This document shows, piece by piece, positions 1-64,000 of a stretch of DNA of 64,000 bases. Under the pieces are notes generated by a model. That model ran no database searches. It was not told the DNA's origin and saw only the letters and a list, made by a program, of their open reading frames with translations. This DNA is from Methylomarinum sp. Ch1-1 (GTDB taxonomy: Bacteria; Pseudomonadota; Gammaproteobacteria; Methylococcales; Methylomonadaceae). The translations under genes were made by a program, and so were the position numbers. The stretch spans positions 4,056,501 to 4,120,500 of the forward strand of contig NZ_CP157743.1 in NCBI RefSeq assembly GCF_030717995.2, read 5' to 3'. The first letter of the stretch is position 1. Each line of letters starts with the position of its first letter.

Positions 1-949
1 TGGATTTGGTCCGCACGGTCGCCTCGCCGATCGCCCTGACCGCCAAATAGGCGCCGTAATCCTGTTCCTCCATCCAGCGCCCGGTGTAGTCCTTGAAACG
101 ATTCTGCATTTGCACCGCGCCCCATTGTTCATGGGTACGGTGCCATGAAGTCGCGACCAAACCCTGGGTGCCGATCACCGGCCGCGGAATCCAGGTCCGG
201 TAATCCAAATATTCGCCGAACAGGCCCTGCTCATCGGCGACGACCAATACATCATAGTCCTCGCCCTGGGTGAACACCGGCACATCCGACTGCGCCGTGC
301 GCCGCGCATCATAGGTATGCTCCCAAGTCTTTTCCGCAACCAATTTCATACGATAACGTTTCGCCGCCCGCTTGATCGCGTCAGCATAGAGGCGATCTTC
401 CGGGCTGGGCCCGATGACGAGAAACCATTCCCGCCAACGCTTCTTCATCATATATTGCGCCAGCGCGTCGGCCCGCATCGCTCGGCTGGGCAACAAATGA
501 AACAAATTAGGGCGGCATTGTTCGTTACGCAAGGCATCGGCGCGGGTCGTGGCATCGAATAACAGCTTTTGTTGCGCCGCTGGCGAATCGACCAATTGCA
601 GTAATAAATCCGCCTGCAGATTGAGCACGACAAAGGCATAATCATCGCCGACCTGTTCGGTGAAGGCTTTAACGACATCGGCCCCTAGCGGCAGCATGAC
701 TTTAGTCAATTGATAGTTCTGTCCGGTAAATTGACCGGTGGTATTATTGTCGGCAATGCCCAACTCGGCGCCAGCCATGCCCTTGCCTTGAATAAAGGGA
801 TCTAGATTAGACAAGGCCGGCGGGACTTTTTGTTCTTGGGTCAAATAGAAAATTTTAATCTGCTGTTTGCCGGCGGCCATGCCACCTGCAGGGTAAGCGA
901 GCTGCAGCAGAAACAATAACAAAGCGAAACAATAACTCATCAATTTCAT
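1..949 (-). CDS. PQQ-alcohol-dehydrogenase-associated ABC substrate-binding protein (C-terminus cut)
   Basis: The reading frame opens at an ATG ending at 949 and runs off the left edge (about 316 residues visible). It starts with a signal peptide (MKLMSYCFALLLFLLQLAYP, then GGMAAG), followed by a periplasmic binding fold with IKIFYLTQ near the start and RWREWFLVIGPSPEDRLYAD in the middle. This matches my memory of the family of ABC substrate-binding proteins found beside PQQ-dependent alcohol dehydrogenase systems, common in methylotrophs. It would act in the periplasm; the ligand is not known to me. The partner permease, ATPase and dehydrogenase genes would lie outside the window. It is on the same strand as the kinase gene upstream, about 70 bp away. 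The family call is from recognition, not a search. Confidence 0.72.
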   Translation of the reverse strand, partial: MKLMSYCFALLLFLLQLAYPAGGMAAGKQQIKIFYLTQEQKVPPALSNLDPFIQGKGMAGAELGIADNNTTGQFTGQNYQLTKVMLPLGADVVKAFTEQVGDDYAFVVLNLQADLLLQLVDSPAAQQKLLFDATTRADALRNEQCRPNLFHLLPSRAMRADALAQYMMKKRWREWFLVIGPSPEDRLYADAIKRAAKRYRMKLVAEKTWEHTYDARRTAQSDVPVFTQGEDYDVLVVADEQGLFGEYLDYRTWIPRPVIGTQGLVATSWHRTHEQWGAVQMQNRFKDYTGRWMEEQDYGAYLAVRAIGEATVRTKS

Positions 950-1020
950 CGGCAACTTTCTACTCGTTCAATGGCGATAGGACATTTTAGCGTATAACGC
1001 GGCAAAATACTCATCCCGCG

Positions 1021-3744
1021 TCAAGCCATTAATCGCGCCAAATTGGCGATCAGTTGATCAAACTGGCGTTTGAAGCAACGCAGATTGTCTTCATCGATGG
1101 CTCGATTTTTGATTAACTGTTCGACCCTACCGCATGTTTCGGCCAGATCGCTGATATACAGATTCGCACAGACCCCCTTAAAGGCATGTATCCATTGTTC
1201 GGCCTCTTCCCAGCGCCCTGATTCTATATGGCCTGCAAGTTCTGCAAATGCATCCTTATAGGTCTTATGAAACAACAACAGCAACTCCCGATATTTGTCG
1301 ACGTCATCGTGCAAATTTTGCAGGGCCTTAGCGACCTCGACACCGGGTAGAGTATAGCCGCATAATCCGGCTGGCTCGTTTTCCGAAGGCGCTTCAAGAC
1401 GGCGAGGTCGTTCGCTGATGCCGCCTAGAACGGTTTTAAACCTGTCGATGTCGATCGGCTTTGTCAATACGTCGTCCATGCCCGCCTCAAAACAGCGCCG
1501 ACATTCGCTCTCCGCAGCGAAGGCGGTCATGCCGATAATCGGGATATCCGTTAATTTAAGCCTGTGCCGGATTGTCTCGCTGGCCTGATAACCATCCATG
1601 ACCGGCATCTGAATATCCATTAAAATCAAATCGACACGCTCTTGCTCTAAGCATTCTATCGCTTCTCGGCCATTGGCCGCCTCCAGAAAGCGCCCGACCT
1701 CATTGCCGAGTATTTCCTTAATCAGTATGCGATTGATATCGAAATCATCGACAACCAACACCGTGGAAAATTTAACCTTTTTCGCCAGAGCCGGCTCTGT
1801 CGATGATCGGTCGAGTTCACGAGCATGCTGCCCCGTCATCAATAACCGACGCAGCCGCTGACGATCGTAAACGGGCCTGGCGAGAAATCTCACCGCTTGT
1901 TTGCTGGCAAAAGCCTGGACGCGCTGTTCGGCCAACACACTGGCCATGACGATGATCGTAATCTCGGCCTGGCGACTATCGCGTCTGATCGTCTCGACCA
2001 ATTTAAAGCCGTCGATATCGCTCAGCTCAAGACTGATCAATGCGATCCCGAAGTGATCCTGCTCAAGCAATTGCAACGCAGCCTGAGCGCTGGCGCAGGC
2101 CGTTACCTTGCAGCCCAACGATCGCAACAGCGCGCGTAAATGCTCGCAGGACTGCGGTCTTGGCTCGACCAGCAACACTGAAATCGAGCTGAGCGGAACA
2201 GCGGCCTGGATGTCGGTCTGAGGCGGACGATCTAACGATAATGAAAAACTAAAGGTGCTGCCTTTTCCCGGCGCACTGTCAACCGTCAATCGACTGTTCA
2301 TCAACGATAACAGTTTTTTGCTGATACTGAGGCCAAGGCCGGTGCCGCCGTATTGGCGTGTCGTCGACACGTCGCCTTGGGTAAAGACCTCAAAGACTTT
2401 CGTCATCGTATCGCCGTCCATGCCGATGCCGGTATCCTGGACGCTGAAGGTGACGTCGACGAGACCGTCGCCACTCGCCGCAGGCGCGGCAATGACGAGC
2501 CTGATCTGCCCTGATGGGGTGAATTTGATGGCATTGGTCAATAAATTGATCAGGATTTGTTTCAGACGCAACGGATCGGCAACTACGCTACGAGGGACCG
2601 TTTCGGCGATATCGATAATAAATTCCAGGCCTTTTTCCTCGATTCTAGGCATCAGCATTTGACTGATTTCTTCGACCAATACAAACAGGTCGCAGTCCAT
2701 AACATCCAGATTCATTTTTCCCGCATCGATTCTCGAGATATCCAACAGGTCGTTGATCAAGGAAAGCAGCAAATCGGCGGCCTCGAGCACTCGTTCCAAC
2801 TGTTGTTTCTGATGCGCCGATGCGGAATTGGCGACGGCCAATTCGGTAAAACAAACGATGGCGTTCATCGGCGTACGGATTTCATGGCTCATATTGGCCA
2901 AGAACGCCGATTTCGCCTTCGAAGACGCCTCTGCGGCTTCTTTGGCCCACTCCAATTCACGGGTGCGTTCATGGACTAAATCCTGTAAATTCAGGCTATG
3001 CCGCTGCAAATCCCGTTGCGCCTGATCACGCGCCGAAATCGCATGACCGATCTGATTCAACAAGCTGTTGAAGGCAGAACCGAGCTGTTCGATTTCCACA
3101 TAACTCTTATCGGCTATGCGTAACGAATAGTCTTCATCCCTCGCGACTTTGCTTACAAACAATGCCAACGACTCGATGGGCCTGGAAATTACCCGCTGCA
3201 ACAGCCAGGATAATAACAGCGCGACCAACAAGGCAATAAACATGACGATGCCGACTAGTCCTGCAAAGTGAGTCAACATGCTCCAGTAACGAGAATAGCC
3301 GGCATATAACATGACATAGCCGATTTTATTGCCGCGCGAATAAACTGGCTTGGCGTAGAACGCGTATGCTTCGGTCTCATGATAAACAATCTGGTCAATT
3401 TCCAGCTTCTTTAGCGCAGCGATATCGTCTAAACTGGCAATGTTGGAACGTTGATAACGACCGATCTCTCGTTTTTCACCGTTCAACAACAATGCGCCGA
3501 TAATTTGCGGATCATGTTTCAACGAATCTAATAACTGCGCCGCTTCACGCTTGTCTTCAAACAAAATGATGGCCTTGGCGTTATCGGCAAGCACATCGCA
3601 TTGTAGCGCCAGGCTGGCGCGCATTTCATGCTTCAATGTCAACGCCTGAAAGGCGATAAACAGACCTCCTGCGACCACCAAGGCAATCAAGCTAGTCGAA
3701 AGGATAATGGTAAACAGTTTATTTTTGATGGAACGCTTGTTCAT
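1021..3744 (-). CDS. Hybrid sensor histidine kinase with two receiver domains and HPt
   Basis: Inner-membrane sensor kinase of 907 residues. Order: TM1 (about 10-31), periplasmic sensor (32-155, YfiN/CHASE8-like in size and position), TM2 (160-185), HAMP (186-240), coiled coil, HisKA with SHEIRTP and phospho-acceptor H287, HATPase with N404 and GTGLGLSIS, first receiver (about 521-640), second receiver (660-780) with DD near the start and D710 in LILMDIQMPVMDG, and a C-terminal HPt domain with H853 (AFKG). The first receiver has S571 where the phospho-acceptor Asp should be and lacks the DD pair and the conserved Lys, so it is probably a pseudo-receiver. The start codon overlaps the stop of the YfiR-like gene by 4 bp, so the two are translationally coupled. 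A BarA-like phosphorelay ending at an unknown regulator is inferred. Confidence 0.9.
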   Translation of the reverse strand: MNKRSIKNKLFTIILSTSLIALVVAGGLFIAFQALTLKHEMRASLALQCDVLADNAKAIILFEDKREAAQLLDSLKHDPQIIGALLLNGEKREIGRYQRSNIASLDDIAALKKLEIDQIVYHETEAYAFYAKPVYSRGNKIGYVMLYAGYSRYWSMLTHFAGLVGIVMFIALLVALLLSWLLQRVISRPIESLALFVSKVARDEDYSLRIADKSYVEIEQLGSAFNSLLNQIGHAISARDQAQRDLQRHSLNLQDLVHERTRELEWAKEAAEASSKAKSAFLANMSHEIRTPMNAIVCFTELAVANSASAHQKQQLERVLEAADLLLSLINDLLDISRIDAGKMNLDVMDCDLFVLVEEISQMLMPRIEEKGLEFIIDIAETVPRSVVADPLRLKQILINLLTNAIKFTPSGQIRLVIAAPAASGDGLVDVTFSVQDTGIGMDGDTMTKVFEVFTQGDVSTTRQYGGTGLGLSISKKLLSLMNSRLTVDSAPGKGSTFSFSLSLDRPPQTDIQAAVPLSSISVLLVEPRPQSCEHLRALLRSLGCKVTACASAQAALQLLEQDHFGIALISLELSDIDGFKLVETIRRDSRQAEITIIVMASVLAEQRVQAFASKQAVRFLARPVYDRQRLRRLLMTGQHARELDRSSTEPALAKKVKFSTVLVVDDFDINRILIKEILGNEVGRFLEAANGREAIECLEQERVDLILMDIQMPVMDGYQASETIRHRLKLTDIPIIGMTAFAAESECRRCFEAGMDDVLTKPIDIDRFKTVLGGISERPRRLEAPSENEPAGLCGYTLPGVEVAKALQNLHDDVDKYRELLLLFHKTYKDAFAELAGHIESGRWEEAEQWIHAFKGVCANLYISDLAETCGRVEQLIKNRAIDEDNLRCFKRQFDQLIANLARLMA

Positions 3745-4313
3745 CGGTACTGCTCGGCTAAATTCAACAATTGCGCGCCGAGTTTGACGCCGGCGCGATC
3801 AGCCGCCCGCTGATTAATCGCAAAGCGCATTCTATTGTCTTTGTTAAACAACAAAATCATGCCGCCGCGCCGATAAAACTCCGCGCTTTCCCCGATTGTC
3901 AGCACCGGATAATTTGCGACGGCTTTAAGCATCGAACTCTCGGCGGTTGATTTTGCGGCGATGAACAGCAAATGACAAGTCGTCAAATCAGACTGTGTCT
4001 CGACGCTATCTATTCTTATCTGGTGTCGATTAATAGACTTATCGGTTAAAACATTCTTTATCGCTTCATGAATCCGCCTATCGCCGGCGATACAAAAACG
4101 GACGCTGTCCTTGCCGCTCGGCGTCAGCTTGTCAGCGGGCCAATCGACGAATAGCGATAAACGAAAAAGATAAGCAGCCTTGATGGTCAGCTCGCGAGTA
4201 TCCACGGCGAGACTGCCACCTGCGACCAGCGGCCACATCAGAAACGGCAGCAACGTCAATCTCTTCACCTCCGCGATCGCCTTAATCCATACATAAGGGG
4301 AAAAAAAGGACAT
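3741..4313 (-). CDS. YfiR-family (DUF4154) periplasmic protein
   Basis: A 190-residue protein with an N-terminal hydrophobic segment (signal peptide about 19-36) and a YfiR-like core: IKAAYLFRLSLFVDWP, VRFCIAGD, LLFIAAKS, VLTIGES and a closing LLFNKDNRMRFAINQRAA. In Pseudomonas, YfiR is a periplasmic repressor of the diguanylate cyclase YfiN. Here the downstream coupled gene is not a cyclase but a histidine kinase with a similar membrane sensor. The gene starts 3 bp after the TonB-dependent receptor stop and overlaps the kinase start, so the three form one operon. I infer that this protein gates the kinase from the periplasm. The family call is strong, the partner assignment is inference. Confidence 0.85.
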   Translation of the reverse strand: MSFFSPYVWIKAIAEVKRLTLLPFLMWPLVAGGSLAVDTRELTIKAAYLFRLSLFVDWPADKLTPSGKDSVRFCIAGDRRIHEAIKNVLTDKSINRHQIRIDSVETQSDLTTCHLLFIAAKSTAESSMLKAVANYPVLTIGESAEFYRRGGMILLFNKDNRMRFAINQRAADRAGVKLGAQLLNLAEQYR

Positions 4314-4316
4314 GAA

Positions 4317-6359
4317 TCAAAACTGATAAGAGAGCTTGAACATGACTTCCCGAGTGCGGCCGGGTAAGGCAGGGTGTCCGCCATGATAAGGCTGGACATA
4401 TTCTTGTTTCTCGTTGAATAGATCGTAAACGCCTAGACCGACGTTCAGTCCTTTAGTGAACAGGTTCTTATAGCGCCAATAAAAATTGTAAACCCAGGAA
4501 GAGCCATGTCTTACCAGGCTGTCGCCTTCATAGCCGTAACGATCGCTAATGAAAATCAGAGTCTGATTCAACGATAACGAGGGGGTCAAATCGATATGAC
4601 CGTTCAACGACACCTTGTGCGTGGGAAAGCCGACATTCAGACCTTGATGGATTTGTCCATCGGAACCGAGAATCTTGTATTTGTCGGCGGTGTTTCGCGT
4701 CGATTCGTAAAAAGAATAATCCATCGCCAGGTAACCCAAACGTGGAACACGATACTCCAGCCCCCACTCGACGCCCTGAGTGTTTTGTCCGCTGGCATTG
4801 ATATAAAAATCGTCAAGCTGATCGTCAACCTGGTAAAGAATGATATCGTCGCTTTGGATATGGAATAAATTGACGGTCAGATCCAGATTGTTGAAAGGCT
4901 GAAAGCCGAATTCCAGCTCGACCGTCCGAGTCCGCTCCGGACCGACCTGGTCGATTTGCTCATCCGGCGCCTTACCGATGTTGTATTCGGCGTTTTTCTG
5001 ATAATTGCCCCCGGTCGGAATCCGGAAAGCGTGGCTGTATAAGGCCTTGACATGAAATCGACCGAAATCTTTGGTCAATGCCACCCGGGGCGCAAAATTG
5101 GTGCCGTACTCGTTATAGGCATCGAAACGCAGTCCGGCCAACACATTGATCCAAGGGAACGCGTAGCGGGCCTCGGTATAGGCCGTGTAGTTACTGAAAG
5201 TCGGCAGAGTTTCCCCTAGCCCCCCTTCCCGAATATCAAATTTATTCGACGAAAAACTGTTGCCGACGACCAGATAATTGCCTTGCTCGGAGGCGAAAGT
5301 GGCCTTGGCGTTGAATTTATAATAATCGACATAAACTTTCTCCCGTAACAGCGCGGCTCTGCCATCTAGGTATTTACGGGTGCGCTCCCAGGGATTCTGA
5401 TGGGAGAAGGAGGCATTGGTTTCCAGTTTCACCGAAGGACTGAAATGATGCTGAAAACCGAGGTCGGCGGCATAGGTATTGAATTTGTTGACCAGATAAC
5501 GGCCCGGCTTGCTCATCTCTTCGCCAAAACCGTCACGACTATTAACGTTGTACTGATCAACCAGCAGACGCAGATTCAATCCTTGATACTTGACGCCTAG
5601 GTTGACCATCGTCGCATCGAGCTCATTGTTGCCGGTCATATCGAAACTGCGGCCCACGGCGTCCTGATAGATCTGATCGCTGCGATGGGCCTCGCCGCGT
5701 TTGCCGGAAAAACTGACTTCCAGGTCACCCCATTGCTTGCCGGCCGTCCACTCCAGATTCTTGCGCGCCTCCCCTCGGGAAAAACGACCGTAATTTCCGC
5801 TCAGTTTGACGCCGTCCATTTGTTTCGCCGTTTTGCTGATGATATTGATGACTCCCATTTCGGCAAAGTTGCCGTGCACGATGGAGCCCGGACCGCGAAC
5901 AATCTCGATACGATCGATTTGCTCAAGCGGAAAATGGTTGCCGAACTGGGTGGTGCCGAAACGATGCTCGTTTAAACTAATGCCGTCGACGAAAACCGCC
6001 ACCTTCCCTTCATGGGCCTGGATGCCGCGAATGCCGAGTCCGACGACATTGGACACGTCGACACCGAAACTGAAACCGGGCACCAGTTGCAATACATCGA
6101 TCAGGTCCCGCGCCCCCATGTTCTGTATCTGTTCGCCGGTAATCACCGTGACGATTCCGGCCGCCTGTTTGGCGCAAGTCGCTTTTTGGTTCGCCGATAA
6201 CACGACAGGCACCTTGGCGAGATCGGATAAGTCCAATTTGACGATATTGGGCGCCGCCACTTGCTGACACGATAATGACTCAGCCGCTTGAGCAAAGGCG
6301 CAACCTAGCGACGATAAGGCGATAATTTTAAATAGGCTCTTCAATTTTCTCGGTGACAC
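4317..6359 (-). CDS. TonB-dependent outer-membrane receptor
   Basis: A 680-residue outer-membrane receptor. It has a signal peptide (about 1-25), then a plug domain (about 60-175) with ITGEQIQNMGARDLIDVLQL, VFVDG and the classic RIEIVRGPGS motif, followed by a beta-barrel ending in LSYQF with the terminal Phe typical of outer-membrane proteins. Length is usual for the family. The substrate cannot be read from sequence. It is first in an operon with a YfiR-like protein and a hybrid kinase, so it may be as much part of a sensing circuit as a nutrient importer. A TonB box is not obvious; LDLSDLAKVPVV lies between the signal peptide and the plug. Confidence 0.92.
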   Translation of the reverse strand: MSPRKLKSLFKIIALSSLGCAFAQAAESLSCQQVAAPNIVKLDLSDLAKVPVVLSANQKATCAKQAAGIVTVITGEQIQNMGARDLIDVLQLVPGFSFGVDVSNVVGLGIRGIQAHEGKVAVFVDGISLNEHRFGTTQFGNHFPLEQIDRIEIVRGPGSIVHGNFAEMGVINIISKTAKQMDGVKLSGNYGRFSRGEARKNLEWTAGKQWGDLEVSFSGKRGEAHRSDQIYQDAVGRSFDMTGNNELDATMVNLGVKYQGLNLRLLVDQYNVNSRDGFGEEMSKPGRYLVNKFNTYAADLGFQHHFSPSVKLETNASFSHQNPWERTRKYLDGRAALLREKVYVDYYKFNAKATFASEQGNYLVVGNSFSSNKFDIREGGLGETLPTFSNYTAYTEARYAFPWINVLAGLRFDAYNEYGTNFAPRVALTKDFGRFHVKALYSHAFRIPTGGNYQKNAEYNIGKAPDEQIDQVGPERTRTVELEFGFQPFNNLDLTVNLFHIQSDDIILYQVDDQLDDFYINASGQNTQGVEWGLEYRVPRLGYLAMDYSFYESTRNTADKYKILGSDGQIHQGLNVGFPTHKVSLNGHIDLTPSLSLNQTLIFISDRYGYEGDSLVRHGSSWVYNFYWRYKNLFTKGLNVGLGVYDLFNEKQEYVQPYHGGHPALPGRTREVMFKLSYQF

Positions 6360-6682
6360 TGCTCGATGCGGGACAAAGCTAACCCGGCTATTTCATCAAT
6401 GGAATGGAGCCTCAAAGAAATCCGCCGGCACCCCAGACAAAACCGCTCTAGTCTGTACGGTCAATACTTTACTCGCTCTTATGTCTGATTATCGGAATAG
6501 CGGGTCATTATATGCTGACAGCGGTTCGACTACAAAGCTGCCAATGTAGGCACACAGTAACTGCGGAACAGCGGCGCTCGATACGATCCTAAAATGCTCA
6601 AGATGAGATTTCAGACAAACGGCTCCGATCTATTGCATTTTTGCGTTTTAGGCACAATACTTAACATGCCGCCCATTCGATA
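6360..6682. other. Divergent intergenic region
   Basis: This 323 bp gap lies between the divergently transcribed TonB-receptor operon and a PilZ gene, so it must hold both promoters. I see no convincing -35/-10 pair, hairpin or repeat-family member in it. Confidence 0.5.
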
Positions 6683-7093
6683 ATGACCATGATGTCCGAA
6701 GAGATAGACGACTTGGCGACGGACAACGACTTATTTGCCGTCGATATGTCCGCTTCCATAGAAAACAACAAGCGCACCGCCGTTCGTTATGTCCGGGATG
6801 ATATTGCGGCCGCGTTAGCGAAAAAAAGCATGCTCAAGACTAGCGAGTTCAGCGTCCAATTGATCGACATCAGCAGCAAAGGAGCGTTGGTCGCCTGCCC
6901 CCAAAAGCTGGCGATCAACAAAAAAGTGACACTGCGCCTAAGCTTCAATGACGGCAAGGAATTTGTCATCGCGGCATCGGTCATCCATGCGAGGAATGCT
7001 CCAGAAAAACAATACGGCCTGAAATTTTCCCGTTACAATAACGAACTCGGCGAACATTTACTGTCCTCACAAAGTGATTTGATCTTTAAATAA
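6683..7093 (+). CDS. PilZ-domain protein
   Basis: A 136-residue cytosolic protein made mostly of one PilZ domain. The c-di-GMP-binding signature is visible as KRTAVRYVRDD (an RxxxR-like block at about residue 31) and LIDISSKGALV (D/NxSxxG, about 62-72). The start region holds several Met codons (MTMMSEE), so the exact start could be up to three codons later. It is flanked by the TonB-receptor/kinase operon on the other strand and by a 1.4 kb repeat region downstream. A second, unrelated small PilZ protein lies at 33.9 kb. The target process cannot be told from sequence. Confidence 0.85.
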   Translation: MTMMSEEIDDLATDNDLFAVDMSASIENNKRTAVRYVRDDIAAALAKKSMLKTSEFSVQLIDISSKGALVACPQKLAINKKVTLRLSFNDGKEFVIAASVIHARNAPEKQYGLKFSRYNNELGEHLLSSQSDLIFK

Positions 7094-7237
7094 AATGGCT
7101 ATTATAAATCCCAGGTTGCCTGAAACAGAGGCTGCTCCTGTTAAGTTTTCGAGATTGCCGACAGCCGGGATGTTTTCGATAAGGCTACAGGGAGGTATTC
7201 ACAGGGTTACCACATTAAATGAATGAGTGGCAAAACA

Positions 7238-7473
7238 GCAGCAATTCCCAATTTGAGTATTTTTGCGGGGTTTAGGGCATGGGGTGTGTCTGTCGAGGAG
7301 CGCCGTTCACCCAGCACCTAAATTATGCTGGAATGTAAAATATAGTCCAGTAGCCATGGAATTTAGGTGCTGGGTAAACCCATCCATGGGGGCTTGACGG
7401 CAGCATCCTTGCTGCCGACATCCTCGCCAAACACACCCCATGCCCTTTTTGAACGCCAAAGTGGGAATTGCTG
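7238..7473. mobile_element. MITE family B, complete copy with 10-bp target duplication
   Basis: A 236 bp element with inverted ends CAGCAATTCCCA / TGGGAATTGCTG. It is flanked by the direct repeat GGCAAAACAG (7228-7237 and 7474-7483). The inverted R1 copy at 41.9 kb carries the same flanks without the element, so the insertion is directly visible. It holds a 65-bp hairpin module (7310-7374) between two arms sharing GGGCATGGGGTGTG in inverse orientation. It has no coding capacity, so a transposase must act in trans. Confidence 0.9.
7310..7374. repeat. 65-bp hairpin module, copy 1
   Basis: Fifteen-base arms CCCAGCACCTAAATT and AATTTAGGTGCTGGG flank a core of about 35 bp of type 1 (related to the copies at 29.6 and 32.9 kb). 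Together with its surrounding element it is reversed relative to the 29.6 kb copy. Confidence 0.9.
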
Positions 7474-8270
7474 GGCAAAACAGAAAATTAACAACAAATA
7501 CGCCTAAAGTAAGTTAAACTTTTAGGGTGTGTTAAATAACCCGCCCCGCGTGCATTGAATGTTTTTCGCCGATCCTCTGCGCCGTGATCCATCTCACGGA
7601 TGTGGGTAGGGTGTGCTGACGATAGGAAGCGCACCGTTTTTTGATGCGCTTCACGCTGTTCAACATCCGAAGGCAACACGATGCTTTGCGTAGGAGCGCC
7701 GCTCTCGGCGCGAAAAGAGCCATTCGGCCCGAGGGCGGGCCTCCTACGGGCAGACTTTGGCGGAGCAAGCGCACCTTGTTTCGATGCGCTTCACGCTGTT
7801 CGACACATCCGAAGGCAAGGCTACATTGGCATGCAACCGTAGGGTGGATTCGCCGCCAGGCAATCCGCCTGGATACCACAATGACCAATTTTGCCTCCGG
7901 TGGCGGTTTTTTGGCGGCTTGCTTCGCGAAGCCGCCCTACGATGCGGTAGGGTGTGCTGACGATAGGAAGCGCACCGGTTTTTGATGCGCTTCACGCTGT
8001 TCAACATCCGAAGGCAAGACGGTGCTTTGCGTAGGAGCGCCGCTCTCGGCGCGAAAAGAGCCATTCGGCCCCGAGGGCGGGCCTCCTACGGGCAGACGGC
8101 GGAGCCGCGGCGCAAGTAGCCGCATGCCGCTATGCAAAATGCAGGTCAACGAGGTCCTGAACGATTCAACCGTGACTGGAGTAAGTTAAACGTTTGGGGC
8201 GGATTAAATAACCCGCCCCGCCCAGGGTTTTCGAGATTATCGACAGCAGGGATGCCGCCGTCAAGCCTAC

Positions 8271-8321
8271 GCCGCAACAAGGACGTGTAAGTGCAGCGGT
8301 AAGCAGGAGCTGTTAGCTGCC
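8271..8321 (+). repeat. 51-bp module, copy 1
   Basis: A module starting GCCGCAACAAGGACGTGTAA and ending GCTGTTAGCTGCC, preceded by CCTAC. Related copies are at 12.75-12.9 (three in tandem), 28.9 and 42.9 kb. It lies just before a hairpin module here, as at the other sites. Confidence 0.8.
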
Positions 8322-8334
8322 ACGGAGGTATTCA

Positions 8335-8399
8335 CCCAGCACCTAAATTCCATAGGCTAATGGCTGCGATAAATCATCTTCGTTTATTTAGGTGCTGGG
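8335..8399 (+). repeat. 65-bp hairpin module, copy 2
   Basis: Arms CCCAGCACCTAAAT / ATTTAGGTGCTGGG with a type 2 core, nearly identical to the copies at 12.9 and 43.0 kb. Right flank is TGAACGGCGTC. A solitary family-A end (ACTGAATAGTTAC) follows at 8448-8460. Confidence 0.9.
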
Positions 8400-8525
8400 T
8401 GAACGGCGTCTCCTGGAGCAAGCAACTGATAGTAAAAGCATTTTTATACTGAATAGTTACACAGCCCTTTTAAATAAAGGCCTTGCCGTAAATGTTAATC
8501 TAAAACCTTGATCAAGGGACAAGTT

Positions 8526-8834
8526 ATGGAAATCAACCACCACATCACAACGCTTCCCCCTGGTTCCCAAACAAGCAATCTGGAACCACAAAGCCTTCGC
8601 ACCGATGCTTTACGCGATGACCTCGATTCGCCTGGTCGTGATTCGGTTGAATTCTCCGGCACGGCAACCGCCCTGGCCGCCGCCAATGAAAACGACAATA
8701 ACGACATCGCCACGCGAGACCAGGCCAAGCAAGCTGTGCAAGCGGTTCGACAAAGCGCCACAAGCAGCCCGGCAGATCTGGCGCAGAGTCAAGCGAATAT
8801 CACGTCGGACGCGGTCAGATCGCTGTTGGGCTAA
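8526..8834 (+). CDS. Small hypothetical protein upstream of the MOSC gene
   Basis: About 102 residues from an ATG at 8526, preceded by AAGGGAC at a fair ribosome-site distance. An in-frame TTG at 8508 is a less likely start. The protein is hydrophilic, starts MEINHHITTLPPGS, has an Ala-rich middle (ATALAAANENDNND) and ends ANITSDAVRSLLG. There is no signal peptide, membrane segment or known motif. The end resembles the short ANxxxxxVxxLL tail seen in some small motility-associated proteins, but I do not claim membership. It sits 8 bp before the MOSC gene on the same strand, so it probably shares its transcript. Function unknown. Confidence 0.6.
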   Translation: MEINHHITTLPPGSQTSNLEPQSLRTDALRDDLDSPGRDSVEFSGTATALAAANENDNNDIATRDQAKQAVQAVRQSATSSPADLAQSQANITSDAVRSLLG

Positions 8835-8842
8835 CTCGAATC

Positions 8843-9679
8843 ATGGCAGCGTTGAGCTTAACCCAGATTTATCTCTATCCCGTCAAATCGCTAGGCGGTA
8901 TCAGCGTCCAACATTGGCCTGTCGACGGCAAAGGATTGCTCTATGACAGAAAATGGATGCTGGTCGATGAAAACAACCGCTTTCTGAGTCAGCGCCGTCT
9001 GCCGAATATGGCGCTGATCAAAACTCGAATCAGCGCCGATGAGTTGATCTTATCGACGCCTGAGCAACAACAGTTCGCACTGCCGCTGCAACCGGACGCC
9101 GGCGACCCACTGGAAGTCGACATTTGGCACGATCGCTGCCTTGCCAGAGCCGTCAGCCGCGAGGCGGACCGCTGGCTCACCGACTTTCTTGACGCGCCCT
9201 GTCGACTGGTCTACCAACCTGAAGACGGCGTCCGCCGGGTAGACCCTAAGTATGCCGAACCTAGCGATCAGACCCGCTTTGCCGATGGCTTTCCCTTCCT
9301 GATTACGTCGTCAGCTTCCTTGCACTCATTGAACGAGGCCATGGAGCATGAGTTGCCGATGACGCGTTTTCGTCCCAACCTGGTGATCGGCGGCTGTTCG
9401 GCATACGCCGAAGACTGCTGGCGTGAAATCGCCATCAACGGCATCCATTTCAGATTACCGAAACCCTGCTCCCGCTGCAATGTGCCTGCGATAGACCAGG
9501 ACACGGCCGAAACCGGCAAGGAACCCTTGTTAACACTGAAGCATCTGCGTCGATGGAACAATCAGATCTACTTCGGTCAAAACGCACTCCATGACGGCCC
9601 AGGCGAGTTGACTGTCGGCGATTCCATGCAAATCATCAGCACCGGCGCCCGTCAGCCTCCGCTGCCGGCAATAGGCTAA
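8843..9679 (+). CDS. MOSC-domain protein (YcbX-like)
   Basis: A 278-residue protein with an N-terminal MOSC_N domain (LTQIYLYPVKSLGGI, RKWMLVDENNRFLSQR) and a C-terminal MOSC domain. It carries the conserved cysteine motif PCSRCNVPAID near residue 215. MOSC proteins handle molybdenum-cofactor sulfur or act as molybdenum-dependent reductases of N-hydroxylated compounds, as YcbX does. The iron-sulfur ferredoxin domain found in longer family members is absent. It follows the small hypothetical gene by 8 bp. The substrate cannot be read here. Confidence 0.88.
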   Translation: MAALSLTQIYLYPVKSLGGISVQHWPVDGKGLLYDRKWMLVDENNRFLSQRRLPNMALIKTRISADELILSTPEQQQFALPLQPDAGDPLEVDIWHDRCLARAVSREADRWLTDFLDAPCRLVYQPEDGVRRVDPKYAEPSDQTRFADGFPFLITSSASLHSLNEAMEHELPMTRFRPNLVIGGCSAYAEDCWREIAINGIHFRLPKPCSRCNVPAIDQDTAETGKEPLLTLKHLRRWNNQIYFGQNALHDGPGELTVGDSMQIISTGARQPPLPAIG

Positions 9680-9684
9680 ATCAG

Positions 9685-9834
9685 CAGCAATTCCCATTTG
9701 GATAATAAAGAGGGTTTGGGGGTGTTTTGGCGAGGATGCTGCCGCTAAGCCCCCAACAGGCCCTAAACACCGCAAAAATACTCAACCTGATTACTGGTCT
9801 AACACGGCGAAAATGCTCAAACAGTGAATTGCTG
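9685..9834. mobile_element. MITE family B, short copy
   Basis: Ends CAGCAATTCCCATTTG and GTGAATTGCTG, with the shared internal GCCCTAAACACCGCAAAAAT. It lacks the 65-bp hairpin module. The flanks GCTAAATCAG / CTAAAATGGC resemble a decayed target duplication. It fills most of the gap between the MOSC gene and glnS. Confidence 0.75.
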
Positions 9835-9851
9835 CTAAAATGGCGGTCGCT

Positions 9852-9879
9852 TTGCGGACATCGATCAATCAAGTAAAAT
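9852..9879 (+). promoter_or_regulatory. Possible sigma-70 promoter of glnS
   Basis: TTGCGG, 16 bp, then TAAAAT, about 75 bp before the glnS start and just after the MITE-B copy. The -10 matches 5 of 6 bases, the -35 is weak. Confidence 0.4.
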
Positions 9880-9953
9880 AACGGCTTTTATGGGACCGAC
9901 ACCGCAGCGGTCAAAACCTCTTTGATCATTAACCCTTCCACGCATATAACTCA

Positions 9954-11615
9954 ATGTCGACAACTGAAAACCCCGTTCAATCAAACTTTATCAGACAGAT
10001 CGTTGCCGCCGACCTAGCAAGCAACAAACATAACGGCAAAGTCGCCACGCGTTTCCCTCCGGAACCCAATGGTTTTCTCCATATCGGTCACGCCAAATCG
10101 ATTTGCCTGAACTTCACCATTGCCGAGGAAAATAACGGCACTTGCAACCTGCGCTTCGACGACACCAATCCGGAAAAAGAAAGCGTAGAGTTTATGGAAG
10201 CGATCGAACGAGATGTGCACTGGCTGGGATTTCAATGGGCCGGAAAATACCATGCCTCCGATTATTTCGAACAGCTTTATCAATACGCGATACAGCTGAT
10301 TAAATCCGGCGATGCCTATGTCGACAGTTCCAGCGCCGAACAAATCCGACTAGACCGTGGCACGCTGACCGAGCCAGGTCGGGAAAGTCCGGACAGAAAA
10401 CGCTCGATTGAAGAAAACCTGGACCTGTTCCAACGCATGCGCGACGGTGAATTCGCCGATGGTCACTATGTATTGCGCGCCAAGATCGATATGGCCTCGC
10501 CCAACATCAACATGCGAGATCCAACGATTTACCGTATCCGCCGCGTCCATCACCAACGCACCGGCGATGACTGGTGTATCTATCCGATGTACGACTACAC
10601 GCACTGCATTTCCGATGCCATCGAAGGCATTACTCATTCTTTGTGCACGTTGGAGTTCGAAGATCACAGACCCTTGTATGACTGGGTACTGGACAAGTTG
10701 CAGACGCCCTGCCATCCTCAACAAATCGAATTCGCCAGGCTGCAACTCGAATATGCGGTGATGAGCAAGCGCAAATTGAATCAATTGGTGATCGAAAAAC
10801 ATGTCAGCGGCTGGGATGATCCGCGCATGCCGACCATCGCCGGCCTGCGTAGGGCCGGCTACACGCCGGCATCGATCCGTGACTTCTGTGAGCGCATCGG
10901 CGTCACCAAGAAAGATTCCTGGATCAAGATGGGGGTGCTGGAAAGCTGTATCCGTGAAGACCTGAACGAAAATGCCCCGCGCCGAATGGCGGTGTTGAAT
11001 CCGTTGCGCGTCGTGATCGAAAACTATGCCGATGGAGCGACGGAAGATTATCAGATTGCCAATCATCCGCAAAAACCGGAAATGGGCGCGCGCAAGGTTT
11101 CTTTCGGCAAGGTTCTCTATATCGAACAGGACGATTTTGCCGAAGTGCCGCCGAAAAAATTCAAACGCCTAGTTGAAGGCGGTGAAGTCAGGCTGCGCGG
11201 CTCCTATGTGATCAAATGCGAACGCATGATCAAGGACGAATCCGGCAATATCATCGAATTACGATGCAGCTATGACCCCGACACCTTGGGCAAGAATCCG
11301 GAAGGCCGCAAGGTCAAGGGCGTCATCCATTGGGTTTCGGCGGAACATTCGGTCCCGGCCGAAGTACGGCTCTATGACCGCTTGTTCAAGGCGCCGAATC
11401 CGGATGCGGAAGCCCATTTTCTCGACGCCTTGAACCCGGATTCACTGGAAGTCTTGACCGACTGCCGCATCGAAGCCAGCCTGGCCGATGCCGAACCGCA
11501 AAGCCGCTTTCAGTTCGAGCGGACCGGTTATTTTTGCGTCGATTCGATCGACAGCAAGCCCGGAAAACCGGTATTCAACCGCACCGTGACGCTGCGAGAT
11601 ACCTGGGCGAGATAG
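9954..11615 (+). CDS. glnS: Glutaminyl-tRNA synthetase
   Basis: A 553-residue class I aminoacyl-tRNA synthetase, charging tRNA-Gln directly in the cytosol. It has the HIGH motif in [13 protein letters not shown] (about 34-46), the KMSKS-equivalent [11 protein letters not shown] (about 268), and GlnRS-type features such as [10 protein letters not shown] and [11 protein letters not shown]. Its length is essentially that of the E. coli enzyme. The C-terminal beta-barrel anticodon-binding region is complete. The gene is monocistronic in appearance, with a hairpin 15 bp after the stop. Confidence 0.97.
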
Positions 11616-11629
11616 TCAGGCTACGCCGA

Positions 11630-11658
11630 CCAGTCCCTACCCTAACGGGCGGGACTGG
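11630..11658 (+). terminator. Hairpin after glnS
   Basis: CCAGTCCC and GGGACTGG flank a loop of about 13 bases. There is no strong U-run, so it is a weak or factor-assisted terminator at best. Confidence 0.5.
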
Positions 11659-11703
11659 CCCCACGAGATCTTGTTACTCTGACTTGAATAGCGGGAACAT
11701 AAC

Positions 11704-12582
11704 ATGAGTATCGACCCCTTAATCCCCTTACTCGAAGAAACAACCGGCCGAACGCTAAATGACTGCCGACTCTCGCCGCTGGGAGGGGGCGACATCAACT
11801 CGGCCTATCATCTCCAAAGCACCGAGGTTTCCTGGTTCATCAAGGTCAACCGTCCGACACTCGCCTTCATGTTCGAGGCCGAAGCGCAAGGCCTTAACGA
11901 ACTGGCCAAGCTAAAGAGCATTAGGGTCCCAACGGTCATAACTTACGGCCAAAGCGAACAATACAGTTTCCTGGTGTTGGAACATATCGAACTGGGCGGA
12001 CTCCGCAGTGACTCAGCTGCGCTCTTAGGTGAACAATTGGCCGCATTGCATAAGCACCGCCAGGCTTTTTTCGGCTGGCATTGCGACAACACGATCGGCA
12101 GCACCGCTCAGCATAACGAACGCCATAAAGACTGGGTGGAATTCTGGCGTGCGCAGCGCTTATTAAAACAGTTGCAATTCGCCGCCGACAACGGCCACGC
12201 CGGCAAACTGCTGAGCCAGGGGGAAAAGCTGGCCGAAAAACTCGATGTATTTTTCGAAACTTATCAACCGCAACCGGCCTTATTGCATGGCGATCTTTGG
12301 GGGGGCAATGCCGCCGCCGACCGTCAAGGACGCCCGGTCATTTACGACCCTGCCTGCTATTACGGCGACCGCGAGGCCGACATCGCGATGACCGAATTAT
12401 TTGGCGGCTTCGGCGCCGATTTCTATCGGGCCTATCAGGAAAGCTACCCATTGGATTCCGGTTATAAAACCCGCAAAATCCTCTATAATCTTTATCATAT
12501 CCTCAATCATTTGAATCTGTTCGGAAGCGCTTATCGGCATCAGGCGGAAACGATGATCGAACAATTGCTTGCGGAAACTTAG
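11704..12582 (+). CDS. Fructosamine/ketosamine kinase family protein
   Basis: A 292-residue cytosolic protein of the fructosamine-3-kinase family (YniA-like). The kinase-like catalytic region reads LLHGDLWGGN (catalytic Asp, about 195-204) followed by YDPACYYGDREADIAM (metal-binding Asp). The N-terminal lobe has GGGDINSAYHL and the Lys-bearing WFIKVNRP. Family members phosphorylate ketosamines formed by glycation so that the sugar can leave, a protein-repair role. It lies 88 bp after glnS on the same strand. The cluster gives no further clue to the substrate. Confidence 0.88.
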   Translation: MSIDPLIPLLEETTGRTLNDCRLSPLGGGDINSAYHLQSTEVSWFIKVNRPTLAFMFEAEAQGLNELAKLKSIRVPTVITYGQSEQYSFLVLEHIELGGLRSDSAALLGEQLAALHKHRQAFFGWHCDNTIGSTAQHNERHKDWVEFWRAQRLLKQLQFAADNGHAGKLLSQGEKLAEKLDVFFETYQPQPALLHGDLWGGNAAADRQGRPVIYDPACYYGDREADIAMTELFGGFGADFYRAYQESYPLDSGYKTRKILYNLYHILNHLNLFGSAYRHQAETMIEQLLAET

Positions 12583-12751
12583 CGCTTTCATTAAATTGTT
12601 GGTAACAACTTCCGTGCCGATGAAGTATTGCGACATCTATTGCGGACTATAGCTACCGCAAATGTATGCAGAAAATGCAGGAGCAATTTTCTGCCTGAAA
12701 AATCTGCATTCACGCCATCCCTTGGCGATCGATTGCCGCCGTCAATCCTAC

Positions 12752-12903
12752 GCCGCACAAGGATGTGCAAGTGCCGCGTGAGATAGGAAATCGGAAGCGG
12801 CCGCCGCACAAGGATGTGCAAGTGCCGCGTGAGATAGGAAATTGGAAGCGGCCGCCGCACAAGGATGTGCAAGTGCAGCGGTAAGCAGGAGCTGTTAGCC
12901 GCC
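12752..12903 (+). repeat. 51-bp module, three tandem copies
   Basis: Three units with a period of 51 bp begin at 12752, 12803 and 12854, each with GCCGCACAAGGATGTGCAAG. The first two end in AGATAGGAAATCGGAAGCGG-type sequence; the third ends in the AGCAGGAGCTGTTAGCC type seen elsewhere. A hairpin module follows at once. Confidence 0.9.
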
Positions 12904-12904
12904 A

Positions 12905-12969
12905 CCCAGCACCTAAATTCCATAGGCTAATGGCCGCGATAAATCATTTTCGTTTATTTAGGTGCTGGG
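12905..12969 (+). repeat. 65-bp hairpin module, copy 3
   Basis: Arms CCCAGCACCTAAAT / ATTTAGGTGCTGGG with a type 2 core differing from copy 2 at only a few bases. The right flank GTGAAC is shared with other copies. A family-B right-end fragment (about 12983-13042, CACCCCATGCCCTAAACAC) follows. Confidence 0.9.
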
Positions 12970-13202
12970 TGAACTTTGCTCCTCGACAGACACACCCCAT
13001 GCCCTAAACACAGCAAGAATGCTCAAACTGATGAATTGTTGGGATCGGCCAGATATTTGGGAAAGGTGTTGGCCGCAATGATATACTGGCGTCAAGTCCG
13101 CCAGACGGAGCACTGCGTCCTTTGTCAGCCACCCCGCTGCCCGAATTTTGATTCACGACAAGCATATCTTTAACCGGCACACCGGGATGAAGAGGTTCTA
13201 GC

Positions 13203-13988
13203 ATGAAAGATTTATCGGCCATCCGTGGCATACTGTTTGATCTCGACGGCGTATTGTATGTCGGCCCCTCCATCATCGAAGGCGCCATCGACGCCCTCGC
13301 CGAAATAAAACAAAAAGGCTACAGTCGACGCTTCATCACCAACACCAGCACCCTATCCAGCGCTTCGCTACATAAAAAACTGCTTAACCTGGGATTTGAC
13401 ATCGACGAGCACGAAATCATCAGCGCCACCCGCGCCGCACTAATTTATCTGCAACAATTTGTCGACCCATCCTGCCACCTATTGCTGTCCGATGACGTTA
13501 AACAAGATTTCCGTCAGTTCAGGCAATCGAGCAAAAAAGCCGACTTCGTCATCGTTGGCGACATAGGCGATGCCTGGTCATATAAGCTATTGAACACAGT
13601 ATTCAAGGAATTGATTAACGGCGCGCAGCTGATCGCCATCCACAAGAACCGCTTCTGGCAAACCGAAGACGGACTGCAAATGGATATCGGCGGCTTTGTC
13701 GGCGCACTCGAATACGCCAGTCAAAAACAAGCGACGATCATCGGCAAGCCTTCGCGGGAATTTTTTCAGTCGGCATTGACCGACCTGGAATTGTCGCCGC
13801 AACAAGTCGCCATCATCGGCGACGATATCGACACCGATATCGGCGGAGGGCAAGACGCCGGTTTAACCGGCATTCTCGTGAAAACCGGCAAATATCGCCA
13901 AGACTATGCCGACAGCAGCCCGATCATTCCCGACCTAACCCTGCCCTCAATTACCGAACTCCCGGCCTGTTTGCCGACTTTAAGCTAA
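13203..13988 (+). CDS. HAD-superfamily IIA hydrolase (LHPP/NagD-like)
   Basis: A 261-residue haloacid-dehalogenase phosphatase. Motif I is FDLDGVLYVG (nucleophile Asp near residue 15), motif II ITNTSTLS, and motif IV GDDIDTDIGGGQDAG. The subclass IIA cap lies between motifs II and III. Size and the DLDGVLY start fit the LHPP-like branch (phospholysine/phosphohistidine or pyrophosphate phosphatases), but substrate is not decidable. It stands alone between two repeat-filled gaps. Confidence 0.85.
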   Translation: MKDLSAIRGILFDLDGVLYVGPSIIEGAIDALAEIKQKGYSRRFITNTSTLSSASLHKKLLNLGFDIDEHEIISATRAALIYLQQFVDPSCHLLLSDDVKQDFRQFRQSSKKADFVIVGDIGDAWSYKLLNTVFKELINGAQLIAIHKNRFWQTEDGLQMDIGGFVGALEYASQKQATIIGKPSREFFQSALTDLELSPQQVAIIGDDIDTDIGGGQDAGLTGILVKTGKYRQDYADSSPIIPDLTLPSITELPACLPTLS

Positions 13989-13995
13989 CGGACAC

Positions 13996-14262
13996 GTAAC
14001 TATTCAGTATCTTTCAGGGTTTAGGGAGTAGGAGCTGTTAGCTGACAGCAATTCCCAGTTTGCGCATTTTTGCTGTGTTTAACCTGTGTTCGGATCAAGA
14101 AACCAGCCTGTATCAGATAGCTCCTCCAGAATATGTGCATGTAGGCTTGAACGCGGAATCTGACCGCCAGGGAAGGTGGAAATGCCGCGCACACTGCTTT
14201 CCAGAGCGACCTGATACCGTCTTAACCCTTATTGTTTCCTATCTTCCTGCATAGAAACACAT
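13996..14262. repeat. Mosaic of repeat fragments between the HAD gene and waaA
   Basis: This stretch holds a solitary family-A end at 13996-14031 (GTAACTATTCAG), a family-B left-end fragment at 14046-14080 (CAGCAATTCCCAG), then a segment at 14081-14235 (AACCTGTGTTCGGATCAAG ... ACCTGATACCGTCTTAA). That segment matches, inverted, the outer parts of the repeat at 42.87-43.13 kb and may be a further miniature family. No gene is seen. Confidence 0.7.
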
Positions 14263-15522
14263 TTACAAAGATTGCTCCAATATAGAGCAGACTCGCCCGG
14301 TCGCTCCCTGGTTGCGACGCAGAAACTCCCCACCCTTTTCAGTCAAACGCTCTCTAAACGCGGCATCGGCATGCAAACGTTTCGCCGTGCCGATGATGTG
14401 CTGCTCGTCCAGGCATTGCAGCGCCGCCTGCATCGCCAGGACTTTGTCGGCAATTTCCTTAAAATTAATCATGTGTGGACCGAACATGACCGGCAGACCC
14501 ACCGCTAACGGCTCCAAGATGTTGTGCCCGCCCACCGGCACCATGCTGCCGCCGACGAAAGCGATATCGGCGGCGGCATAAAGCATTTTCAGCTCGCCCA
14601 TCGTATCGGCAATATAGACATCGGTATCGCTGCTGCAAGCGTCATTGACACTGCGCATCACCGTGTTGAGTTCTCTTTCTTCGGCCAGACGTTTGACCTC
14701 CTGAAAGCGCTCTGGGTGTCGGGGGACGATCAACAACAACAATTCCGGAATATCGACTTTCAATTGCCGATAAAGCATCATGAAGATTTCATCCTCCCCC
14801 TTATGGGTGCTGGCGATGATCCAGACAAAACGCCCTGCAAATAATCGTCTTTTTAGCTCCCTGCCCTCACCGACCAGCTTCTCATCGACCACCACATCGA
14901 ATTTGATATTGCCGAGCGCCAAAGTCCTATCTTCCGGCGCGCCGATCTCGACAAACCGCCGCCTATCCTCCTCGGTTTGCGTGGCAATCGAAGTCACATT
15001 GCCCAAAGCCGGGATCACCAGCGACGGAATTTTTCGGTATCCTTTGGCGGAATTAGCCGAGAGGCGGGCATTGATGATGAACAAAGGAATGTTATTTTCA
15101 CCGCATTGAGCAAACAGATTGGGCCAAATTTCTTTTTCCATGATCACGGCCAGCTTCGGTTGAAACGTGTCGAGAAATCGCCTGACGACAGACGGCAGAT
15201 CATAGGGCAGATAGACATGTTCGACCCTGTCTCCTAACACCGCTTTGACGCGGGACGAGCCGGTCGGGGTCGTGGTCGTGACCAGAAAATGCGCTTGTCG
15301 ATGTCGCTGCTGCATCAGCCTGACCAATGGAAAGACGGCTTCCGCCTCGCCGACGGAAACAGCATGAAACCAGATGACCTGTTGCGGATAGGGCTTGTTG
15401 TAAACGGCTAGGCGTTCCAACCAGCGTTTTCGATACTCGGGCGCCTTCATGCCGCGCCAATACAGGCGCACTAACACGAACGGCAATAACAGATGGAAAA
15501 GGGCGGTGTAAATGAAACGCAT
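14263..15522 (-). CDS. waaA: 3-deoxy-D-manno-octulosonic acid transferase
   Basis: A 419-residue inner-membrane-anchored glycosyltransferase (KdtA) that adds Kdo to lipid IV-A. It has one N-terminal anchor (about 1-20), the glycosyltransferase N-domain with WFHAVSVGEAEAVFPL (catalytic Glu region), and the C-terminal donor-binding motif FVGGSMVPVGGHNILEP. The ATG is preceded by a perfect AAGGAGG 11 bp upstream. It lies 48 bp after hldD on the same strand, so inner-core assembly genes are joined to the ribosomal operon upstream. Family members can add one or more Kdo residues; the number is not readable here. Confidence 0.95.
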   Translation of the reverse strand: MRFIYTALFHLLLPFVLVRLYWRGMKAPEYRKRWLERLAVYNKPYPQQVIWFHAVSVGEAEAVFPLVRLMQQRHRQAHFLVTTTTPTGSSRVKAVLGDRVEHVYLPYDLPSVVRRFLDTFQPKLAVIMEKEIWPNLFAQCGENNIPLFIINARLSANSAKGYRKIPSLVIPALGNVTSIATQTEEDRRRFVEIGAPEDRTLALGNIKFDVVVDEKLVGEGRELKRRLFAGRFVWIIASTHKGEDEIFMMLYRQLKVDIPELLLLIVPRHPERFQEVKRLAEERELNTVMRSVNDACSSDTDVYIADTMGELKMLYAAADIAFVGGSMVPVGGHNILEPLAVGLPVMFGPHMINFKEIADKVLAMQAALQCLDEQHIIGTAKRLHADAAFRERLTEKGGEFLRRNQGATGRVCSILEQSL

Positions 15523-15570
15523 AAAAACAAAACCTCCTTGAACAGGCGAAACTATTCTACTGGATTGTCT

Positions 15571-16515
15571 TTACCGATTTAACCACTCCATATATAAACG
15601 GACGCCCTGCTCGACCGTTTTGAACTGATGATGACAACCGGCGGCGCGTAACTTATCCAGATTGGCCTCGGTGAAACTCTGATAACAGCCCTTCAGGTGC
15701 TCCGGGAAGGGAATGTATTCGATACTGCCGCGCTGGTGATAAGCGATCACCGCATTGGCGACGTCATTGAAGGTCTGACTGCGTCCCGTGCCGGTATTAA
15801 AGACGCCGGAAACCTGCGGGTTGTCCAGAAACCATAAGTTGATATCGACGACATCGCCGACATAGATAAAATCCCGACGTTGTTCGCCGTCGGCATAACC
15901 GTCACAGCCTTCAAACAAGCGTATGTAATCGGATTCCTTGATCTGATTGTTCAAATGAAAAGCGACGCTGGCCATGCTGCCTTTGTGCTCTTCACGAGGT
16001 CCGTAAACATTGAAATATCTCAAACCGACCACCTGCGCCGTCAGCTTGCTTTCGAACCGACGCACATATTGATCAAACTGAAATTTTGAATAACCGTAGA
16101 CATTCAACGGCCCTTCATAGGCCAATTCTTCCTTGAAATGATTGTCGTCACCATAGACGGCGGCGCTGGAGGCGTAGATGAAGGGAATCTTATGCTGCTG
16201 ACAATAATGAAACAGCACCTTGCTGTATTCATAATTATTTTCCATCATATAACGACCATCCCACTCGGTGGTCGTCGAACAGGCGCCTTGATGAAAAATG
16301 GCCTCTATCGTTTCTGGTTGAAAAAAACCTTGTTGCAGTTTCTGTAAAAACGTGTCGCGATCCAAGTAATCGGCGATCCGGCAATCCACCAAGTTTTTAT
16401 ACTTGACACCGTTAGCCAGGTGATCGACGACTAAAATATCATCGTAACCGCGCTGATTCAGGCCCAACACCAGGTTACTACCTATGAAGCCCGCTCCGCC
16501 GGTTACGATGATCAT
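15571..16515 (-). CDS. hldD: ADP-L-glycero-D-manno-heptose 6-epimerase
   Basis: A 314-residue extended short-chain dehydrogenase. It has the NADP-binding GGAGFIGSN at the N-terminus, the SDR catalytic YGYSK motif near residue 140, and a preceding ASSAAVYG. It converts ADP-D-glycero- to ADP-L-glycero-manno-heptose for the LPS inner core. The start lies only 5 bp after the rplI stop, so it is almost certainly cotranscribed with rpsF-rpsR-rplI, and waaA follows. Length matches the E. coli enzyme. Confidence 0.95.
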
Positions 16516-16520
16516 GCTGC

Positions 16521-16967
16521 TTACTCGGCTGCGACCGTGACAGGAACCGTCACGACGACATCGCTATGCAGGTTGATATCGATATCATAATCGCCGATTT
16601 GACGAATCACGCCTTCAGGCAGACGAACTTCTTGTTTTTCAACCTTAGCGCCGGCCGCGGTAATGGCCTCGGCGATCGTTTGCGTACCGACAGAACCGAA
16701 CAGTTTGCCTTCATCGCCGGCTTTATGGGTAATGACCACCTTCAATTGGCCGATCGCCTCGGCGCGCGCCTGAGCGGAGGCTAGTTTTTCGGCGGCGATT
16801 TTCTCCAATTCCGCGCGACGCGCCTCAAATTCCTTGATTTTTTCCGGCGTCGCGGCTACCGCTTTACCTTGCGGAACCAGGTAATTTCGACCATACCCCG
16901 GCTTAATCGTTACTTTATCACCCAGACCACCCAGGTTTGCTATCTTTTCCAGAAGAATGACTTCCAT
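16521..16967 (-). CDS. rplI: 50S ribosomal protein L9
   Basis: A 148-residue protein of usual length, starting [19 protein letters not shown] and carrying the L9 N-terminal RNA-binding domain with [13 protein letters not shown], a long connecting helix, and the C-terminal domain ([14 protein letters not shown]). GAGGT lies a few bases before the ATG. It is the last ribosomal gene of the operon. Confidence 0.98.
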
Positions 16968-17016
16968 CGTTCAATACCTCATTTAATCGACAGTGTGTCG
17001 AATTTTCCGGATGCAT

Positions 17017-17928
17017 TTACTCATCCGATTGATTTGAAATTTTATTACGCAAGTTCAACCATGTATCCCCTAAACCGAAGAGGGCGACCGCAATAGCGAC
17101 ATGGGGAATCATCACCAATGTGATGTACAAAAAAGGCACCATAAAACGGCCGCTTTTCATCTCGGCGAAAGAAGCGTGCAATGCCGCGGTGCCGGTCAAC
17201 GTGTAAAGCACGAACAGCAGCACGATGATGTTTCTGCATACTTCGGCGACCGCACCAGACAAGGTCAGCGCCATCACCAACACCACCAGCGTCAGGTAGG
17301 CTAACTGAGGATGAATTCTAAGCCCCAGAAACTCGGCCCTGAAGCCGCCCGGATTATAAAGCGCCGACTGCCACCATCTAGCTAAGAACAGCCCGAAAAT
17401 CAAGCCGTAAACGATTCCGGCGGCGATGGCGCCGGTCATGATTCGGGAAAATCTGGCTAGCGAGAGACTGATTTCCTCGCTAGGCACATCGACCGAACCG
17501 TCCATGACCGGCTGAAACATCTGAGTCAGCAGACTATTCCACAACGCCGCGGGGTCAGGATGATAAAGGTAGAAACCGACGATTCCGACTATCCCCAGGA
17601 TCACGGCAACCTCGATCGTCACCGACAAATAACGTCCTTCTCGCAGAACGATGGAAATCAGCCAGATGGGCAACCACAATACCAAGCCGTATAGCAAGGC
17701 AAACTGATAACTGCCTAATAGCAACATCCCCAGCGCGGCGGTTGCCAGGCAGGAAATAATCAGTACATACAAACCCTCATTGGCGCCACGTCTCAACGTG
17801 ACCAAGGCAACGGTGGCCGAACTTACGATACTGACCGGAGGAAAAAGCAAAGACAGCAAGGCCAGAGTGGAAGCGACCGTCATCGCTTGAATCCGCCCCT
17901 TCATGATATAGCCCGCCAGAAACTTCAC
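17017..17928 (-). CDS. DUF2232 multi-pass membrane protein
   Basis: A 303-residue protein with about eight hydrophobic segments (for example ALLYGLVLWLPIWLISIVL and YLTLVVLVMALTLSGAV). Proteins of this family (YybS-like, DUF2232) are often encoded between rpsR and rplI in proteobacteria, as here. No biochemical role is established that I know of. The start is a GTG at 17928, with GGAG about 10 bp upstream. It lies 18 bp after rpsR and 49 bp before rplI. Confidence 0.85.
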   Translation of the reverse strand: MKFLAGYIMKGRIQAMTVASTLALLSLLFPPVSIVSSATVALVTLRRGANEGLYVLIISCLATAALGMLLLGSYQFALLYGLVLWLPIWLISIVLREGRYLSVTIEVAVILGIVGIVGFYLYHPDPAALWNSLLTQMFQPVMDGSVDVPSEEISLSLARFSRIMTGAIAAGIVYGLIFGLFLARWWQSALYNPGGFRAEFLGLRIHPQLAYLTLVVLVMALTLSGAVAEVCRNIIVLLFVLYTLTGTAALHASFAEMKSGRFMVPFLYITLVMIPHVAIAVALFGLGDTWLNLRNKISNQSDE

Positions 17929-17946
17929 CTTTAACTCCGCTAAAGT

Positions 17947-18174
17947 TTATTTATGTGCGTCGCAATAAGGCAGTAAGGCGATATAGCGAGCCTGCTTGAT
18001 TGCCTTAGCTAATTGCCTTTGATACTTCGCACTGGTTCCGGTAATACGACTTGGAACAATTTTACCTGTTTCGGTGACATATTCACTCAACAGATCCAAG
18101 TCTTTGTAATCAATCGCCACTGCCTCTTCACCACTGAAGCGACAGAATTTTTTGCGTCTCATGTTACGTGCCAT
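17947..18174 (-). CDS. rpsR: 30S ribosomal protein S18
   Basis: A 75-residue basic protein with the conserved [31 protein letters not shown] and [16 protein letters not shown] blocks. It binds beside S6 on the platform of the small subunit. Length is standard. It lies 27 bp after rpsF. Confidence 0.98.
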
Positions 18175-18201
18175 AATTATCCTCGTAATCCAATTAATTA
18201 G

Positions 18202-18624
18202 TTATTCAGCGTCCGCAGATTTTTCCGCTGCTTTTTCCTGATTCGAATCTGGTTTAGGTTCATTAGCTGAATCCGCTTCCTTAGATTTGACCTCAGTAGC
18301 CCCACTTTCTGCAGAAACGATCGCTGAAGGTTCTGTGACGGCTTCATTTTTCACCAAGGTCATGCTACGCAAAATAGCATCGTTGAAGCGAAAACCGCTT
18401 TCCAATTCATCCAGGGTGGGTTGATCACATTCAATATTCATCAGCACATAATGGGCCTTATGAATTTTTTTAATTGGATACGCCAGCTGTCTACGCCCCC
18501 AATCTTCCAGACGGTGGATAGTGCCGGAAGCCTCCTCGATGGTCGCCTTATAACGATCTACCATCGCTGGGACCTGAGAACTTTGATCAGGGTGTACTAA
18601 AAAGACAATTTCATAATGTCGCAT
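18202..18624 (-). CDS. rpsF: 30S ribosomal protein S6
   Basis: A 140-residue protein starting [15 protein letters not shown] with the S6 fold (about 1-100, including [20 protein letters not shown]). It has an acidic low-complexity tail of about 40 residues rich in Ser, Glu, Ala and Lys. AGGAGA precedes the ATG by 7 bp. First gene of a ribosomal-LPS operon. Confidence 0.98.
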
Positions 18625-18709
18625 GTTTTCTCCTTTCGGTGATGCCTCCCACCAGGTCTTTAGCTAGTGATGAAGCAAGGATTGAGCGTAATGCTCGATA
18701 AAACCGACT

Positions 18710-18738
18710 ATTATAGAAACATATCGGCAATCATGCAA
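18710..18738 (-). promoter_or_regulatory. Sigma-70 promoter of the rpsF operon
   Basis: On the minus strand TTGCAT, exactly 17 bp, then TATAAT. The -10 is perfect and the -35 matches 4 of 6 bases. It sits about 85 bp upstream of rpsF. The transcript probably covers rpsF to waaA. Confidence 0.85.
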
Positions 18739-18897
18739 AAACGTTTTTAATTTTACGAGCTTAACCCGGATATTTTGCAAAGAGACAACTCTCTTTCTCC
18801 GATTCCCAGCTATTCTGGCAGACCCGCGCTAATGAAGGAGGGAGCAAGCGAGTCTGTGGCCGCAGGAAGAGGGGGTCACGGCGCCTCGCCAGCCTAA

Positions 18898-20208
18898 TCA
18901 GGCAAAGATGCTGAGTATACCCTTGCTGGCGACAGCGCGACCCGCCTCTATCTCGTCGGCAACCGCCGAGACCGGCTCCGGACTTGCTTCCGACTCCTGA
19001 CCGCGCTCATGACCATCCCCGCCGCGTTGGTCGGCGGACGTTTGCCAAAAACCGTTCGACTGCTTTTGTTCCGACTGTTGCTGGGAAACGTCGACATTGA
19101 CCAAGTTCAATTGCTGGGCTCCTAACATCTCCCTTAATTTGGGAATCGCCGCCTCTATCGCATCCTTAACGACCGCATGTTGAGTGGTGAAGACGATGGA
19201 AGTTTGATCTTGATTAACATCGACCCGAATCGATATCGGTCCTAGATGCCTGGGATTCAAATTCAACTCGGCTGCCGGCACCGCCTGTTTATGCATCCAA
19301 ACCAGCTTTTCGGATAACTCCTGCCCCCATTGCGGATGCGCGAAATGACGGTTCATCGGCGCGACCTCGGTCGCGATTTCCCTGCCGAGACCACGATTGA
19401 GCATCGCCAGTTCAGCGCTCATCTTCGGCAAGTTTTTTTCTTGTCCGTCATCGATCGCTTCAGTCTCAATCGGCTCTCGTGCCGAACGCTTTTCCGCGCC
19501 GTCACCGAAATCCTGTCGTTCGGTCTCGAAGGCCTCGTTTTTCGGCATCGATAAAATATCGTTTTTTTCCGCACGGCTCGCCGTAACGGTCTCATCGACG
19601 CCGTCTTTAGGCGACGCCAGCACCCCGCTAGCCACCGTCTCATCGGGCATCGGCTGAGTTTTATGTAGCAACGATACCGATAAATTCGTCGTCTTCTCAT
19701 TGAGCCATTCAGGAACCCGTCGATCGGATGACTGTTGTTGCGCCACTTCCGCTGCGGCGGAAAGCGCCGGACTGATTGGAAGGCTCTCCCCACCCTGAGC
19801 GAGCGTCGACACCAAGAAATCCGTAGTCACAGCCGCTTCACTCTGCGCATCGGCGGTCAATTCTGAGTTCGCTAACGGCTCGGCGATCGACTGTACATCC
19901 TCGAGGTTTTTCAGCACCTCAGCCAGCGCCTGCAACGTCGCATCCAGATCAATATCGACCTCCTTCTTGATCGCGGGCGGCAATTGTTTGCCGTCGAATG
20001 CGGCAAGCCCTTGCAACACAGCGACCTGGCTCGCTTGTTCGGCCGGCGCCGGCCGGTCCTGAGCCTGCCTCAGTAATTCGATCTGCTCGGCCAGCGCCGC
20101 CGAAAACTGTTCCGGCGAGACGCCGTCCTGCAGCCCTGTTCGCTGCAGATATTCCAGCCCCTGCAGACCGGAAAATAATTGTAATAAACCAGAAGCCTCG
20201 ATACTCAT
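18898..20208 (-). CDS. fliK: Flagellar hook-length control protein
   Basis: A 436-residue protein, long, acidic and low-complexity in its first 270 residues. The C-terminal Flg_hook domain (about 290-385) reads AELNLNPRHLGPISIRV, then VVKDAIEAAIPKLREML. FliK acts as a secreted ruler and switches export specificity of the flagellar secretion gate. It lies 28 bp after fliJ. It is the last gene of this flagellar run; fliL, fliM and later genes are not here, and the ribosomal operon follows instead. Confidence 0.9.
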   Translation of the reverse strand: MSIEASGLLQLFSGLQGLEYLQRTGLQDGVSPEQFSAALAEQIELLRQAQDRPAPAEQASQVAVLQGLAAFDGKQLPPAIKKEVDIDLDATLQALAEVLKNLEDVQSIAEPLANSELTADAQSEAAVTTDFLVSTLAQGGESLPISPALSAAAEVAQQQSSDRRVPEWLNEKTTNLSVSLLHKTQPMPDETVASGVLASPKDGVDETVTASRAEKNDILSMPKNEAFETERQDFGDGAEKRSAREPIETEAIDDGQEKNLPKMSAELAMLNRGLGREIATEVAPMNRHFAHPQWGQELSEKLVWMHKQAVPAAELNLNPRHLGPISIRVDVNQDQTSIVFTTQHAVVKDAIEAAIPKLREMLGAQQLNLVNVDVSQQQSEQKQSNGFWQTSADQRGGDGHERGQESEASPEPVSAVADEIEAGRAVASKGILSIFA

Positions 20209-20236
20209 GCTCGTTCTCCGAAAATCCCCCTCATGC

Positions 20237-20689
20237 TCAAGCAGATCTCATGCCATTTTTTCTAGGAAACCGGCTGGCTCTTTCATCCTGCTCCGCCTGC
20301 TCGCGCTTATTGACCAGTTTCGCTTCATCGCTAGCAGCCTGTGCACTCATTTTCTGCATGCTCTTGGTTTTTTGGTGCTTCTGTTCCCAATTTTTACGGA
20401 ACTGAACGAGCTCTCTGCCTTTTGCCTCGACCGTCTGCCCTTGCGCTTCAATCGCCTTATCGAGCTTATCGATAAACGCACGAAATTCCAGCAATTGAGA
20501 GATGGAAAGGCCTCGGTTCTTTAAGGCGTCGTATTTTTCCCTGTACTCTTGTCGATAATTCTTAAGATTCTGTAACTGAGCTTCCATTTCTTGGCGCTGC
20601 CGCTGACAGGCGCCCAGCATCTGCAAAGCCTGACTTTCCTGTTGAGATTGGAGATCAATGATAATGTTTAGCCGCTGTGATTTCTTCAT
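20237..20689 (-). CDS. fliJ: Flagellar export chaperone
   Basis: A 150-residue, strongly coiled-coil protein (charged, Gln-rich helices throughout, for example QMLGACQRQRQEMEAQLQNL). Size, composition and position directly after fliI identify FliJ, which links the export ATPase to the gate. The ATG overlaps the fliI stop by 4 bp. Confidence 0.9.
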   Translation of the reverse strand: MKKSQRLNIIIDLQSQQESQALQMLGACQRQRQEMEAQLQNLKNYRQEYREKYDALKNRGLSISQLLEFRAFIDKLDKAIEAQGQTVEAKGRELVQFRKNWEQKHQKTKSMQKMSAQAASDEAKLVNKREQAEQDERASRFPRKNGMRSA

Positions 20690-22071
20690 GTCCGTTCTCC
20701 GTTTGCCGCCGTATTAATATTCGGGCGCACCCCCAATACCGCCCCCAACTCGCTGAGACTTCTGCTGATATCAACCGCCTCATTCATATCCTGCTGCAAA
20801 AACTCCATGATCGATTGATTCTTGGCGATAGCCTGGTCGATGCGCGGATCCGAACCCGACTGATAAGCGCCGACGCTGATCAAGTCCTTGTTCTGCTGAT
20901 AAGTCGAATATAATCGCCGCAATTCCCTGGCCATTTGCAAATGTTCGCTCTCAACGATATCGGGCATCACCCGGCTGATCGATGCCTCGATATCGATCGC
21001 CGGAAAATGTCCTGCCTCGGCGAGATTCCTGGACAACACGACATGTCCGTCCAACACCCCTCGCGCGGCATCGGCTATCGGGTCGTTGGTATCATCCCCC
21101 TCAGCCAACACGGTATAAAAGGCGGTAATCGAACCGCCGTCGACATCGCCGTTGCCGGCTCTTTCCACCAGCGCCGGTAATTTGGCGAATACCGACGGCG
21201 GATAGCCCTTGGTCGCCGGCGGCTCATCGATGGCCAGCGCAATCTCCCGGTAAGCTTGCGCATAGCGGGTGAGCGAATCCATCAACAGCAACACATCGAG
21301 GCCCTGGTCACGAAAATATTCCGCTAAACAGGTCGCAAGCATCGCGCCATGCACCCGCATCAACGGTGAATCGTCGGCCGGGGAAGCCACCACCACGGCC
21401 CGCTTCATGCCCTCTTCGCCGAGTATCTTCAACACGAACTCATTAACCTCGCGCCCTCTTTCCCCAATCAAGCCGACGACAACGACGTCGGCGGTGGTAA
21501 ACCGAGTCATCATGCCGAGCAGCACGCTTTTACCGACCCCGGTCCCGGCAAACAAGCCCATGCGTTGCCCACGCCCTACGCTGAACAGCGCATTGATGGA
21601 CCTAACACCCACATCGAGCGGCTCTCGTATCGGCTTTCTAGCCAACGGATTGATCGCCACGCCGGACAGCATTACCTTGGCATCGGTCTGCAAGGGCCCT
21701 TTGTTGTCCAGCGCCTCACCGGATCCACTCAGCACCCGCCCCAACAAGCCGAAACCCACCTTGGCCAGGCTGTTAGTGCCTAAGGGTATCACTCGGCAAC
21801 CCGGCTCCAAGCCATGGGTATCGCCGGTCGGCATTAAAAAAATCCGACTGCCGGCAAAACCGACCACTTCCGCGGAAATTTTTTTGCCGTTTTTGTTTTC
21901 CACCCAACATAAGGAGCCGATGGCCGCCCGGCAACCTTCCGCCTCTAGCGTCAATCCAACCATACGCGATAAACGGCCTTCAACAATCATCTCCGGCGTC
22001 TCATCTAATCTGGCCCTATAAGGTTTCAAGCGCTGCAGCCATTGTTCGGTTCGATTGGCGGCCGGAATCAT
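20686..22071 (-). CDS. fliI: Flagellum-specific export ATPase
   Basis: A 461-residue F1-beta-like ATPase that powers flagellar protein export. It has the P-loop GLFAGTGVGKSVLLG (about 180), VVGLIGERGREVNEFV, the Walker B region LDVLLLMDSLTRYAQAYREI, and the family-typical EPPATKGYPPSVFAKLP. It overlaps fliH and fliJ by 4 bp each. Confidence 0.97.
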   Translation of the reverse strand: MIPAANRTEQWLQRLKPYRARLDETPEMIVEGRLSRMVGLTLEAEGCRAAIGSLCWVENKNGKKISAEVVGFAGSRIFLMPTGDTHGLEPGCRVIPLGTNSLAKVGFGLLGRVLSGSGEALDNKGPLQTDAKVMLSGVAINPLARKPIREPLDVGVRSINALFSVGRGQRMGLFAGTGVGKSVLLGMMTRFTTADVVVVGLIGERGREVNEFVLKILGEEGMKRAVVVASPADDSPLMRVHGAMLATCLAEYFRDQGLDVLLLMDSLTRYAQAYREIALAIDEPPATKGYPPSVFAKLPALVERAGNGDVDGGSITAFYTVLAEGDDTNDPIADAARGVLDGHVVLSRNLAEAGHFPAIDIEASISRVMPDIVESEHLQMARELRRLYSTYQQNKDLISVGAYQSGSDPRIDQAIAKNQSIMEFLQQDMNEAVDISRSLSELGAVLGVRPNINTAANGERT

Positions 22072-22805
22072 GCTGTCCTATCCTCTCGTCTTTCCCCGCC
22101 CAATACCTTGGCGACGATGGCCGCCAATCGATTCTCCACCGTCGCATCGACATGGGAGGCGCCGGTTTCGACGCGGCAGCCGCCACGCGTCAGCAACGGA
22201 TCTTCCTGGATTCCCCACGGCGGCGACATCTCATCCAGGACCAGCGCGGAACGAACCAACTCCGCATCTTCGGGATGCAAGGTCAGCGTGATTTTCTGAT
22301 TGGCCAGCGGCAGTGCTCCCACCGCTTCCTTGACAACGGCGACAATCTGGCCGGGATCGACCTTGATTTCCCGCCTCACCAATTGACTGGCGATGCCGAT
22401 GGAAAGTTCGACCAACTCCTGCTCGACTCGATCATCCAAATACTTGAAAGGCTCGGCCAGAGATTCCAACAGACTGACAAATTCCGCCGTTTGTTTACGC
22501 AATAGGTGCACATTGTCTTGATAGCCTTTTTTGGCGCCTTCATCAAATCCTTGTTTGAACCCAGACTCCTTACCTTCCTGTATTCCCTCTTTGCGACCTT
22601 GCTCGACCCCTTCCTGTCGGCCTTGCTCGAAGGCTTCATCATAGGCCTGCTTTTGCATCGCCTCGATTTCATCGACTGTCAGGATCCGAGTTTCCTCGTC
22701 GGCCACCGGCTCCGACCGACCTTCACCGAAAGTTTCCAGATCGGTCCAGGTATCGAGCGCATCTAGCTCGTCCTCAGAGAAATTGGCATGTTTAGACCAG
22801 TTCAT
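22068..22805 (-). CDS. fliH: Flagellar assembly protein, FliI regulator
   Basis: About 245 residues. The start is taken as the ATG at 22805 (MNWSKHANF); in-frame GTG codons lie two and one codon earlier. The middle carries the glycine-spaced repeat typical of FliH (FEQGRQEGVEQGRKEGIQEG and onwards, GxxxG helices), then a C-terminal ATPase-binding domain with IGIASQLVRREIKVDPGQIV. It binds FliI as a negative regulator. Overlaps the fliG end by 14 bp. Confidence 0.93.
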   Translation of the reverse strand: MNWSKHANFSEDELDALDTWTDLETFGEGRSEPVADEETRILTVDEIEAMQKQAYDEAFEQGRQEGVEQGRKEGIQEGKESGFKQGFDEGAKKGYQDNVHLLRKQTAEFVSLLESLAEPFKYLDDRVEQELVELSIGIASQLVRREIKVDPGQIVAVVKEAVGALPLANQKITLTLHPEDAELVRSALVLDEMSPPWGIQEDPLLTRGGCRVETGASHVDATVENRLAAIVAKVLGGERREDRTA

Positions 22806-23799
22806 CACCACCGCCGCCTAGAGAAATTTCGCCGGAGTCTGCCAGTTTTTTGGCTATGGCCAGTATATCTTTCTGAGCCGCTTCGACTTCGCTCAGTTTA
22901 GTCGGCGGCGAGGCTTCCAAATCATCACGCAACATTTCCGCAGCCCTTTTTGACATGTTTCCGAAAATTTTATTCTTGAGCTCATCATCGACTCCGCGCA
23001 ACGCCACCAGCAACTGATCGGTGGAGATCTCCCTCAACAAGGTTTGTATGCCGCGATCATCGATGACGATCAAGTCATCAAAAATGAACATTTTATCCTG
23101 AATCTGTTGCCCCAGATCCGGATTGCTTTCATTAATATCCTCCATCATCATTTCGCTGATCGAGCCATCGCTGAAGTTCAGGATATTGGCCGCCGCATCG
23201 ACGCCCCCGACCGCGGAGGACTTGACGCTGTCGCTGCCGGTCAGCTGTTTTTCCATGATATCATCGAGTTCCCGCAGGGCCGCAGGCTGCACCCCTTCCA
23301 TCGTCGCGATCCGCATCAGAATATCGGAACGCATGTTTTGTGGCAATAACGCCAAAATTTCTGCAGACTGATCGGCGTCCAACAACGAAAGAATGATCGC
23401 GATAATCTGCGGATGTTCCAGGCGGATCAAATCGGCAATCGATCGTGTATCCATCCATTTCAGTTGCTCTATGCCTTTACTATTCGCGCCCAACAAAATT
23501 CGATCGATGATGCTGCCGGCTTTATCCGCGCCCAGGGCATTGGTCAGCATGCTGCGTATATATTCGTCGGAATCCATACCCAGGCCGGTTTCGTTTTTTA
23601 CTTCTGAAATAAACTCTTCCAGCACGTTGTCCACCATGTCCGAACTAATAGGACCTATCCTGGCCATCGTCGAACCTACCAGCTGCACTTCCTTAGGCCC
23701 CATGTTTTTCAATACCGTAGCCGCCCTATCCTGACCAATCGCCAACAACAACAATGACGCCCGCTCGGCCCGGGTTAATTTAATATTTTCCTCAGCCAT
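22792..23799 (-). CDS. fliG: Flagellar motor switch protein
   Basis: A 335-residue C-ring protein that couples rotor to stator. N-terminal ERASLLLLAIGQDRAATVLK, the middle-domain EHPQIIAIILSLLD (EHPQ motif), and the C-terminal charged torque helix with DQLLVALRGVDDELKNKIFGN. Length is usual. It overlaps the fliF end by 8 bp. Confidence 0.97.
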   Translation of the reverse strand: MAEENIKLTRAERASLLLLAIGQDRAATVLKNMGPKEVQLVGSTMARIGPISSDMVDNVLEEFISEVKNETGLGMDSDEYIRSMLTNALGADKAGSIIDRILLGANSKGIEQLKWMDTRSIADLIRLEHPQIIAIILSLLDADQSAEILALLPQNMRSDILMRIATMEGVQPAALRELDDIMEKQLTGSDSVKSSAVGGVDAAANILNFSDGSISEMMMEDINESNPDLGQQIQDKMFIFDDLIVIDDRGIQTLLREISTDQLLVALRGVDDELKNKIFGNMSKRAAEMLRDDLEASPPTKLSEVEAAQKDILAIAKKLADSGEISLGGGGDELV

Positions 23800-25552
23800 C
23801 GTCTTTCAGCCACCCTTTCAATACTTGAGAAACCAGCTTAGGATCCTCATCGATCAGCTTGCGCACGTATTCCAGCCGCTTTTCATAATTTTGCGGCGCA
23901 TCAAGCAACAGCAAATCTTCCGCGCCGGAAGTGAGACCCAATTGATCGGCCTCATCGCCCCCGTCAACCGGCACCGCCACGGGCTTGCCGTTGGCGTCGA
24001 TCTTAACCACCCCGCCCATCGCTTCGGCTTCGGCCTGCACCCTAGCTAACTCGTCGGCCAATGCCTCGTCTTCCTGCCTGGAAACCAGCCCTCTCATCGT
24101 AGGCCGCAACACGCCAAACACCAGAAACAACACTACCGCCAAGGCCGCCAACTGCTTCATCGCATCGTGAAACCAGCTTTGATCCCACAACGGCAGTTCG
24201 GGCAAAGGCTCCATCTCATCGACGGCCTTGAAGGCGACATTGGTGACGGTAACCTGATCCCCGCGGCCACTATCAAAACCGACGGCCTGCTTAACCAATT
24301 CCCGCAGCTGATTCACATCCTCCCGGGAATACGGTTGACTAATCATGGAACCATCGGCCTGAACGACTTTCTTGTTGTCCACCACGACCGCTACCGACAA
24401 ACGTCGCAATACGCCGGTAGCCAGCCGTGTATGAGTAATGGTTTTATCCAGTTCGAAATTTCGTGTCGCGCTCTTGCTGACCGATGATGGAGAAGACGCC
24501 TCGCCTGCAGAGGCTTCGGCGCCACTTGCCAGTTCCGGCGCCACCCCGGTGGGAGGAGGTTGATTGGATAAGGCGCCCGGAACCCCCTGCACCGCCGCCA
24601 ACGAATTTTCTTCTTCCACGGTCTGCTCGCTGCGCAGAGCCGGCAGATCCGGATTGAACATCTCTTGGGTGCGTTCGGTCACGGTGAAATCGACATCGGC
24701 GGAAAGCTGGGTGCGTAATCCATCGCTGCCGACCAGTGGCGTCAGTATATTCTCAATCCGCGCCATCAGATGTTCTTCGATGTTTTTCTTGTAGTCGAAT
24801 TGCTTCGATGTCAGATAAATATCCGCCGAACGATCCTGGCTGTTCAACAAACGGCCTTTCTGGTCGACCACCGTCACCTGACTCGACTCCAGCATCGGTA
24901 CGCTGGAGGACACCAGATGCACAATCGCTTCGATCTGTTCTTTTTCCAGTGTCCTGCCTTGATACAAACTGACGACCACGGAGGCGCTGGGTTTTTTCTG
25001 TTTGCGGACAAATACCGACTGCTTGGGCAGGGCCAACAACACCCTCGCCGACTTGACATTCTGTATGGTCATGACCGTGCGCGCGATTTCGCCTTCCAGT
25101 GCGCGCTTAAAACGCATTAATTCAACATTTTTGCTGGTGCCGAAGCTGGTTTCCTTATCCAGCAGCTCGTAACCGATACTGGTGCTGCGCGGCAAGCCTT
25201 GCGCCGCCAATTTCAGTTTTAACTCACGCACATCGCCGGCCGGGACCATAATCGCCCCGGTACCGGAGTCGACATGATATTCACTACCCAGCTTGTCCAA
25301 CGCATCGATAATTTCAGCACTATCCTGTTCGGCAATATTGGAAAAAAGTAAATCATAGGAAGGCTCTTGAGACCACAACACGACCGCTACGCCTATCGCT
25401 ACACTGAGCGCCAGCCCCAGCATCAAGCCCACCTGCCTGACAACAGAAAGATCGGCCATCCCCTTAATCGCCGGGTGCAGCTTGTCCTCCGTCGTCGTCA
25501 ACTGGTTAGCCGGTTCAATATCGGCTGTGCTGTTATTATTTTGCTCACTCAT
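23792..25552 (-). CDS. fliF: Flagellar M-ring protein
   Basis: A 586-residue inner-membrane ring protein: TM1 about 40-65 (LMLGLALSVAIGVAVVLW), YscJ/FliF ring domains with RALEGEIARTVMTIQNVKSA, a large periplasmic loop, TM2 about 470-490, and a cytoplasmic FliG-binding tail ending EDPKLVSQVLKGWLKDDG. It would normally follow fliE closely; here 235 bp with repeat sequence separates them. Confidence 0.96.
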   Translation of the reverse strand: MSEQNNNSTADIEPANQLTTTEDKLHPAIKGMADLSVVRQVGLMLGLALSVAIGVAVVLWSQEPSYDLLFSNIAEQDSAEIIDALDKLGSEYHVDSGTGAIMVPAGDVRELKLKLAAQGLPRSTSIGYELLDKETSFGTSKNVELMRFKRALEGEIARTVMTIQNVKSARVLLALPKQSVFVRKQKKPSASVVVSLYQGRTLEKEQIEAIVHLVSSSVPMLESSQVTVVDQKGRLLNSQDRSADIYLTSKQFDYKKNIEEHLMARIENILTPLVGSDGLRTQLSADVDFTVTERTQEMFNPDLPALRSEQTVEEENSLAAVQGVPGALSNQPPPTGVAPELASGAEASAGEASSPSSVSKSATRNFELDKTITHTRLATGVLRRLSVAVVVDNKKVVQADGSMISQPYSREDVNQLRELVKQAVGFDSGRGDQVTVTNVAFKAVDEMEPLPELPLWDQSWFHDAMKQLAALAVVLFLVFGVLRPTMRGLVSRQEDEALADELARVQAEAEAMGGVVKIDANGKPVAVPVDGGDEADQLGLTSGAEDLLLLDAPQNYEKRLEYVRKLIDEDPKLVSQVLKGWLKDDG

Positions 25553-25692
25553 GGGCTAATCAATTTTTGGCTAAACGGAAAACCGACGACACGTCTCGGC
25601 GACCCTGACACATTCAGCGTTATTTGCAGAAAATCTAAGGAACGAGTATGAAATAACTTCTCCAAATGTCGGAAGAGGAATCGGTGGCTCGA

Positions 25693-25787
25693 TTGACAGG
25701 TGCGACAACCCTGTCGCATACACTTCTTCCACAAGCAATTGATAGGAAAAGAAATATTTTCTCAGTATCAAGCTGAATAGTTACACC
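25693..25787 (-). repeat. Family-A-related repeat between fliE and fliF
   Basis: Minus-strand sequence starting GTAACTATTCAGCTTGATAC and continuing through GAAAATATTTCTTTTCC to GCGACAGGGTTGTCGCACC. The same sequence in plus orientation lies at about 29097-29182. Only one end carries the family-A terminus, so it is a related element or a partial copy. Confidence 0.8.
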
Positions 25788-26093
25788 TTACATAGGCATA
25801 TTCATGACGTCTTGATAGGCCTCGACCAACTTGTTGCGCACCTGCACCATGGCCTGAAACGAGACGCTGGCCTTTTGCGATGCGATCATCACTTCCGCTA
25901 AACTGACATCGGAATCTCCCGTTTCAAAAGCCTTGGACAACTCCCCCGAAGCCTTTTGCGTCTCATTGACCGTATCGATCGACTGCTTCAATATCGCCGC
26001 AAAATCGGAATCGTTTTGTTGAGGCTTACTGCCCGCTTCAATCGACATGGCGCGCATCTGCGCCAATACTTCATTAACATTCATATCAGTCAT
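25788..26093 (-). CDS. fliE: Flagellar hook-basal body protein FliE
   Basis: A 101-residue protein linking the M-ring to the rod. The conserved C-terminal part reads DVSLAEVMIASQKASVSFQAM, then VQVRNKLVEAYQDVMNMPM. Length matches the family. The start may be the first ATG (MTDMNVNEV) or the fourth codon. It is downstream of flrC (60 bp) and separated from fliF by a repeat. Confidence 0.95.
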   Translation of the reverse strand: MTDMNVNEVLAQMRAMSIEAGSKPQQNDSDFAAILKQSIDTVNETQKASGELSKAFETGDSDVSLAEVMIASQKASVSFQAMVQVRNKLVEAYQDVMNMPM

Positions 26094-26153
26094 GTCATTT
26101 ACTCATTAAAGCTTTTACTGCCAATTGGCGAAGCACTTTTCAGTGCCAATAGT

Positions 26154-27530
26154 TTAGCATGGAACCGCAACCCCCGATTCCTTCATTCGAGCGAGCTTAT
26201 AGCGAAGTGTCCGAGGACTGATGCCTAGTTTTTCCGCGGTCATCTTTCGACTGCCGTTCACCTCGCTCAGCGTTTTCAGAATAATCTTTTCCTCGGCCGA
26301 CCTGATCCCGTCTCCCAAGCTGTTCAGCGCATACGCCTCTTTTGTTTCATCGTCTTGCTCAGTCTCGTCGACGGATTCGACCACAACGAGCTCGTCCATG
26401 TTGTGCGGCTCCTCGAAGATCAGCTCATTTTCGCCGATTTGCCCCAGCTGTTGTAATATCAAGGCCCGCTGCACGACATTCTCCAACTCCCGAACATTGC
26501 CCGGCCAGCGATAACGCTGCATTTTATCGACGGCCTCCTGCGTGAACACCGGTAAAGTCTTGCCGGCTCCGCCATGCTTATGCAACAGCGCCATGGCCAG
26601 CGGCAGGATATCGCCAACTCGCTCCCGTAACGGTGGAATTTTAAGTGGAAAAACGCTAAGGCGATAATATAAATCCTCGCGGAAACGCCCTTGTTCGACA
26701 TAATCCTTTAATTTCCGGTTAGTCGTCGCCAAAATCCTGACATTCAGCGCGATCTTTTTTTGACTACCGAGTCGCTCGACTTCTTTTTCCTGTAATACCC
26801 TGAGCAGCTTAGCCTGCAACGACAACTCCATTTCCGAAATCTCGTCCAACAGCAAGGTGCCACCCTGGGCCTGTTCAAACTTACCGGCAGCCGACTGCAC
26901 CGCGCCGGTAAAAGCGCCTTTTTCATAGCCGAACAACATCGCCTCCAACATGTTTTCCGGAATTGCAGCACAATTTATTGCGACAAACGGCCCCTCGCTC
27001 TGCGGCGAATGCTGATGTATATACCTGGCCAAAACCTCCTTGCCGGTGCCGCTTTCCCCTTGCAGTAAGACCGTCACATCGGTTCTGGCCACCTTGGCAG
27101 TGACCCCATATAACTGCTTCATCTTGTTGTCGGCGATAACAGCATCATTGACCGACTCAGTCGTCCGGGCCATGAAACCGGCAACCCTATCGACCAGCGT
27201 TGCCGCCTCAAAGGGCTTGATCAGATAATCGACAGCGCCTGAACGCATCGCTTCGACCGCTTTCGGTATCGTGCCGAAGGCGGTCATCAACAATACCGGA
27301 ACATCCGAATACTGGCTTTGAATATTGTGCAACAATTGGAAACCGTCCATCACCGGCATCTGCACGTCGCTGACCACCAGTTTGAATCGGTGTTTTGCCA
27401 ACTTGCTTAAAGCTTCGGTGCCATTGTTCGCGGCCATCACCCGATAACCCTCGATTTCCAGGGTGTCGCATAACGCCTCGGATAAAGCCGAATCATCCTC
27501 GACGATCAGCACATCATACTGTTTCATCAT
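26154..27530 (-). CDS. flrC: Sigma-54-dependent flagellar response regulator
   Basis: A 458-residue NtrC-type activator (FlrC/FleR). It has an N-terminal receiver with phospho-acceptor D55 (LVVSDVQMPVMDG), a central AAA+ domain with GESGTGKE and the sigma-54 contact loop GAFTGA, and a C-terminal Fis-type helix-turn-helix (SRKMTAEKLGISPRTLRYKL). It is phosphorylated by the FlrB kinase encoded just upstream (17 bp overlap) and in related bacteria activates class III flagellar genes such as those for basal body and hook. Confidence 0.94.
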   Translation of the reverse strand: MMKQYDVLIVEDDSALSEALCDTLEIEGYRVMAANNGTEALSKLAKHRFKLVVSDVQMPVMDGFQLLHNIQSQYSDVPVLLMTAFGTIPKAVEAMRSGAVDYLIKPFEAATLVDRVAGFMARTTESVNDAVIADNKMKQLYGVTAKVARTDVTVLLQGESGTGKEVLARYIHQHSPQSEGPFVAINCAAIPENMLEAMLFGYEKGAFTGAVQSAAGKFEQAQGGTLLLDEISEMELSLQAKLLRVLQEKEVERLGSQKKIALNVRILATTNRKLKDYVEQGRFREDLYYRLSVFPLKIPPLRERVGDILPLAMALLHKHGGAGKTLPVFTQEAVDKMQRYRWPGNVRELENVVQRALILQQLGQIGENELIFEEPHNMDELVVVESVDETEQDDETKEAYALNSLGDGIRSAEEKIILKTLSEVNGSRKMTAEKLGISPRTLRYKLARMKESGVAVPC

Positions 27531-28734
27531 TTGTTACCTCTCTTTCAACAACAGCTGTCGCGCTAGACAAAGCGAATGAATATTGATTGATGCAAGGCAA
27601 GACCAAGGTAAAGGTCGTCCCCTGCCCAGGAGTGGAAGAACAGCGAATGGCGCCGCTATGCGCCTTAACGACGCTGTCGACAACGGCCAACCCCAAACCG
27701 GTGCCATTCAGCTTAGTAGTGAAAAATGGCTCAAAAAGACGTTGCTGCTGTTGCGCCGACATGCCTTCGCCGTTATCGGTAATCTTGATTTGCAAACTGC
27801 CTTCATCCTGTCGAGAAACCGTCATCTCGACTCGACCGCGAGGATCGCAAGCTTCGACCGCATTATTGAGAACATTCATCAATGCCCCGCGCAAGGCGTC
27901 TTCATTACCCAGCATGTCATCCACCGGCAAGCGATTTTCGAGATCAAATACAATGTCCATTTCAGCCATGTTTTCGGCGATTCGCGCCAATAGATGACGC
28001 AATGAAAAAACCTCCATCGTCAATCTGCCCTGTTTAGCGAAAATCAACATGTCGTTGACCTGCCTCTCTAGATGATGCAGTCTTTCCAGAATTTTTTGCG
28101 AGAAGCGCTGCCGCTTGTCATCGGTTACGGCAGGCTTATTCATTTGCGACGCATAGAGTATCGCCGTCGCCAAAGGCGTCCTGACCTGATGCGCCATGCT
28201 GGCGACCATCTCCCCCATCGCCGACAGCTGTTTTTGCTGAGCCAGCATATCTTGCAGGGAACGCAGTTCGCTGACATCGGACAGCAAGACGATCTGTCCG
28301 TTGTCATTATCGAGAGCATTACGGGTGATATTGACGCGCCTGCCGTCAGATAACTGACGCTCATGCGGAGTATCGAATACCGGCAGCAATCTGCGCTGAA
28401 CGACACCTCCCCAACCCTGTCCCAACAGCGGTTCACCAAGGAGATCGATGGCAAGCATGTTACAGTCAATCACCTGCTCGGCAGCATCGAGCACGACGAC
28501 GGCAGCCGGCAGAGCCGCCAGAATCTGTTGCAGTCGCGCCGCGATTTTCTCTTTTTCAACCAATGTCTTAAGACGTTCACTGCGCGCCGCGGCCAATTCC
28601 TGAGTCAATTTGGCCACCTGAGTTTCCAAACCCTGGTAGGAATCGCTCAGGTTCTGGGAAAGCTGATTGAAGAGCCGGAAAGCATCGGTCAGACGCTCCG
28701 CTTTTTGTGCTTGTTGCTTATTGGCTGTAGTCAT
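27514..28734 (-). CDS. flrB: Flagellar sensor histidine kinase
   Basis: A 406-residue soluble kinase (FlrB/FleS): N-terminal coiled coil (about 15-60), PAS domain (about 65-160), HisKA with H182 in MAHQVRTPLA, and HATPase with NVLNNAVEACDP and GTGLGLAVV. There is no membrane segment, as is usual for this family. A sigma-54 promoter motif lies 36 bp upstream of the start. Confidence 0.94.
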   Translation of the reverse strand: MTTANKQQAQKAERLTDAFRLFNQLSQNLSDSYQGLETQVAKLTQELAAARSERLKTLVEKEKIAARLQQILAALPAAVVVLDAAEQVIDCNMLAIDLLGEPLLGQGWGGVVQRRLLPVFDTPHERQLSDGRRVNITRNALDNDNGQIVLLSDVSELRSLQDMLAQQKQLSAMGEMVASMAHQVRTPLATAILYASQMNKPAVTDDKRQRFSQKILERLHHLERQVNDMLIFAKQGRLTMEVFSLRHLLARIAENMAEMDIVFDLENRLPVDDMLGNEDALRGALMNVLNNAVEACDPRGRVEMTVSRQDEGSLQIKITDNGEGMSAQQQQRLFEPFFTTKLNGTGLGLAVVDSVVKAHSGAIRCSSTPGQGTTFTLVLPCINQYSFALSSATAVVEREVTNDETV

Positions 28735-28769
28735 TTCCGCTCATAGTTTTTAGCTGACAAAAACAGTCA

Positions 28770-28785
28770 AGCAAAAATCAAACCA
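28770..28785 (-). promoter_or_regulatory. Sigma-54 promoter candidate for flrBC
   Basis: On the minus strand TGGTTTGATTTTTGCT, with GG and GC separated by exactly 10 bp and TTGCT at -12. In Vibrio and Pseudomonas, flrBC is a class II operon activated by FlrA/FleQ with sigma-54, so position and type agree. A MITE-A copy begins 26 bp further upstream. Confidence 0.65.
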
Positions 28786-28896
28786 ATTATTTAATGACCT
28801 AAAAAACAGCGTAATTATTCAGCGTATTTTTATCAGAGGGAGTAGGCTATTGATTTATCGGGCTGTCTGCAACAGGACGTTGCAGTCAGAGCTTAC

Positions 28897-28947
28897 GCCG
28901 CACAGGGAAGTGCAAGTGCCGCGCGAAGCAGGATGCTGTTAGCTGCC
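28897..28947 (+). repeat. 51-bp module inside MITE-A
   Basis: Starts GCCGCACAGGGAAGTGCAAG and ends GCTGTTAGCTGCC. The two other complete MITE-A copies read GAGCTTACATGGA straight across this point, so the module is a clean 51-bp insertion after TTAC without target duplication. Confidence 0.9.
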
Positions 28948-28960
28948 ATGGATGTATTCA

Positions 28961-29025
28961 CCCAGCACCTAAATACCATAGACTATTGGCAATGATTTAT
29001 AATCGTCGTTTATTTAGGTGCTGGG
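28961..29025 (+). repeat. 65-bp hairpin module, copy 4
   Basis: Arms CCCAGCACCTAAAT / ATTTAGGTGCTGGG. The core (ACCATAGACTATTGGC...) is in opposite orientation to that of the copy at 59.1 kb although both sit at the same position of MITE-A. Confidence 0.9.
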
Positions 29026-29096
29026 TGAACGCGTCCCGAGAAATCAATGGTCTACTCCCTAAACCCTGAAAGATACTGAATAGTTACAAAACAGCT

Positions 29097-29482
29097 AGCT
29101 ATTCAGCTTGATACTGAGAAAATATTTCTTTTACTCTCAATTGCTTGCGGAAGAAGTGTATGCGACAGGGATGTCGCATCCAAGCCTATAGGGATATATT
29201 CTCCCAGCACCTAAATTCCATGGCTACTGGACTATATTTTACATTCCAGGTAACTGCTCGCCCACTTATCGAACGCGGCAGGGCCGATTTTTGCTCCTCG
29301 GCAATTGCTCCTGCATTGCTCTACTACACGCCCTCCATGGCGTTATCGGCAATTGCTCCTGCATTGCTCTACTACATGCCATCCTTGGCATTATGGCAAA
29401 ATCGGCATTTCCGCCATCCATGGCGGTCAGCATGTAGGGTGGATAAGTAGTTACCATTCCAGGTGATTTACGGCGCTCATCG
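29097..29482. repeat. Repeat mosaic between flrA and flrB
   Basis: Contains the family-A-related block (29097-29182) matching 25.7 kb, a truncated hairpin module (left arm CCCAGCACCTAAATTCC at 29203, core type 1, no right arm), and two direct copies with a 48-bp period of TCGGCAATTGCTCCTGCATT at 29298 and 29346. It ends with GTAGGGTGGATAAG, also present at 38.2 kb. No gene is seen. Confidence 0.75.
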
Positions 29483-29710
29483 CAGCAATTCCCACTTTGG
29501 CGTTCAAAAAGGGTATGGGGTGTGTTTGGCGAGGATGTCGGCAGCAAGGATGCTGCCGTCAAGCCCCCATGGATGGGTTTACCCAGCACCTAAATTCCAT
29601 GGCTACAGGACTATATTTTACATTCCAGGATAATTTAGGTGCTGGGTGAACGGCGCTCCTCGACAGACACACCCCATGCCCTAAACACCGCAAAAACGCT
29701 CAAACCGGGA
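29483..29710. mobile_element. MITE family B, copy with eroded right end
   Basis: Left end CAGCAATTCCCACTTTGG is intact, the right end stops at CTCAAACCGGGA without the terminal TTGCTG. It holds a type 1 hairpin module (29582-29646). Internally it matches the 7.2 kb copy in reverse orientation. It ends about 22 bp from the flrA stop codon. Confidence 0.85.
29582..29646 (+). repeat. 65-bp hairpin module, copy 5
   Basis: Arms CCCAGCACCTAAATT / AATTTAGGTGCTGGG, type 1 core (CCATGGCTACAGGACTATAT). Left flank GGGTTTA, right flank TGAACGGCGC. Confidence 0.9.
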
Positions 29711-29731
29711 AGAGTCAATTTTTCGACGCGA

Positions 29732-31153
29732 TCATGACAGGTCGTATTTACGTAACTTTTCCACCAGCGTGGTACGACGCATATTCAATAATTTGGCGGC
29801 ATGAGCGACCACGCCATTGCATTCTTGCAAGGCCTGTTTAATCAGGCCGCTTTCCAAGTCGCTTAAATATTCTTTCAAATCCATGCCCTGCTCCGGCAAC
29901 TGAGAAGATACCGATAGCAATGCTTCAACGCCGCCATCGTCCTTCACCTGCTCAGTCGCTTGCGACTGCTCCGGCACCAAGTTTTCGATCTCGCAGCCTT
30001 CCGGCACCCGATAACCTTGAAATTTTTCCGGCAGATCGGCGACGTCGACCAGATTATTCGGATAAATGATCGCCAATCTTTCGATCAGATTGGACAACTC
30101 CCGAACATTACCGGGCCAATTGTGCTGCATCAACATCGCCAACGCAGCATTGGTCAACTGCACTCCTCCTCGATTGGCTGCCTCCATGCGGTTAATTAAA
30201 TCATGGACCAGCAAAGGAATGTCTTCCGCCCGCTCGCGTAAAGAAGGCACTTCAATCGGAAAGACATTAAGACGGTAAAACAGATCCTCACGAAAGCGTT
30301 TTTCTTTAATTTCCTCTTCTAATTGGCGATGCGTCGCGGCAATCACGCGGACATCGCAATGCATGGTTTTATTACTACCCACACGCTCGAAGGTTCTTTC
30401 CTGCAACACTCTCAACAATTTGACCTGCATCGGCATAGGCATATCGCCGATTTCATCGAGAAACAGCGTGCCGCCTTCGGCCATTTCAAAGCGCCCTTGC
30501 CTGGAAGTTAAAGCCCCGGTAAATGCGCCTTTTTCATGACCGAATAATTCGCTTTCCAGCAGTTCGCCGGGGATCGCGCCGCAATTGACTGGCACAAAGG
30601 GTTTATCTTTACGATGAGAATGTCGATGCAGGGCCTGAGCCACCACTTCCTTACCGGTTCCCGATTCCCCCAGAATCAATACCGTCGCTTCCGAGCCGGC
30701 GACCTGATCAATCAAATCACGGGTCTGTCGAACCGCCCGGCTATTACCCGCCAGACCCTTATCGGCTCTTTTTTTAGTTGAACTTCCGGCAAGCTTTTTC
30801 GGCGGCGGCAACGTCGCCAACAATTCACTTAATAGCGGATACGTCGACGGCCATTCCAATACCTGACCGACCCGCTTATGAATGGCGCTGGAAACCTGCA
30901 ACAAGGCGCCTCTTTCTACCAGCAAAAAAACCGGGATATCGGTCACACGGTCGGTCACCGACTTAACCAGCGCCCCCTGCTTGTCGCCTCCGCCGATGAA
31001 AATCGCTCTCACCCCCGGCAAATTGCTCAAAGATGCTTCGCATTCGATCGCCGCAACCGTTGCCACGTCATACTGCAAAAAATTTAGAATGACTTCAAAC
31101 TGCTGTTTTCTCAGCTGATTATCATCAATTAACAAAATACTAGGCAAAGCCAT
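29732..31153 (-). CDS. flrA: Master flagellar regulator FlrA/FleQ
   Basis: A 473-residue sigma-54-dependent activator. The N-terminal FleQ-type domain looks like a receiver but has Gly-rich sequence (AIFIGGGD) at the phospho-acceptor position, so it is not phosphorylated in the usual way. The AAA+ domain has [14 protein letters not shown] and [14 protein letters not shown], and the C-terminal HTH is [20 protein letters not shown]. In relatives it binds c-di-GMP and activates flrBC and other class II genes. It heads the cluster but is separated from flrB by about 1 kb of repeats. Several PilZ genes in the window suggest active c-di-GMP signalling, but a link is inference. Confidence 0.93.
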
Positions 31154-31481
31154 CCGTTTTCACTCATTAATCATTAAACCCGTTCATGTATCGATACTAA
31201 CCGACTCGCTTTACCGCAAAGTCAAGATTGCCCCTTAATCCCTGCGTTCGACCCCATGCATTTTCGTTCCCATACAACGAACTGGTACAGCCAATTAAGT
31301 TAAGCACCGAAACCCGATATTGTCAAAACACCAATTTATTTAAACTCTTGCGAAAATTAGCTCATGTCGTTTAAAGAAAGAGCCTCGATTTGACCTCAAT
31401 CATTATAGCCTAGAGCACTTGACAAATTTTTCTTAGCATAGAAACTAGAGACCTGTTTAACAAAATTAGAGCTTCATTTCT
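31154..31481. other. Divergent intergenic region flrA / corB
   Basis: AT-rich 328 bp between divergent genes. TTGACA occurs at 31419-31424 on the plus strand but without a good -10 at 17 bp, so I do not call a promoter. No member of the window's repeat families is seen here. Confidence 0.5.
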
Positions 31482-32726
31482 TTGAACGACATATCCCTGG
31501 GCGTACTATTTGGTATCTTGGCAGCCCTGTTAATACTTTCAGCTTTCTTTTCCGGTTCTGAAACCGCTTTGATGACTCTCAACCGTTACCGCTTACAACA
31601 CCTTGTTAAGCAAAGGCATCGCGGTGCAATGAAAGCAAGTCGCTTATTGAAAAGGCCCGATCGTTTGATCGGGCTAATTCTTTTAGGCAATAACTTTGTC
31701 AATATCCTCGCGTCATCATTGGCGACGTTGATCGCTATCCGGATTGGCGGCGAACAAGCGATTGCCGCCGCCGCGGCGCTGCTGACCCTGGCGGTGCTTA
31801 TATTTTCCGAGGTAACGCCGAAGACGCTGGCGGCCATCAAACCCGAAATCATGGCCTTTCCGGCCGCATGGATTTATACCCCGCTGCTGAAAATTTTTTA
31901 TCCAGTCGTCTGGTTGGTCAACCTGGTCGCCAATCTGTTGCTGAGAATCGTCGGCATCAATGTCGCCAAGAGCAAAGAGGAGTCGCTGAACAAAGAAGAA
32001 CTAAAAAGCATCGTCTCCGATGCGGAAGATTTGATGCCGGCCCGATACCGCAACATGCTGCTGGGCATACTCGACATGGAAACCGCCTCGGTGGAAGACA
32101 TTATGACGCCGAGAAATGAAATTGTCGGCATCGACTTGGAAGAATCGATTGAGAAAATTATCGAGCAGTTGCAAAACAGCCCCCATACCCGGTTACCGGT
32201 TTATAAGAAGAGTATCGACCGTGTCATCGGTTTTTTACATCTGCGCAATGTGTTATCGTTAACCAGTCACGAGGACTTCGACAAGCAATGCATCACCGAT
32301 CGGATGAGCAAACCGTTCTTCATCCCCGTCAACACCCCGCTTCATAAGCAGATACAGTGTTTTAAGGCGGAAAAATTGCGCATCGGCCTGGTGGTGGATG
32401 AATATGGCGATGTGCAAGGACTGGTGACGCTGGACGACTTATTACAGGAGGTGATCGGCGAACTGATTATTGAAGAGGCCGATGTGACTCCTCAGAAGGA
32501 TGGCAGTTACCTGGTCGACGCCAGTGTGACGGTGCGCGAATTGAACCGCATCACTCATTGGGACCTGCCTATTGAAGGTCCCAAGACACTGAACGGCTTG
32601 ATCATCGACTTCATGGAAACGATACCGGAACCCGGAACCAGCGTGAACCTGTATGGCTATCGCTTGGAAATTATCAAACGTGATGAAAACACGATCAAAC
32701 TGGTTAAGTTCCATCCGTTTGAATAA
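31482..32726 (+). CDS. corB: CorB/CNNM-type membrane transporter (DUF21-CBS-CorC)
   Basis: A 414-residue inner-membrane protein. An N-terminal DUF21 domain has four hydrophobic segments and AFFSGSETALMTLNRYRLQH. Two CBS domains follow (VEDIMTPRNEIVGIDLEE, then FFIPVNTPLHKQIQCF with GLVVDEYGDVQGLVTLDD), then a C-terminal CorC/HlyC domain. It is close to E. coli CorB (YfjD) in sequence and length. The family is tied to magnesium/cobalt efflux or resistance. The start is a TTG at 31482 (MNDISLG), which fits the E. coli N-terminus although the ribosome site is weak. Confidence 0.88.
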   Translation: MNDISLGVLFGILAALLILSAFFSGSETALMTLNRYRLQHLVKQRHRGAMKASRLLKRPDRLIGLILLGNNFVNILASSLATLIAIRIGGEQAIAAAAALLTLAVLIFSEVTPKTLAAIKPEIMAFPAAWIYTPLLKIFYPVVWLVNLVANLLLRIVGINVAKSKEESLNKEELKSIVSDAEDLMPARYRNMLLGILDMETASVEDIMTPRNEIVGIDLEESIEKIIEQLQNSPHTRLPVYKKSIDRVIGFLHLRNVLSLTSHEDFDKQCITDRMSKPFFIPVNTPLHKQIQCFKAEKLRIGLVVDEYGDVQGLVTLDDLLQEVIGELIIEEADVTPQKDGSYLVDASVTVRELNRITHWDLPIEGPKTLNGLIIDFMETIPEPGTSVNLYGYRLEIIKRDENTIKLVKFHPFE

Positions 32727-32834
32727 GTCGCCACGCGCCGGTTTTACTGCTTTTAATCGTTGTAATTGCTGTTATCGCTGCGCCGAGCCGCCAACCTCAG
32801 AATGACTCGACAAAGCCGGGCGCATCTCTACACC

Positions 32835-33056
32835 GCAATTCCCATATATGGATAACAAAGAGAATTTGGGGTGTGTTTGGCCGGGATGTCGGCGGCAGGG
32901 AGTCCGCCGTCTAGCCCCCAGCACCTAAATTCCACGGCTTTTGGAGTACATTTTACACTCCAGGATAATTTAGGTGCTGGGTGAACGCCGCTCCTCGACA
33001 GGCGCTCCCCATGCCCTAAACACCGCAAAAATACTCCATATATGGGAATTACTGCT
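32835..33056. mobile_element. MITE family B, copy with hairpin module
   Basis: Ends GCAATTCCCATATATGGA and TCCATATATGGGAATTACTGC. Internal GGGGTGTGTTTGGC and CCCATGCCCTAAACACC are shared with other copies. It contains a hairpin module at 32917-32981. The flanks show no clear target duplication. Confidence 0.85.
32917..32981 (+). repeat. 65-bp hairpin module, copy 6
   Basis: Arms CCCAGCACCTAAATT / AATTTAGGTGCTGGG, type 1 core (CCACGGCTTTTGGAGTACAT). Right flank TGAACGCCGCTCC. Confidence 0.9.
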
Positions 33057-33155
33057 GAGTAATTACCAATTTGCGTTAAAAATCAATCCATGATTATGAT
33101 TGCTTGCGCTCGCATAGACTATGCTTTCGGAAATTCTGATTCGATCGCTATTTCC

Positions 33156-33184
33156 TTAGCAAGCTTAAAATTTACGTCTATACT
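33156..33184 (+). promoter_or_regulatory. Probable sigma-70 promoter of the FHA-PilZ pair
   Basis: TTAGCA, 17 bp, TATACT, ending 33 bp before the FHA gene start. The -10 matches 5 of 6 bases, the -35 4 of 6. Confidence 0.6.
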
Positions 33185-33217
33185 AAAAGCCTGAGTAGGA
33201 ATAACTTCACCAATACA

Positions 33218-33850
33218 ATGGCAAAATTTACCGTTTATTTTAAAGATAAAGCAATAAACTCGGATATCTTTGATTCTGGGGTTGTACATATAGGCCGCGA
33301 TGAAACCAACGATGTGACCGTTGATAGCCTCGCCGTTGCCCCTGCTCATGCCGCTGTCATCATTAAAGACCATGGCTGCATCATTAAACAGCTGAATGAC
33401 GATTTTCCGTTAATCATCAACAACGCGCCGACCAAAGAGGCCGTTCTACAACATAATGACCGCATCAATATCGGCAAGCATTCCATTGTCTATAGCGACA
33501 CCGAATCGATCACCATGCCGACCAAGGCCAGCGATAAGGATATCAACTATCTGAATGAGAAGCTCGAGGATAACATCAAAACGGCGGAAGCAAACTTACA
33601 GGTCATGAACGGCCCGCATATCGGCAGAATTTTGTCATTAAAAAAAACCATGACCCGGATCGGCAACAACGAATCGGGAGTCGTCGTCATTTCTAGGCGC
33701 AAGGAAGGTTACTTCATCGCGGCACTGGAAAGCAGCAAGAACCTGGCAGTCAACAATCAGCCACTCGCGGACAACTCGGTCCGCCTCAATGATAACGATG
33801 TCATCACCATCGATAAAATCTCAATGCAGTTCTTTACCAACGAAACGTAA
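33218..33850 (+). CDS. Tandem FHA-domain protein
   Basis: A 210-residue cytosolic protein with two FHA-like domains. The first (about 1-95) has VVHIGRDETNDVTVDSLAVA and a PAHAAV turn. The second (about 120-205) has MTRIGNNESGVVVISRR and ends with VRLNDNDVITIDKISMQFF. A charged linker helix lies between (about 100-122). FHA domains bind phosphothreonine peptides. The first keeps the GR and an AxxH-like turn, the second lacks the canonical SxxH, so it may be structural. The next gene, a PilZ protein, starts 2 bp after its stop, so both are made together. Confidence 0.8.
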   Translation: MAKFTVYFKDKAINSDIFDSGVVHIGRDETNDVTVDSLAVAPAHAAVIIKDHGCIIKQLNDDFPLIINNAPTKEAVLQHNDRINIGKHSIVYSDTESITMPTKASDKDINYLNEKLEDNIKTAEANLQVMNGPHIGRILSLKKTMTRIGNNESGVVVISRRKEGYFIAALESSKNLAVNNQPLADNSVRLNDNDVITIDKISMQFFTNET

Positions 33851-33852
33851 CG

Positions 33853-34233
33853 ATGAATCTCGATAAAAACGAAGATAAACGCCGCTTTCACCGTATTTTA
33901 TATGACGCAGACGCAAACTTGAGCGGCAGTCAAGGCAGTTATCACTGCAAGACCCTGGACCTTTCGCTAAAAGGCTGTCTGTTGAGTTTTGATCGACCCT
34001 GGAGCGAAGAACTGGGTCAACTACATACGTTGACGCTGCAATTGTCCGATAGCATCAGCATCAGCATGGAACTCAGCGTCAGTCATGTCATCGGCAACGA
34101 AGTCGGCTTTAAATGTGAGCATATCGACGTGGACAGCATCACCGAACTGCGTCGACTACTTGAGCTCAATATCGGTGACAGCGCCCTGCTGGAGAGAGAT
34201 TTATTGTCTCTGTCCGAAGTCAACACTCACTGA
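33853..34233 (+). CDS. PilZ-domain protein
   Basis: A 126-residue protein built of one PilZ domain. The c-di-GMP-binding elements are KRRFHRILYDADA (RxxxR region, about 9-21) and KTLDLSLKGCLLSF (D/NxSxxG). It lies 2 bp after the tandem FHA gene, so a physical or regulatory link between phosphothreonine reading and c-di-GMP reading is likely but unproven. Its stop overlaps the convergent radA stop by 7 bp. Confidence 0.88.
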   Translation: MNLDKNEDKRRFHRILYDADANLSGSQGSYHCKTLDLSLKGCLLSFDRPWSEELGQLHTLTLQLSDSISISMELSVSHVIGNEVGFKCEHIDVDSITELRRLLELNIGDSALLERDLLSLSEVNTH

Positions 34234-35603
34234 TAAAGATCGGCCAGTACGTCCAATGCATCCTGGATGTTGGCCACCGCGCTGATGTCAAGACCGGAGA
34301 CGGCGTGTTTCGGTTTATTGGCCTTAGGAATCACCGCCCGCTTAAAGCCATGCTTCGCCGCTTCGTTCAACCTCGCATGACCGTTCGCCACCGGTCTGAT
34401 TTCACCATTCAGCCCGACTTCACCGAAAAAAACCGCATCATAAGGAATCACCCTGTCTTTCAGACTAGACACGACCCCCACCATGATCGCCAGATCCGAA
34501 CTGGTCTCGCTAACCTTGATGCCGCCAACGACATTGGTATAGATTTCATCGTTGCCGGTAAAAATGCCGCCATGCCGCGACAACACCGCCAACAGCATCG
34601 CCAGTCGATTCTGATCGAGCCCCACCGCCAGGCGTCTGGGATTACCATACTGACTTTCCGTCACCAAGGCCTGAATTTCCACCAACAACGGTCGCGTACC
34701 TTCCCATAACACCGTCACGACGCTGCCCGGCGCCGCCTTATCGGCGCGCGATAAAAACATCGCCGACGGATTCTTGACTTCCTTCAAACCGGAGCTTTCC
34801 ATTGCAAAAAAGCCCAATTCTCCGACGCTACCGAAGCGGTTTTTGTCCGAGCGCAACACACGAAAACGCGCATCGTCGGTCGACGACAATACCACCTGGG
34901 CATCGACTATATGGCTCAGCGTCATAGGGCCTGCCAACGACTGATCCTTAGTCACATGACCCACCATGAAGATGCTGACGTTATGACGCTTTGCATATTG
35001 CGTCAGATAACTGGCCGATTCCCTGACCTGAGACACCGAACCGGGGGCGGAATCGGAATCCAGCGTATACATTACCTGTATCGAGTCGATGATCACCACC
35101 TCCGGCTTCTCCTGCTCAATCACCGAGCAAATCTGCTGCACCGAGGTTTCCGCCAACATCTTGATGCCCTCGGTCTTGAGTCCGAGGCGGTGTGCGCGTT
35201 CGGCGATCTGCTGCAACGACTCTTCACCGGAGACATAGAGCACGGCGGCCTGACGCAGGGCGATATTGGCGATCGCCTGCAACAGGATCGTACTCTTGCC
35301 AGCGCCCGGCGCGCCGCCGATCAACACCACGCTGCCCTTGACGATACCGCCGCCCAGGACGCGGTCAAACTCGGCCAAGCCAGTCGATATTCTTTCCGCC
35401 TGCGCCAGGTTGACTTCGGACAATAACTGTACTTCGCTATGCGCGCCGGCATAACCGGCTTTATGTTCCCGCCGGCCAACGGAGCCGAGTTTAACTTCCT
35501 TGACTGTATTCCATTCGCCACACGCGGTGCACTGCCCTGCCCAACGTGGATAATCGGCGCCGCATTCGCTACAAACAAAGGCCGTTTTCTGTTTCTTAGC
35601 CAT
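34227..35603 (-). CDS. radA: DNA repair protein RadA
   Basis: A 458-residue RecA-like branch-migration ATPase. It has the N-terminal zinc finger (CSEC ... CTAC), the P-loop GGAPGAGKST (about 95), the RadA-specific KNRFG motif, and a C-terminal Lon-protease-like domain without the catalytic site. It acts in recombinational repair. The start overlaps the alr stop, giving the order dnaB-alr-radA. Confidence 0.97.
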   Translation of the reverse strand: MAKKQKTAFVCSECGADYPRWAGQCTACGEWNTVKEVKLGSVGRREHKAGYAGAHSEVQLLSEVNLAQAERISTGLAEFDRVLGGGIVKGSVVLIGGAPGAGKSTILLQAIANIALRQAAVLYVSGEESLQQIAERAHRLGLKTEGIKMLAETSVQQICSVIEQEKPEVVIIDSIQVMYTLDSDSAPGSVSQVRESASYLTQYAKRHNVSIFMVGHVTKDQSLAGPMTLSHIVDAQVVLSSTDDARFRVLRSDKNRFGSVGELGFFAMESSGLKEVKNPSAMFLSRADKAAPGSVVTVLWEGTRPLLVEIQALVTESQYGNPRRLAVGLDQNRLAMLLAVLSRHGGIFTGNDEIYTNVVGGIKVSETSSDLAIMVGVVSSLKDRVIPYDAVFFGEVGLNGEIRPVANGHARLNEAAKHGFKRAVIPKANKPKHAVSGLDISAVANIQDALDVLADLYQ

Positions 35604-36685
35604 TATGCTCGCTCAATGATCTGCACCCGTTGGGTAATGCCGCACAACAGGGTATAAGGTATCGTATCGGCCGCCATGGCGATTTTTTCGATCGCCAAAC
35701 CCTCTCCCCACAAGGTCACCGGGTCACCGGGCTTCGCGTCCGGCTGGCTTTGCAGATCCACGGTAATCATATCCATCGACACGCGTCCGACCATCGGCAC
35801 GACTTTGCCATTGACCAGCACCGGAGTGCCGGACTTGGCGTAACGCGGATAACCGTCCCCATAGCCAATCGCGACGACGCCCAGTCGCGTCGCCTTCTCG
35901 CAGACCCAATCACCGCCGTATCCTACCGCTTCCCCCGCCGCCAAGGGTTTGACGGCGATGAGCCGGGAATGCAGACTCATCACTGGCTTCAGATTCAATT
36001 GCCAGGCTTCCCGATCAACAAAGGGAGAACAGCCGAACAACATGATGCCGGGCCTGACCCAATCCGCCAATGCGTCGGGCCAGCCGAGAATCGCGGCCGA
36101 ATTGGCGACGCTTCGCTCGCCCGGATAGTCTTTGACCGCCTCATTGAACAACGCGACTTGAGGTGAGGTCCTGCTATCGTTTAAATCATCGGCATAGGCC
36201 AAATGAGTGATCAGACGCGGCGGCTGATTAATGCCGAAACATTGCCGCAAATGTCGATAAGCCTGATGAAAATCGGCGCCCTTGAAGCCCAGACGATTCA
36301 TGCCGACATCCAGTTTCAGCCACACCGAAATTTTCCCCGGACCGTGTCGCTGCCGCAGCATCTCGATCTGCTCAAAGCAATGAATCACCGCATCGAGACC
36401 ATATTGATCAAGCAGTTTCAGCTCATCGGCACAGACAAACCCTTCCAGCACCGTCACCGGCTTATCAAAGCCGGCCTTCCTGAGCCTGACGCCTTCATCC
36501 ACCCGCGCCACCGCGACGGCATCGACCTGCCGCCGCAACACCTCGGCGACACGCAATAAACCGTGGCCATAGGCATTGGCCTTGATGACCGCCATGATTT
36601 TGGCGTCCGGGGCATGCTGTTTGGCGACTTGCAGATTGTGAGTTAAGGCATCGAGATTAAGCAGGGCATAAGCGGCCGGGATCAT
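35603..36685 (-). CDS. alr: Alanine racemase
   Basis: A 360-residue PLP enzyme of fold type III making D-alanine for peptidoglycan. It shows the PLP lysine in AVIKANAYGHG (K34) and the conserved GYGDGYPR and GRVSMDM blocks. It overlaps dnaB upstream by 4 bp and touches radA downstream, an arrangement common in gammaproteobacteria. Confidence 0.96.
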   Translation of the reverse strand: MIPAAYALLNLDALTHNLQVAKQHAPDAKIMAVIKANAYGHGLLRVAEVLRRQVDAVAVARVDEGVRLRKAGFDKPVTVLEGFVCADELKLLDQYGLDAVIHCFEQIEMLRQRHGPGKISVWLKLDVGMNRLGFKGADFHQAYRHLRQCFGINQPPRLITHLAYADDLNDSRTSPQVALFNEAVKDYPGERSVANSAAILGWPDALADWVRPGIMLFGCSPFVDREAWQLNLKPVMSLHSRLIAVKPLAAGEAVGYGGDWVCEKATRLGVVAIGYGDGYPRYAKSGTPVLVNGKVVPMVGRVSMDMITVDLQSQPDAKPGDPVTLWGEGLAIEKIAMAADTIPYTLLCGITQRVQIIERA

Positions 36686-38076
36686 TCATAATCCTCGCTG
36701 CCATAGGGATCGCCGGCAAAGTTCTCGAAGCGGGTGTATTGCCCCAGGAAGGTCAAGCGCACCGTGCCCAACGGCCCGTTACGCTGCTTGCCGATGATGA
36801 CTTCGGCAATGCCTTTATCGGGGCTATCTTCGTTATACACTTCGTCACGATAAACAAACACGATCAGGTCGGCATCCTGCTCGATCGCGCCCGACTCCCG
36901 CAGGTCCGACATGACCGGCCGCTTATTGGGGCGCTGCTCAAGATTACGGTTCAACTGCGACAAGGCGATCACCGGCACATTCAGTTCCTTGGCCAGCGCC
37001 TTCAGGCCCCGGGAAATATCGGAAATCTGCTGCACTCGGTTATCGCCGCTGGAAGGCGACTGCATCAACTGCAAGTAGTCGATAACGATCAAGCCGAGCT
37101 GACCGTGCTCCCGCGCCAACCTTCTCGCTCGGGAACGCACCTCGGTCGGCGTCAACGCCGGCGTGTCGTCGATAAACAACTTGGTTTCCGCTAGCATATT
37201 GATCGCCGAAGTCAAACGCGGCCATTCGTCGTCATCAAGCTTGCCGGTTCTGACCTTATGTTGATCGATGCGGCCCAACGACGACATCATCCGCATCGCC
37301 AGTGCTTCGCCAGGCATCTCCATACTGAACACCGCCACCGGCTTGTCGCCCTGGATGGCGATATTTTCGGCCATATTCATCGCGATCGTCGTCTTTCCCA
37401 TCGACGGACGCCCGGCGACGATAATCAGATCGGCCGGCTGCAAGCCGGACGTCATGTCATCTAAGTCGTTAAAACCGGTGCTGGCGCCGGTAATGTCTCC
37501 TTCCATTTCGAACAGCGTTTCGATCTTATCGACCGCGTCGGCGAGCAAAGACTTGATCGAATTGAAGCCCCCCTGCCCGCGTTGTCGCTGTTCGGCGATC
37601 TTGAAAACATGCCGTTCGGCATTTTCCAACAATTCGGCGGTTTCCTGACCCTCGGGATTAAAGGCGGAATCGGCAATCTCGGTACCGACATGAATCAACT
37701 GGCGCAACACCGATTTGTCCCTGACGATATTGGCATAGGCGCCGATATTGGCGGCGCTGGGCGTATCCTTGGCCAGCGTGCCCAAATAAGCCAGTCCGCC
37801 GATGTCTTTTAACTCGCCGGTTGCCTGCAGCGCCTCTGACAAGGTGATGACATCGAAGGGCTCCTGTTTATCGGCCAGCTTGGCGATCGCCTTAAAGATC
37901 AATTGATGATCCTTACGATAAAAATCCACTTCAGACACCTTGTCCGATACATTGTCCCAGGTTTGATTGTCTAGCATCAGTCCGCCTAGGACCGATTGCT
38001 CGGCCTGTATCGAATGCGGGGGAACTTTCAGAGAATCGACTGCATAGTCGGAATTGATTGAATAAATGTCGGCCAT
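36682..38076 (-). CDS. dnaB: Replicative DNA helicase
   Basis: A 464-residue hexameric helicase. The N-terminal domain begins with KVPPHSIQAEQSVLGGLM, and the RecA-like C-terminal domain has GRPSMGKTTIAMN and IVIDYLQLMQSP. No intein or unusual insertion. First gene of the dnaB-alr-radA unit. Confidence 0.97.
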   Translation of the reverse strand: MADIYSINSDYAVDSLKVPPHSIQAEQSVLGGLMLDNQTWDNVSDKVSEVDFYRKDHQLIFKAIAKLADKQEPFDVITLSEALQATGELKDIGGLAYLGTLAKDTPSAANIGAYANIVRDKSVLRQLIHVGTEIADSAFNPEGQETAELLENAERHVFKIAEQRQRGQGGFNSIKSLLADAVDKIETLFEMEGDITGASTGFNDLDDMTSGLQPADLIIVAGRPSMGKTTIAMNMAENIAIQGDKPVAVFSMEMPGEALAMRMMSSLGRIDQHKVRTGKLDDDEWPRLTSAINMLAETKLFIDDTPALTPTEVRSRARRLAREHGQLGLIVIDYLQLMQSPSSGDNRVQQISDISRGLKALAKELNVPVIALSQLNRNLEQRPNKRPVMSDLRESGAIEQDADLIVFVYRDEVYNEDSPDKGIAEVIIGKQRNGPLGTVRLTFLGQYTRFENFAGDPYGSEDYE

Positions 38077-38406
38077 ACCATTAAAACTGCAAATAATAAG
38101 TAATGCATCAAGACGCCATGACGATGGAGCTTAGAAGCAAACGCTATTATACCCTACTCGTATTTATTCAGTATTTTTCCGGTAACTGCTAGCTCCACTT
38201 ATCGAACGCGGCAGGGCATGTAGGGTGGATAAGCCTGAAGGGCGCATCCACCAAAAATGCCGACCCGGTGGATGCGCTCCGCTTATCCACCCTACGAATG
38301 GGAGTGAGTAGTTACTTTTTTTGTAACTATTCAGTATGTTTTTTTCAGCATAAGAAATCAACGACCGCTCCCTTTTCTGACATTTCGCTGAAAAGCTCCT
38401 CGTGCT
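38077..38406. repeat. Repeat-bearing gap upstream of dnaB
   Basis: Holds family-A ends (TATTCAGTATTTTTCCGG near 38164, GTAACTATTCAGTATG at 38323) around an inverted repeat at about 38219-38296 whose arms share GTAGGGTGGATAAG and CTTATCCACCCTAC, with GGTGGATGCGC-type sequence between. The block starting CCACTTATCGAACGCGGCAG also occurs at 29.26 kb. No gene is seen; the dnaB promoter is not obvious. Confidence 0.7.
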
Positions 38407-41079
38407 CTACAAATCCTTAATCACTCGGACGACGGCGTAATCATCCTCAATCGGCTGTATGCGGAAGCCCAGTTTCTTAGCCAGCGACAGCATCGCCTTG
38501 TTGACCGTTAACACCTCGCCTTCTAACTGCCTCAAGCCTTTAGTCCGCGCCGCATCGATCAATGCGCTCATGATCTTGACCCCGATGCCGAAGCCCTGAC
38601 AATCGTCGGACACGACGATGGCGAATTCCGCCGAATACGCATCCGGGTTGATCATATAACGTCCGACCCCCAACTCATTCGGCATCCTGTCGTCTTCGGT
38701 GACCACGACAAACGCCATTTCCCGATCATAATCGATCTGGGTAAAGCGCACGACCATTTCCGGCGTCAGTTCCTGGATCGATTGCATGAATCGAAAATAT
38801 CGACTGCGTTCGGACAAACGCTTGACAAAATCCTGCTCCAACACCGCATCCTCCGGCCTGATCGGGCGAATACAGATGCGGACCCCGTTCGCCAGCTGGT
38901 AATGCCACGTCAATTCCAGCGGATAAGGATGTATCGCCATGTGGCTATAGCTTCTCGGTTGTTTTTGCGCCTGGATTCTAATTTGCGCATCGACGGCCAC
39001 GGCGCCGCCCTCATCGACGATCAGCGGATTCATTTCCAGTTCGATCACCTCCGGGATTTCGCTGACTAAGGTCGACAGGTTCAACAGCACCTCGACTAGG
39101 GCCTGACTATTCGCGGCCGGCAAATGGCGAAATCGGCACAGGTACCGCCCCGCCTTACTGCCGGCAATCATTTGTTCGATCATATATTGATTCAGCGGCG
39201 GCAACGCCACCACCTTATCCTGTAGAATTTCCACCAACGTGCCGCCCATGCCCAGACTGACCGCCGGGCCGAATACCGGGTCGGTCACCATGCCAACCAT
39301 CAGTTCACGGGCACTGGCCGACTGCACCATGCTCTCAAGATTGATCTTGATTTGCTCCAAATGCGGATAACGCGTCGCCAACAGCGCGCTTAACTCGGCG
39401 TATTGCACGGCCAGCTCCTGCACATTATTGACATTCAGGCGCACGCCGCCGATATCGGTTTTATGCCGCACTTCCGGGATATCGATTTTCAGCGCCAGCG
39501 GAAATTGGAATTGGCCGCTCACTTGCAGCGCCTCGCCGATCGTCTTAGTCACGGCCGTTTGATTAACCGGAATATGAAAGGCCGCCAGAATTTGCTTGGA
39601 TTCATAAACACTCAGCTGTTGCCGTCCTTGCCGCTGCGCCTCGTCGATGATCCGATAAACCGAGTCAATATCCGGTTCCGGTTGTTGTGCGGAAGGCAGC
39701 GGAATCTGTTTCAACAGGATCTGATTGCGCCGGTATTGGGCCAGAAAAGAAAAGGCATCGACCGCCGCTTCCGGGGTATTGAAGTGAGCGACCTTACTGC
39801 AGGCGAACAAGGCCCTGCCCGGCTGCACTTTTTCGCCGCCGGTCCAGGACGCCAACACCGGCTTGCTGCTGATGGCGGCCTCATCAATTACCGCCGCGGC
39901 GATCTGGGTCGGTTCTGTCAATGCCTGCGGCGTTACGATATTCAACACCCCATCGACCTTAGTATCGGCCAGGCACGCTTGCAAAGCCATACGAAAATGC
40001 TCCGCGCTCGCATCCCCCTGCAGATTCAGCGGATTGTCGAGACGACACGTTTCCGGCAAACTTTGCTTGAGCCTAGCCACGGTAAACGCTGACAATTCGG
40101 CGATTTGTATTCCGGCCTCCTCAGCCTGGTCGGCACACATCACGCCGGGACCGCCGGCATTGGTAATGATGGCCAACCGGCTATCGACCAAGCTGTAATT
40201 GTGAGCCAGAATGCGCGCCGCCGAAAACAGTTGGGCGATGCTGTTGACTCTGACCACGCCGGCTCTGGCGATGGCCGCATCGAACACATCGCCGCTGCCG
40301 ACGGTCCTGCCGGTGTGCGACATCACCGCCTGAGCGCTGGACTGGTAACGTCCCGCTTTGATCAATACAATCGGCTTCAGGCTGGCCGCCGCCTTCAATC
40401 CGCTTAAAAAACGACGCGCATTATGCACGCTTTCCACGTACATGACGATGCTGCGCGTGCGGCTGTCTATGCTGAGAAAATCCAACACCTCGCCAAAATC
40501 GATATCCTCGGCATCGCCAATCGAAACGACGGTGGAAAAACCGATGTCTTGCGACCTAGCCCAATCGATGATCGCGCTGCAAACTGCGCCGGATTGCGAC
40601 AACAAGGCCAGGCCGCCGTTTTTGATCTCATCATAGCCGTAGGTCAGATTGAAATAATTCGCAGGGCGGGCCAAACCGTAACAATTCGGCCCCATGATGC
40701 GCATGCCGGTTTGTCTGACCAGCGCCAATAGCTGCTGTTGCAAAGCCTCCGCATCGATGCCGGGACGCTGAAAACTGCTGCAAATGACCACTGAGCGGAT
40801 ACCCTGGTCGGCGCATTGCTTCAACAGCGATGGAATCGTCTGCGCCGGAGTCGCGATGACGACAAGATCGATCGTCTCGTCGATGTCGCCTATGGCCGCA
40901 TAAACCGGTCTGCCGTTGATCGTTGCATGCTTATCGTTGACCGGATAGACACGGCCGCGATAACCGGCGCTACGCAAATTATTCAACAGGTGGCAACCGA
41001 CGCTGTCGGCGCGTTCGGAAGCGCCGATAATGGCCACCGACTTGGGCTGAAAAAAATCGCTTAGATAGTGCGGTCCCAT
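38407..41079 (-). CDS. Acyl-CoA synthetase (NDP-forming)/GNAT acetyltransferase (PatZ-like)
   Basis: About 890 residues; the start is taken as the ATG at 41079 (MGPHYLSDFF), preceded by AGAGGA. Order: CoA-binding domain (about 5-140, SVAIIGASERADSVG), succinyl-CoA-synthetase-like domain with SHTGRTVGSG, ATP-grasp domain (about 490-700), and a C-terminal GNAT domain (about 730-885) with VVSDDCQGFGIGVKIM. This is the build of PatZ/Pka protein lysine acetyltransferases, which can silence acetyl-CoA synthetase; an active ADP-forming synthetase is the alternative. It is monocistronic by context. Confidence 0.85.
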   Translation of the reverse strand: MGPHYLSDFFQPKSVAIIGASERADSVGCHLLNNLRSAGYRGRVYPVNDKHATINGRPVYAAIGDIDETIDLVVIATPAQTIPSLLKQCADQGIRSVVICSSFQRPGIDAEALQQQLLALVRQTGMRIMGPNCYGLARPANYFNLTYGYDEIKNGGLALLSQSGAVCSAIIDWARSQDIGFSTVVSIGDAEDIDFGEVLDFLSIDSRTRSIVMYVESVHNARRFLSGLKAAASLKPIVLIKAGRYQSSAQAVMSHTGRTVGSGDVFDAAIARAGVVRVNSIAQLFSAARILAHNYSLVDSRLAIITNAGGPGVMCADQAEEAGIQIAELSAFTVARLKQSLPETCRLDNPLNLQGDASAEHFRMALQACLADTKVDGVLNIVTPQALTEPTQIAAAVIDEAAISSKPVLASWTGGEKVQPGRALFACSKVAHFNTPEAAVDAFSFLAQYRRNQILLKQIPLPSAQQPEPDIDSVYRIIDEAQRQGRQQLSVYESKQILAAFHIPVNQTAVTKTIGEALQVSGQFQFPLALKIDIPEVRHKTDIGGVRLNVNNVQELAVQYAELSALLATRYPHLEQIKINLESMVQSASARELMVGMVTDPVFGPAVSLGMGGTLVEILQDKVVALPPLNQYMIEQMIAGSKAGRYLCRFRHLPAANSQALVEVLLNLSTLVSEIPEVIELEMNPLIVDEGGAVAVDAQIRIQAQKQPRSYSHMAIHPYPLELTWHYQLANGVRICIRPIRPEDAVLEQDFVKRLSERSRYFRFMQSIQELTPEMVVRFTQIDYDREMAFVVVTEDDRMPNELGVGRYMINPDAYSAEFAIVVSDDCQGFGIGVKIMSALIDAARTKGLRQLEGEVLTVNKAMLSLAKKLGFRIQPIEDDYAVVRVIKDL

Positions 41080-41094
41080 GATTTCCTCTAGCAA

Positions 41095-41485
41095 CAGTTC
41101 GATTCCAGCTTAACTTAAGCTCCTCACTTTAGCATGAATTATTTAAGCAAACGCGGAGAAATCTTCACGATTAAAGAAGCAATCGCGCGGTATTTTATCA
41201 TCTCAGCGACGCCGATTCTGACTGTATTCAGCGCCTGAGAACGTAACAACCAGTCTAACGATATCGCTGATTCAAACTCTGCATCCGGCGCGGAGTCCAC
41301 AGCAAGGATATACGGGAGCCGAAGGATCGAGTGGTAGCAACCAGCCAAGCGTATTAATCGCCTGACGAGACAGCAGATTCAATAAATGAGAAGCGGCGAC
41401 AAGAACTCAAAGCCTCTGACCCAGGGAGGCTCCCTCATTAAAAAGCGCCTGAACCAACTCATTGATTAATATCGCGTCATCCCTC
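41095..41485. other. Intergenic stretch of unknown origin
   Basis: About 390 bp between the PatZ-like gene and repeat R1. A 69-codon minus-strand frame (41139-41348) is open but resembles no family I know and has no ribosome site. It may be a gene remnant. Confidence 0.3.
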
Positions 41486-42003
41486 TGGGCGGGGCGGGTT
41501 ATTTAACCCGCCCCAAACGTTTAACTTACTCTAGTCACGGTTGAATCGTTCAGGACATCGTTGATCTGTATTTCTCATAGCGACATGCGGCTACTTGCGC
41601 CGCGGCTCCGCCAAAGTCTGCACTAGGAGGCCCGCCCTCGGGCCGAATGGCTCTTTTCGCGCCGAGGGCGGCGCTCCTACGCAAAGCACCGTCTTGCCTT
41701 CGGATGTATTGAAAAGCGTGAAGCGCATCAAAAACCGGTGCGCTTCCTATCGTCAGCACACTCTACACGTTTAACTTAACTTTAGGCGTATTTGTTGTTC
41801 ATTTGTAACTATTCAGTATCTTTCAGGGTTTAGGGAGTAGACCATTGATTTCTCGGGACGCGTGAATACTTCCATGTAAGCTCTGACTGCAACGTCCTGT
41901 TGCAGACAGCCCGATAAATCAATAGCCTACTCCCTCTTATAAAACTACGCTGAATAATTACGTTCATTTTATGTTTTGCCACTCATTCATTTAATGAGGT
42001 AGC
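41486..42003. repeat. Composite long repeat R1, right copy (inverted, interrupted by MITE-A)
   Basis: Inverted counterpart of the 7.2-8.2 kb repeat: GGCGGGTTATTTAACCCGCC, GAATGGCTCTTTTCGCGCCG, GTGCGCTTCCTATCGTCAGC and TTGCCACTCATTCATTTAAT are shared. It is about 300 bp shorter, having only one of the 150-bp internal units. It is continuous where the left copy carries MITE-B, and carries MITE-A where the left copy is continuous. Confidence 0.85.
41805..41961. mobile_element. MITE family A, 157-bp basic copy with 8-bp target duplication
   Basis: Ends GTAACTATTCAGTATCTTTC and the inverse of GTAATTATTCAGCGTAGTTT. Flanked by GTTCATTT on both sides (41797-41804 and 41962-41969). It lacks both the 51-bp module and the 65-bp hairpin, so it is the ancestral form: 157 + 69 = 226 bp (58992 copy), + 51 = 277 bp (28811 copy). 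The left R1 copy shows the empty target. Confidence 0.95.
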
Positions 42004-42053
42004 CCTAGACTCTGACCGAGTAGCAATTGACGCCGACGATCAACACTCTCGAT

Positions 42054-42081
42054 GAAAAGCCGGGCAAAGCGCCCGGCTTTC
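42054..42081 (-). terminator. Terminator after the DUF2202 gene
   Basis: Minus-strand hairpin AAAGCCGGGC / GCCCGGCTTTT with a loop of about 6 bases, 16 bp after the stop. A short T-rich tail follows. Confidence 0.75.
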
Positions 42082-42096
42082 TTCATGGAAGACCGA

Positions 42097-42723
42097 TTAC
42101 AAACCGCCTCTTTCGATCGGCGAATCGACAATCTCATCGACTTCATCCTGAGTCAACACCTGCGCTTCGTAAACCAAGCCCTCATCCTCGATTTTCCCGA
42201 CGAATGCCCTCAAATGATTGCGCGAGCCTTTCAATAGGTTCTCATAAACCCTGATGATGTCGGCATGTTCGGCGGCATCGATGGCCTCCTGAATGTCGCG
42301 CATATCCATCTCTTCGATCAACGCCCCGACATACAACGCCTCCATTCGAGATTTTTCGCCGCGAGCAACGAGTTCATCATAGAGTTCTTGTAAAGCTGGA
42401 TCGCTGAATAAGCCGATACCGTCAATCGCCGGATCTAACAGATCGTATTTTTCCAACAATAATGCCATTGCATCCATATGCTCCTGTTCGGAGTCGGCAA
42501 TGTTTTCGAAAACTTCATCATCCCATAAATCATATAGCGTTAAATAAACGTCCCTGGCCATTTTTTCTTCTTCCCGCATAAACAGCAGAGATTCCGTTTC
42601 GGCGGCGCTAAGCGGCTGGCTGCCTACGCCGGAATTTTTCGAACCGGCGTAGACGTTGATCGACAGCATCAATAACAAAAGACTGATGATCGAGGTAAGC
42701 GGAGATTTCATTTTATGCATCAT
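42097..42723 (-). CDS. Secreted ferritin-like DUF2202 protein
   Basis: About 208 residues from the ATG at 42723 (MMHKMKSPLTS); upstream in-frame starts lack a ribosome site. It has a signal peptide (LTSIISLLLLMLSINVYA), then a DUF2202 domain with four-helix ferritin-like character: FMREEEKMARDVYLTLYDLW, ADSEQEHMDAMALLLEKYD and EEMDMRDIQEAID. The spaced Glu/His residues (EEEK, EQEH, EEMD, ENLLKGSRNH) are what a di-metal site would need. It is probably periplasmic or secreted. Function of the family is not established. It lies near other exported proteins. Confidence 0.8.
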   Translation of the reverse strand: MMHKMKSPLTSIISLLLLMLSINVYAGSKNSGVGSQPLSAAETESLLFMREEEKMARDVYLTLYDLWDDEVFENIADSEQEHMDAMALLLEKYDLLDPAIDGIGLFSDPALQELYDELVARGEKSRMEALYVGALIEEMDMRDIQEAIDAAEHADIIRVYENLLKGSRNHLRAFVGKIEDEGLVYEAQVLTQDEVDEIVDSPIERGGL

Positions 42724-42868
42724 AGTGTTCCACATAGTTAAATATATTATTAGATTATTACTATATTCTAAATATTTCAACAGAAACTCTGCGGTTTTTG
42801 TGATGGTGATCTCACTTTCATCTTTAAGTATTAACCTCAGTTCGGGATAAAAGAATCATATATTGCAA

Positions 42869-43130
42869 AGAGTTAAGACAGTATCAGGTAGCTCTGGAGG
42901 AAGTGTGCGCGGCATGGCCGCGCTCAAGCCTACGCCGCACAAGGACGTGTAAGTGCAGCGGTAAGCAGGAGCTGTTAGCTGCCACGGACGTATTCACCCA
43001 GCACCTAAATTCCATAGGCTAATGGCTGCGATAAATCATCTTCGTTTATTTAGGTGCTGGGTGAACGGCGTCTTCTGGAAGAGCTGCCTGATACAGGCTG
43101 GTTTGTTAATCCGAACTCAGGTTAAGTATT
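42869..43130. mobile_element. Miniature element with 51-bp and 65-bp modules (family D candidate)
   Basis: Outer parts GTTAAGACAGTATCAGGTAG (left) and TCAGGCAGCTCTTCCAG / AACCTGAGTTCGGATTAAC (minus strand from right) match the segment at 14.08-14.24 kb in opposite orientation. Inside lie a 51-bp module (42934-42983) and a hairpin module (42997-43061). Target duplication is not clear, so mobility is inferred from the two-copy pattern. Confidence 0.6.
42997..43061 (+). repeat. 65-bp hairpin module, copy 7
   Basis: Arms CCCAGCACCTAAAT / ATTTAGGTGCTGGG, core identical in type to the 8.3 kb copy over essentially the whole length. Confidence 0.9.
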
Positions 43131-43165
43131 ATAAAAATCGAATTTCAATCGCATCTTTCAAAACA

Positions 43166-43201
43166 CAAAAAAGGGCGAAGTCTCAGCGACTTCGCCCTTT
43201 G
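43166..43201 (-). terminator. Rho-independent terminator of the secreted-protein genes
   Basis: On the minus strand AAAGGGCGAAGTC, loop GCTGA, GACTTCGCCCTTT followed by a T-run. A 13-bp perfect stem, 45 bp after the stop of the Q/R-rich gene. Confidence 0.93.
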
Positions 43202-43244
43202 CTGACTGGAATTCATTCAGCGCTTAACATTCCGATATATCTTA

Positions 43245-43706
43245 TTATTCGCCGAACGGCCACCACCAGCGTTTTTGCGCGCCGGGAACATCGCCTTTGG
43301 CCTTTCCTTCGGTATTCTGACGGATTTTTTCCATTTGTTGCTGCCTTTGCTCCATGCCTTGGCTTCTTTCCTTGATTTGTTGTTCGCTGCGCTCGCGAAT
43401 TTGTTGGCCTTGACCCTGACCGTCGTTTATGCGTTCGCGTATTTGCCGTTCCTGCCGCTCCCTGACTTGATCGGCTTGCTGAAGCTTCCTTTCTCCTTGC
43501 CCCTGCAACTTCTGCTGCTGTTTTTGCGCCTTGTCGCGTATTTGTTCTTGCTGGCGTTCGCGCACTTGATCAAGTCGCTGTTGTCCCGTCGCAAAACCGC
43601 TATCCATTCTCCGGCCTCCGCCGCCGCCAGGGCCTGCATGACTTTGCGCCGCCAAGACTAAAGCGGCGGCAACCATGACTGTTTGACCTATCTGCTTGCT
43701 GTTCAT
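43245..43706 (-). CDS. Secreted Gln/Arg-rich coiled-coil protein
   Basis: 153 residues. A signal peptide (MVAAALVLAAQSHA) leads into a Gly run and then a Gln/Arg/Glu-rich helix with irregular repeats of QxRERxxxQIRE type (DQVRERQQEQIRDKAQ, DQVRERQERQIRERIN), ending in WWWPFGE. The ribosome site GAGGGGTGG precedes the ATG. No known family recognised. The tryptophan-rich end with a long charged helix suggests an extracytoplasmic structural or binding role, which is only a guess. It is the last gene before a strong terminator and follows another exported protein by 36 bp. Confidence 0.7.
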   Translation of the reverse strand: MNSKQIGQTVMVAAALVLAAQSHAGPGGGGGRRMDSGFATGQQRLDQVRERQQEQIRDKAQKQQQKLQGQGERKLQQADQVRERQERQIRERINDGQGQGQQIRERSEQQIKERSQGMEQRQQQMEKIRQNTEGKAKGDVPGAQKRWWWPFGE

Positions 43707-43742
43707 AACCCACCCCTCATTTCATTGTTAAAAAAACCGGTT

Positions 43743-44414
43743 TCAATGATGATCCTCAATCTCACCGGCATCATGAGCCTCCAGAATGCCTTGTCTCACC
43801 TGATCCGCCATATCGGCCATTGCTTGATTATCCGGCACCGAAACCCCAAGGATGATATTCAAGGCTTCCACCATTTCGGCGTTAATCGGCATGCGTTTTT
43901 CGGCGGCAAAACCAAGATAGCGAGCCGCTTTGCTTAAATCGCCCTGAGTCACGGCTTCCTTGTATAAGGCAATATTTTGCAACGGCGCATGAATCTCGCC
44001 CGTCGGATTACTTTCTAACTCTTCATGCGCCTTGCCTAGCGCTTTCTGCAAGACATGCGCCGGAGCCCTGGCCGCATTGAGCCGCCCCAGCTCGACTTCC
44101 GGAAGCCCTTCCTGAGCCCACACCGGTCTGCCGCCCGATTTCAAGACAGTATTCTCCACCGCCTTCGCGCCGCCGCCGTGCCCTCTTTCTCTCCCCGGAT
44201 CGTAGTTACCCTGACGACCACGGCCATGATCCCCACCCGAGTGTCCTCCGCCAGCATGACCGCGACCCGCAGAACCATGCCCGCCGCCATGATCACTGCC
44301 GTGATCTTCGGCATAGGCTAGATTGAGCGTCGACAAGCCTAAAGCCATCGCGATCATCAGCGTCGAGACGACAGACAAGACCTTTAGATACGGATTCCTA
44401 TCAGTAATGCACAT
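43743..44414 (-). CDS. Secreted His/Gly-rich protein with GRxNxARxP domain
   Basis: About 223 residues from the ATG at 44414 (MCITDRNP); an upstream in-frame ATG at 44438 is possible. A signal peptide ends near AYAEDHG. Next is a low-complexity His/Gly region (DHGGGHGSAGRGHAGGGHSG, 8 or more His), likely metal-binding. The folded part (about 100-223) contains EVELGRLNAARAPAHVLQKA, HAPLQNIALYKEAVTQG and EALNIILGVSVPDN. The same pattern occurs in the next gene upstream (44508-45827), so the two share a domain. No known family recognised. Confidence 0.72.
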   Translation of the reverse strand: MCITDRNPYLKVLSVVSTLMIAMALGLSTLNLAYAEDHGSDHGGGHGSAGRGHAGGGHSGGDHGRGRQGNYDPGRERGHGGGAKAVENTVLKSGGRPVWAQEGLPEVELGRLNAARAPAHVLQKALGKAHEELESNPTGEIHAPLQNIALYKEAVTQGDLSKAARYLGFAAEKRMPINAEMVEALNIILGVSVPDNQAMADMADQVRQGILEAHDAGEIEDHH

Positions 44415-44507
44415 AGTCGCCCTCTCTGCAATATTCAAATGAAATCAGCCACCGCCAGAATGCGCCAGCCGCCCTATAAGCAGCCGGCGCACCGTAGACC
44501 GTGGATG

Positions 44508-45827
44508 TCATTCAATGCCAATATCGTGAACAAACTCAATGACCTGCAACGCGTCATCGGCCGTTTGCGTGAACCCGTCGATGCCGTCATTGTCATTGGC
44601 ATCCAAAGTCCCGTCAGCGTTATTATCGACGGTATTGGCGATGGTTTCGAAGCTGACGCCCGGCACCGTAATGGTTTCTCCGTCATAGGTGGTCGTGCCG
44701 CCGGTGACCAGATTCACTTCCACGGATTGATAAACATCGTCGCTTAAGTCATCCGGGGTATCCAGTCCGTCAACCTGAACATTGACATATACCGAGCTGT
44801 CCTTGTAGGCGGTGCTGGCGCCATCATAGGTGTAATTTGAAACCAAGTTGGCCAGCTCATCGTTGACGCCGAGGAAGGTGCTGACGGTGACGATGTTATC
44901 GACAGTCAATGACGCGGTTTTATCAGACGCCGCGGCAAACAACGATGCCGCCAGATCCAGTTGTGAATCGACCGGCACCAGGAAGGTGTAAGTGCCGCTG
45001 CCGGCTTCCCCGCTATAGTCTACCTTAACCTCCAAAAGACCATCATCGTTACTGTCGGTCGCGGTCAGCAAAGCCTGGTAAATAGCCAGATTTTCCAGCG
45101 GCGAGTCGATCGTACTGCCATCCACCACCAGCCGTCCGGCATCATCGACGGTCACAGTTTCGTCTCCCAGCGTGGTGCCATCCAATTTCGACAACGCCTC
45201 GGTCAATGAATGATCCAATACCTTGCTGGGAGACCTGGCGACATTGGTTCTGCCAACGTCTACTTCCTGCACGGCATCGGCATATTCAACCGGTACTTCG
45301 TATTTGCCGTCGCCGTCGGTGTCGACCAATTGGATAACGGTGGGCACCCCATCGACGATGATGATGGGTTGCACCTGACCATTGGCATCCAATACCGGTT
45401 CACCGCTATCGTCGCGCAAAATAATCCACAGATCTCCAAATAGGTCGCCTTTCATCGTGCCGGCGGCATCCGGTTTACCTTGCGAACCACTGCTGTGAGG
45501 ATTGGCTTCGCGGTTGCCCTGCGCCCACTCCGGACGATCGGAGTCATCGTCGCCTTCCTCCTCGTCGGAAAAAACGGAGAAAATTTTGTCGAAGACGCTT
45601 TTCGAGCCGCCTTGACCTTGACCTTGTTGACCACCCTTGCCGGCTCCGCCGCCACGCTGCTGCCCCGAACCCTGGTGCCCTTGTTCAGTCGGCTGTTCGG
45701 CATAACTGTCGCCGATACTCCAAGGATTGACCGCTAACGGTAAGGCCGCGAAACTGATGACAGCCGCTGTTCCGGTTACGGAAAGGGCTTTACGGATTGA
45801 TTGCTTTAGAGTTTTCATAACACTCAC
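44508..45827 (-). CDS. Large secreted protein with calcium-type Asp motifs and GRxNxARxP domain
   Basis: 439 residues: signal peptide (about 15-43, ending DSYAEQ), a Gly/Gln-rich stretch (about 50-75), an acidic patch (DEEEGDDDSDRPEW), then a region with EF-hand/dockerin-like loops DTDGDGKYE, DSNDDGLLEV, DNNADGTLDANDNDG. The domain EVDVGRTNVARSPSKVLDHS with SPLENLAIYQALLTA and TVSTFLGVNDELANL parallels the neighbour at 43.7 kb, with the Asp loops inserted. The Asp loops suggest calcium binding outside the cell. No family known to me. It lies 93 bp upstream of the His/Gly-rich gene and probably shares its transcript. Confidence 0.72.
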   Translation of the reverse strand: MSVMKTLKQSIRKALSVTGTAAVISFAALPLAVNPWSIGDSYAEQPTEQGHQGSGQQRGGGAGKGGQQGQGQGGSKSVFDKIFSVFSDEEEGDDDSDRPEWAQGNREANPHSSGSQGKPDAAGTMKGDLFGDLWIILRDDSGEPVLDANGQVQPIIIVDGVPTVIQLVDTDGDGKYEVPVEYADAVQEVDVGRTNVARSPSKVLDHSLTEALSKLDGTTLGDETVTVDDAGRLVVDGSTIDSPLENLAIYQALLTATDSNDDGLLEVKVDYSGEAGSGTYTFLVPVDSQLDLAASLFAAASDKTASLTVDNIVTVSTFLGVNDELANLVSNYTYDGASTAYKDSSVYVNVQVDGLDTPDDLSDDVYQSVEVNLVTGGTTTYDGETITVPGVSFETIANTVDNNADGTLDANDNDGIDGFTQTADDALQVIEFVHDIGIE

Positions 45828-46165
45828 CTTTTCGATTTGCTAGTACTTTAAAAAACACTAGTTTTCATTATTGACTATATCCGCAAAAAAAATTTCTTTC
45901 TTCTACTTCCTATGCGTATGCGTTACCCCTCTTATTAATATCCGCAGAATTAACAAATTACTTATATTTCACTATATGAAATAGTACACCTAATATCAAC
46001 AAAAAACCTCTTTATTTTCATTGAAATTCAAGCTATTTCAATTGCCCGACCAAACCGCCACGTCCCAGGATGCGCGGCCAAAACCGATGACTGCAAAACG
46101 TTGATTTTGTGGGTCGGGGCGCAATCCAGGGATGAATTCAATCAGCGTCTCCCTAAACACGGGAA
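45828..46165. other. AT-rich gap between the secreted-protein genes
   Basis: 338 bp with long A/T runs and TATATGAAATAGT-type sequence in the part nearest the 44.5 kb gene, probably its promoter region. I cannot fix a -35/-10 pair. No member of the repeat families. Confidence 0.4.
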
Positions 46166-48727
46166 CTAGAAACGAGCGCCTATTCCTAGACGCACTAGGT
46201 CGGTCGTATTATCGAACGTCAGTTCATCGCTATTGCTGCCGTTGCCATGCGCGGTCACAATCTCAAAAGGCTCGTAAACGGTATGGGTATAATCCAGACG
46301 CAAGAAGGCATGCTCGGTAAACGGCACCTCCGCGCCGATGCCCAAGCGCAGACCGGTCAAGCCTTCCTCCCGGTCTATATCGTTGCTACGGTTATTGCCC
46401 TTCGCATAACGGGTATTAAATTCGGTCCTAACGCCTCCGCCACGCACATACAACAAGGCGCCGTTATTGAGGATATAACCCAGCTTGCCGCTGATGCCCA
46501 TCGTTTCCTTGACCTCGACGGAAAAATCCCGACCGCCGCCACCCGGCGTGTCACGATTATGCTGCCATTCCAGCGAATTAATCTCCCCTTCCAGTTCCAC
46601 GGCCATATAGAGACGCCGCCAGTTAAAACCATAACCGGCAAATACACCGGGGGTAAAGCCATGGTCGGCAAAGTCAACGTTATAATCAAAAGGTCCCACC
46701 CCCTGATCTCGGTGAAGACCGCTCAGTGTCGTATTGGTCATGCCGTAGCCGATTTGCGCCCCGGCATAAAGCCCGGTCAAATTGTCCGCATCGAAGCTCA
46801 CGCCGGATTGCGGCACGCCCTGAAAACGCCAGCCGACACCTAGATTGAACATGGATTCGCGGATATCGAAATTTTCATCGAAGCCAAGCGATTGAATCTG
46901 GGTGTCTTCATAATTAGTGACGGTGGAGTCCATACGTCCGAACAGATGATCGCTGAGCGCAAACTCCAACCCGACGCCAAAACGCAAGCCGACCAAGGTA
47001 ATATCGTCGGCGAAGGCGTTTTGAGGACTATCGTTGAGCGTATAAAAGCTGTTGAACTCGGTATTCACCGCGCCAACCCGGCCATAAAACAGCGCATTGT
47101 TCATCAGCGCCCGACCTAAACGCAAACTGGCGCCGTAGCTTTCATTTTTTTCCAACCAGAAGCTGCGGCTCTCGGACTTTTTCTTACGATGAAACCACTT
47201 GCTATTGCTGGTCTCCCCCTCCAGTTCCAAGCCCAGATACCAGTCCTGCCAGTTAAATCCGTAACCGGCAAACACGCCGCCGACCATGCCGGCATCGCCA
47301 TATCCGGCCTGATCGCTGCCGCCCTCGCTGCGCTGTTCGAACGAGCGGGTTGCTAAGCCGTTATAGCCATATTGTCCGCCCAGATAAAAACCGGCCGGCC
47401 CGGATTCGCTGGCGCCGCTGCCTGTCCACAGGGAATTCAAGCCGGCAACCAGCTCATCGTTAATCGGATACAGCCGGGCGCCCAGGGTAATAAAAAACTG
47501 GTGGCGATAATAGTCTTGAGAGGAACCGACCTCATTGACGCCAAGATTGGAATCACGATGCAGATAACGATAGTCGCCGGCCAGATAAATCTGTCGGGTA
47601 ATGTTGTATTCGAGTCCGAATCCGGCATCGACATAATCGTCGCTGCGGCTGATTTGTTGATAATCGTATTTGCTATAAGTCAAGTGGGATTTCAGCGTCA
47701 CGGCCGGCAATAATTTATGCCGAATATCGGCGCCATAGCGGGTCTCTATCGCGCTGGAGGCATTAACCAACGTGGTTTCCTCCACGGCCCTGTCGACCGA
47801 CGCCGACCACATCGTGCTGGGAGTCGCCCTCCAGCGCACAGTGGCGCCGAAGTCCGGCTTGGTGATCGCGTTGAAGCGCGGATCGGCGAAGTCCTGCCAT
47901 ATATAACCGCCATAGACTTCGGCCCGCAAACGATTGCTGATCGCGCTGGTAAGCCCCACCGCAGTGCGATAGCCGTCCGAATCGCGCTGGAATCCGTTAT
48001 CATCGAACGTATCGAGATATTCGCGGCGATCAAAAATAAACTGGACAAAAGGCTGCAAACGCCTATCTCGGGCATAGCTAAACCGCAGCCCCAGACCGTA
48101 AAGATCGCGGTCCCGGTCGTCATGATTGACCGGCGTGCTGTCGGTCGCAACATCCTTGAAATCCAGATTCTGGAACGTGCCTCCGAAACGCATCGCGATA
48201 TCGCCAGCTCGCTGCAAGGTACCGACATGTGCTTCGGTGGAGGAAAACACGGTGGGGTTGCGGCCGAAAAAACTGTCCGGAGACGCGCGAGACTCATGGC
48301 CCTGCCGATAATTGAAACCGGCGAACACATTGCTCGACTTAGTGAAATCGTAACGCCCCGAGGTGCCGACGTTGAAATCGTCATAATCCTCGGTGGTGCG
48401 CTCATCGTAACGGGCCAAATCAGCCGACGAACTGAAATTCAACTGATGCCGCTCCCAGTTCGACTGAATATCCAATGACGGTGAAATCAACAGCAATTGA
48501 TCGCTAACGGTATCCCTGCGGGTCGCAAAGATATTGTTGTCGTAAATGCCGATCAACGCCAATTCCGGCTTGACCAGAAATGAGCCCATCTCGTAACCCG
48601 ACTTGGTCTTCAACAGGGGATTGGTGCGCTCTGGCCTATCGGGTGTGACCGGCTCTTCCTCAGCCAACGCGGGCGCTATTCCAGCGCCAAACAAAACGGT
48701 CAAGGGAATGATGGTCTTAAATTTCAC
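46166..48727 (-). CDS. Outer-membrane protein with three fused beta-barrels
   Basis: 853 residues with a signal peptide (about 1-22, TVLFGAGIAPALA). Residues about 35-440 form a barrel of the putative beta-barrel porin 2 kind (VKPELALIGIYDNNIFATRR, then many alternating strands). Residues about 447-650 and 660-853 are two related eight-strand Opacity/OmpA-type barrels; compare GFYLGGQYGYN with GLYAGAQIGYG, GGVFAGYGFNWQDWYLGLEL with PGVFAGYGFNWRRLYMAVEL, and GLRFGVGLEFALSDH with GLRLGIGAEVPFTEH. It ends in GARF, the expected terminal Phe. Three barrels in one chain is unusual. Similar first barrels occur in exopolysaccharide/exosortase loci; no such genes are here. Confidence 0.82.
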   Translation of the reverse strand: MKFKTIIPLTVLFGAGIAPALAEEEPVTPDRPERTNPLLKTKSGYEMGSFLVKPELALIGIYDNNIFATRRDTVSDQLLLISPSLDIQSNWERHQLNFSSSADLARYDERTTEDYDDFNVGTSGRYDFTKSSNVFAGFNYRQGHESRASPDSFFGRNPTVFSSTEAHVGTLQRAGDIAMRFGGTFQNLDFKDVATDSTPVNHDDRDRDLYGLGLRFSYARDRRLQPFVQFIFDRREYLDTFDDNGFQRDSDGYRTAVGLTSAISNRLRAEVYGGYIWQDFADPRFNAITKPDFGATVRWRATPSTMWSASVDRAVEETTLVNASSAIETRYGADIRHKLLPAVTLKSHLTYSKYDYQQISRSDDYVDAGFGLEYNITRQIYLAGDYRYLHRDSNLGVNEVGSSQDYYRHQFFITLGARLYPINDELVAGLNSLWTGSGASESGPAGFYLGGQYGYNGLATRSFEQRSEGGSDQAGYGDAGMVGGVFAGYGFNWQDWYLGLELEGETSNSKWFHRKKKSESRSFWLEKNESYGASLRLGRALMNNALFYGRVGAVNTEFNSFYTLNDSPQNAFADDITLVGLRFGVGLEFALSDHLFGRMDSTVTNYEDTQIQSLGFDENFDIRESMFNLGVGWRFQGVPQSGVSFDADNLTGLYAGAQIGYGMTNTTLSGLHRDQGVGPFDYNVDFADHGFTPGVFAGYGFNWRRLYMAVELEGEINSLEWQHNRDTPGGGGRDFSVEVKETMGISGKLGYILNNGALLYVRGGGVRTEFNTRYAKGNNRSNDIDREEGLTGLRLGIGAEVPFTEHAFLRLDYTHTVYEPFEIVTAHGNGSNSDELTFDNTTDLVRLGIGARF

Positions 48728-48911
48728 GATTGCAATTTCATCCTAAAAAGAATTTGATAGGCAATAGGGTCTTCATCTATTTTTAATTAGTACTAAATGT
48801 AAATTATCAAGGATGAAGGACGCTATGCTTTTAATTATTATTGATTCTGGGGTTGCCATTAAAAATAGCATAATATCCTGTTGTTACAAAATACTCTTGA
48901 GATAAGCCGTC

Positions 48912-50078
48912 CTATTGGCGCTCCCGTAACATCTGCAGCGCCAAATCCGCCATGTTCTTAGACCCCCCGCCCTCTCCGAGCTTTTCCTTAACCGCCTGCA
49001 GTTCGTTGATCATCGCCTGGCGATAGGCTTGATCGCTCAGCAATCGTTCGATTTCTTCGGCAAGCCTGTCGGCCGTGGCCTCGTGCTGAATCAATTCCTT
49101 GACGATCGCTTTGCCGGCGACGATATTGGGCAAACCGATAAACGGCGTTTTCACCAGTATCCGTCCCAGCCAATAGGTCACCGAGGCAAGCTTATAGGCA
49201 ATCACCATCGGCACCGTCAACAAGGCGATTTCCAGCGACGCTGTGCCGGAAGTGGTCATCACCGCATCGCAACATTGCACGACATCATAAGGCTGATTCT
49301 TGATCACGTTGATCGGAACCGCTGTCTGTTGCAGATAGTCCTGTAAAACCCTGTCATCGATGGAACCGGCCTGCGGCAGCAGAAACTGCATACCGGGATG
49401 ATCGTTCCGCAGTTTTTCCGCGGCGCCTAACATCACCGGCAGCATCCGTTTGATTTCGTTCATGCGGCTGCCGGGCAGAATCCCGACTACCGGTTTTGTT
49501 GGATCCAGCTGGAAACGGCGGAAATCCTCTTCCTTATCATGCAGCGGACGCACCTTATCGACCGAAGGATGACCGACATACCGGACCGGTATGTCCTCCG
49601 CCTCGTAATAGGCGGTTTCAAATGGAAAGATCACCGCCATCATGTCGATCGCCTTGCCGTATGTCAATACCCGTCCGGACCGCCACGCCCAGACCTGCGG
49701 GCTGACATAAAACAATACCTTGATACCCTGTTTTTTCGCGAATTGCGCCAGTTTCAGATTGAACTCCTTATAATCGACACAAACCAGCAAATCAGGCCTC
49801 TCCGCCTGTAATAAGGCTTTCATTCTCATTAAGGCGGCGCGGATTTCGCGATAGTGTTTCAGCACCTCTATCAGGCCGATCACGCCAAGCGACGAGGAGT
49901 CGACCTTGATGTCGATGCCCGCCTGACGCATGACCGCACCGCCCATGCCGATGCCGCGTATATCCGGCAAATGCTTTTTCAGCTCCAGAAACATATGGGC
50001 GGCATGCTGATCCCCGGACGATTCACCGGCGCTAAGCATGATGGTTAATGGCTTGTTTGCTGACACTGTGTTACCCAT
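48912..50078 (-). CDS. lpxB: Lipid-A-disaccharide synthase
   Basis: A 388-residue family-19 glycosyltransferase joining UDP-2,3-diacyl-sugar and lipid X at the inner membrane. It shows IMLSAGESSGDQHAAHM at the start, VCVDYKEFNLKLA, FYVSPQVWAWRSGR, GILPGSRMNEI and TTSGTASLEIAL. The ATG at 50078 has no ribosome site and sits 5 bp after a T-run of a terminator-like hairpin; a GTG ten bases on (MSANKPLTIM), preceded by GGGT, is an alternative start. Aminotransferase and oxidoreductase genes lie just upstream. Confidence 0.96.
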   Translation of the reverse strand: MGNTVSANKPLTIMLSAGESSGDQHAAHMFLELKKHLPDIRGIGMGGAVMRQAGIDIKVDSSSLGVIGLIEVLKHYREIRAALMRMKALLQAERPDLLVCVDYKEFNLKLAQFAKKQGIKVLFYVSPQVWAWRSGRVLTYGKAIDMMAVIFPFETAYYEAEDIPVRYVGHPSVDKVRPLHDKEEDFRRFQLDPTKPVVGILPGSRMNEIKRMLPVMLGAAEKLRNDHPGMQFLLPQAGSIDDRVLQDYLQQTAVPINVIKNQPYDVVQCCDAVMTTSGTASLEIALLTVPMVIAYKLASVTYWLGRILVKTPFIGLPNIVAGKAIVKELIQHEATADRLAEEIERLLSDQAYRQAMINELQAVKEKLGEGGGSKNMADLALQMLRERQ

Positions 50079-50082
50079 AACT

Positions 50083-50110
50083 AAAAAAGGCCAGCGCGAT
50101 GGCTGACCTT
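50083..50110 (-). terminator. Terminator-like hairpin between the aminotransferase gene and lpxB
   Basis: On the minus strand AAGGTCAGC, loop CATCGC, GCTGGCCTT then TTTT. It ends only about 5 bp before the lpxB ATG, so it either ends the upstream transcript or works as a leader attenuator for lpxB. Confidence 0.75.
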
Positions 50111-50176
50111 GAAACGTTGGAAAGACGGGCTTCGCCGCACTCTGCCCATCCTACGAAAAGTTAGATCCGATTATCG

Positions 50177-51271
50177 TTACGATAATGCCGATTTAATCAC
50201 CAAAGCGATTTCCTTAACCGTATCATCGGCCAGTGACGAGCAGATCGGCAATGAAAAACAGTTCTCGGCAACCGATTCGGTCACCGGCAGCGACAAGCCC
50301 GCACATTCTTCTTTGAATACATTCTGTCGATGCAAAGGCACCGGATAATAAATCGCGCAGCCGATCTTTCGGTCCTGCAAAGCCTTGATCACTTCATCGC
50401 GGCGCTCGCACAGCAAAGTATATTGATGATAGACATGCTCACCAAGACCATCTTCATAAGGAGTCGTCAAGGACAGTTCGGCCAGCAAATCCGAATACAG
50501 ATGGGCGGCGTGTCGACGCGCCTGGTTGTATTGATCGATACGCTTCAATTTCGCCCTTAGCACGACGGCCTGCATTTCATCGAGCCGGCTGTTATAGCCG
50601 ATCACGTCGTGATAATAACGCACATCGGAACCGTGATTACGCAGCTTTCTCACCATAGCCGCGATATCATCGGACTGGGTGGTCACCAGGCCGCCGTCGC
50701 CGAAGGCGCCCAGGTTCTTGCTGGGAAAAAAACTGAATCCGGCCGCATCGCCGATGGAACCGGTCTGTCTGCCATCGATGCGGGCGCCAAAAGACTGCGC
50801 ACAATCCTCGATCAACTTCAGGCCATGCGCGTCGCACAAGGCCTTGATCCGAGCCATATCGGCCGGTTGACCGAACAAATGCACCGGCATCACCGCCTTG
50901 GTTTTCGGCGTAATCGCTGTTTCGATGTTTTCCGCGGTGATATTGAAAGTCTTAGGGTCGATATCGACGAACACCGGTTTGGCGCCGACATATTTGATCG
51001 CTTCGGCGGTGGCGATGAAGGTGAAGGCCGACGTGATCACTTCGTCGCCGACGCCTATTCCAGCCGCCTGTAAGGCCAGATGCAAGGCATCGGTGCCGGA
51101 GGCGCAGCCGATCGCATGTTTAACGCCCAGATATTCAGCGGCTTCCTGTTCGAAGGCCTGCACATTCGGTCCGAGAATAAAGGCGCAATTGGCGATCGTT
51201 TCGGTCAAGCCTTGCTCGACTTCGTCTTTGATTTCGGCGTACTGCGCCTTAAGGTTAACCATTGGTATCAT
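50177..51271 (-). CDS. gnnB: Sugar aminotransferase, probable UDP-GlcNAc 3-aminotransferase GnnB
   Basis: A 364-residue PLP enzyme of the DegT/DnrJ/EryC1/StrS family, starting MIPMVNLKAQYAEIKDEVEQ. It has GCASGTDALHLALQ, TAFTFIATAEAIKYVGA, LIEDCAQSFGA and the PLP lysine in FSFFPSKNLGAFGDGG. Sequence alone fits either GnnB (UDP-3-oxo-GlcNAc to UDP-GlcNAc3N) or WbpE/WlbC types (3-oxo-glucuronate). The position between an oxidoreductase gene (11 bp upstream) and lpxB favours GnnB, as in Acidithiobacillus where gnnA and gnnB lie between lpxA and lpxB. No UDP-GlcNAc dehydrogenase gene is nearby to supply the uronate alternative. Confidence 0.72.
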   Translation of the reverse strand: MIPMVNLKAQYAEIKDEVEQGLTETIANCAFILGPNVQAFEQEAAEYLGVKHAIGCASGTDALHLALQAAGIGVGDEVITSAFTFIATAEAIKYVGAKPVFVDIDPKTFNITAENIETAITPKTKAVMPVHLFGQPADMARIKALCDAHGLKLIEDCAQSFGARIDGRQTGSIGDAAGFSFFPSKNLGAFGDGGLVTTQSDDIAAMVRKLRNHGSDVRYYHDVIGYNSRLDEMQAVVLRAKLKRIDQYNQARRHAAHLYSDLLAELSLTTPYEDGLGEHVYHQYTLLCERRDEVIKALQDRKIGCAIYYPVPLHRQNVFKEECAGLSLPVTESVAENCFSLPICSSLADDTVKEIALVIKSALS

Positions 51272-51282
51272 GTTACTGCTCT

Positions 51283-52221
51283 TTAACCGTGTGTTAATAG
51301 TTGAGTGATTTGAATCGCCGTAGCCAGCGCCCGCTTGCCGGCCTCGCCGGAAACCAGCGGATTCTCGCCGGTCTGTATGCAGTTGACGAAATGCTTGATT
51401 TCCTCCAGCAATGCATCGCCGTTCTCAAAGACCGATTCTTCCGTTTCGATCTCGGGGATGCCGGGAAACATTTCCTTGCTGCCGGTTTTATGTTTGGTCA
51501 ATACCCGGTTCTGGAAATCGACCGAAACATAGGAGCTGGGACGGAACATACGCATTTTGCGTTCCATCTTCATGCTGATACGGCTTGCGGTGACATTGGC
51601 TACGCAACCGTTTTTGAAGGTCAGACGGGCATTGGCGATATCGGTGCCCTTCGTTAATACCGCCGTGCCACTGGCGTCGATGCGTTCAACTTCCGAGTCA
51701 ACCAAAGCCAGAATGATGTCGATATCATGAATCATTAAATCCAACACCACACTGACATCATTAGCACGCGGATTGAATGGCGACAAACGATGCGACTCGA
51801 TGAACAACGGCTTGTCTTCGATCGCCTCCAAGCCCCGAACGGCCGGATTGAAGCGTTCCAGATGACCCACTTGTAAGATGACGTTTCTATCCTTGGCGAT
51901 AGCGATCAAATCTTCCGCTTCTTCGACGGTCACGGTAATCGGTTTTTCCACCAACACATGCGCGCCGGCATTGAGAAAATCACGCGACACCGCGTGATGC
52001 AGGCTGGTTGGCACGACTATACTGACCGCATCCACTTTACCCAGTAAAGGCTGATAATCGGTTAATGCCTCCGCACCTAGTTTTTCGGCGACGCTACGTG
52101 CGGCCTCCTCATTGATATCTACCACTGCGACCAGTTCACAATCGTCTAAAGAGGCGTATTTTTCCGCATGAAATTTCCCCAAATATCCGGTTCCGATTAC
52201 AGCACACTTAAGTTTACTCAT
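51283..52221 (-). CDS. gnnA: Gfo/Idh/MocA oxidoreductase, probable UDP-GlcNAc 3-dehydrogenase GnnA
   Basis: A 312-residue NAD-dependent sugar oxidoreductase. It has the Rossmann motif CAVIGTGYLGKFHAEKYA, the conserved EKP motif in VLVEKPITV (about 95), and GHLERFNPAVR and DLMIHDIDIIL in the C-terminal domain. It would oxidise the 3-OH of UDP-GlcNAc before transamination by the next gene, allowing an amide-linked acyl chain at position 3 of lipid A. The alternative is a WlbA/WbpB-type enzyme on UDP-GlcNAc-uronate. The lpxB neighbourhood supports the first. Confidence 0.7.
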   Translation of the reverse strand: MSKLKCAVIGTGYLGKFHAEKYASLDDCELVAVVDINEEAARSVAEKLGAEALTDYQPLLGKVDAVSIVVPTSLHHAVSRDFLNAGAHVLVEKPITVTVEEAEDLIAIAKDRNVILQVGHLERFNPAVRGLEAIEDKPLFIESHRLSPFNPRANDVSVVLDLMIHDIDIILALVDSEVERIDASGTAVLTKGTDIANARLTFKNGCVANVTASRISMKMERKMRMFRPSSYVSVDFQNRVLTKHKTGSKEMFPGIPEIETEESVFENGDALLEEIKHFVNCIQTGENPLVSGEAGKRALATAIQITQLLTHG

Positions 52222-52389
52222 AGACTACTCAATTCTGATTGACACCATAGCGGATAACAACAAATATCCGACATAAAAAATGGCGCCTATTGTATCACCA
52301 GATTTAAAAGCGAAATAAATGAATCGTGTCGATCCCCCTGAAAAGCGCTGCTGACACAGGTTTGAGAGCGTCAAAATAGCGCCAGAAAG

Positions 52390-52656
52390 CTACTCGATCT
52401 CTTTTTTCAGACAAAAATCTTCCGGAAAACCATCACAATCGTGTTTACTGACCAAGCCCTTGGCCACCATCTCCTCGATGGTTTGCTCAATAAACCTGCG
52501 TTCAAAACTGCAAAAACAGCCATATATAAAACGTTTCGGACAATAAGGGCAGTTATGTCCGGCCGCCGGTTCATAGAGCTGTTTCATTTCACGATCCCAA
52601 ACATCGATCGCATGTAAGATCAGTTGCTCGGTATTATCAACATGATTAGCCATCAT
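52390..52656 (-). CDS. Small cysteine-rich hypothetical protein
   Basis: 88 residues, cytosolic. The centre has a Cys cluster CPYCPKRFIYGCFCSFERRF (CxxC then CxC), a plausible zinc or iron-sulfur site, followed by a helix IEQTIEEMVAKGLVSKHDCD. The start may be either of two adjacent ATG codons. It is not in a family I recognise. It lies 168 bp upstream of the GnnA-like gene on the same strand, so a shared transcript is possible. Confidence 0.6.
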   Translation of the reverse strand: MMANHVDNTEQLILHAIDVWDREMKQLYEPAAGHNCPYCPKRFIYGCFCSFERRFIEQTIEEMVAKGLVSKHDCDGFPEDFCLKKEIE

Positions 52657-53043
52657 TCCCCCTTACCGTTCAAGACAGTCTACAACAACTCGCCTGTGCA
52701 TTCTTATCCCAGGTCATAACGGCATTCTTACACACAATTCAATCACTTTTCCCGATTAAAACGCCTCCACCGAACGCACACATCCACCACCCTCGCTAAG
52801 CTACTGATATAAAAGTACAAAATAAATTGTTCACTTTCTATACAATGCAAACAGACACAAACAATGACGCGGCATGCAGCGATTTATGAAGCCTTGTTCC
52901 ACAACTTTATCCACAGCTTTTGTGGGTATCCCGGATTACAGCTTTTCCCGTGATGATGATTTGACTGTTAACGTGGTTGTAATACCGGGAACTGTCGATA
53001 TACTCCTGGTATTGTCGCCCGATCATTGCAATGAGGACAGATC
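52657..53043. other. Divergent intergenic region with a DnaA-box cluster
   Basis: 387 bp between the Cys-rich gene and the cytochrome gene. At 52907-52915 is a perfect DnaA box TTATCCACA, with near-box sequences TTGTTCCACA at 52894 and TGTGGGTAT just downstream. No other feature is seen. Confidence 0.5.
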
Positions 53044-54245
53044 ATGGCCACCCGATACCGTCGTTTCCGTGATATTTCGACCAGCGAACGCATACTGGAT
53101 AGCTTGTTTTTGCTGACCATCGGCCTGGGATATCTATTCGCCCTAACCCACCTGTACTTCACCCACAGCAGCCGCGATGGCCAACCGGGATTGTCGGTCG
53201 ATGACGTGATGATCGCCTATTACGGTTCGCACGATCATAGCCGACTAGGCGCGGCGATCAACGGCCCGATGGAACCGAATTTAAGTTCGAAAGCCGACAA
53301 GCTGGTGATTCTGAAGTGGCTGCAGGATGGCAAGAACGAAGAGGAATATAGGCAAAAAATCCAGCCGATACTGGAACGGGATTGCTTGACCTGCCACCGC
53401 CCCACTATCAATGAAAGCATCCCCGACCTGAGCAATTTCGAAGCGGTATTGGAAGTCACCGACGCAAACGGCGCCTCGTTGCCGGCGCTGGTGAAAGTCT
53501 CCCATATCCACTTATTCGGCATCGCCTTCGCTGAAAATCTTGGAAACGGAGCGCCAGCGAAGTGAAGATTTTTAGTCCCCGATAGGCGTAGCGCCGGGCG
53601 GGTTTTCGTAGCAAAGCGGAGAAAACCTGCAAGGCATCGCGAAACGCCGTCAAGTCATTTGGAGCCTAGGTTCCGACCCCTTGGTGGGTCGGGACGAGGC
53701 GACGAGGACGAATCGGGGCCGCCGGAGGCATTGGCTGCCGCGTAATTTTTGCCGCTTGATTGGGCTGGGATGCCCAAAACAAGCTTTCGCAAAAATAGCG
53801 GCACTTACACATTTTGTTTTTGATCGGCAAGATTTTCATTCTGACCGAACTCAATCCAATCCTGAAAAGAACCATCGTTGCAATTCCGTTTGTCGCGATG
53901 GTGATCGATATTTCTTCCTGGTACATCACCACCATCATCCCTTGGTTCGCCTATGTCGTCGTGACCGCTGGCGGCCTGCTCGGCCTGTCATTGGCGACGC
54001 AGATTCTAGTCAGTCTTTATCAGATGTGGTTTTATCCCTTTCATCCATCATTGGAAATGTCGCAGGAGGCGCAAAACCGGGTCGAGGCTTGTCAAGAAAT
54101 CCTCGAAGGCTTCGGCTATGACATGATGCCAGAAAACAAAGGTTGGTTGATCAGGGAATCGTTACGCACGTGGCATTTTCTAACCGATGTCGAGGAACTG
54201 GAAGACTATACCCGCCAAGTCAAAGAGCGCCATCAAGGCGATTGA
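53044..54245 (+). pseudogene. Membrane cytochrome c gene split by an insertion
   Basis: The 5' part (53044 to about 53529) encodes a TM helix (SLFLLTIGLGYLFALTHLYF), a soluble domain with one haem site CLTCH, and KVSHIHLFGIAF, the start of a second membrane helix. The 3' part (from about 53811) continues in another frame as ILFLIGKIFILTELNPILKR, with a further TM (TTIIPWFAYVVVTAGGLLGL) and a cytosolic tail to 54245. Joining them gives a sensible membrane helix GIAFILFLIGKIF. About 280 bp of repeat-like DNA interrupts. Two shorter proteins may still be made (53044-53565, 173 residues; 53814-54245, 143 residues), but the original protein of roughly 300 residues is broken. Exact role is unknown; such proteins are seen in methylotrophs. 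Confidence 0.7.
53530..53810. mobile_element. Insertion of about 280 bp in the cytochrome gene
   Basis: GC-rich, non-coding, hairpin-rich sequence (GGCGTAGCGCCGGGCGGG, GGTTCCGACCCCTTGGTGGG, CGAGGCGACGAGGACGAATC). Ends are only approximate; CTTCGC near the left end and TTTCGC near 53785 might be traces of a target duplication. It matches none of the other repeat families here. Confidence 0.55.
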
Positions 54246-54335
54246 AGTTTTTGCGTTAGTCAATTTATTGAGTAACTATTCAGCGTATTTTTATCAGAGG
54301 GAGTAGGTTTGGCGCTGCTCTGCTAAACGTCCCCA
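54246..54335. repeat. Solitary family-A end downstream of crtNb
   Basis: GTAACTATTCAGCGTATTTT begins at 54272 and continues to GAGGGAGTAGG, about one MITE-A end with no partner. Confidence 0.85.
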
Positions 54336-55832
54336 TCAAGCCAAGTCGGCCAGAATCTTATCCCGCACCAACTGCCCGCTCAAGGTCACCATCGGCATGC
54401 CGCCGCCGGGATTGACGCTGCCGCCGACATAATACAGGTTGCGGAGTTGTCGGTCGCGTTGAGGCGCCTTGAAGCCCAGGTTCTTGAAACGATCCGAGAC
54501 CACACCGTAAATCGAGCCCTGATTAGAATAATAATTCGCCTCGATGTCCAACGGCGTCCAAGTCTCCTCGCAGACGATATGCCGGCGCAGATCCTCCAAT
54601 CCCATGTTTTCCAACTTGGTCAACACGCGCTCGCGGAAATCCATGCAATCCTCTCGCCGCATGGGCTGCTCCGGATCCAAATGCGGGATATGCGGCAAAA
54701 CCTTGATGATTTCACACCCTTCCGGCGCTTGGCCCGGATCGCTCTTGACCGGCGCGACCAAATATAAGGTCGGATCGTCGGATAGACGATTTTGATGAAA
54801 AGCGGACTCGAAATGTCGTTTCGGCTGTTCCGAATAGAAAAAATTATGATGCGCCAGTTGCGGATATAGCTTGTCGACGCCGAGATGCATGACCAGGCCT
54901 GAGCAGCTAGGAGCGAAGCGCCGCAACGCCTTTAATTCCCGCTCCGATCGTTGCAATAATTTGCGCGCGGCAGGAATAACCTCCATATTGGAAACGACGA
55001 TATCGGCCGCCAGCGTCTCGCCATTACCTAGCCTAACCGCAGACACCCGATCATGATCGGCTTCTATGCGCTCCACTTCACAGTCGAGATGAATCTCGAC
55101 ACCGAGCTCCTCCGCCAGCTGCTGCATTGCACTGGCCAAACCATACATGCCGCCTTTGACATACCACAGTCCGTACTCGAACTGAATATATGGCAGCAGA
55201 TTCATCAACGCCGGCGCATCATAAGGAGACGAACCGACATATTTGATAAAGTAATTCAGCACGTCGACCAGCTTCGGGTTACTGATATAGCGCCTGACGC
55301 CCTGATCCATCGAGCGGAACACATCGAAATCGAAGAGACTGTGCAGCACGCCGTAATGGCCGAGCAATTCGCTAAAGCTATCCAGGCCCTTGGCGAAATA
55401 GCCTTGTTCGGTGACCTGGCCGAGTTTTTTCGAGTAAGCCATGAAACGCTCGAATTCGGCCACCGACTTTTGATCGAGCTTGCCCAATTCGCTGCGCATC
55501 GTTTCGGGATCTGAGCTTAAATCGAACACCGCGCCATCGGCGAAAAAGTTGCGCCAGTGCGGTTCCACCGTTTCAATCTCGACATAATCCTCCAGTCTTT
55601 TACCAACCCGCTCGAACAAACGCCTGAATATATGCGGCATGGTCAAGATCGACGGCCCCAGATCGAACGTGAAGCCATCTTTCTTCAGCACATTGAGCTT
55701 GCCGCCAACTTGGGCGTTTTTTTCCAGCAGGGTGACGGCAAAGCCTTCGCTGGCCAGGGAAATGGCGGCAGACAGTCCGCCGAGCCCGGCCCCGATGACG
55801 ACAATTTTTTGCTGACGTGGTTGAGTGTTCAT
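54336..55832 (-). CDS. crtNb: CrtN-type carotenoid oxygenase (4,4'-diapolycopene oxidase)
   Basis: A 498-residue FAD enzyme related to phytoene desaturases. It has the N-terminal FAD site VVIGAGLGGLSAAISLASEG and a C-terminal NLYYVGGSVNPGGGMPMVTL. It is the second CrtN-like protein of this operon. In Methylomonas the CrtNb enzyme oxidises the terminal methyl groups of C30 carotenoids to aldehydes. The gene starts 1 bp after the ald stop. Which of the two CrtN-like proteins is desaturase and which oxidase is set here by operon order and remains an inference. Confidence 0.82.
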   Translation of the reverse strand: MNTQPRQQKIVVIGAGLGGLSAAISLASEGFAVTLLEKNAQVGGKLNVLKKDGFTFDLGPSILTMPHIFRRLFERVGKRLEDYVEIETVEPHWRNFFADGAVFDLSSDPETMRSELGKLDQKSVAEFERFMAYSKKLGQVTEQGYFAKGLDSFSELLGHYGVLHSLFDFDVFRSMDQGVRRYISNPKLVDVLNYFIKYVGSSPYDAPALMNLLPYIQFEYGLWYVKGGMYGLASAMQQLAEELGVEIHLDCEVERIEADHDRVSAVRLGNGETLAADIVVSNMEVIPAARKLLQRSERELKALRRFAPSCSGLVMHLGVDKLYPQLAHHNFFYSEQPKRHFESAFHQNRLSDDPTLYLVAPVKSDPGQAPEGCEIIKVLPHIPHLDPEQPMRREDCMDFRERVLTKLENMGLEDLRRHIVCEETWTPLDIEANYYSNQGSIYGVVSDRFKNLGFKAPQRDRQLRNLYYVGGSVNPGGGMPMVTLSGQLVRDKILADLA

Positions 55833-55833
55833 G

Positions 55834-57429
55834 TTAATGCTGTCTTCTCGAAACGAAAATCAGAAAATTGCGCCAGTGCTGACCAAGATTCAGCCCGGCA
55901 TATTGTTGAAAAGCGCGCAATTCGCGCCAGTTGCGCCCTATCCGTCCCAAAACGGACCCAGAGCCGAATAAAAAATCGATGAAGGCGCGCAGTTCTCGAT
56001 AGCGCTGTTCCGAATAGGGAAACCAGTTGGGTTCCCGACTGAAACGGGCGCGACTGACCAAACCAGAAACGGTATAGGTGAAACTGCGTAATCCTTCCGC
56101 GCCATGATAGCGGCCGAAACCGCTGCGGCCGACACCGCCGAACGGCAGTCCGGGGTGACCGACGTTTTTCAGCACATCATTGACGATCCAGTTACCGACC
56201 GGTAATCGCTCGGCAAGGCGCCGCGCCTTGTCGATATTCCGGCTCCAAATGCTGACGTTCAGCCCGAAATCAACGGCCTTGACCCGTTCGACCAGCTCTG
56301 TTTCATCGCTGAACGACATCACCGGCAACAAGGGGCCAAAGGTTTCTTCCCGCATGATATTCATGTCGTCGCTGACATTCCATAACACCACGGGCCGCAA
56401 ATAAGCACCGTCCCGGGTCAATGGCCCGGAGGCCTGAGCCCCCTTGGCCAGCGCATCCCGATACTGGGCTTCAATCACGGATAGCTGATGGGGCGAACTG
56501 ATTGCACCCAAATCGCCCTGATCACCATGACCGACTTTCAGCACGGCCACGGCCTCGCAAAGCCGTTCGACGAAGACTTCGAAAAGACTATCCTCGACAT
56601 AGAGACGCTCAACCGCGACACAGACCTGGCCGCTATTGCAGAAGGCGCCATAAAGGGCGCCATTGACCGACCGTTGCAGATCGGCATCGGCAAACACCAG
56701 CATCGCATCCTTGCCTCCCAGTTCGAGTATCACCGGAATCGGATGGCGCGCGGCGGCGGCCATGATGCTGCGACCGGCATTGACTCCGCCGGTAAAAAAA
56801 ACCAGATCGGGACGTCGCTCTATCAATTCACGCCCGGTCTGCGGCCCGCCGACCAGCCATTGCACCAATCCTTCCGGAAGCTCAAGCGGCGTCAGCAGAT
56901 CGAGGATCAACTCGCCGACCGGCAGGCTCAATTCGGAGGTTTTGAAGACGACGCCGTTGCCGGCAATCAACGCCGACAATAAAGGATACAGGGTCAGCTG
57001 TAAGGGAAAATTCCACGGCGAAATCACCGCGACCACGCCATAAGGCTGGTATCGGTAGCCCGCCTCCGCATCGGGAAAAGCCAGCGGCGAAGTGCTTACC
57101 GGTCTAGGCGCCAAGATGGCGCCCGCATGTTTACGGTAATAATCCATCATCGCCAACAGCGGATAAATCTCGCCCAACAAAACTTCGCTCTTGACCTTGC
57201 CGGTCACCGCAACCAATCGCTCGGTGATGTTATCGAGATCGGCAACCAATCGCTCCCGCAATGGCGACAATATCGCCAGACGCCGCTCGACGCTATAAGA
57301 ACTCCAGATCGCCGCCGCCTGCCTAGCCGTCGCCATGCGTCGGCCGACTTGCTCGGCCGGCGTCACCGAATAGGCTTTCAGGCGTCGTCCGTCCAGCGGA
57401 CTGAATACCTCGATCGTTTTCACCGTCAC
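55834..57429 (-). CDS. ald: Carotenoid aldehyde dehydrogenase
   Basis: About 531 residues, NAD-dependent aldehyde dehydrogenase. The GTG at 57429 overlaps the crtN stop as GTGA and gives MTVKTIEVFSPLDG; an in-frame TTG at 57450 is less likely. Motifs: VISPWNFPLQLTLYPLLSAL, ILELGGKDAMLVFADADLQR (catalytic Glu), and FCNSGQVCVAVERLYVE (catalytic Cys). A hydrophobic or aromatic tail follows the ALDH core. In C30-carotenoid operons this enzyme oxidises diapocarotenal end groups to acids. It is sandwiched between the two CrtN-like genes. Confidence 0.88.
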   Translation of the reverse strand: MTVKTIEVFSPLDGRRLKAYSVTPAEQVGRRMATARQAAAIWSSYSVERRLAILSPLRERLVADLDNITERLVAVTGKVKSEVLLGEIYPLLAMMDYYRKHAGAILAPRPVSTSPLAFPDAEAGYRYQPYGVVAVISPWNFPLQLTLYPLLSALIAGNGVVFKTSELSLPVGELILDLLTPLELPEGLVQWLVGGPQTGRELIERRPDLVFFTGGVNAGRSIMAAAARHPIPVILELGGKDAMLVFADADLQRSVNGALYGAFCNSGQVCVAVERLYVEDSLFEVFVERLCEAVAVLKVGHGDQGDLGAISSPHQLSVIEAQYRDALAKGAQASGPLTRDGAYLRPVVLWNVSDDMNIMREETFGPLLPVMSFSDETELVERVKAVDFGLNVSIWSRNIDKARRLAERLPVGNWIVNDVLKNVGHPGLPFGGVGRSGFGRYHGAEGLRSFTYTVSGLVSRARFSREPNWFPYSEQRYRELRAFIDFLFGSGSVLGRIGRNWRELRAFQQYAGLNLGQHWRNFLIFVSRRQH

Positions 57430-58958
57430 GACAAGGACGGCCCCAACCAATCGTTGTTCGGTATCGCGGGAAATTCGACACCGTACTTATCACAAATCAT
57501 GTTGGCGGAAATACGGGCGGACTCATAAATAGTCGGCAAACCGCTGCCCGGATGAGTGCCGCCACCGACCAGATAACAACGTTCCAGTTCTTCGAAACGA
57601 TTATGTGGGCGCCAATACAGCATCTGACTGAATTTATGCGACAAATTGAAGGTTGCGCCGAAAAACACATTTTCGTCGTGCTGCCAGTTCTCCGGCGTAA
57701 TGTTTTTCTCATAGACGATATGGTCGCGAACATCATCCAAGCCCAGCCTGTCGCCGAGGGCATCGAGCACCTGCTCGCGGACTGCAGCCAACTGCTCCGG
57801 CCAGGCTATGCCGCTCTGATTGTTAGGCACCGGCACCAGCACATAAAGCGTCGACTGGCCGGCCGGCGCCAAACTGTCGTCGCTGACGCTGGCATTTTGC
57901 ACATAGAACGAAAAATCATCGGACAGTGTTTTATTGGAAAAAATATTGTCTACATTGCCTTTGTAATCGCTGGCGAAGACGATATTGTGATGAGGAATAT
58001 CATAGCGTTTGTCCAGCCCCAAATAGAGCATGAAGGTGGAACAGGAATATTCCTTGTTGCCGATGTTCTCGCGGCTGTAACGTTTCAATACACCGGGCTC
58101 GACCAGCTCGGTCATCGCATAGGCGAAATCGGCGTTGACGATGACTTCATCGGCCGTCACCTCGGAACCGTCCGCGAGCCTGACGCCCGTCGCCCTGCCC
58201 TTTTCGACGATTAACGACTGCACCGCCATGTTGCGATGAATGGCGCCGCCCTGCTCCTCGATCACTTTAGCCATCGCGTTGGAAATACGATTTAACCCGC
58301 CCTTGACATGATAGATGCCGTAGCGATGCTCCAGATAGGACAGCATCGTAAACAAGGCCGGGCATTGCCAAGGCGACATGCCCAAGTATTTGGATTGAAA
58401 GGAAAAGATCAAGCGCAGCTTTTCTTCCTGAAAATAACGACCCAAGTTGGAAAAGACACTGTGATTGACGGCAAGCTGCGGCAAGGCCTTGAGGAGGTCG
58501 AGCGAGAAAAAAGCCTTCAGACTGGAATAATCGCGGGTGATGCAGGGGTAAAGATGACGGAAACGCTTATCTTCCCTGGCCAGGAAACGGTCGTAATCGG
58601 CCGGACTGTCGGGGAAAACCCGCCGCAACTCCTGCCGCATTTTGTCCGGGTCGGAATAAACCTGGATCTGCCGGTCGTCGAACAGCAAGCGGTACATCGG
58701 CTCCAAACGCATGAACTCGAGATAATCGGCGCTGTCGCGGCCGCACAGTTCAAACATTTCATCGAGCACCCCCTTCATCAATAGGAAGGTCGGCCCGGTG
58801 TCGAAGATAAAACCATCGGCCCTAATGCCCCGGTTACGTCCTCCTATCTCGCTATTCTTGTCGAATAGGGAAACCTTAAAACCGCGATGACTGAGCAGCA
58901 TCGCCGCAGTTAATCCTCCGGGACCGCCCCCGACGATGACGATATGTTTTTCTGCCAT
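57426..58958 (-). CDS. crtN: 4,4'-diapophytoene desaturase-like protein
   Basis: A 510-residue FAD-dependent desaturase, first gene of the carotenoid operon. The FAD-binding site is IVIVGGGPGGLTAAMLLSHR, with GFIFDTGPTFLLMKGVLDEM-type substrate-domain sequence and the C-terminal YLVGGGTHPGSGLPTIYESA. It would desaturate diapophytoene at the membrane to yellow-red C30 carotenoids. The C30 synthase gene is not in the window. AGGATAA precedes the start, and a MITE-A copy lies 33 bp upstream, between the gene and any distal promoter. Confidence 0.88.
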   Translation of the reverse strand: MAEKHIVIVGGGPGGLTAAMLLSHRGFKVSLFDKNSEIGGRNRGIRADGFIFDTGPTFLLMKGVLDEMFELCGRDSADYLEFMRLEPMYRLLFDDRQIQVYSDPDKMRQELRRVFPDSPADYDRFLAREDKRFRHLYPCITRDYSSLKAFFSLDLLKALPQLAVNHSVFSNLGRYFQEEKLRLIFSFQSKYLGMSPWQCPALFTMLSYLEHRYGIYHVKGGLNRISNAMAKVIEEQGGAIHRNMAVQSLIVEKGRATGVRLADGSEVTADEVIVNADFAYAMTELVEPGVLKRYSRENIGNKEYSCSTFMLYLGLDKRYDIPHHNIVFASDYKGNVDNIFSNKTLSDDFSFYVQNASVSDDSLAPAGQSTLYVLVPVPNNQSGIAWPEQLAAVREQVLDALGDRLGLDDVRDHIVYEKNITPENWQHDENVFFGATFNLSHKFSQMLYWRPHNRFEELERCYLVGGGTHPGSGLPTIYESARISANMICDKYGVEFPAIPNNDWLGPSLS

Positions 58959-58991
58959 GCTTTATCCTGTTACCCGTTTGTTTCCTAAAGT

Positions 58992-59217
58992 GTAATTATT
59001 CAGCGTATTTTTATCAGAGGGAGTAGGCTATTGATTTATCGGGCTGTCTGCAACAGGACGTTGCAGTCAGAGCTTACATGGAAGTATTCACCCAGCACCT
59101 AAATTAACGAAGATTATTAATCATAGCCAATAACCTAGGGTATTTAGGTGCTGGGTGAACGCGTCCCGAGAAATCAATGGTCTACTCCCTAAACCCTGAA
59201 AGATACTGAATAGTTAC
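58992..59217. mobile_element. MITE family A, 226-bp copy with 8-bp target duplication
   Basis: Ends GTAATTATTCAGCGTATTTT and the inverse of GTAACTATTCAGTATCTTTC. Flanked by CCTAAAGT on both sides (58984-58991 and 59218-59225). It contains a 65-bp hairpin (59091-59155) but not the 51-bp module. It sits directly upstream of crtN. Confidence 0.95.
59091..59155 (-). repeat. 65-bp hairpin module, copy 8 (flipped core)
   Basis: Same arms and same position in MITE-A as the 28.96 kb copy, but the core matches that copy only as its reverse complement (about 38 of 45 positions across arms' inner edge and core). Confidence 0.88.
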
Positions 59218-59378
59218 CCTAAAGTAATCTTCAAAAAAAATGCCGATTACCTCAGCACTTTTACTCAAAGCGCTGATTAAATTGGCACTTCCCGCAGCTC
59301 ATGCATGCACTGACAAAATCGGTGACTGCAAGTCATTAATTTTCTGATCCGCTGACGAACCGCTTTGCCAGCGGCAAC

Positions 59379-59412
59379 CGCCGAATAAATTCAGGGATGA
59401 ATTTATTCGGCG
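59379..59412 (-). terminator. Hairpin after the methyltransferase gene
   Basis: A perfect 15-bp inverted repeat (CGCCGAATAAATTCA / TGAATTTATTCGGCG) with a 4-base loop, starting 5 bp after the stop. No clear U-run; it may work in both directions, also blocking read-through toward crtN. Confidence 0.6.
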
Positions 59413-59417
59413 TGACT

Positions 59418-59990
59418 TTAATAGATAAGCGGAAACATTTTCTTTGTTACTCGGCAATAGTCTAGATAGTCCTGGCCGAAATGTTTATGTAAACAGCGCT
59501 CCTCTACCTCTATGCGCTTGCACAACACATAAAAAAGCGGCAGCAATAACACGCTCATCGCTAAAACATCCCCCATTGCGATGCCCGCACCGGTAAAACC
59601 GCCGATCAGTCCGCTATAGGACGGATGCCTGATGTAACGGTAAGGACCTGTTGTGACCAGGACATGTGCTGGCTGAATGCTGACTCGGCTGCTAAAAAGC
59701 CGGCCCAAACTAAACACCGCATACAGCCTAAGCGCCAATCCAGCCAAAAACACCGCCATCGCCACTAGTTGCCTAATATCGGCCGGCAGCGGCAAAGGCC
59801 ATAAATGTCGTTCCTTAATCACTAACCCGGCCAGCAATGACAGACAGACGACAATCCAAATCCAATGCTCTTTATAGAGGCTGCGCTGATCGTTTGCAAG
59901 CGCTCGTTTGCGGCTAGCCAAAACGATGCTTAATTCGGCAAGCGCCCAAAACAAACCAGCCCCCAACCATAGCAATTGTATCGGTGTCAT
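59418..59990 (-). CDS. Isoprenylcysteine carboxyl methyltransferase family protein
   Basis: A 190-residue multi-pass membrane protein with about five hydrophobic segments (LLWLGAGLFWALAELSIVL, WIVVCLSLLAGLVI, VAMAVFLAGLALRLYAVF). It carries the family signature VTTGPYRYIRHPSYSGL, then EERCLHKHFGQDYLDYC at the end. Bacterial members methylate lipid or small-molecule carboxylates or amines with SAM. Being close to a carotenoid-acid operon, methyl-ester formation on a C30 carotenoid acid is conceivable, but it is separated from crtN by 459 bp, a hairpin and a MITE, so this is speculation. Confidence 0.8.
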   Translation of the reverse strand: MTPIQLLWLGAGLFWALAELSIVLASRKRALANDQRSLYKEHWIWIVVCLSLLAGLVIKERHLWPLPLPADIRQLVAMAVFLAGLALRLYAVFSLGRLFSSRVSIQPAHVLVTTGPYRYIRHPSYSGLIGGFTGAGIAMGDVLAMSVLLLPLFYVLCKRIEVEERCLHKHFGQDYLDYCRVTKKMFPLIY

Positions 59991-60548
59991 CTGTTAGCCC
60001 GGACCGATGCTAAAACTATCACAGACCAGTACTCAGTCATTTTATATATGACGGGTACTCGGCAGGTGCCAGCTATTCCCGGTTTGAGCATTTGCGCTGT
60101 GTTTAGGGCATGGGGTGTGCTGTCATCCACGCCAAACACACCCCATGCCCTTTTTGAACGCCAAACAGGGAAATGCTGAGGTAGGTGCGAATTTATTAGC
60201 ATTGCGCGACTAAATCCGCACCTACATGCGCAATTGCCGACAAAATAAGATTGACTATGTACTAGTACAGCATCCATTTTCATCTGCTGACTTATCTACT
60301 TTAGCAAGCGCATGAATTCTTAGGCATTTGTAATGTCTTTAACCGCCATTAGAATAATGGTGCTGCACCAGGCTTAGCGCCGAACCTTGAGGATACATTT
60401 CGTTCATCCTTATGATTATTCCATAGGATTAGTAAATTACAAGCCGGCGCTCTTATTTACACGCTATCGCGGCCTCATCTTTACAATAACGCCGAACACA
60501 TCCAACAGCGTATTTTTCAGTCATCGCCGTTGTCTGAAATTCATCGCC
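59991..60548. other. Intergenic region holding a compact MITE-B
   Basis: Apart from the MITE-B at 60070-60178 and CAATTGCCGACAAAATAAG-type sequence after it, nothing is recognised. An open frame at 60387-60827 is a shadow of the regulator gene on the other strand. Confidence 0.5.
60070..60178. mobile_element. MITE family B, compact 109-bp copy
   Basis: Ends CAGCTATTCCCGGTTTGAGC and AAACAGGGAAATGCTG. A central inverted repeat has arms GGGCATGGGGTGTG / CACACCCCATGCCC. No hairpin module. The flanks CGGCAGGTGC and AGGTAGGTGC agree at 8 of 10 bases, supporting a 10-bp target duplication. This is probably the basic form of family B. Confidence 0.85.
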
Positions 60549-61457
60549 TTAGGCCTTATTGATAAACGCCTTCAATTTCCAAGCCTTATGGTAGAACTGA
60601 TCGATATCGGCAAGAAACTGGATATGCTGTGCGAGTTGATGGCGCTCAGCCAAATAAAGGACGCCATTGCCGCCTATCCAGACATCGATCTTGGCCTTCC
60701 TTGCGGCATGACTCAACGTGTCCAATTCTACGCACACGGATTCCTCTGGCGGGGTATTGACTACGCTCAATACGATAATATTGGGTTTAAGATGACGACT
60801 GGCTTCGATGATATCTTCAACCGGTAAATCACTGCCTAAATAATAACAATTATATTGTTGGGAAGCCGCCAATAGACAAGCCATCAAAATACCGAACTCA
60901 TGCGTCTCACCCTGCGGCGTTGCGAACATCATGCTCGGCCTGTCATCGGTCAATTGATGAATATTGTTGATCATGCTCAAGATGATCCTTTTCACACAGG
61001 CCGAAAACATATGCTCCTGAGCGATGCTGAGTTTTTTTTCATGCCAAAGCTGGCCGACCGTCTGCAGGGTAGGCTGAAGAATATTGCGCACATAATCCAC
61101 TGGCTCGTAAGCCAATAACGCCCTTTTCAGCAATTCTTCACAACGGTCCACACGGTATTGCAACAAGGCTTCGACCACTCGAGCAATAAACTGTTCGTGC
61201 CCGCTATTAGCGCCCTTTTTGTCCTGCCGAATCAGACTATCCAATTGCCTGTTATCCATGCGCGATATTTTGCCAATGCTATGTCCATGTCGGGTCAAAT
61301 CGGCCAGCAGCATTAAGCGCTCCAAGTCTTGTTCGGAATAGGCCCGTCGCCCACTGGCATCGCGCCTGGGAGTCACCACCTGATAACGCCTTTCCCATGC
61401 CCTTAGGGTTTCGGTACTGAGACCGGTTAACGTTGCGATCGCTTTAATGCTATACAT
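60549..61457 (-). CDS. MerR-family B12-dependent photoreceptor regulator (CarH/LitR-like)
   Basis: 302 residues from the ATG at 61457; a GTG at 61502 lies upstream of the expected transcript start, so is rejected. N-terminal MerR helix-turn-helix (1-70, IATLTGLSTETLRAWERRYQ), helical bundle (80-165), cobalamin-binding Rossmann domain (170-300). Two CarH hallmarks are present: W138 followed by nine residues and E148-H149 (Wx9EH), and ETHEFG (ExHxxG) with the cobalt-ligand H186. Family members bind adenosylcobalamin in the dark as repressor tetramers and let go of DNA in light. The gene is divergent from a sigma-factor gene and 1.5 kb from the carotenoid operon's neighbourhood, the usual target of CarH/LitR. 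Confidence 0.88.
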   Translation of the reverse strand: MYSIKAIATLTGLSTETLRAWERRYQVVTPRRDASGRRAYSEQDLERLMLLADLTRHGHSIGKISRMDNRQLDSLIRQDKKGANSGHEQFIARVVEALLQYRVDRCEELLKRALLAYEPVDYVRNILQPTLQTVGQLWHEKKLSIAQEHMFSACVKRIILSMINNIHQLTDDRPSMMFATPQGETHEFGILMACLLAASQQYNCYYLGSDLPVEDIIEASRHLKPNIIVLSVVNTPPEESVCVELDTLSHAARKAKIDVWIGGNGVLYLAERHQLAQHIQFLADIDQFYHKAWKLKAFINKA

Positions 61458-61465
61458 TGCACCTA

Positions 61466-61487
61466 TTTTGTTTATGTTTTGTTTATG
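61466..61487. promoter_or_regulatory. Tandem 11-bp operator for the CarH-like regulator
   Basis: TTTTGTTTATG occurs twice head to tail (61466-61476, 61477-61487). The minus-strand form contains TAAACA in each repeat, fitting the TnnACA core and 11-bp spacing recalled for CarH operators. It lies just downstream of the regulator's predicted transcript start and just upstream of the sigma gene's -35. Confidence 0.7.
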
Positions 61488-61495
61488 TTTTTTAA

Positions 61496-61524
61496 TTGAC
61501 ACACATTCTACAAAGATGTAACTT
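61496..61524 (+). promoter_or_regulatory. Promoter of the sigma-factor gene
   Basis: TTGACA (perfect -35), 17 bp, TAACTT (weak -10). It overlaps the oppositely oriented promoter of the regulator, so the two cannot be occupied at once. The distance to the ATG is 35 bp. Confidence 0.65.
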
Positions 61525-61533
61525 AATTGCCAA
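61505..61533 (-). promoter_or_regulatory. Promoter of the CarH-like regulator gene
   Basis: On the minus strand TTGGCA, 17 bp, TAGAAT; each hexamer matches 5 of 6 consensus bases. The predicted start is near 61498, so the 11-bp repeats fall in the first 10-35 transcribed bases, a good place for autorepression. Confidence 0.75.
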
Positions 61534-61559
61534 GTCTTAAATAAGCAGGTGAATTGTAG

Positions 61560-62747
61560 ATGTCATTACTTCCTACTCAGTTAGCTCCGAAAAATGAACC
61601 CTCTAATAGCATGGATGAAATGCAAACGCTGGCGCTATACTTAGAACAACTGCGCAGTCGCCTGCAGCAGGCATTATTAGCTAATCCTACCGGTATGGTC
61701 ATAGTCGCCGAACGCTTTTTATCGGCCCTGAAGCAAAATACCGATCTCAGCGAGCTGGTCAACAGTAAAAGCAGCAAGGACCAAGCTGTACAAGATAATA
61801 CATCTGTACAACCTAACCTTAAACAGTTTGAACAACAACTGACGACATTATTGACTCAAGCGATAGACAAGCCCGCCTGTGTGGCTCCGGCAGTGCTGCA
61901 TGCTCATTTCCTGCCTGCTTTTTTACTTCAGGTGAGTGCGGCAGTAATCGAGATCGACCAGGAAGACACCTCTTATCGGCTTAAGCTGGCCCGGCTAAGG
62001 GATGAATTACAAAGCACACGCCAACAAATGGTGTTGAAAAATCGTAAATTGGTTGCCTTCATCGTGCGCAAATACAAAAGCGGCAATATAAGCTTCCATG
62101 ACCTCTCGCAAGAAGGCATGGTCGGCCTGCTCAAAGCGGTCGATCGTTTTGATTATCGTCGCGAAATACGCTTTTCCACCTATGCCAGTTATTGGATCAG
62201 ACAAACGGTTTCTCGACTGGTGGTGCGCCAGGAAAAAATAGTCCGACTGCCGTTCGGACTGGCTGAAAAGGCTCCAACCATCTTTGAAATCATGCGCAAC
62301 AGCTATATCGAGGAAAATCGCTGGCCGACCATCATCGAATTGAAAGCAAAGTGCGATCTAAGCGAAGAGGAAATCAAGACTATTATCAGTTTTTACCAAG
62401 CGTCCTTAACCGTCAGTTCGGTGCAAAATGACGAGGAGGACAGCCAAGATGTGATAAACAGTCTGCAACAGCATCAATTTCCTGAACCCTTAGATAAATT
62501 GGAAGGGCAAAGTTTAAACCAGTATCTAAGCCTAGCCATCGATTCACTGCCGAAAAGAGAAGCCGATATTTTAAGGCTGCGTTTCGGGCTGAAAAATCAT
62601 CATGAAATGACGTTGCAGGCCGTCGCCGAACAAATGCAACTGACTCGCGAAAGGATCAGGCAAATTCAAAACAATGCATTGGAAACATTGAAGCAGAATT
62701 TTGGTTTTGAGTTAAAAATGTACTTAACAACCCATGAAGGACATTAG
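61560..62747 (+). CDS. Sigma-70-family RNA polymerase sigma factor
   Basis: 395 residues. Region 2 (about 157-222) reads HDLSQEGMVGLLKAVDRFDY and FSTYASYWIRQTVSR, close to RpoD/RpoS-type factors. Region 3 is divergent (about 235-300), and region 4 (328-380) has LPKREADILRLRFGL and the helix-turn-helix TLQAVAEQMQLTRERIRQIQ. The first 150 residues do not resemble region 1 of RpoD or RpoS that I can recognise, so this is a non-essential (group 2/3-like) factor, not an ECF factor. AGGTGA lies 7 bp before the ATG. It is divergent from a CarH-like repressor with overlapping promoters, so light control is inferred. Confidence 0.85.
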   Translation: MSLLPTQLAPKNEPSNSMDEMQTLALYLEQLRSRLQQALLANPTGMVIVAERFLSALKQNTDLSELVNSKSSKDQAVQDNTSVQPNLKQFEQQLTTLLTQAIDKPACVAPAVLHAHFLPAFLLQVSAAVIEIDQEDTSYRLKLARLRDELQSTRQQMVLKNRKLVAFIVRKYKSGNISFHDLSQEGMVGLLKAVDRFDYRREIRFSTYASYWIRQTVSRLVVRQEKIVRLPFGLAEKAPTIFEIMRNSYIEENRWPTIIELKAKCDLSEEEIKTIISFYQASLTVSSVQNDEEDSQDVINSLQQHQFPEPLDKLEGQSLNQYLSLAIDSLPKREADILRLRFGLKNHHEMTLQAVAEQMQLTRERIRQIQNNALETLKQNFGFELKMYLTTHEGH

Positions 62748-63123
62748 TCGCAAAGCCCGATGCTGAACTTATCGCAGTGTTCAAGGACAAACTATCATAA
62801 GTTTTTTCTGACACCAAAATGATACGCAACGGATCATTAACAACAGATAGTTTACGAACTATAAACAATATTTAGTTAAATTTTTAGATATGATGGCTCT
62901 CTGTTTGCTTTGCAAGACACGAAACGCGACTGCGTTCCCTGGCATGACAACCGGCCAGGTGAATTTTTGCCGCTAATCAAAAATAGAGGCGCTTTGTTTC
63001 AATTTATGAGCCTATCGGATTCAGGATAAAAGCAGCCATGGTACACTTATACAAATCCCAATACCGTCTTAAACAGGTATGTTCCAGCACTAGCTGACTC
63101 ACTGCTCACAAAGAGGTTGAAGC
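62748..63123. other. Intergenic region before ftsH
   Basis: 376 bp. I see no firm promoter; ATACCGTCTTAA near 63060 resembles the end of the 14.2 kb repeat, but the match is too short to call. GAGG lies shortly before the ftsH ATG. Confidence 0.4.
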
Positions 63124-64000
63124 ATGAAAGCACATATAGTTAAAATCTTCATGTTAACCGTGATCGTCACGGTAGTCATATCGCTGTTCAATCGAACAGG
63201 CCCTAGTTACGAACGAAATTACGCCTTGTCGTATTCAGAGTTCATTGAAGATATCCGCAGCGGCGCCATTTCCGAAGTCATAATCAATGACGATATTATC
63301 GATGGCCGACGCACTAATGGTGAACGGTTCACCACATATAATCCTAATGATCCGCATTTAATCGATGAGTTGCTAGAGAACAAGGTCAAAATCAAGGTTG
63401 TTAAACCGGAGAAGCCTTCCGCTTTCATGCAATTTTTCATGTCCTGGGGACCGATCTTGCTGTTGATTGCGGTATGGATCTATTTCATGCGCAGACAACA
63501 GGCTGGCGGCGCCGGTGGCCAAATGAACTTTGGCAAAAGCCGGGCCAAATTGCTGGAGGAAAACCAAGTCAAGATCGGCTTCGATGATGTAGCCGGTGTC
63601 GAGGAAGCCAAGGAAGACGTTTCCGAAATGGTCGACTTCCTGAAAGATCCGGGTAAATATGAATTCCTGGGTGGCAAGATTCCCCGCGGCGTGTTGATGG
63701 TCGGCCCTCCCGGCACCGGTAAAACCCTGCTGGCCAGAGCGATTGCCGGCGAAGCAGGTGTACCGTTTTTTTCAATCTCGGGTTCCGACTTTGTCGAAAT
63801 GTTCGTCGGTGTCGGCGCCTCGCGTGTCAGGGACATGTTCGAACAGGCCAAAAAGCGAGCGCCCTGCATCATCTTCATCGACGAAATTGATGCGGTCGGA
63901 CGTCACCGGGGTTCCGGCATGGGCGGCGGCAATGACGAACGCGAACAAACCCTGAACCAGTTGCTGGTGGAAATGGATGGCTTCAGCGGCAATGAAGGCA
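63124..64000 (+). CDS. ftsH: ATP-dependent zinc metalloprotease FtsH (C-terminus cut)
   Basis: The frame opens at the ATG at 63124 and runs off the right edge (about 292 residues visible). TM1 (about 5-22), a periplasmic domain, TM2 (about 100-120, [19 protein letters not shown]), then the AAA domain with [20 protein letters not shown] (Walker A), [15 protein letters not shown] (Walker B) and the pore motif [17 protein letters not shown]. The second region of homology and the zinc protease domain lie beyond the window. It degrades misfolded membrane proteins and, in relatives, LpxC and sigma-32. The usual rrmJ neighbour upstream is absent; the sigma gene is there instead. Confidence 0.97.

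Follow-up and report, generated by a model that had tools for sequence, protein, structure and literature searches.

The carH–sigma factor locus

In the 64,000-nucleotide stretch of the Methylomarinum sp. Ch1-1 genome that we analysed (hereafter the window), a gene for a CarH-like regulator stands back to back with one for an RpoD-like sigma factor, with overlapping promoters and a predicted operator between them. The features are as follows.

54336–58958, minus strand: crtN-ald-crtNb C30 carotenoid genes, neighbours whose membership of the circuit is only hypothetical
60549–61457, minus strand: carH-like gene, 302 amino acids, ATG start; MerR-type DNA-binding domain and two-part cobalamin-binding domain
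61457–61467, minus strand: degenerate third repeat AATAGGTGCAA, abutting the carH start codon; second-best operator-matrix match in the window (15.3)
61468–61489, minus strand: predicted operator, two perfect 11-bp direct repeats AACATAAACAA in the register nAnnTnnACAn
61496–61524, plus strand: putative sigma promoter, TTGACA (61496–61501), 17 nt, TAACTT (61519–61524); −35 conserved in both sigma clades
61505–61533, minus strand: putative carH promoter, TTGGCA (61533–61528), 17 nt, TAGAAT (61510–61505)
61560–62747, plus strand: RpoD-like sigma factor gene, 395 amino acids; regions 2 and 4, with the N-terminal ~150 residues outside Pfam domains
63124–64000, plus strand: dedicated ftsH, 633 amino acids, continuing beyond the window end to L115:6026

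Pfam recognised in the regulator a MerR helix-turn-helix (PF13411, 59.1 bits), a four-helix cobalamin domain (B12-binding_2, PF02607, 58.2 bits) and a Rossmann cobalamin domain (B12-binding, PF02310, 32.5 bits against a cut-off of 32.1). The protein carries the Wx9EH motif from W138 (WHEKKLSIAQEH) and the D/ExHxxG motif as ETHEFG from E184, and it retains the cofactor and light residues. SxT/V follows after 41 residues and the final GG after 28 (published GG range, 22–27), and the exact full motif gave no match. The regulator scored 126.5 bits with the NCBIfam CarH equivalog NF052513, far below the cut-off of 400, which counts against the narrow equivalog label and leaves the domain family untouched. 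The CarH/LitR identity that a sequence-only reading had proposed from the helix-turn-helix, Wx9EH and ExHxxG is upheld, and is well supported by comparative evidence. Among possible starts, the ATG at 61457 fits best, an MYxIK start being seen in the aligned orthologues; a mechanically called GTG start at 61502 would place the operator within carH. The genome also encodes a cobalamin adenosyltransferase, the enzyme that forms adenosylcobalamin (AdoCbl).

The operator and the overlapping promoters

The predicted operator occupies the carH leader, between the carH promoter and the ATG and directly upstream of the sigma −35. It lies in a perfect tandem tract (61466–61491), and exact 11-bp tandems start only at 61466–61470 in the 64-kb window; among 20 Markov-shuffled versions of the window, one had one such position, and 0.03% of 20,000 shuffles of 61458–61559 had any. 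Tandem 11-bp units of the form nAnnTnnACAn have been described as the CarH operator (PMC8156234, PMC9304148), and the site agrees with this pattern for CarH and class I LitR. Indeed, the perfect direct repeat pointed out earlier at 61466–61487 matches the published unit, and the overlapping pair TTGACA-17-TAACTT (plus strand) and TTGGCA-17-TAGAAT (minus strand) is likewise as first read.

A consensus scan of 61400–63200 returned 6 sites against 3.0 ± 2.0 expected and, of the two promoters, listed only that of carH, the sigma −10 being poor, so that the scan alone lends the promoters no support. Support for the putative sigma promoter comes instead from conservation, since TTGACA was in place, together with two tandem units, in all 30 carH upstream regions read (28 distinct); 20 of these regions had two full TnnACA units and 10 had one weaker TnnGCA unit. 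The carH promoter was compared among relatives by eye. The two repeats end about 6–10 bp before the sigma −35, at about −63 to −42 relative to that promoter; to occlude it, CarH would therefore need a weak third contact or an extended footprint.

The sigma factor

Pfam matched only Sigma70_r2 (residues 158–225) and Sigma70_r4 (326–379) in the sigma factor. However, two NCBIfam models align from residues 66 and 78, and the solved chains listed align from residue 109 at the earliest, so that the truly unrecognised stretch is about 65–110 residues; the RpoD/RpoS-like character first assigned to the protein stands, and the 150-residue unrecognised N-terminus does not. The best curated models are of the MzaA, RpoD and RpoS types, and the protein falls below the cut-offs for both RpoD (TIGR02393, 175.4 bits against 354) and RpoS (TIGR02394, 171.3 bits against 378.7). 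Elsewhere in the genome there are a TIGR02394 match of 429.4 bits and a 615-amino-acid frame at C2:988298, presumed from its length and score to be RpoD. In ECF sigma factors regions 2 and 4 lie close to each other and region 3 is absent; here about 100 residues separate regions 2 and 4, unlike in an ECF sigma of the LitS type.

A structure model built from 8 sequences (mean pLDDT 72.8, pTM 0.51) has predicted helices at residues 17–58 and 87–132 of the N-terminus. The 50 Foldseek matches listed for it reached a TM-score of at most 0.36, with an rmsd over 24, and because of this poor overall superposition we make no claim about the N-terminal fold. A midpoint-rooted tree with long branches separated two sigma clades, which may or may not be sister groups. 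Searching genome contigs with the single sigma protein gave no match, and the profile search of the contigs with sigma alignment A2 yielded at least the matches listed.

Conservation of the pair and its operator

We compared 151 genomes of the family, counting by species and leaving shared ancestry uncorrected. The divergent sigma gene was found in 32 of the 33 genomes with the close CarH type, and the arrangement originally read from this one stretch is therefore more firmly established than before. A matrix trained on 19 distinct carH/sigma sites also recognised the operator between CarH and sigma genes at three loci outside the training set (L146, L147 and L149). In the other sigma clade, whose CarH paralogue is usually encoded elsewhere, the sigma upstream region was the best match of the whole locus at 8 of 11 loci. 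Where the genome has a CarH paralogue, 35 of 39 second-clade sigma loci scored at least 10 and 4 less. That score was reached by 5 of 13 sigma loci where no CarH was detected in the genome (some assemblies being incomplete) and by none of the 6 second sigmas whose genomes have the carH/sigma pair. The matrix found no operator at the second sigma copy of G116, a copy without CarH (L069), and found weak sites (7.6–8.2) at some carH paralogues (L090, L093 and L094).

With 150 of 1464–2657 candidates scored per genome, the top match in 11 of 12 whole genomes was the operator upstream of sigma or of the carH/sigma pair, or, in the sigma-less G084, upstream of carH/hflKC; in G005 the operator was absent from the genome-wide matches. 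In this genome, as in G084 and G010, the operator by itself is not significant genome-wide (E-values of 0.48, 0.42 and 1.1, respectively). In three genomes further sites lie between an SDR gene and the gene of a membrane protein of cluster c3; genes related to these stand after ftsH in this genome. The suggested search for further operator copies thus succeeded at the second sigma clade and at c3/SDR and failed at crtN, where none is listed.

Together, these comparisons indicate that the predicted DNA switch is conserved across the methanotroph family and that the same putative operator stands at unlinked sigma-ftsH genes; control of the sigma gene by the regulator, also proposed from the single stretch, is well supported by this conservation. 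The coupling of CarH and sigma is not absolute: such a sigma is missing from 11 of 82 genomes with CarH, and CarH from 13 of 84 genomes with the sigma.

FtsH as a partner of the pair

The gene downstream of the sigma factor encodes an FtsH (TIGR01241, 855.3 bits against a cut-off of 600) with peptidase M41 and AAA domains (PF01434 and PF00004). Among the 21 loci of the first sigma clade ftsH follows the sigma gene in 20, accompanied by HflK-HflC genes in 15, and in the second clade it does so in 10 of 11, which makes ftsH, often with hflKC, the most constant partner of the circuit. The genome has five FtsH genes, and this one branches separately from the remaining copies, in its own clade; no comparable operator was found in the 4.7-kb loci of the other four (best score 12.9, at L111). 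Inspection by eye for signs of sigma targets revealed no shared promoter motif in the sigma-ftsH gap of four genomes, or in the ftsH-c3, c3-BLUF and BLUF-SDR gaps of two. Neither ftsH nor the BLUF photoreceptor gene beyond it, just outside the window, had featured in the sequence-only reading.

A proposed light switch

We propose that a B12-based switch at this locus places a sigma factor and a membrane protease under the control of light, and put the probability of this at roughly three in four. In the dark, AdoCbl-bound CarH would assemble on the tandem 11-bp repeats; because these lie both upstream of the sigma −35 and inside the carH leader, one operator could shut both divergent genes, so that carH (by autorepression) and sigma-(hflK-hflC)-ftsH would be repressed together. 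Light would break the Co–C bond and release CarH from the DNA, whereupon housekeeping RNA polymerase would transcribe sigma and ftsH from the TTGACA-17-TAnntT promoter. FtsH, joined by HflKC in many relatives, might then handle photo-damaged membrane proteins, and the sigma factor might steer a wider light response. The proposal is built on features found in the sequences themselves (gene identities, cofactor residues, the operator match, conservation and the presence of the AdoCbl-forming enzyme), and dependence on AdoCbl, dependence on light and repression as the sign of control are carried over from the CarH family. We infer the co-transcription of sigma and ftsH, which the 376-bp gap between them makes less than certain in this genome, and likewise the roles of both products. 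A bolder version, of which we are sceptical, is light-gated membrane repair: CarH would free a private sigma and a private FtsH-HflKC, photo-damaged proteins of the membranes that carry methane oxidation would be removed, much as FtsH does for photosystem II, and degradation of the sigma by FtsH would yield one pulse per light exposure.

It is somewhat unlikely, though conceivable, that the sigma is optional and FtsH the true output, CarH being mainly a light switch for the membrane protease. This would fit the constancy of ftsH in both sigma clades, the arrangement in G084, of the same genus, where CarH and the operator (20.5) are followed by hflK-hflC-ftsH with no sigma between, and the genus g29, in which CarH and FtsH genes lie tail to tail in two genomes and none of the four genomes examined has such a sigma. 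However, the sigma gene is the first after the operator and is kept in all but one of the close-CarH genomes, G110 (L076) retains it without ftsH behind, and in this genome the 376-bp gap weakens the case for co-transcription.

Direct control of carotenoid synthesis by the switch, as in other CarH systems, is doubtful, and the pigment genes nearby are far less certain than the sigma gene to be under light control. The block, which has desaturase-family and aldehyde dehydrogenase matches and which we take from gene order to be crtN-ald-crtNb, lies on the carH strand; both in the window and in G043, a member of the same genus, it starts about 2 kb from carH. In G043, carH, photolyase, methyltransferase and crtN-ald-crtNb genes follow one another in a single orientation, each overlapping the next or at most 103 bp from it, and the crt genes there could therefore be transcribed from the carH promoter. 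In the window, by contrast, inverted repeats, two perfect 15-nt pairs among them, separate carH from crtN, and the sole photolyase-family gene found in this genome is at C2:928116. Moreover, crtN is absent from the four best operator matches in the window and from the genome-wide matches listed for this genome, the best of which is the carH/sigma site, and crt genes lie near the pair at only 3 of 21 sigma loci; the carotenoid link first suggested for this genome is accordingly unsupported.

Sediments are the habitat of many members of the family. If such often dark-living bacteria used the switch mainly to report AdoCbl supply, with no operator binding when AdoCbl is lacking, light would be a minor input, and the operator-binding CarH forms described in PMC9304148 are indeed AdoCbl-bound. 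We regard this as rather improbable in view of the light-related genes nearby: BLUF in this genome and two other c2 loci, a gene for a short PAS protein bearing a LOV-like motif near 5 of 21 loci and a photolyase near 4 of 21. Many MerR proteins act as activators. That CarH activates from its position upstream of the −35, where the two best repeats stay off that element, is nevertheless very unlikely, as the CarH proteins described in PMC9304148 are repressors and a promoter with TTGACA and a 17-bp spacer hardly needs an activator.

Relation to known systems

CarH is best known for switching pigment genes. In this family of methane oxidisers, a switch of that kind with an identical operator unit appears to be tied to a membrane protease and to a sigma lineage that is, among the matches listed, nearly confined to the family. 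Our search of the mainly open-access literature on CarH/LitR, sigma factors, FtsH and light in methanotrophs found no report of this circuit, which would be a new form of the LitR-sigma arrangement. Light inhibition of methane oxidation has reportedly been discussed in lake studies, and CarH-sigma-ftsH is a candidate circuit for it. Since carH, sigma-ftsH and the gene of a small membrane protein all have one predicted operator in front of them, in varied arrangements, the regulon should be directly testable.

The CarH proteins (class I LitR) of Thermus thermophilus and Bacillus megaterium share with this regulator the domains, Wx9EH with the following His, the lower-ligand His motif and the tandem 11-bp nAnnTnnACAn operator; their targets are carotenoid genes, and their operators are described in PMC9304148 as having 3–4 repeats over the −35 or −10. 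Here, in contrast, two strong repeats lie beside the −35 and the target would be a sigma factor with ftsH. In the LitR-LitS systems of Streptomyces and Burkholderia a LitR regulator is also linked to a sigma factor gene, but LitS is an ECF sigma, unlike the present protein with its widely spaced regions 2 and 4 and its RpoD/RpoS-like nearest models. An account of the LitR classes (PMC9758184) describes for Pseudomonas a class II LitR, with a short LOV, that has the four-helix domain only; light control by a LitR relative would be common to both cases, and short LOV-like genes lie near some loci here. However, both B12 domains are present in all 8 scanned proteins covering both CarH types, and the ligand His is kept in all 18 aligned CarH-type proteins. 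For the CarH paralogues in particular, a class II assignment was considered and dropped, QxHxxG with its His being kept in the alignment and both B12 domains occurring in 6 of 6 paralogues scanned. FtsH also serves photosynthetic membranes, where it acts on photosystem II. The protease family and its SPFH partners are those of Escherichia coli FtsH-HflKC, but in contrast to both cases the ftsH here is a separate copy, behind a sigma gene and under a predicted CarH operator.

A CarH-type regulator and an RpoD-like sigma factor lie upstream of ftsH

By kinship, the genome is placed in the family of methane oxidisers to which Methylomonas belongs. The genes considered here, in the window (G000:C2:4056501-4120500; genome size 4.77 Mb) and in the locus running past its end (L115), are as follows.

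60549-61457, minus strand: CarH relative, 302 aa
61560-62747, plus strand: sigma factor, 395 aa
63124 to past the window end (L115:4125-6026), plus strand: FtsH
L115:6091-6510, behind ftsH: 139-aa membrane protein of cluster c3, no Pfam match
L115:6630-7514, after the c3 gene and just past the window end: BLUF-PsiE protein (PF04940, 108.9 bits)
After the BLUF-PsiE gene, in the run behind ftsH: SDR protein

In the window CarH, a domain search found a MerR domain and two cobalamin-binding domains, and alignment with the solved Thermus CarH showed that the W, the following H, the EH and the ligand His are all kept. Among 21 CarH proteins of this type, Wx9EH and D/ExHxxG occur in all and WH in 20, the exception (L080) having WE. 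Two observations count against the assignment, namely a score of 126.5 bits with the NCBIfam CarH equivalog model (cut-off 400) and a last spacer in the classic motif of 28 rather than 22-27 residues. At a threshold of E 1e-20 the genome encodes a single CarH, and it also has a CobA/CobO/BtuR adenosyltransferase (220 bits). The BLUF-PsiE protein, in which a blue-light BLUF domain is joined to a PsiE membrane domain, adds another type of photoreceptor to the gene run that contains ftsH.

Pfam detects regions 2 and 4 of the window sigma, which scores far below the cut-offs of the RpoS and RpoD models; elsewhere the genome has genes that match these better, an RpoS and a presumed RpoD. The sequence-only reading had described an unrecognised N-terminus of 150 residues. 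No Pfam domain covers this part and most of it has no match, but two NCBIfam models match from residues 66 and 78, and the solved chains listed match from residue 109 at the earliest. It is helical in the predicted structure, and three of its columns (A25, L35 and L122) are common to this clade and a second sigma clade, c6. With the sigma alignment A2 as a profile, two of 369 genomes of the class exceeded 286 bits (511 and 523), both within the family, and among 151 genomes of the order (77 counted in the family) one member lay outside it (G524, 399 bits).

A predicted tandem operator is conserved between carH and the sigma gene

On the carH strand, two perfect 11-bp repeats (AACATAAACAA) match the operator unit of Thermus CarH, written nAnnTnnACAn in PMC8156234 and nnnnTnnACAn in PMC9304148. 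The exact 11-bp tandem occurs once in the window. All 30 carH upstream regions (28 distinct; relatives and the window) carry a tandem pair of units no more than 60 bp from the carH ATG, with TTGACA on the opposite strand; both units are full TnnACA units in 20, and one is a weaker TnnGCA unit in 10. Alignment of 25 distinct 80-base stretches on TTGACA gave the consensus TTGTT.A.gTTTTGTa (two units), ~10 bp, TTGACA, 17 bp and TAA.tT. By eye, a -35 resembling TTGGCA and a -10 resembling TGTASAAT recur at the carH promoters of relatives. In most relatives (L038-L066) the operator runs straight into the carH ATG (AAACAATG) with no Shine-Dalgarno sequence visible, unlike in the window, where AGGTG precedes it (61457-61465).

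In 11 of 12 whole genomes the top model match is the carH/sigma or sigma operator (exception, G005); this count includes G084, which has no sigma and whose top match is the carH/hflKC operator. Because each genome had 150 candidates scored and the genome-wide E of the site in the window is 0.48, the operator claim rests on conservation and not on any one genome. Among the matches listed, three loci outside the training set also have an operator between CarH and sigma (L146, 28.4; L147, 19.7; L149, 33.8), though they may be near-kin of training genomes.

CarH, sigma and FtsH are linked across the family

Of 151 genomes of the family, 82 have a CarH at E 1e-20 or better. In 33 it is of the close type, with E of 1.4e-86 or better, and in 32 of these the sigma is divergently adjacent; G084 carries CarH, operator and hflKC-ftsH but lacks the sigma. 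CarH accompanies either sigma in 71 of the 151 genomes, 13 have a sigma only, 11 CarH only and 56 neither. Of 21 loci with the window-clade sigma, 20 have ftsH behind it (the window's own read via L115). At these loci hflK and hflC clusters occur in 15, c3 in 16 plus G000, BLUF in two plus G000, photolyase in four, crt genes in three, and a short PAS protein with a LOV-like motif in five. In G065 the sigma-ftsH gap (L081 11805-12465) holds no intact hflK-hflC but translates by eye partly as HflC-like, apparently a decayed pair.

In a tree of FtsH proteins, a fully supported clade of 21 rows unites the 20 behind the window-clade sigma with the G084 protein. The c6-linked FtsH, two from genus g29 and one of the five G000 copies (all on C2), L109, form another; no c6 sigma was found in G000, even though L109 groups there. 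The remaining three G000 copies fall outside both clades, two on very long branches.

The second sigma clade provides an independent set of predicted operator sites

The c6 sigma (443-505 aa in mechanical frames) belongs to a different clade from the window sigma and has ftsH behind it in 10 of 11 loci, the 11th running off its contig. We extended these to 58 loci: 39 from genomes with a CarH paralogue, 13 from genomes without detected CarH (two, G082 and G138, cut by contig ends) and six from genomes with a carH/sigma pair. In only three of the 39 (G007, G027 and G028) does the paralogue lie within a few kb; in the other 36 it is on a different contig, partly in draft assemblies, or >40 kb off. 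The operator matrix was trained solely on 19 distinct carH/sigma sites, and scores of 18 or more arise by chance at 0 per Mb (Markov model of the window) or 7.7 per Mb (AT-rich model). In 8 of the first 11 loci the best hit of the whole locus was upstream of the c6 sigma. Results for the extended set are tabulated.

Operator-matrix scores at c6 sigma genes
Genomes: score 10 or more; score 18 or more
With CarH paralogue: 35/39; 24/39
Without detected CarH: 5/13; 3/13
With carH/sigma pair (second sigma): 0/6; 0/6

The difference between 35/39 and 5/13 gives a Fisher p of 0.0005, uncorrected for kinship. Sites also precede paralogous carH genes (L089, L090, L091, L093, L094, L096, L101 and L104), with scores of 7.6-17.6, the lowest at chance level. 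The c6 sigma match in G070 (C27:7165-8241), probably a broken gene or an assembly error, contains seven stops (four TGA, one TAG, two TAA), and its upstream region lacks an operator (score 2.7).

A model for light-responsive control

We regard CarH-sigma-ftsH as a regulatory module that is conserved and varies the LitR/CarH-sigma theme; literature searches on CarH/LitR, sigma, FtsH, light and methanotrophs found no earlier report of such a circuit. Our analyses establish the gene identities, the cofactor residues and a conserved operator by the sigma -35 and in the carH leader that also occurs at unlinked sigma-ftsH genes. By analogy with the family, for which PMC9304148 describes AdoCbl-CarH as a tetramer on DNA in the dark that is freed by light, CarH would occupy the operator in the dark and leave it in the light. 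Bound CarH may repress by covering the sigma -35; the repeats stop ~6-10 bp before this element, so occlusion would depend on an additional, weak third repeat contact or on a footprint wider than the repeats. The sigma would then act as a second-tier regulator and FtsH in membrane quality control.

Carotenoid genes and further operator sites

The sequence-only reading had suggested that a light regulon directed by the sigma may include the carotenoid genes. In G043, a photolyase gene overlaps carH by 4 bp, a methyltransferase gene follows 103 bp on and crtN 11 bp further, all on one strand, and in this near-contiguous run transcription from the carH promoter could extend into the crt genes. 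In G000 the sole photolyase-family match lies away from the window (C2:928116), and the spaces between carH and crtN, a stretch of contiguous genes in G043, hold inverted repeats (window 59018-59190, 59379-59412, 60105-60151 and 60168-60238; two perfect 15-nt pairs) that resemble small repeat elements which have entered what was once an operon. Direct control of crtN by CarH in G000 is therefore unsupported, though it may occur.

Further sites lie between c3 and SDR genes in G135, G024 and G050 and before c3 in G014. The c3 and SDR proteins there share 35-46% and 63-67% identity, respectively, with those behind ftsH in G000, and we therefore regard these as one gene set under one operator in differing arrangements. 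The genus that lacks the sigma has a conserved operator-like site ~730 bp upstream of ftsH, at L100:7176 and L105:12707, with a score of 14.5 at both. Membrane proteins of ~140 aa from c3 recur by CarH-type operators or behind ftsH (L128, L130, L131, L133 and L115:6091-6510), and the family is a candidate new light-response protein.
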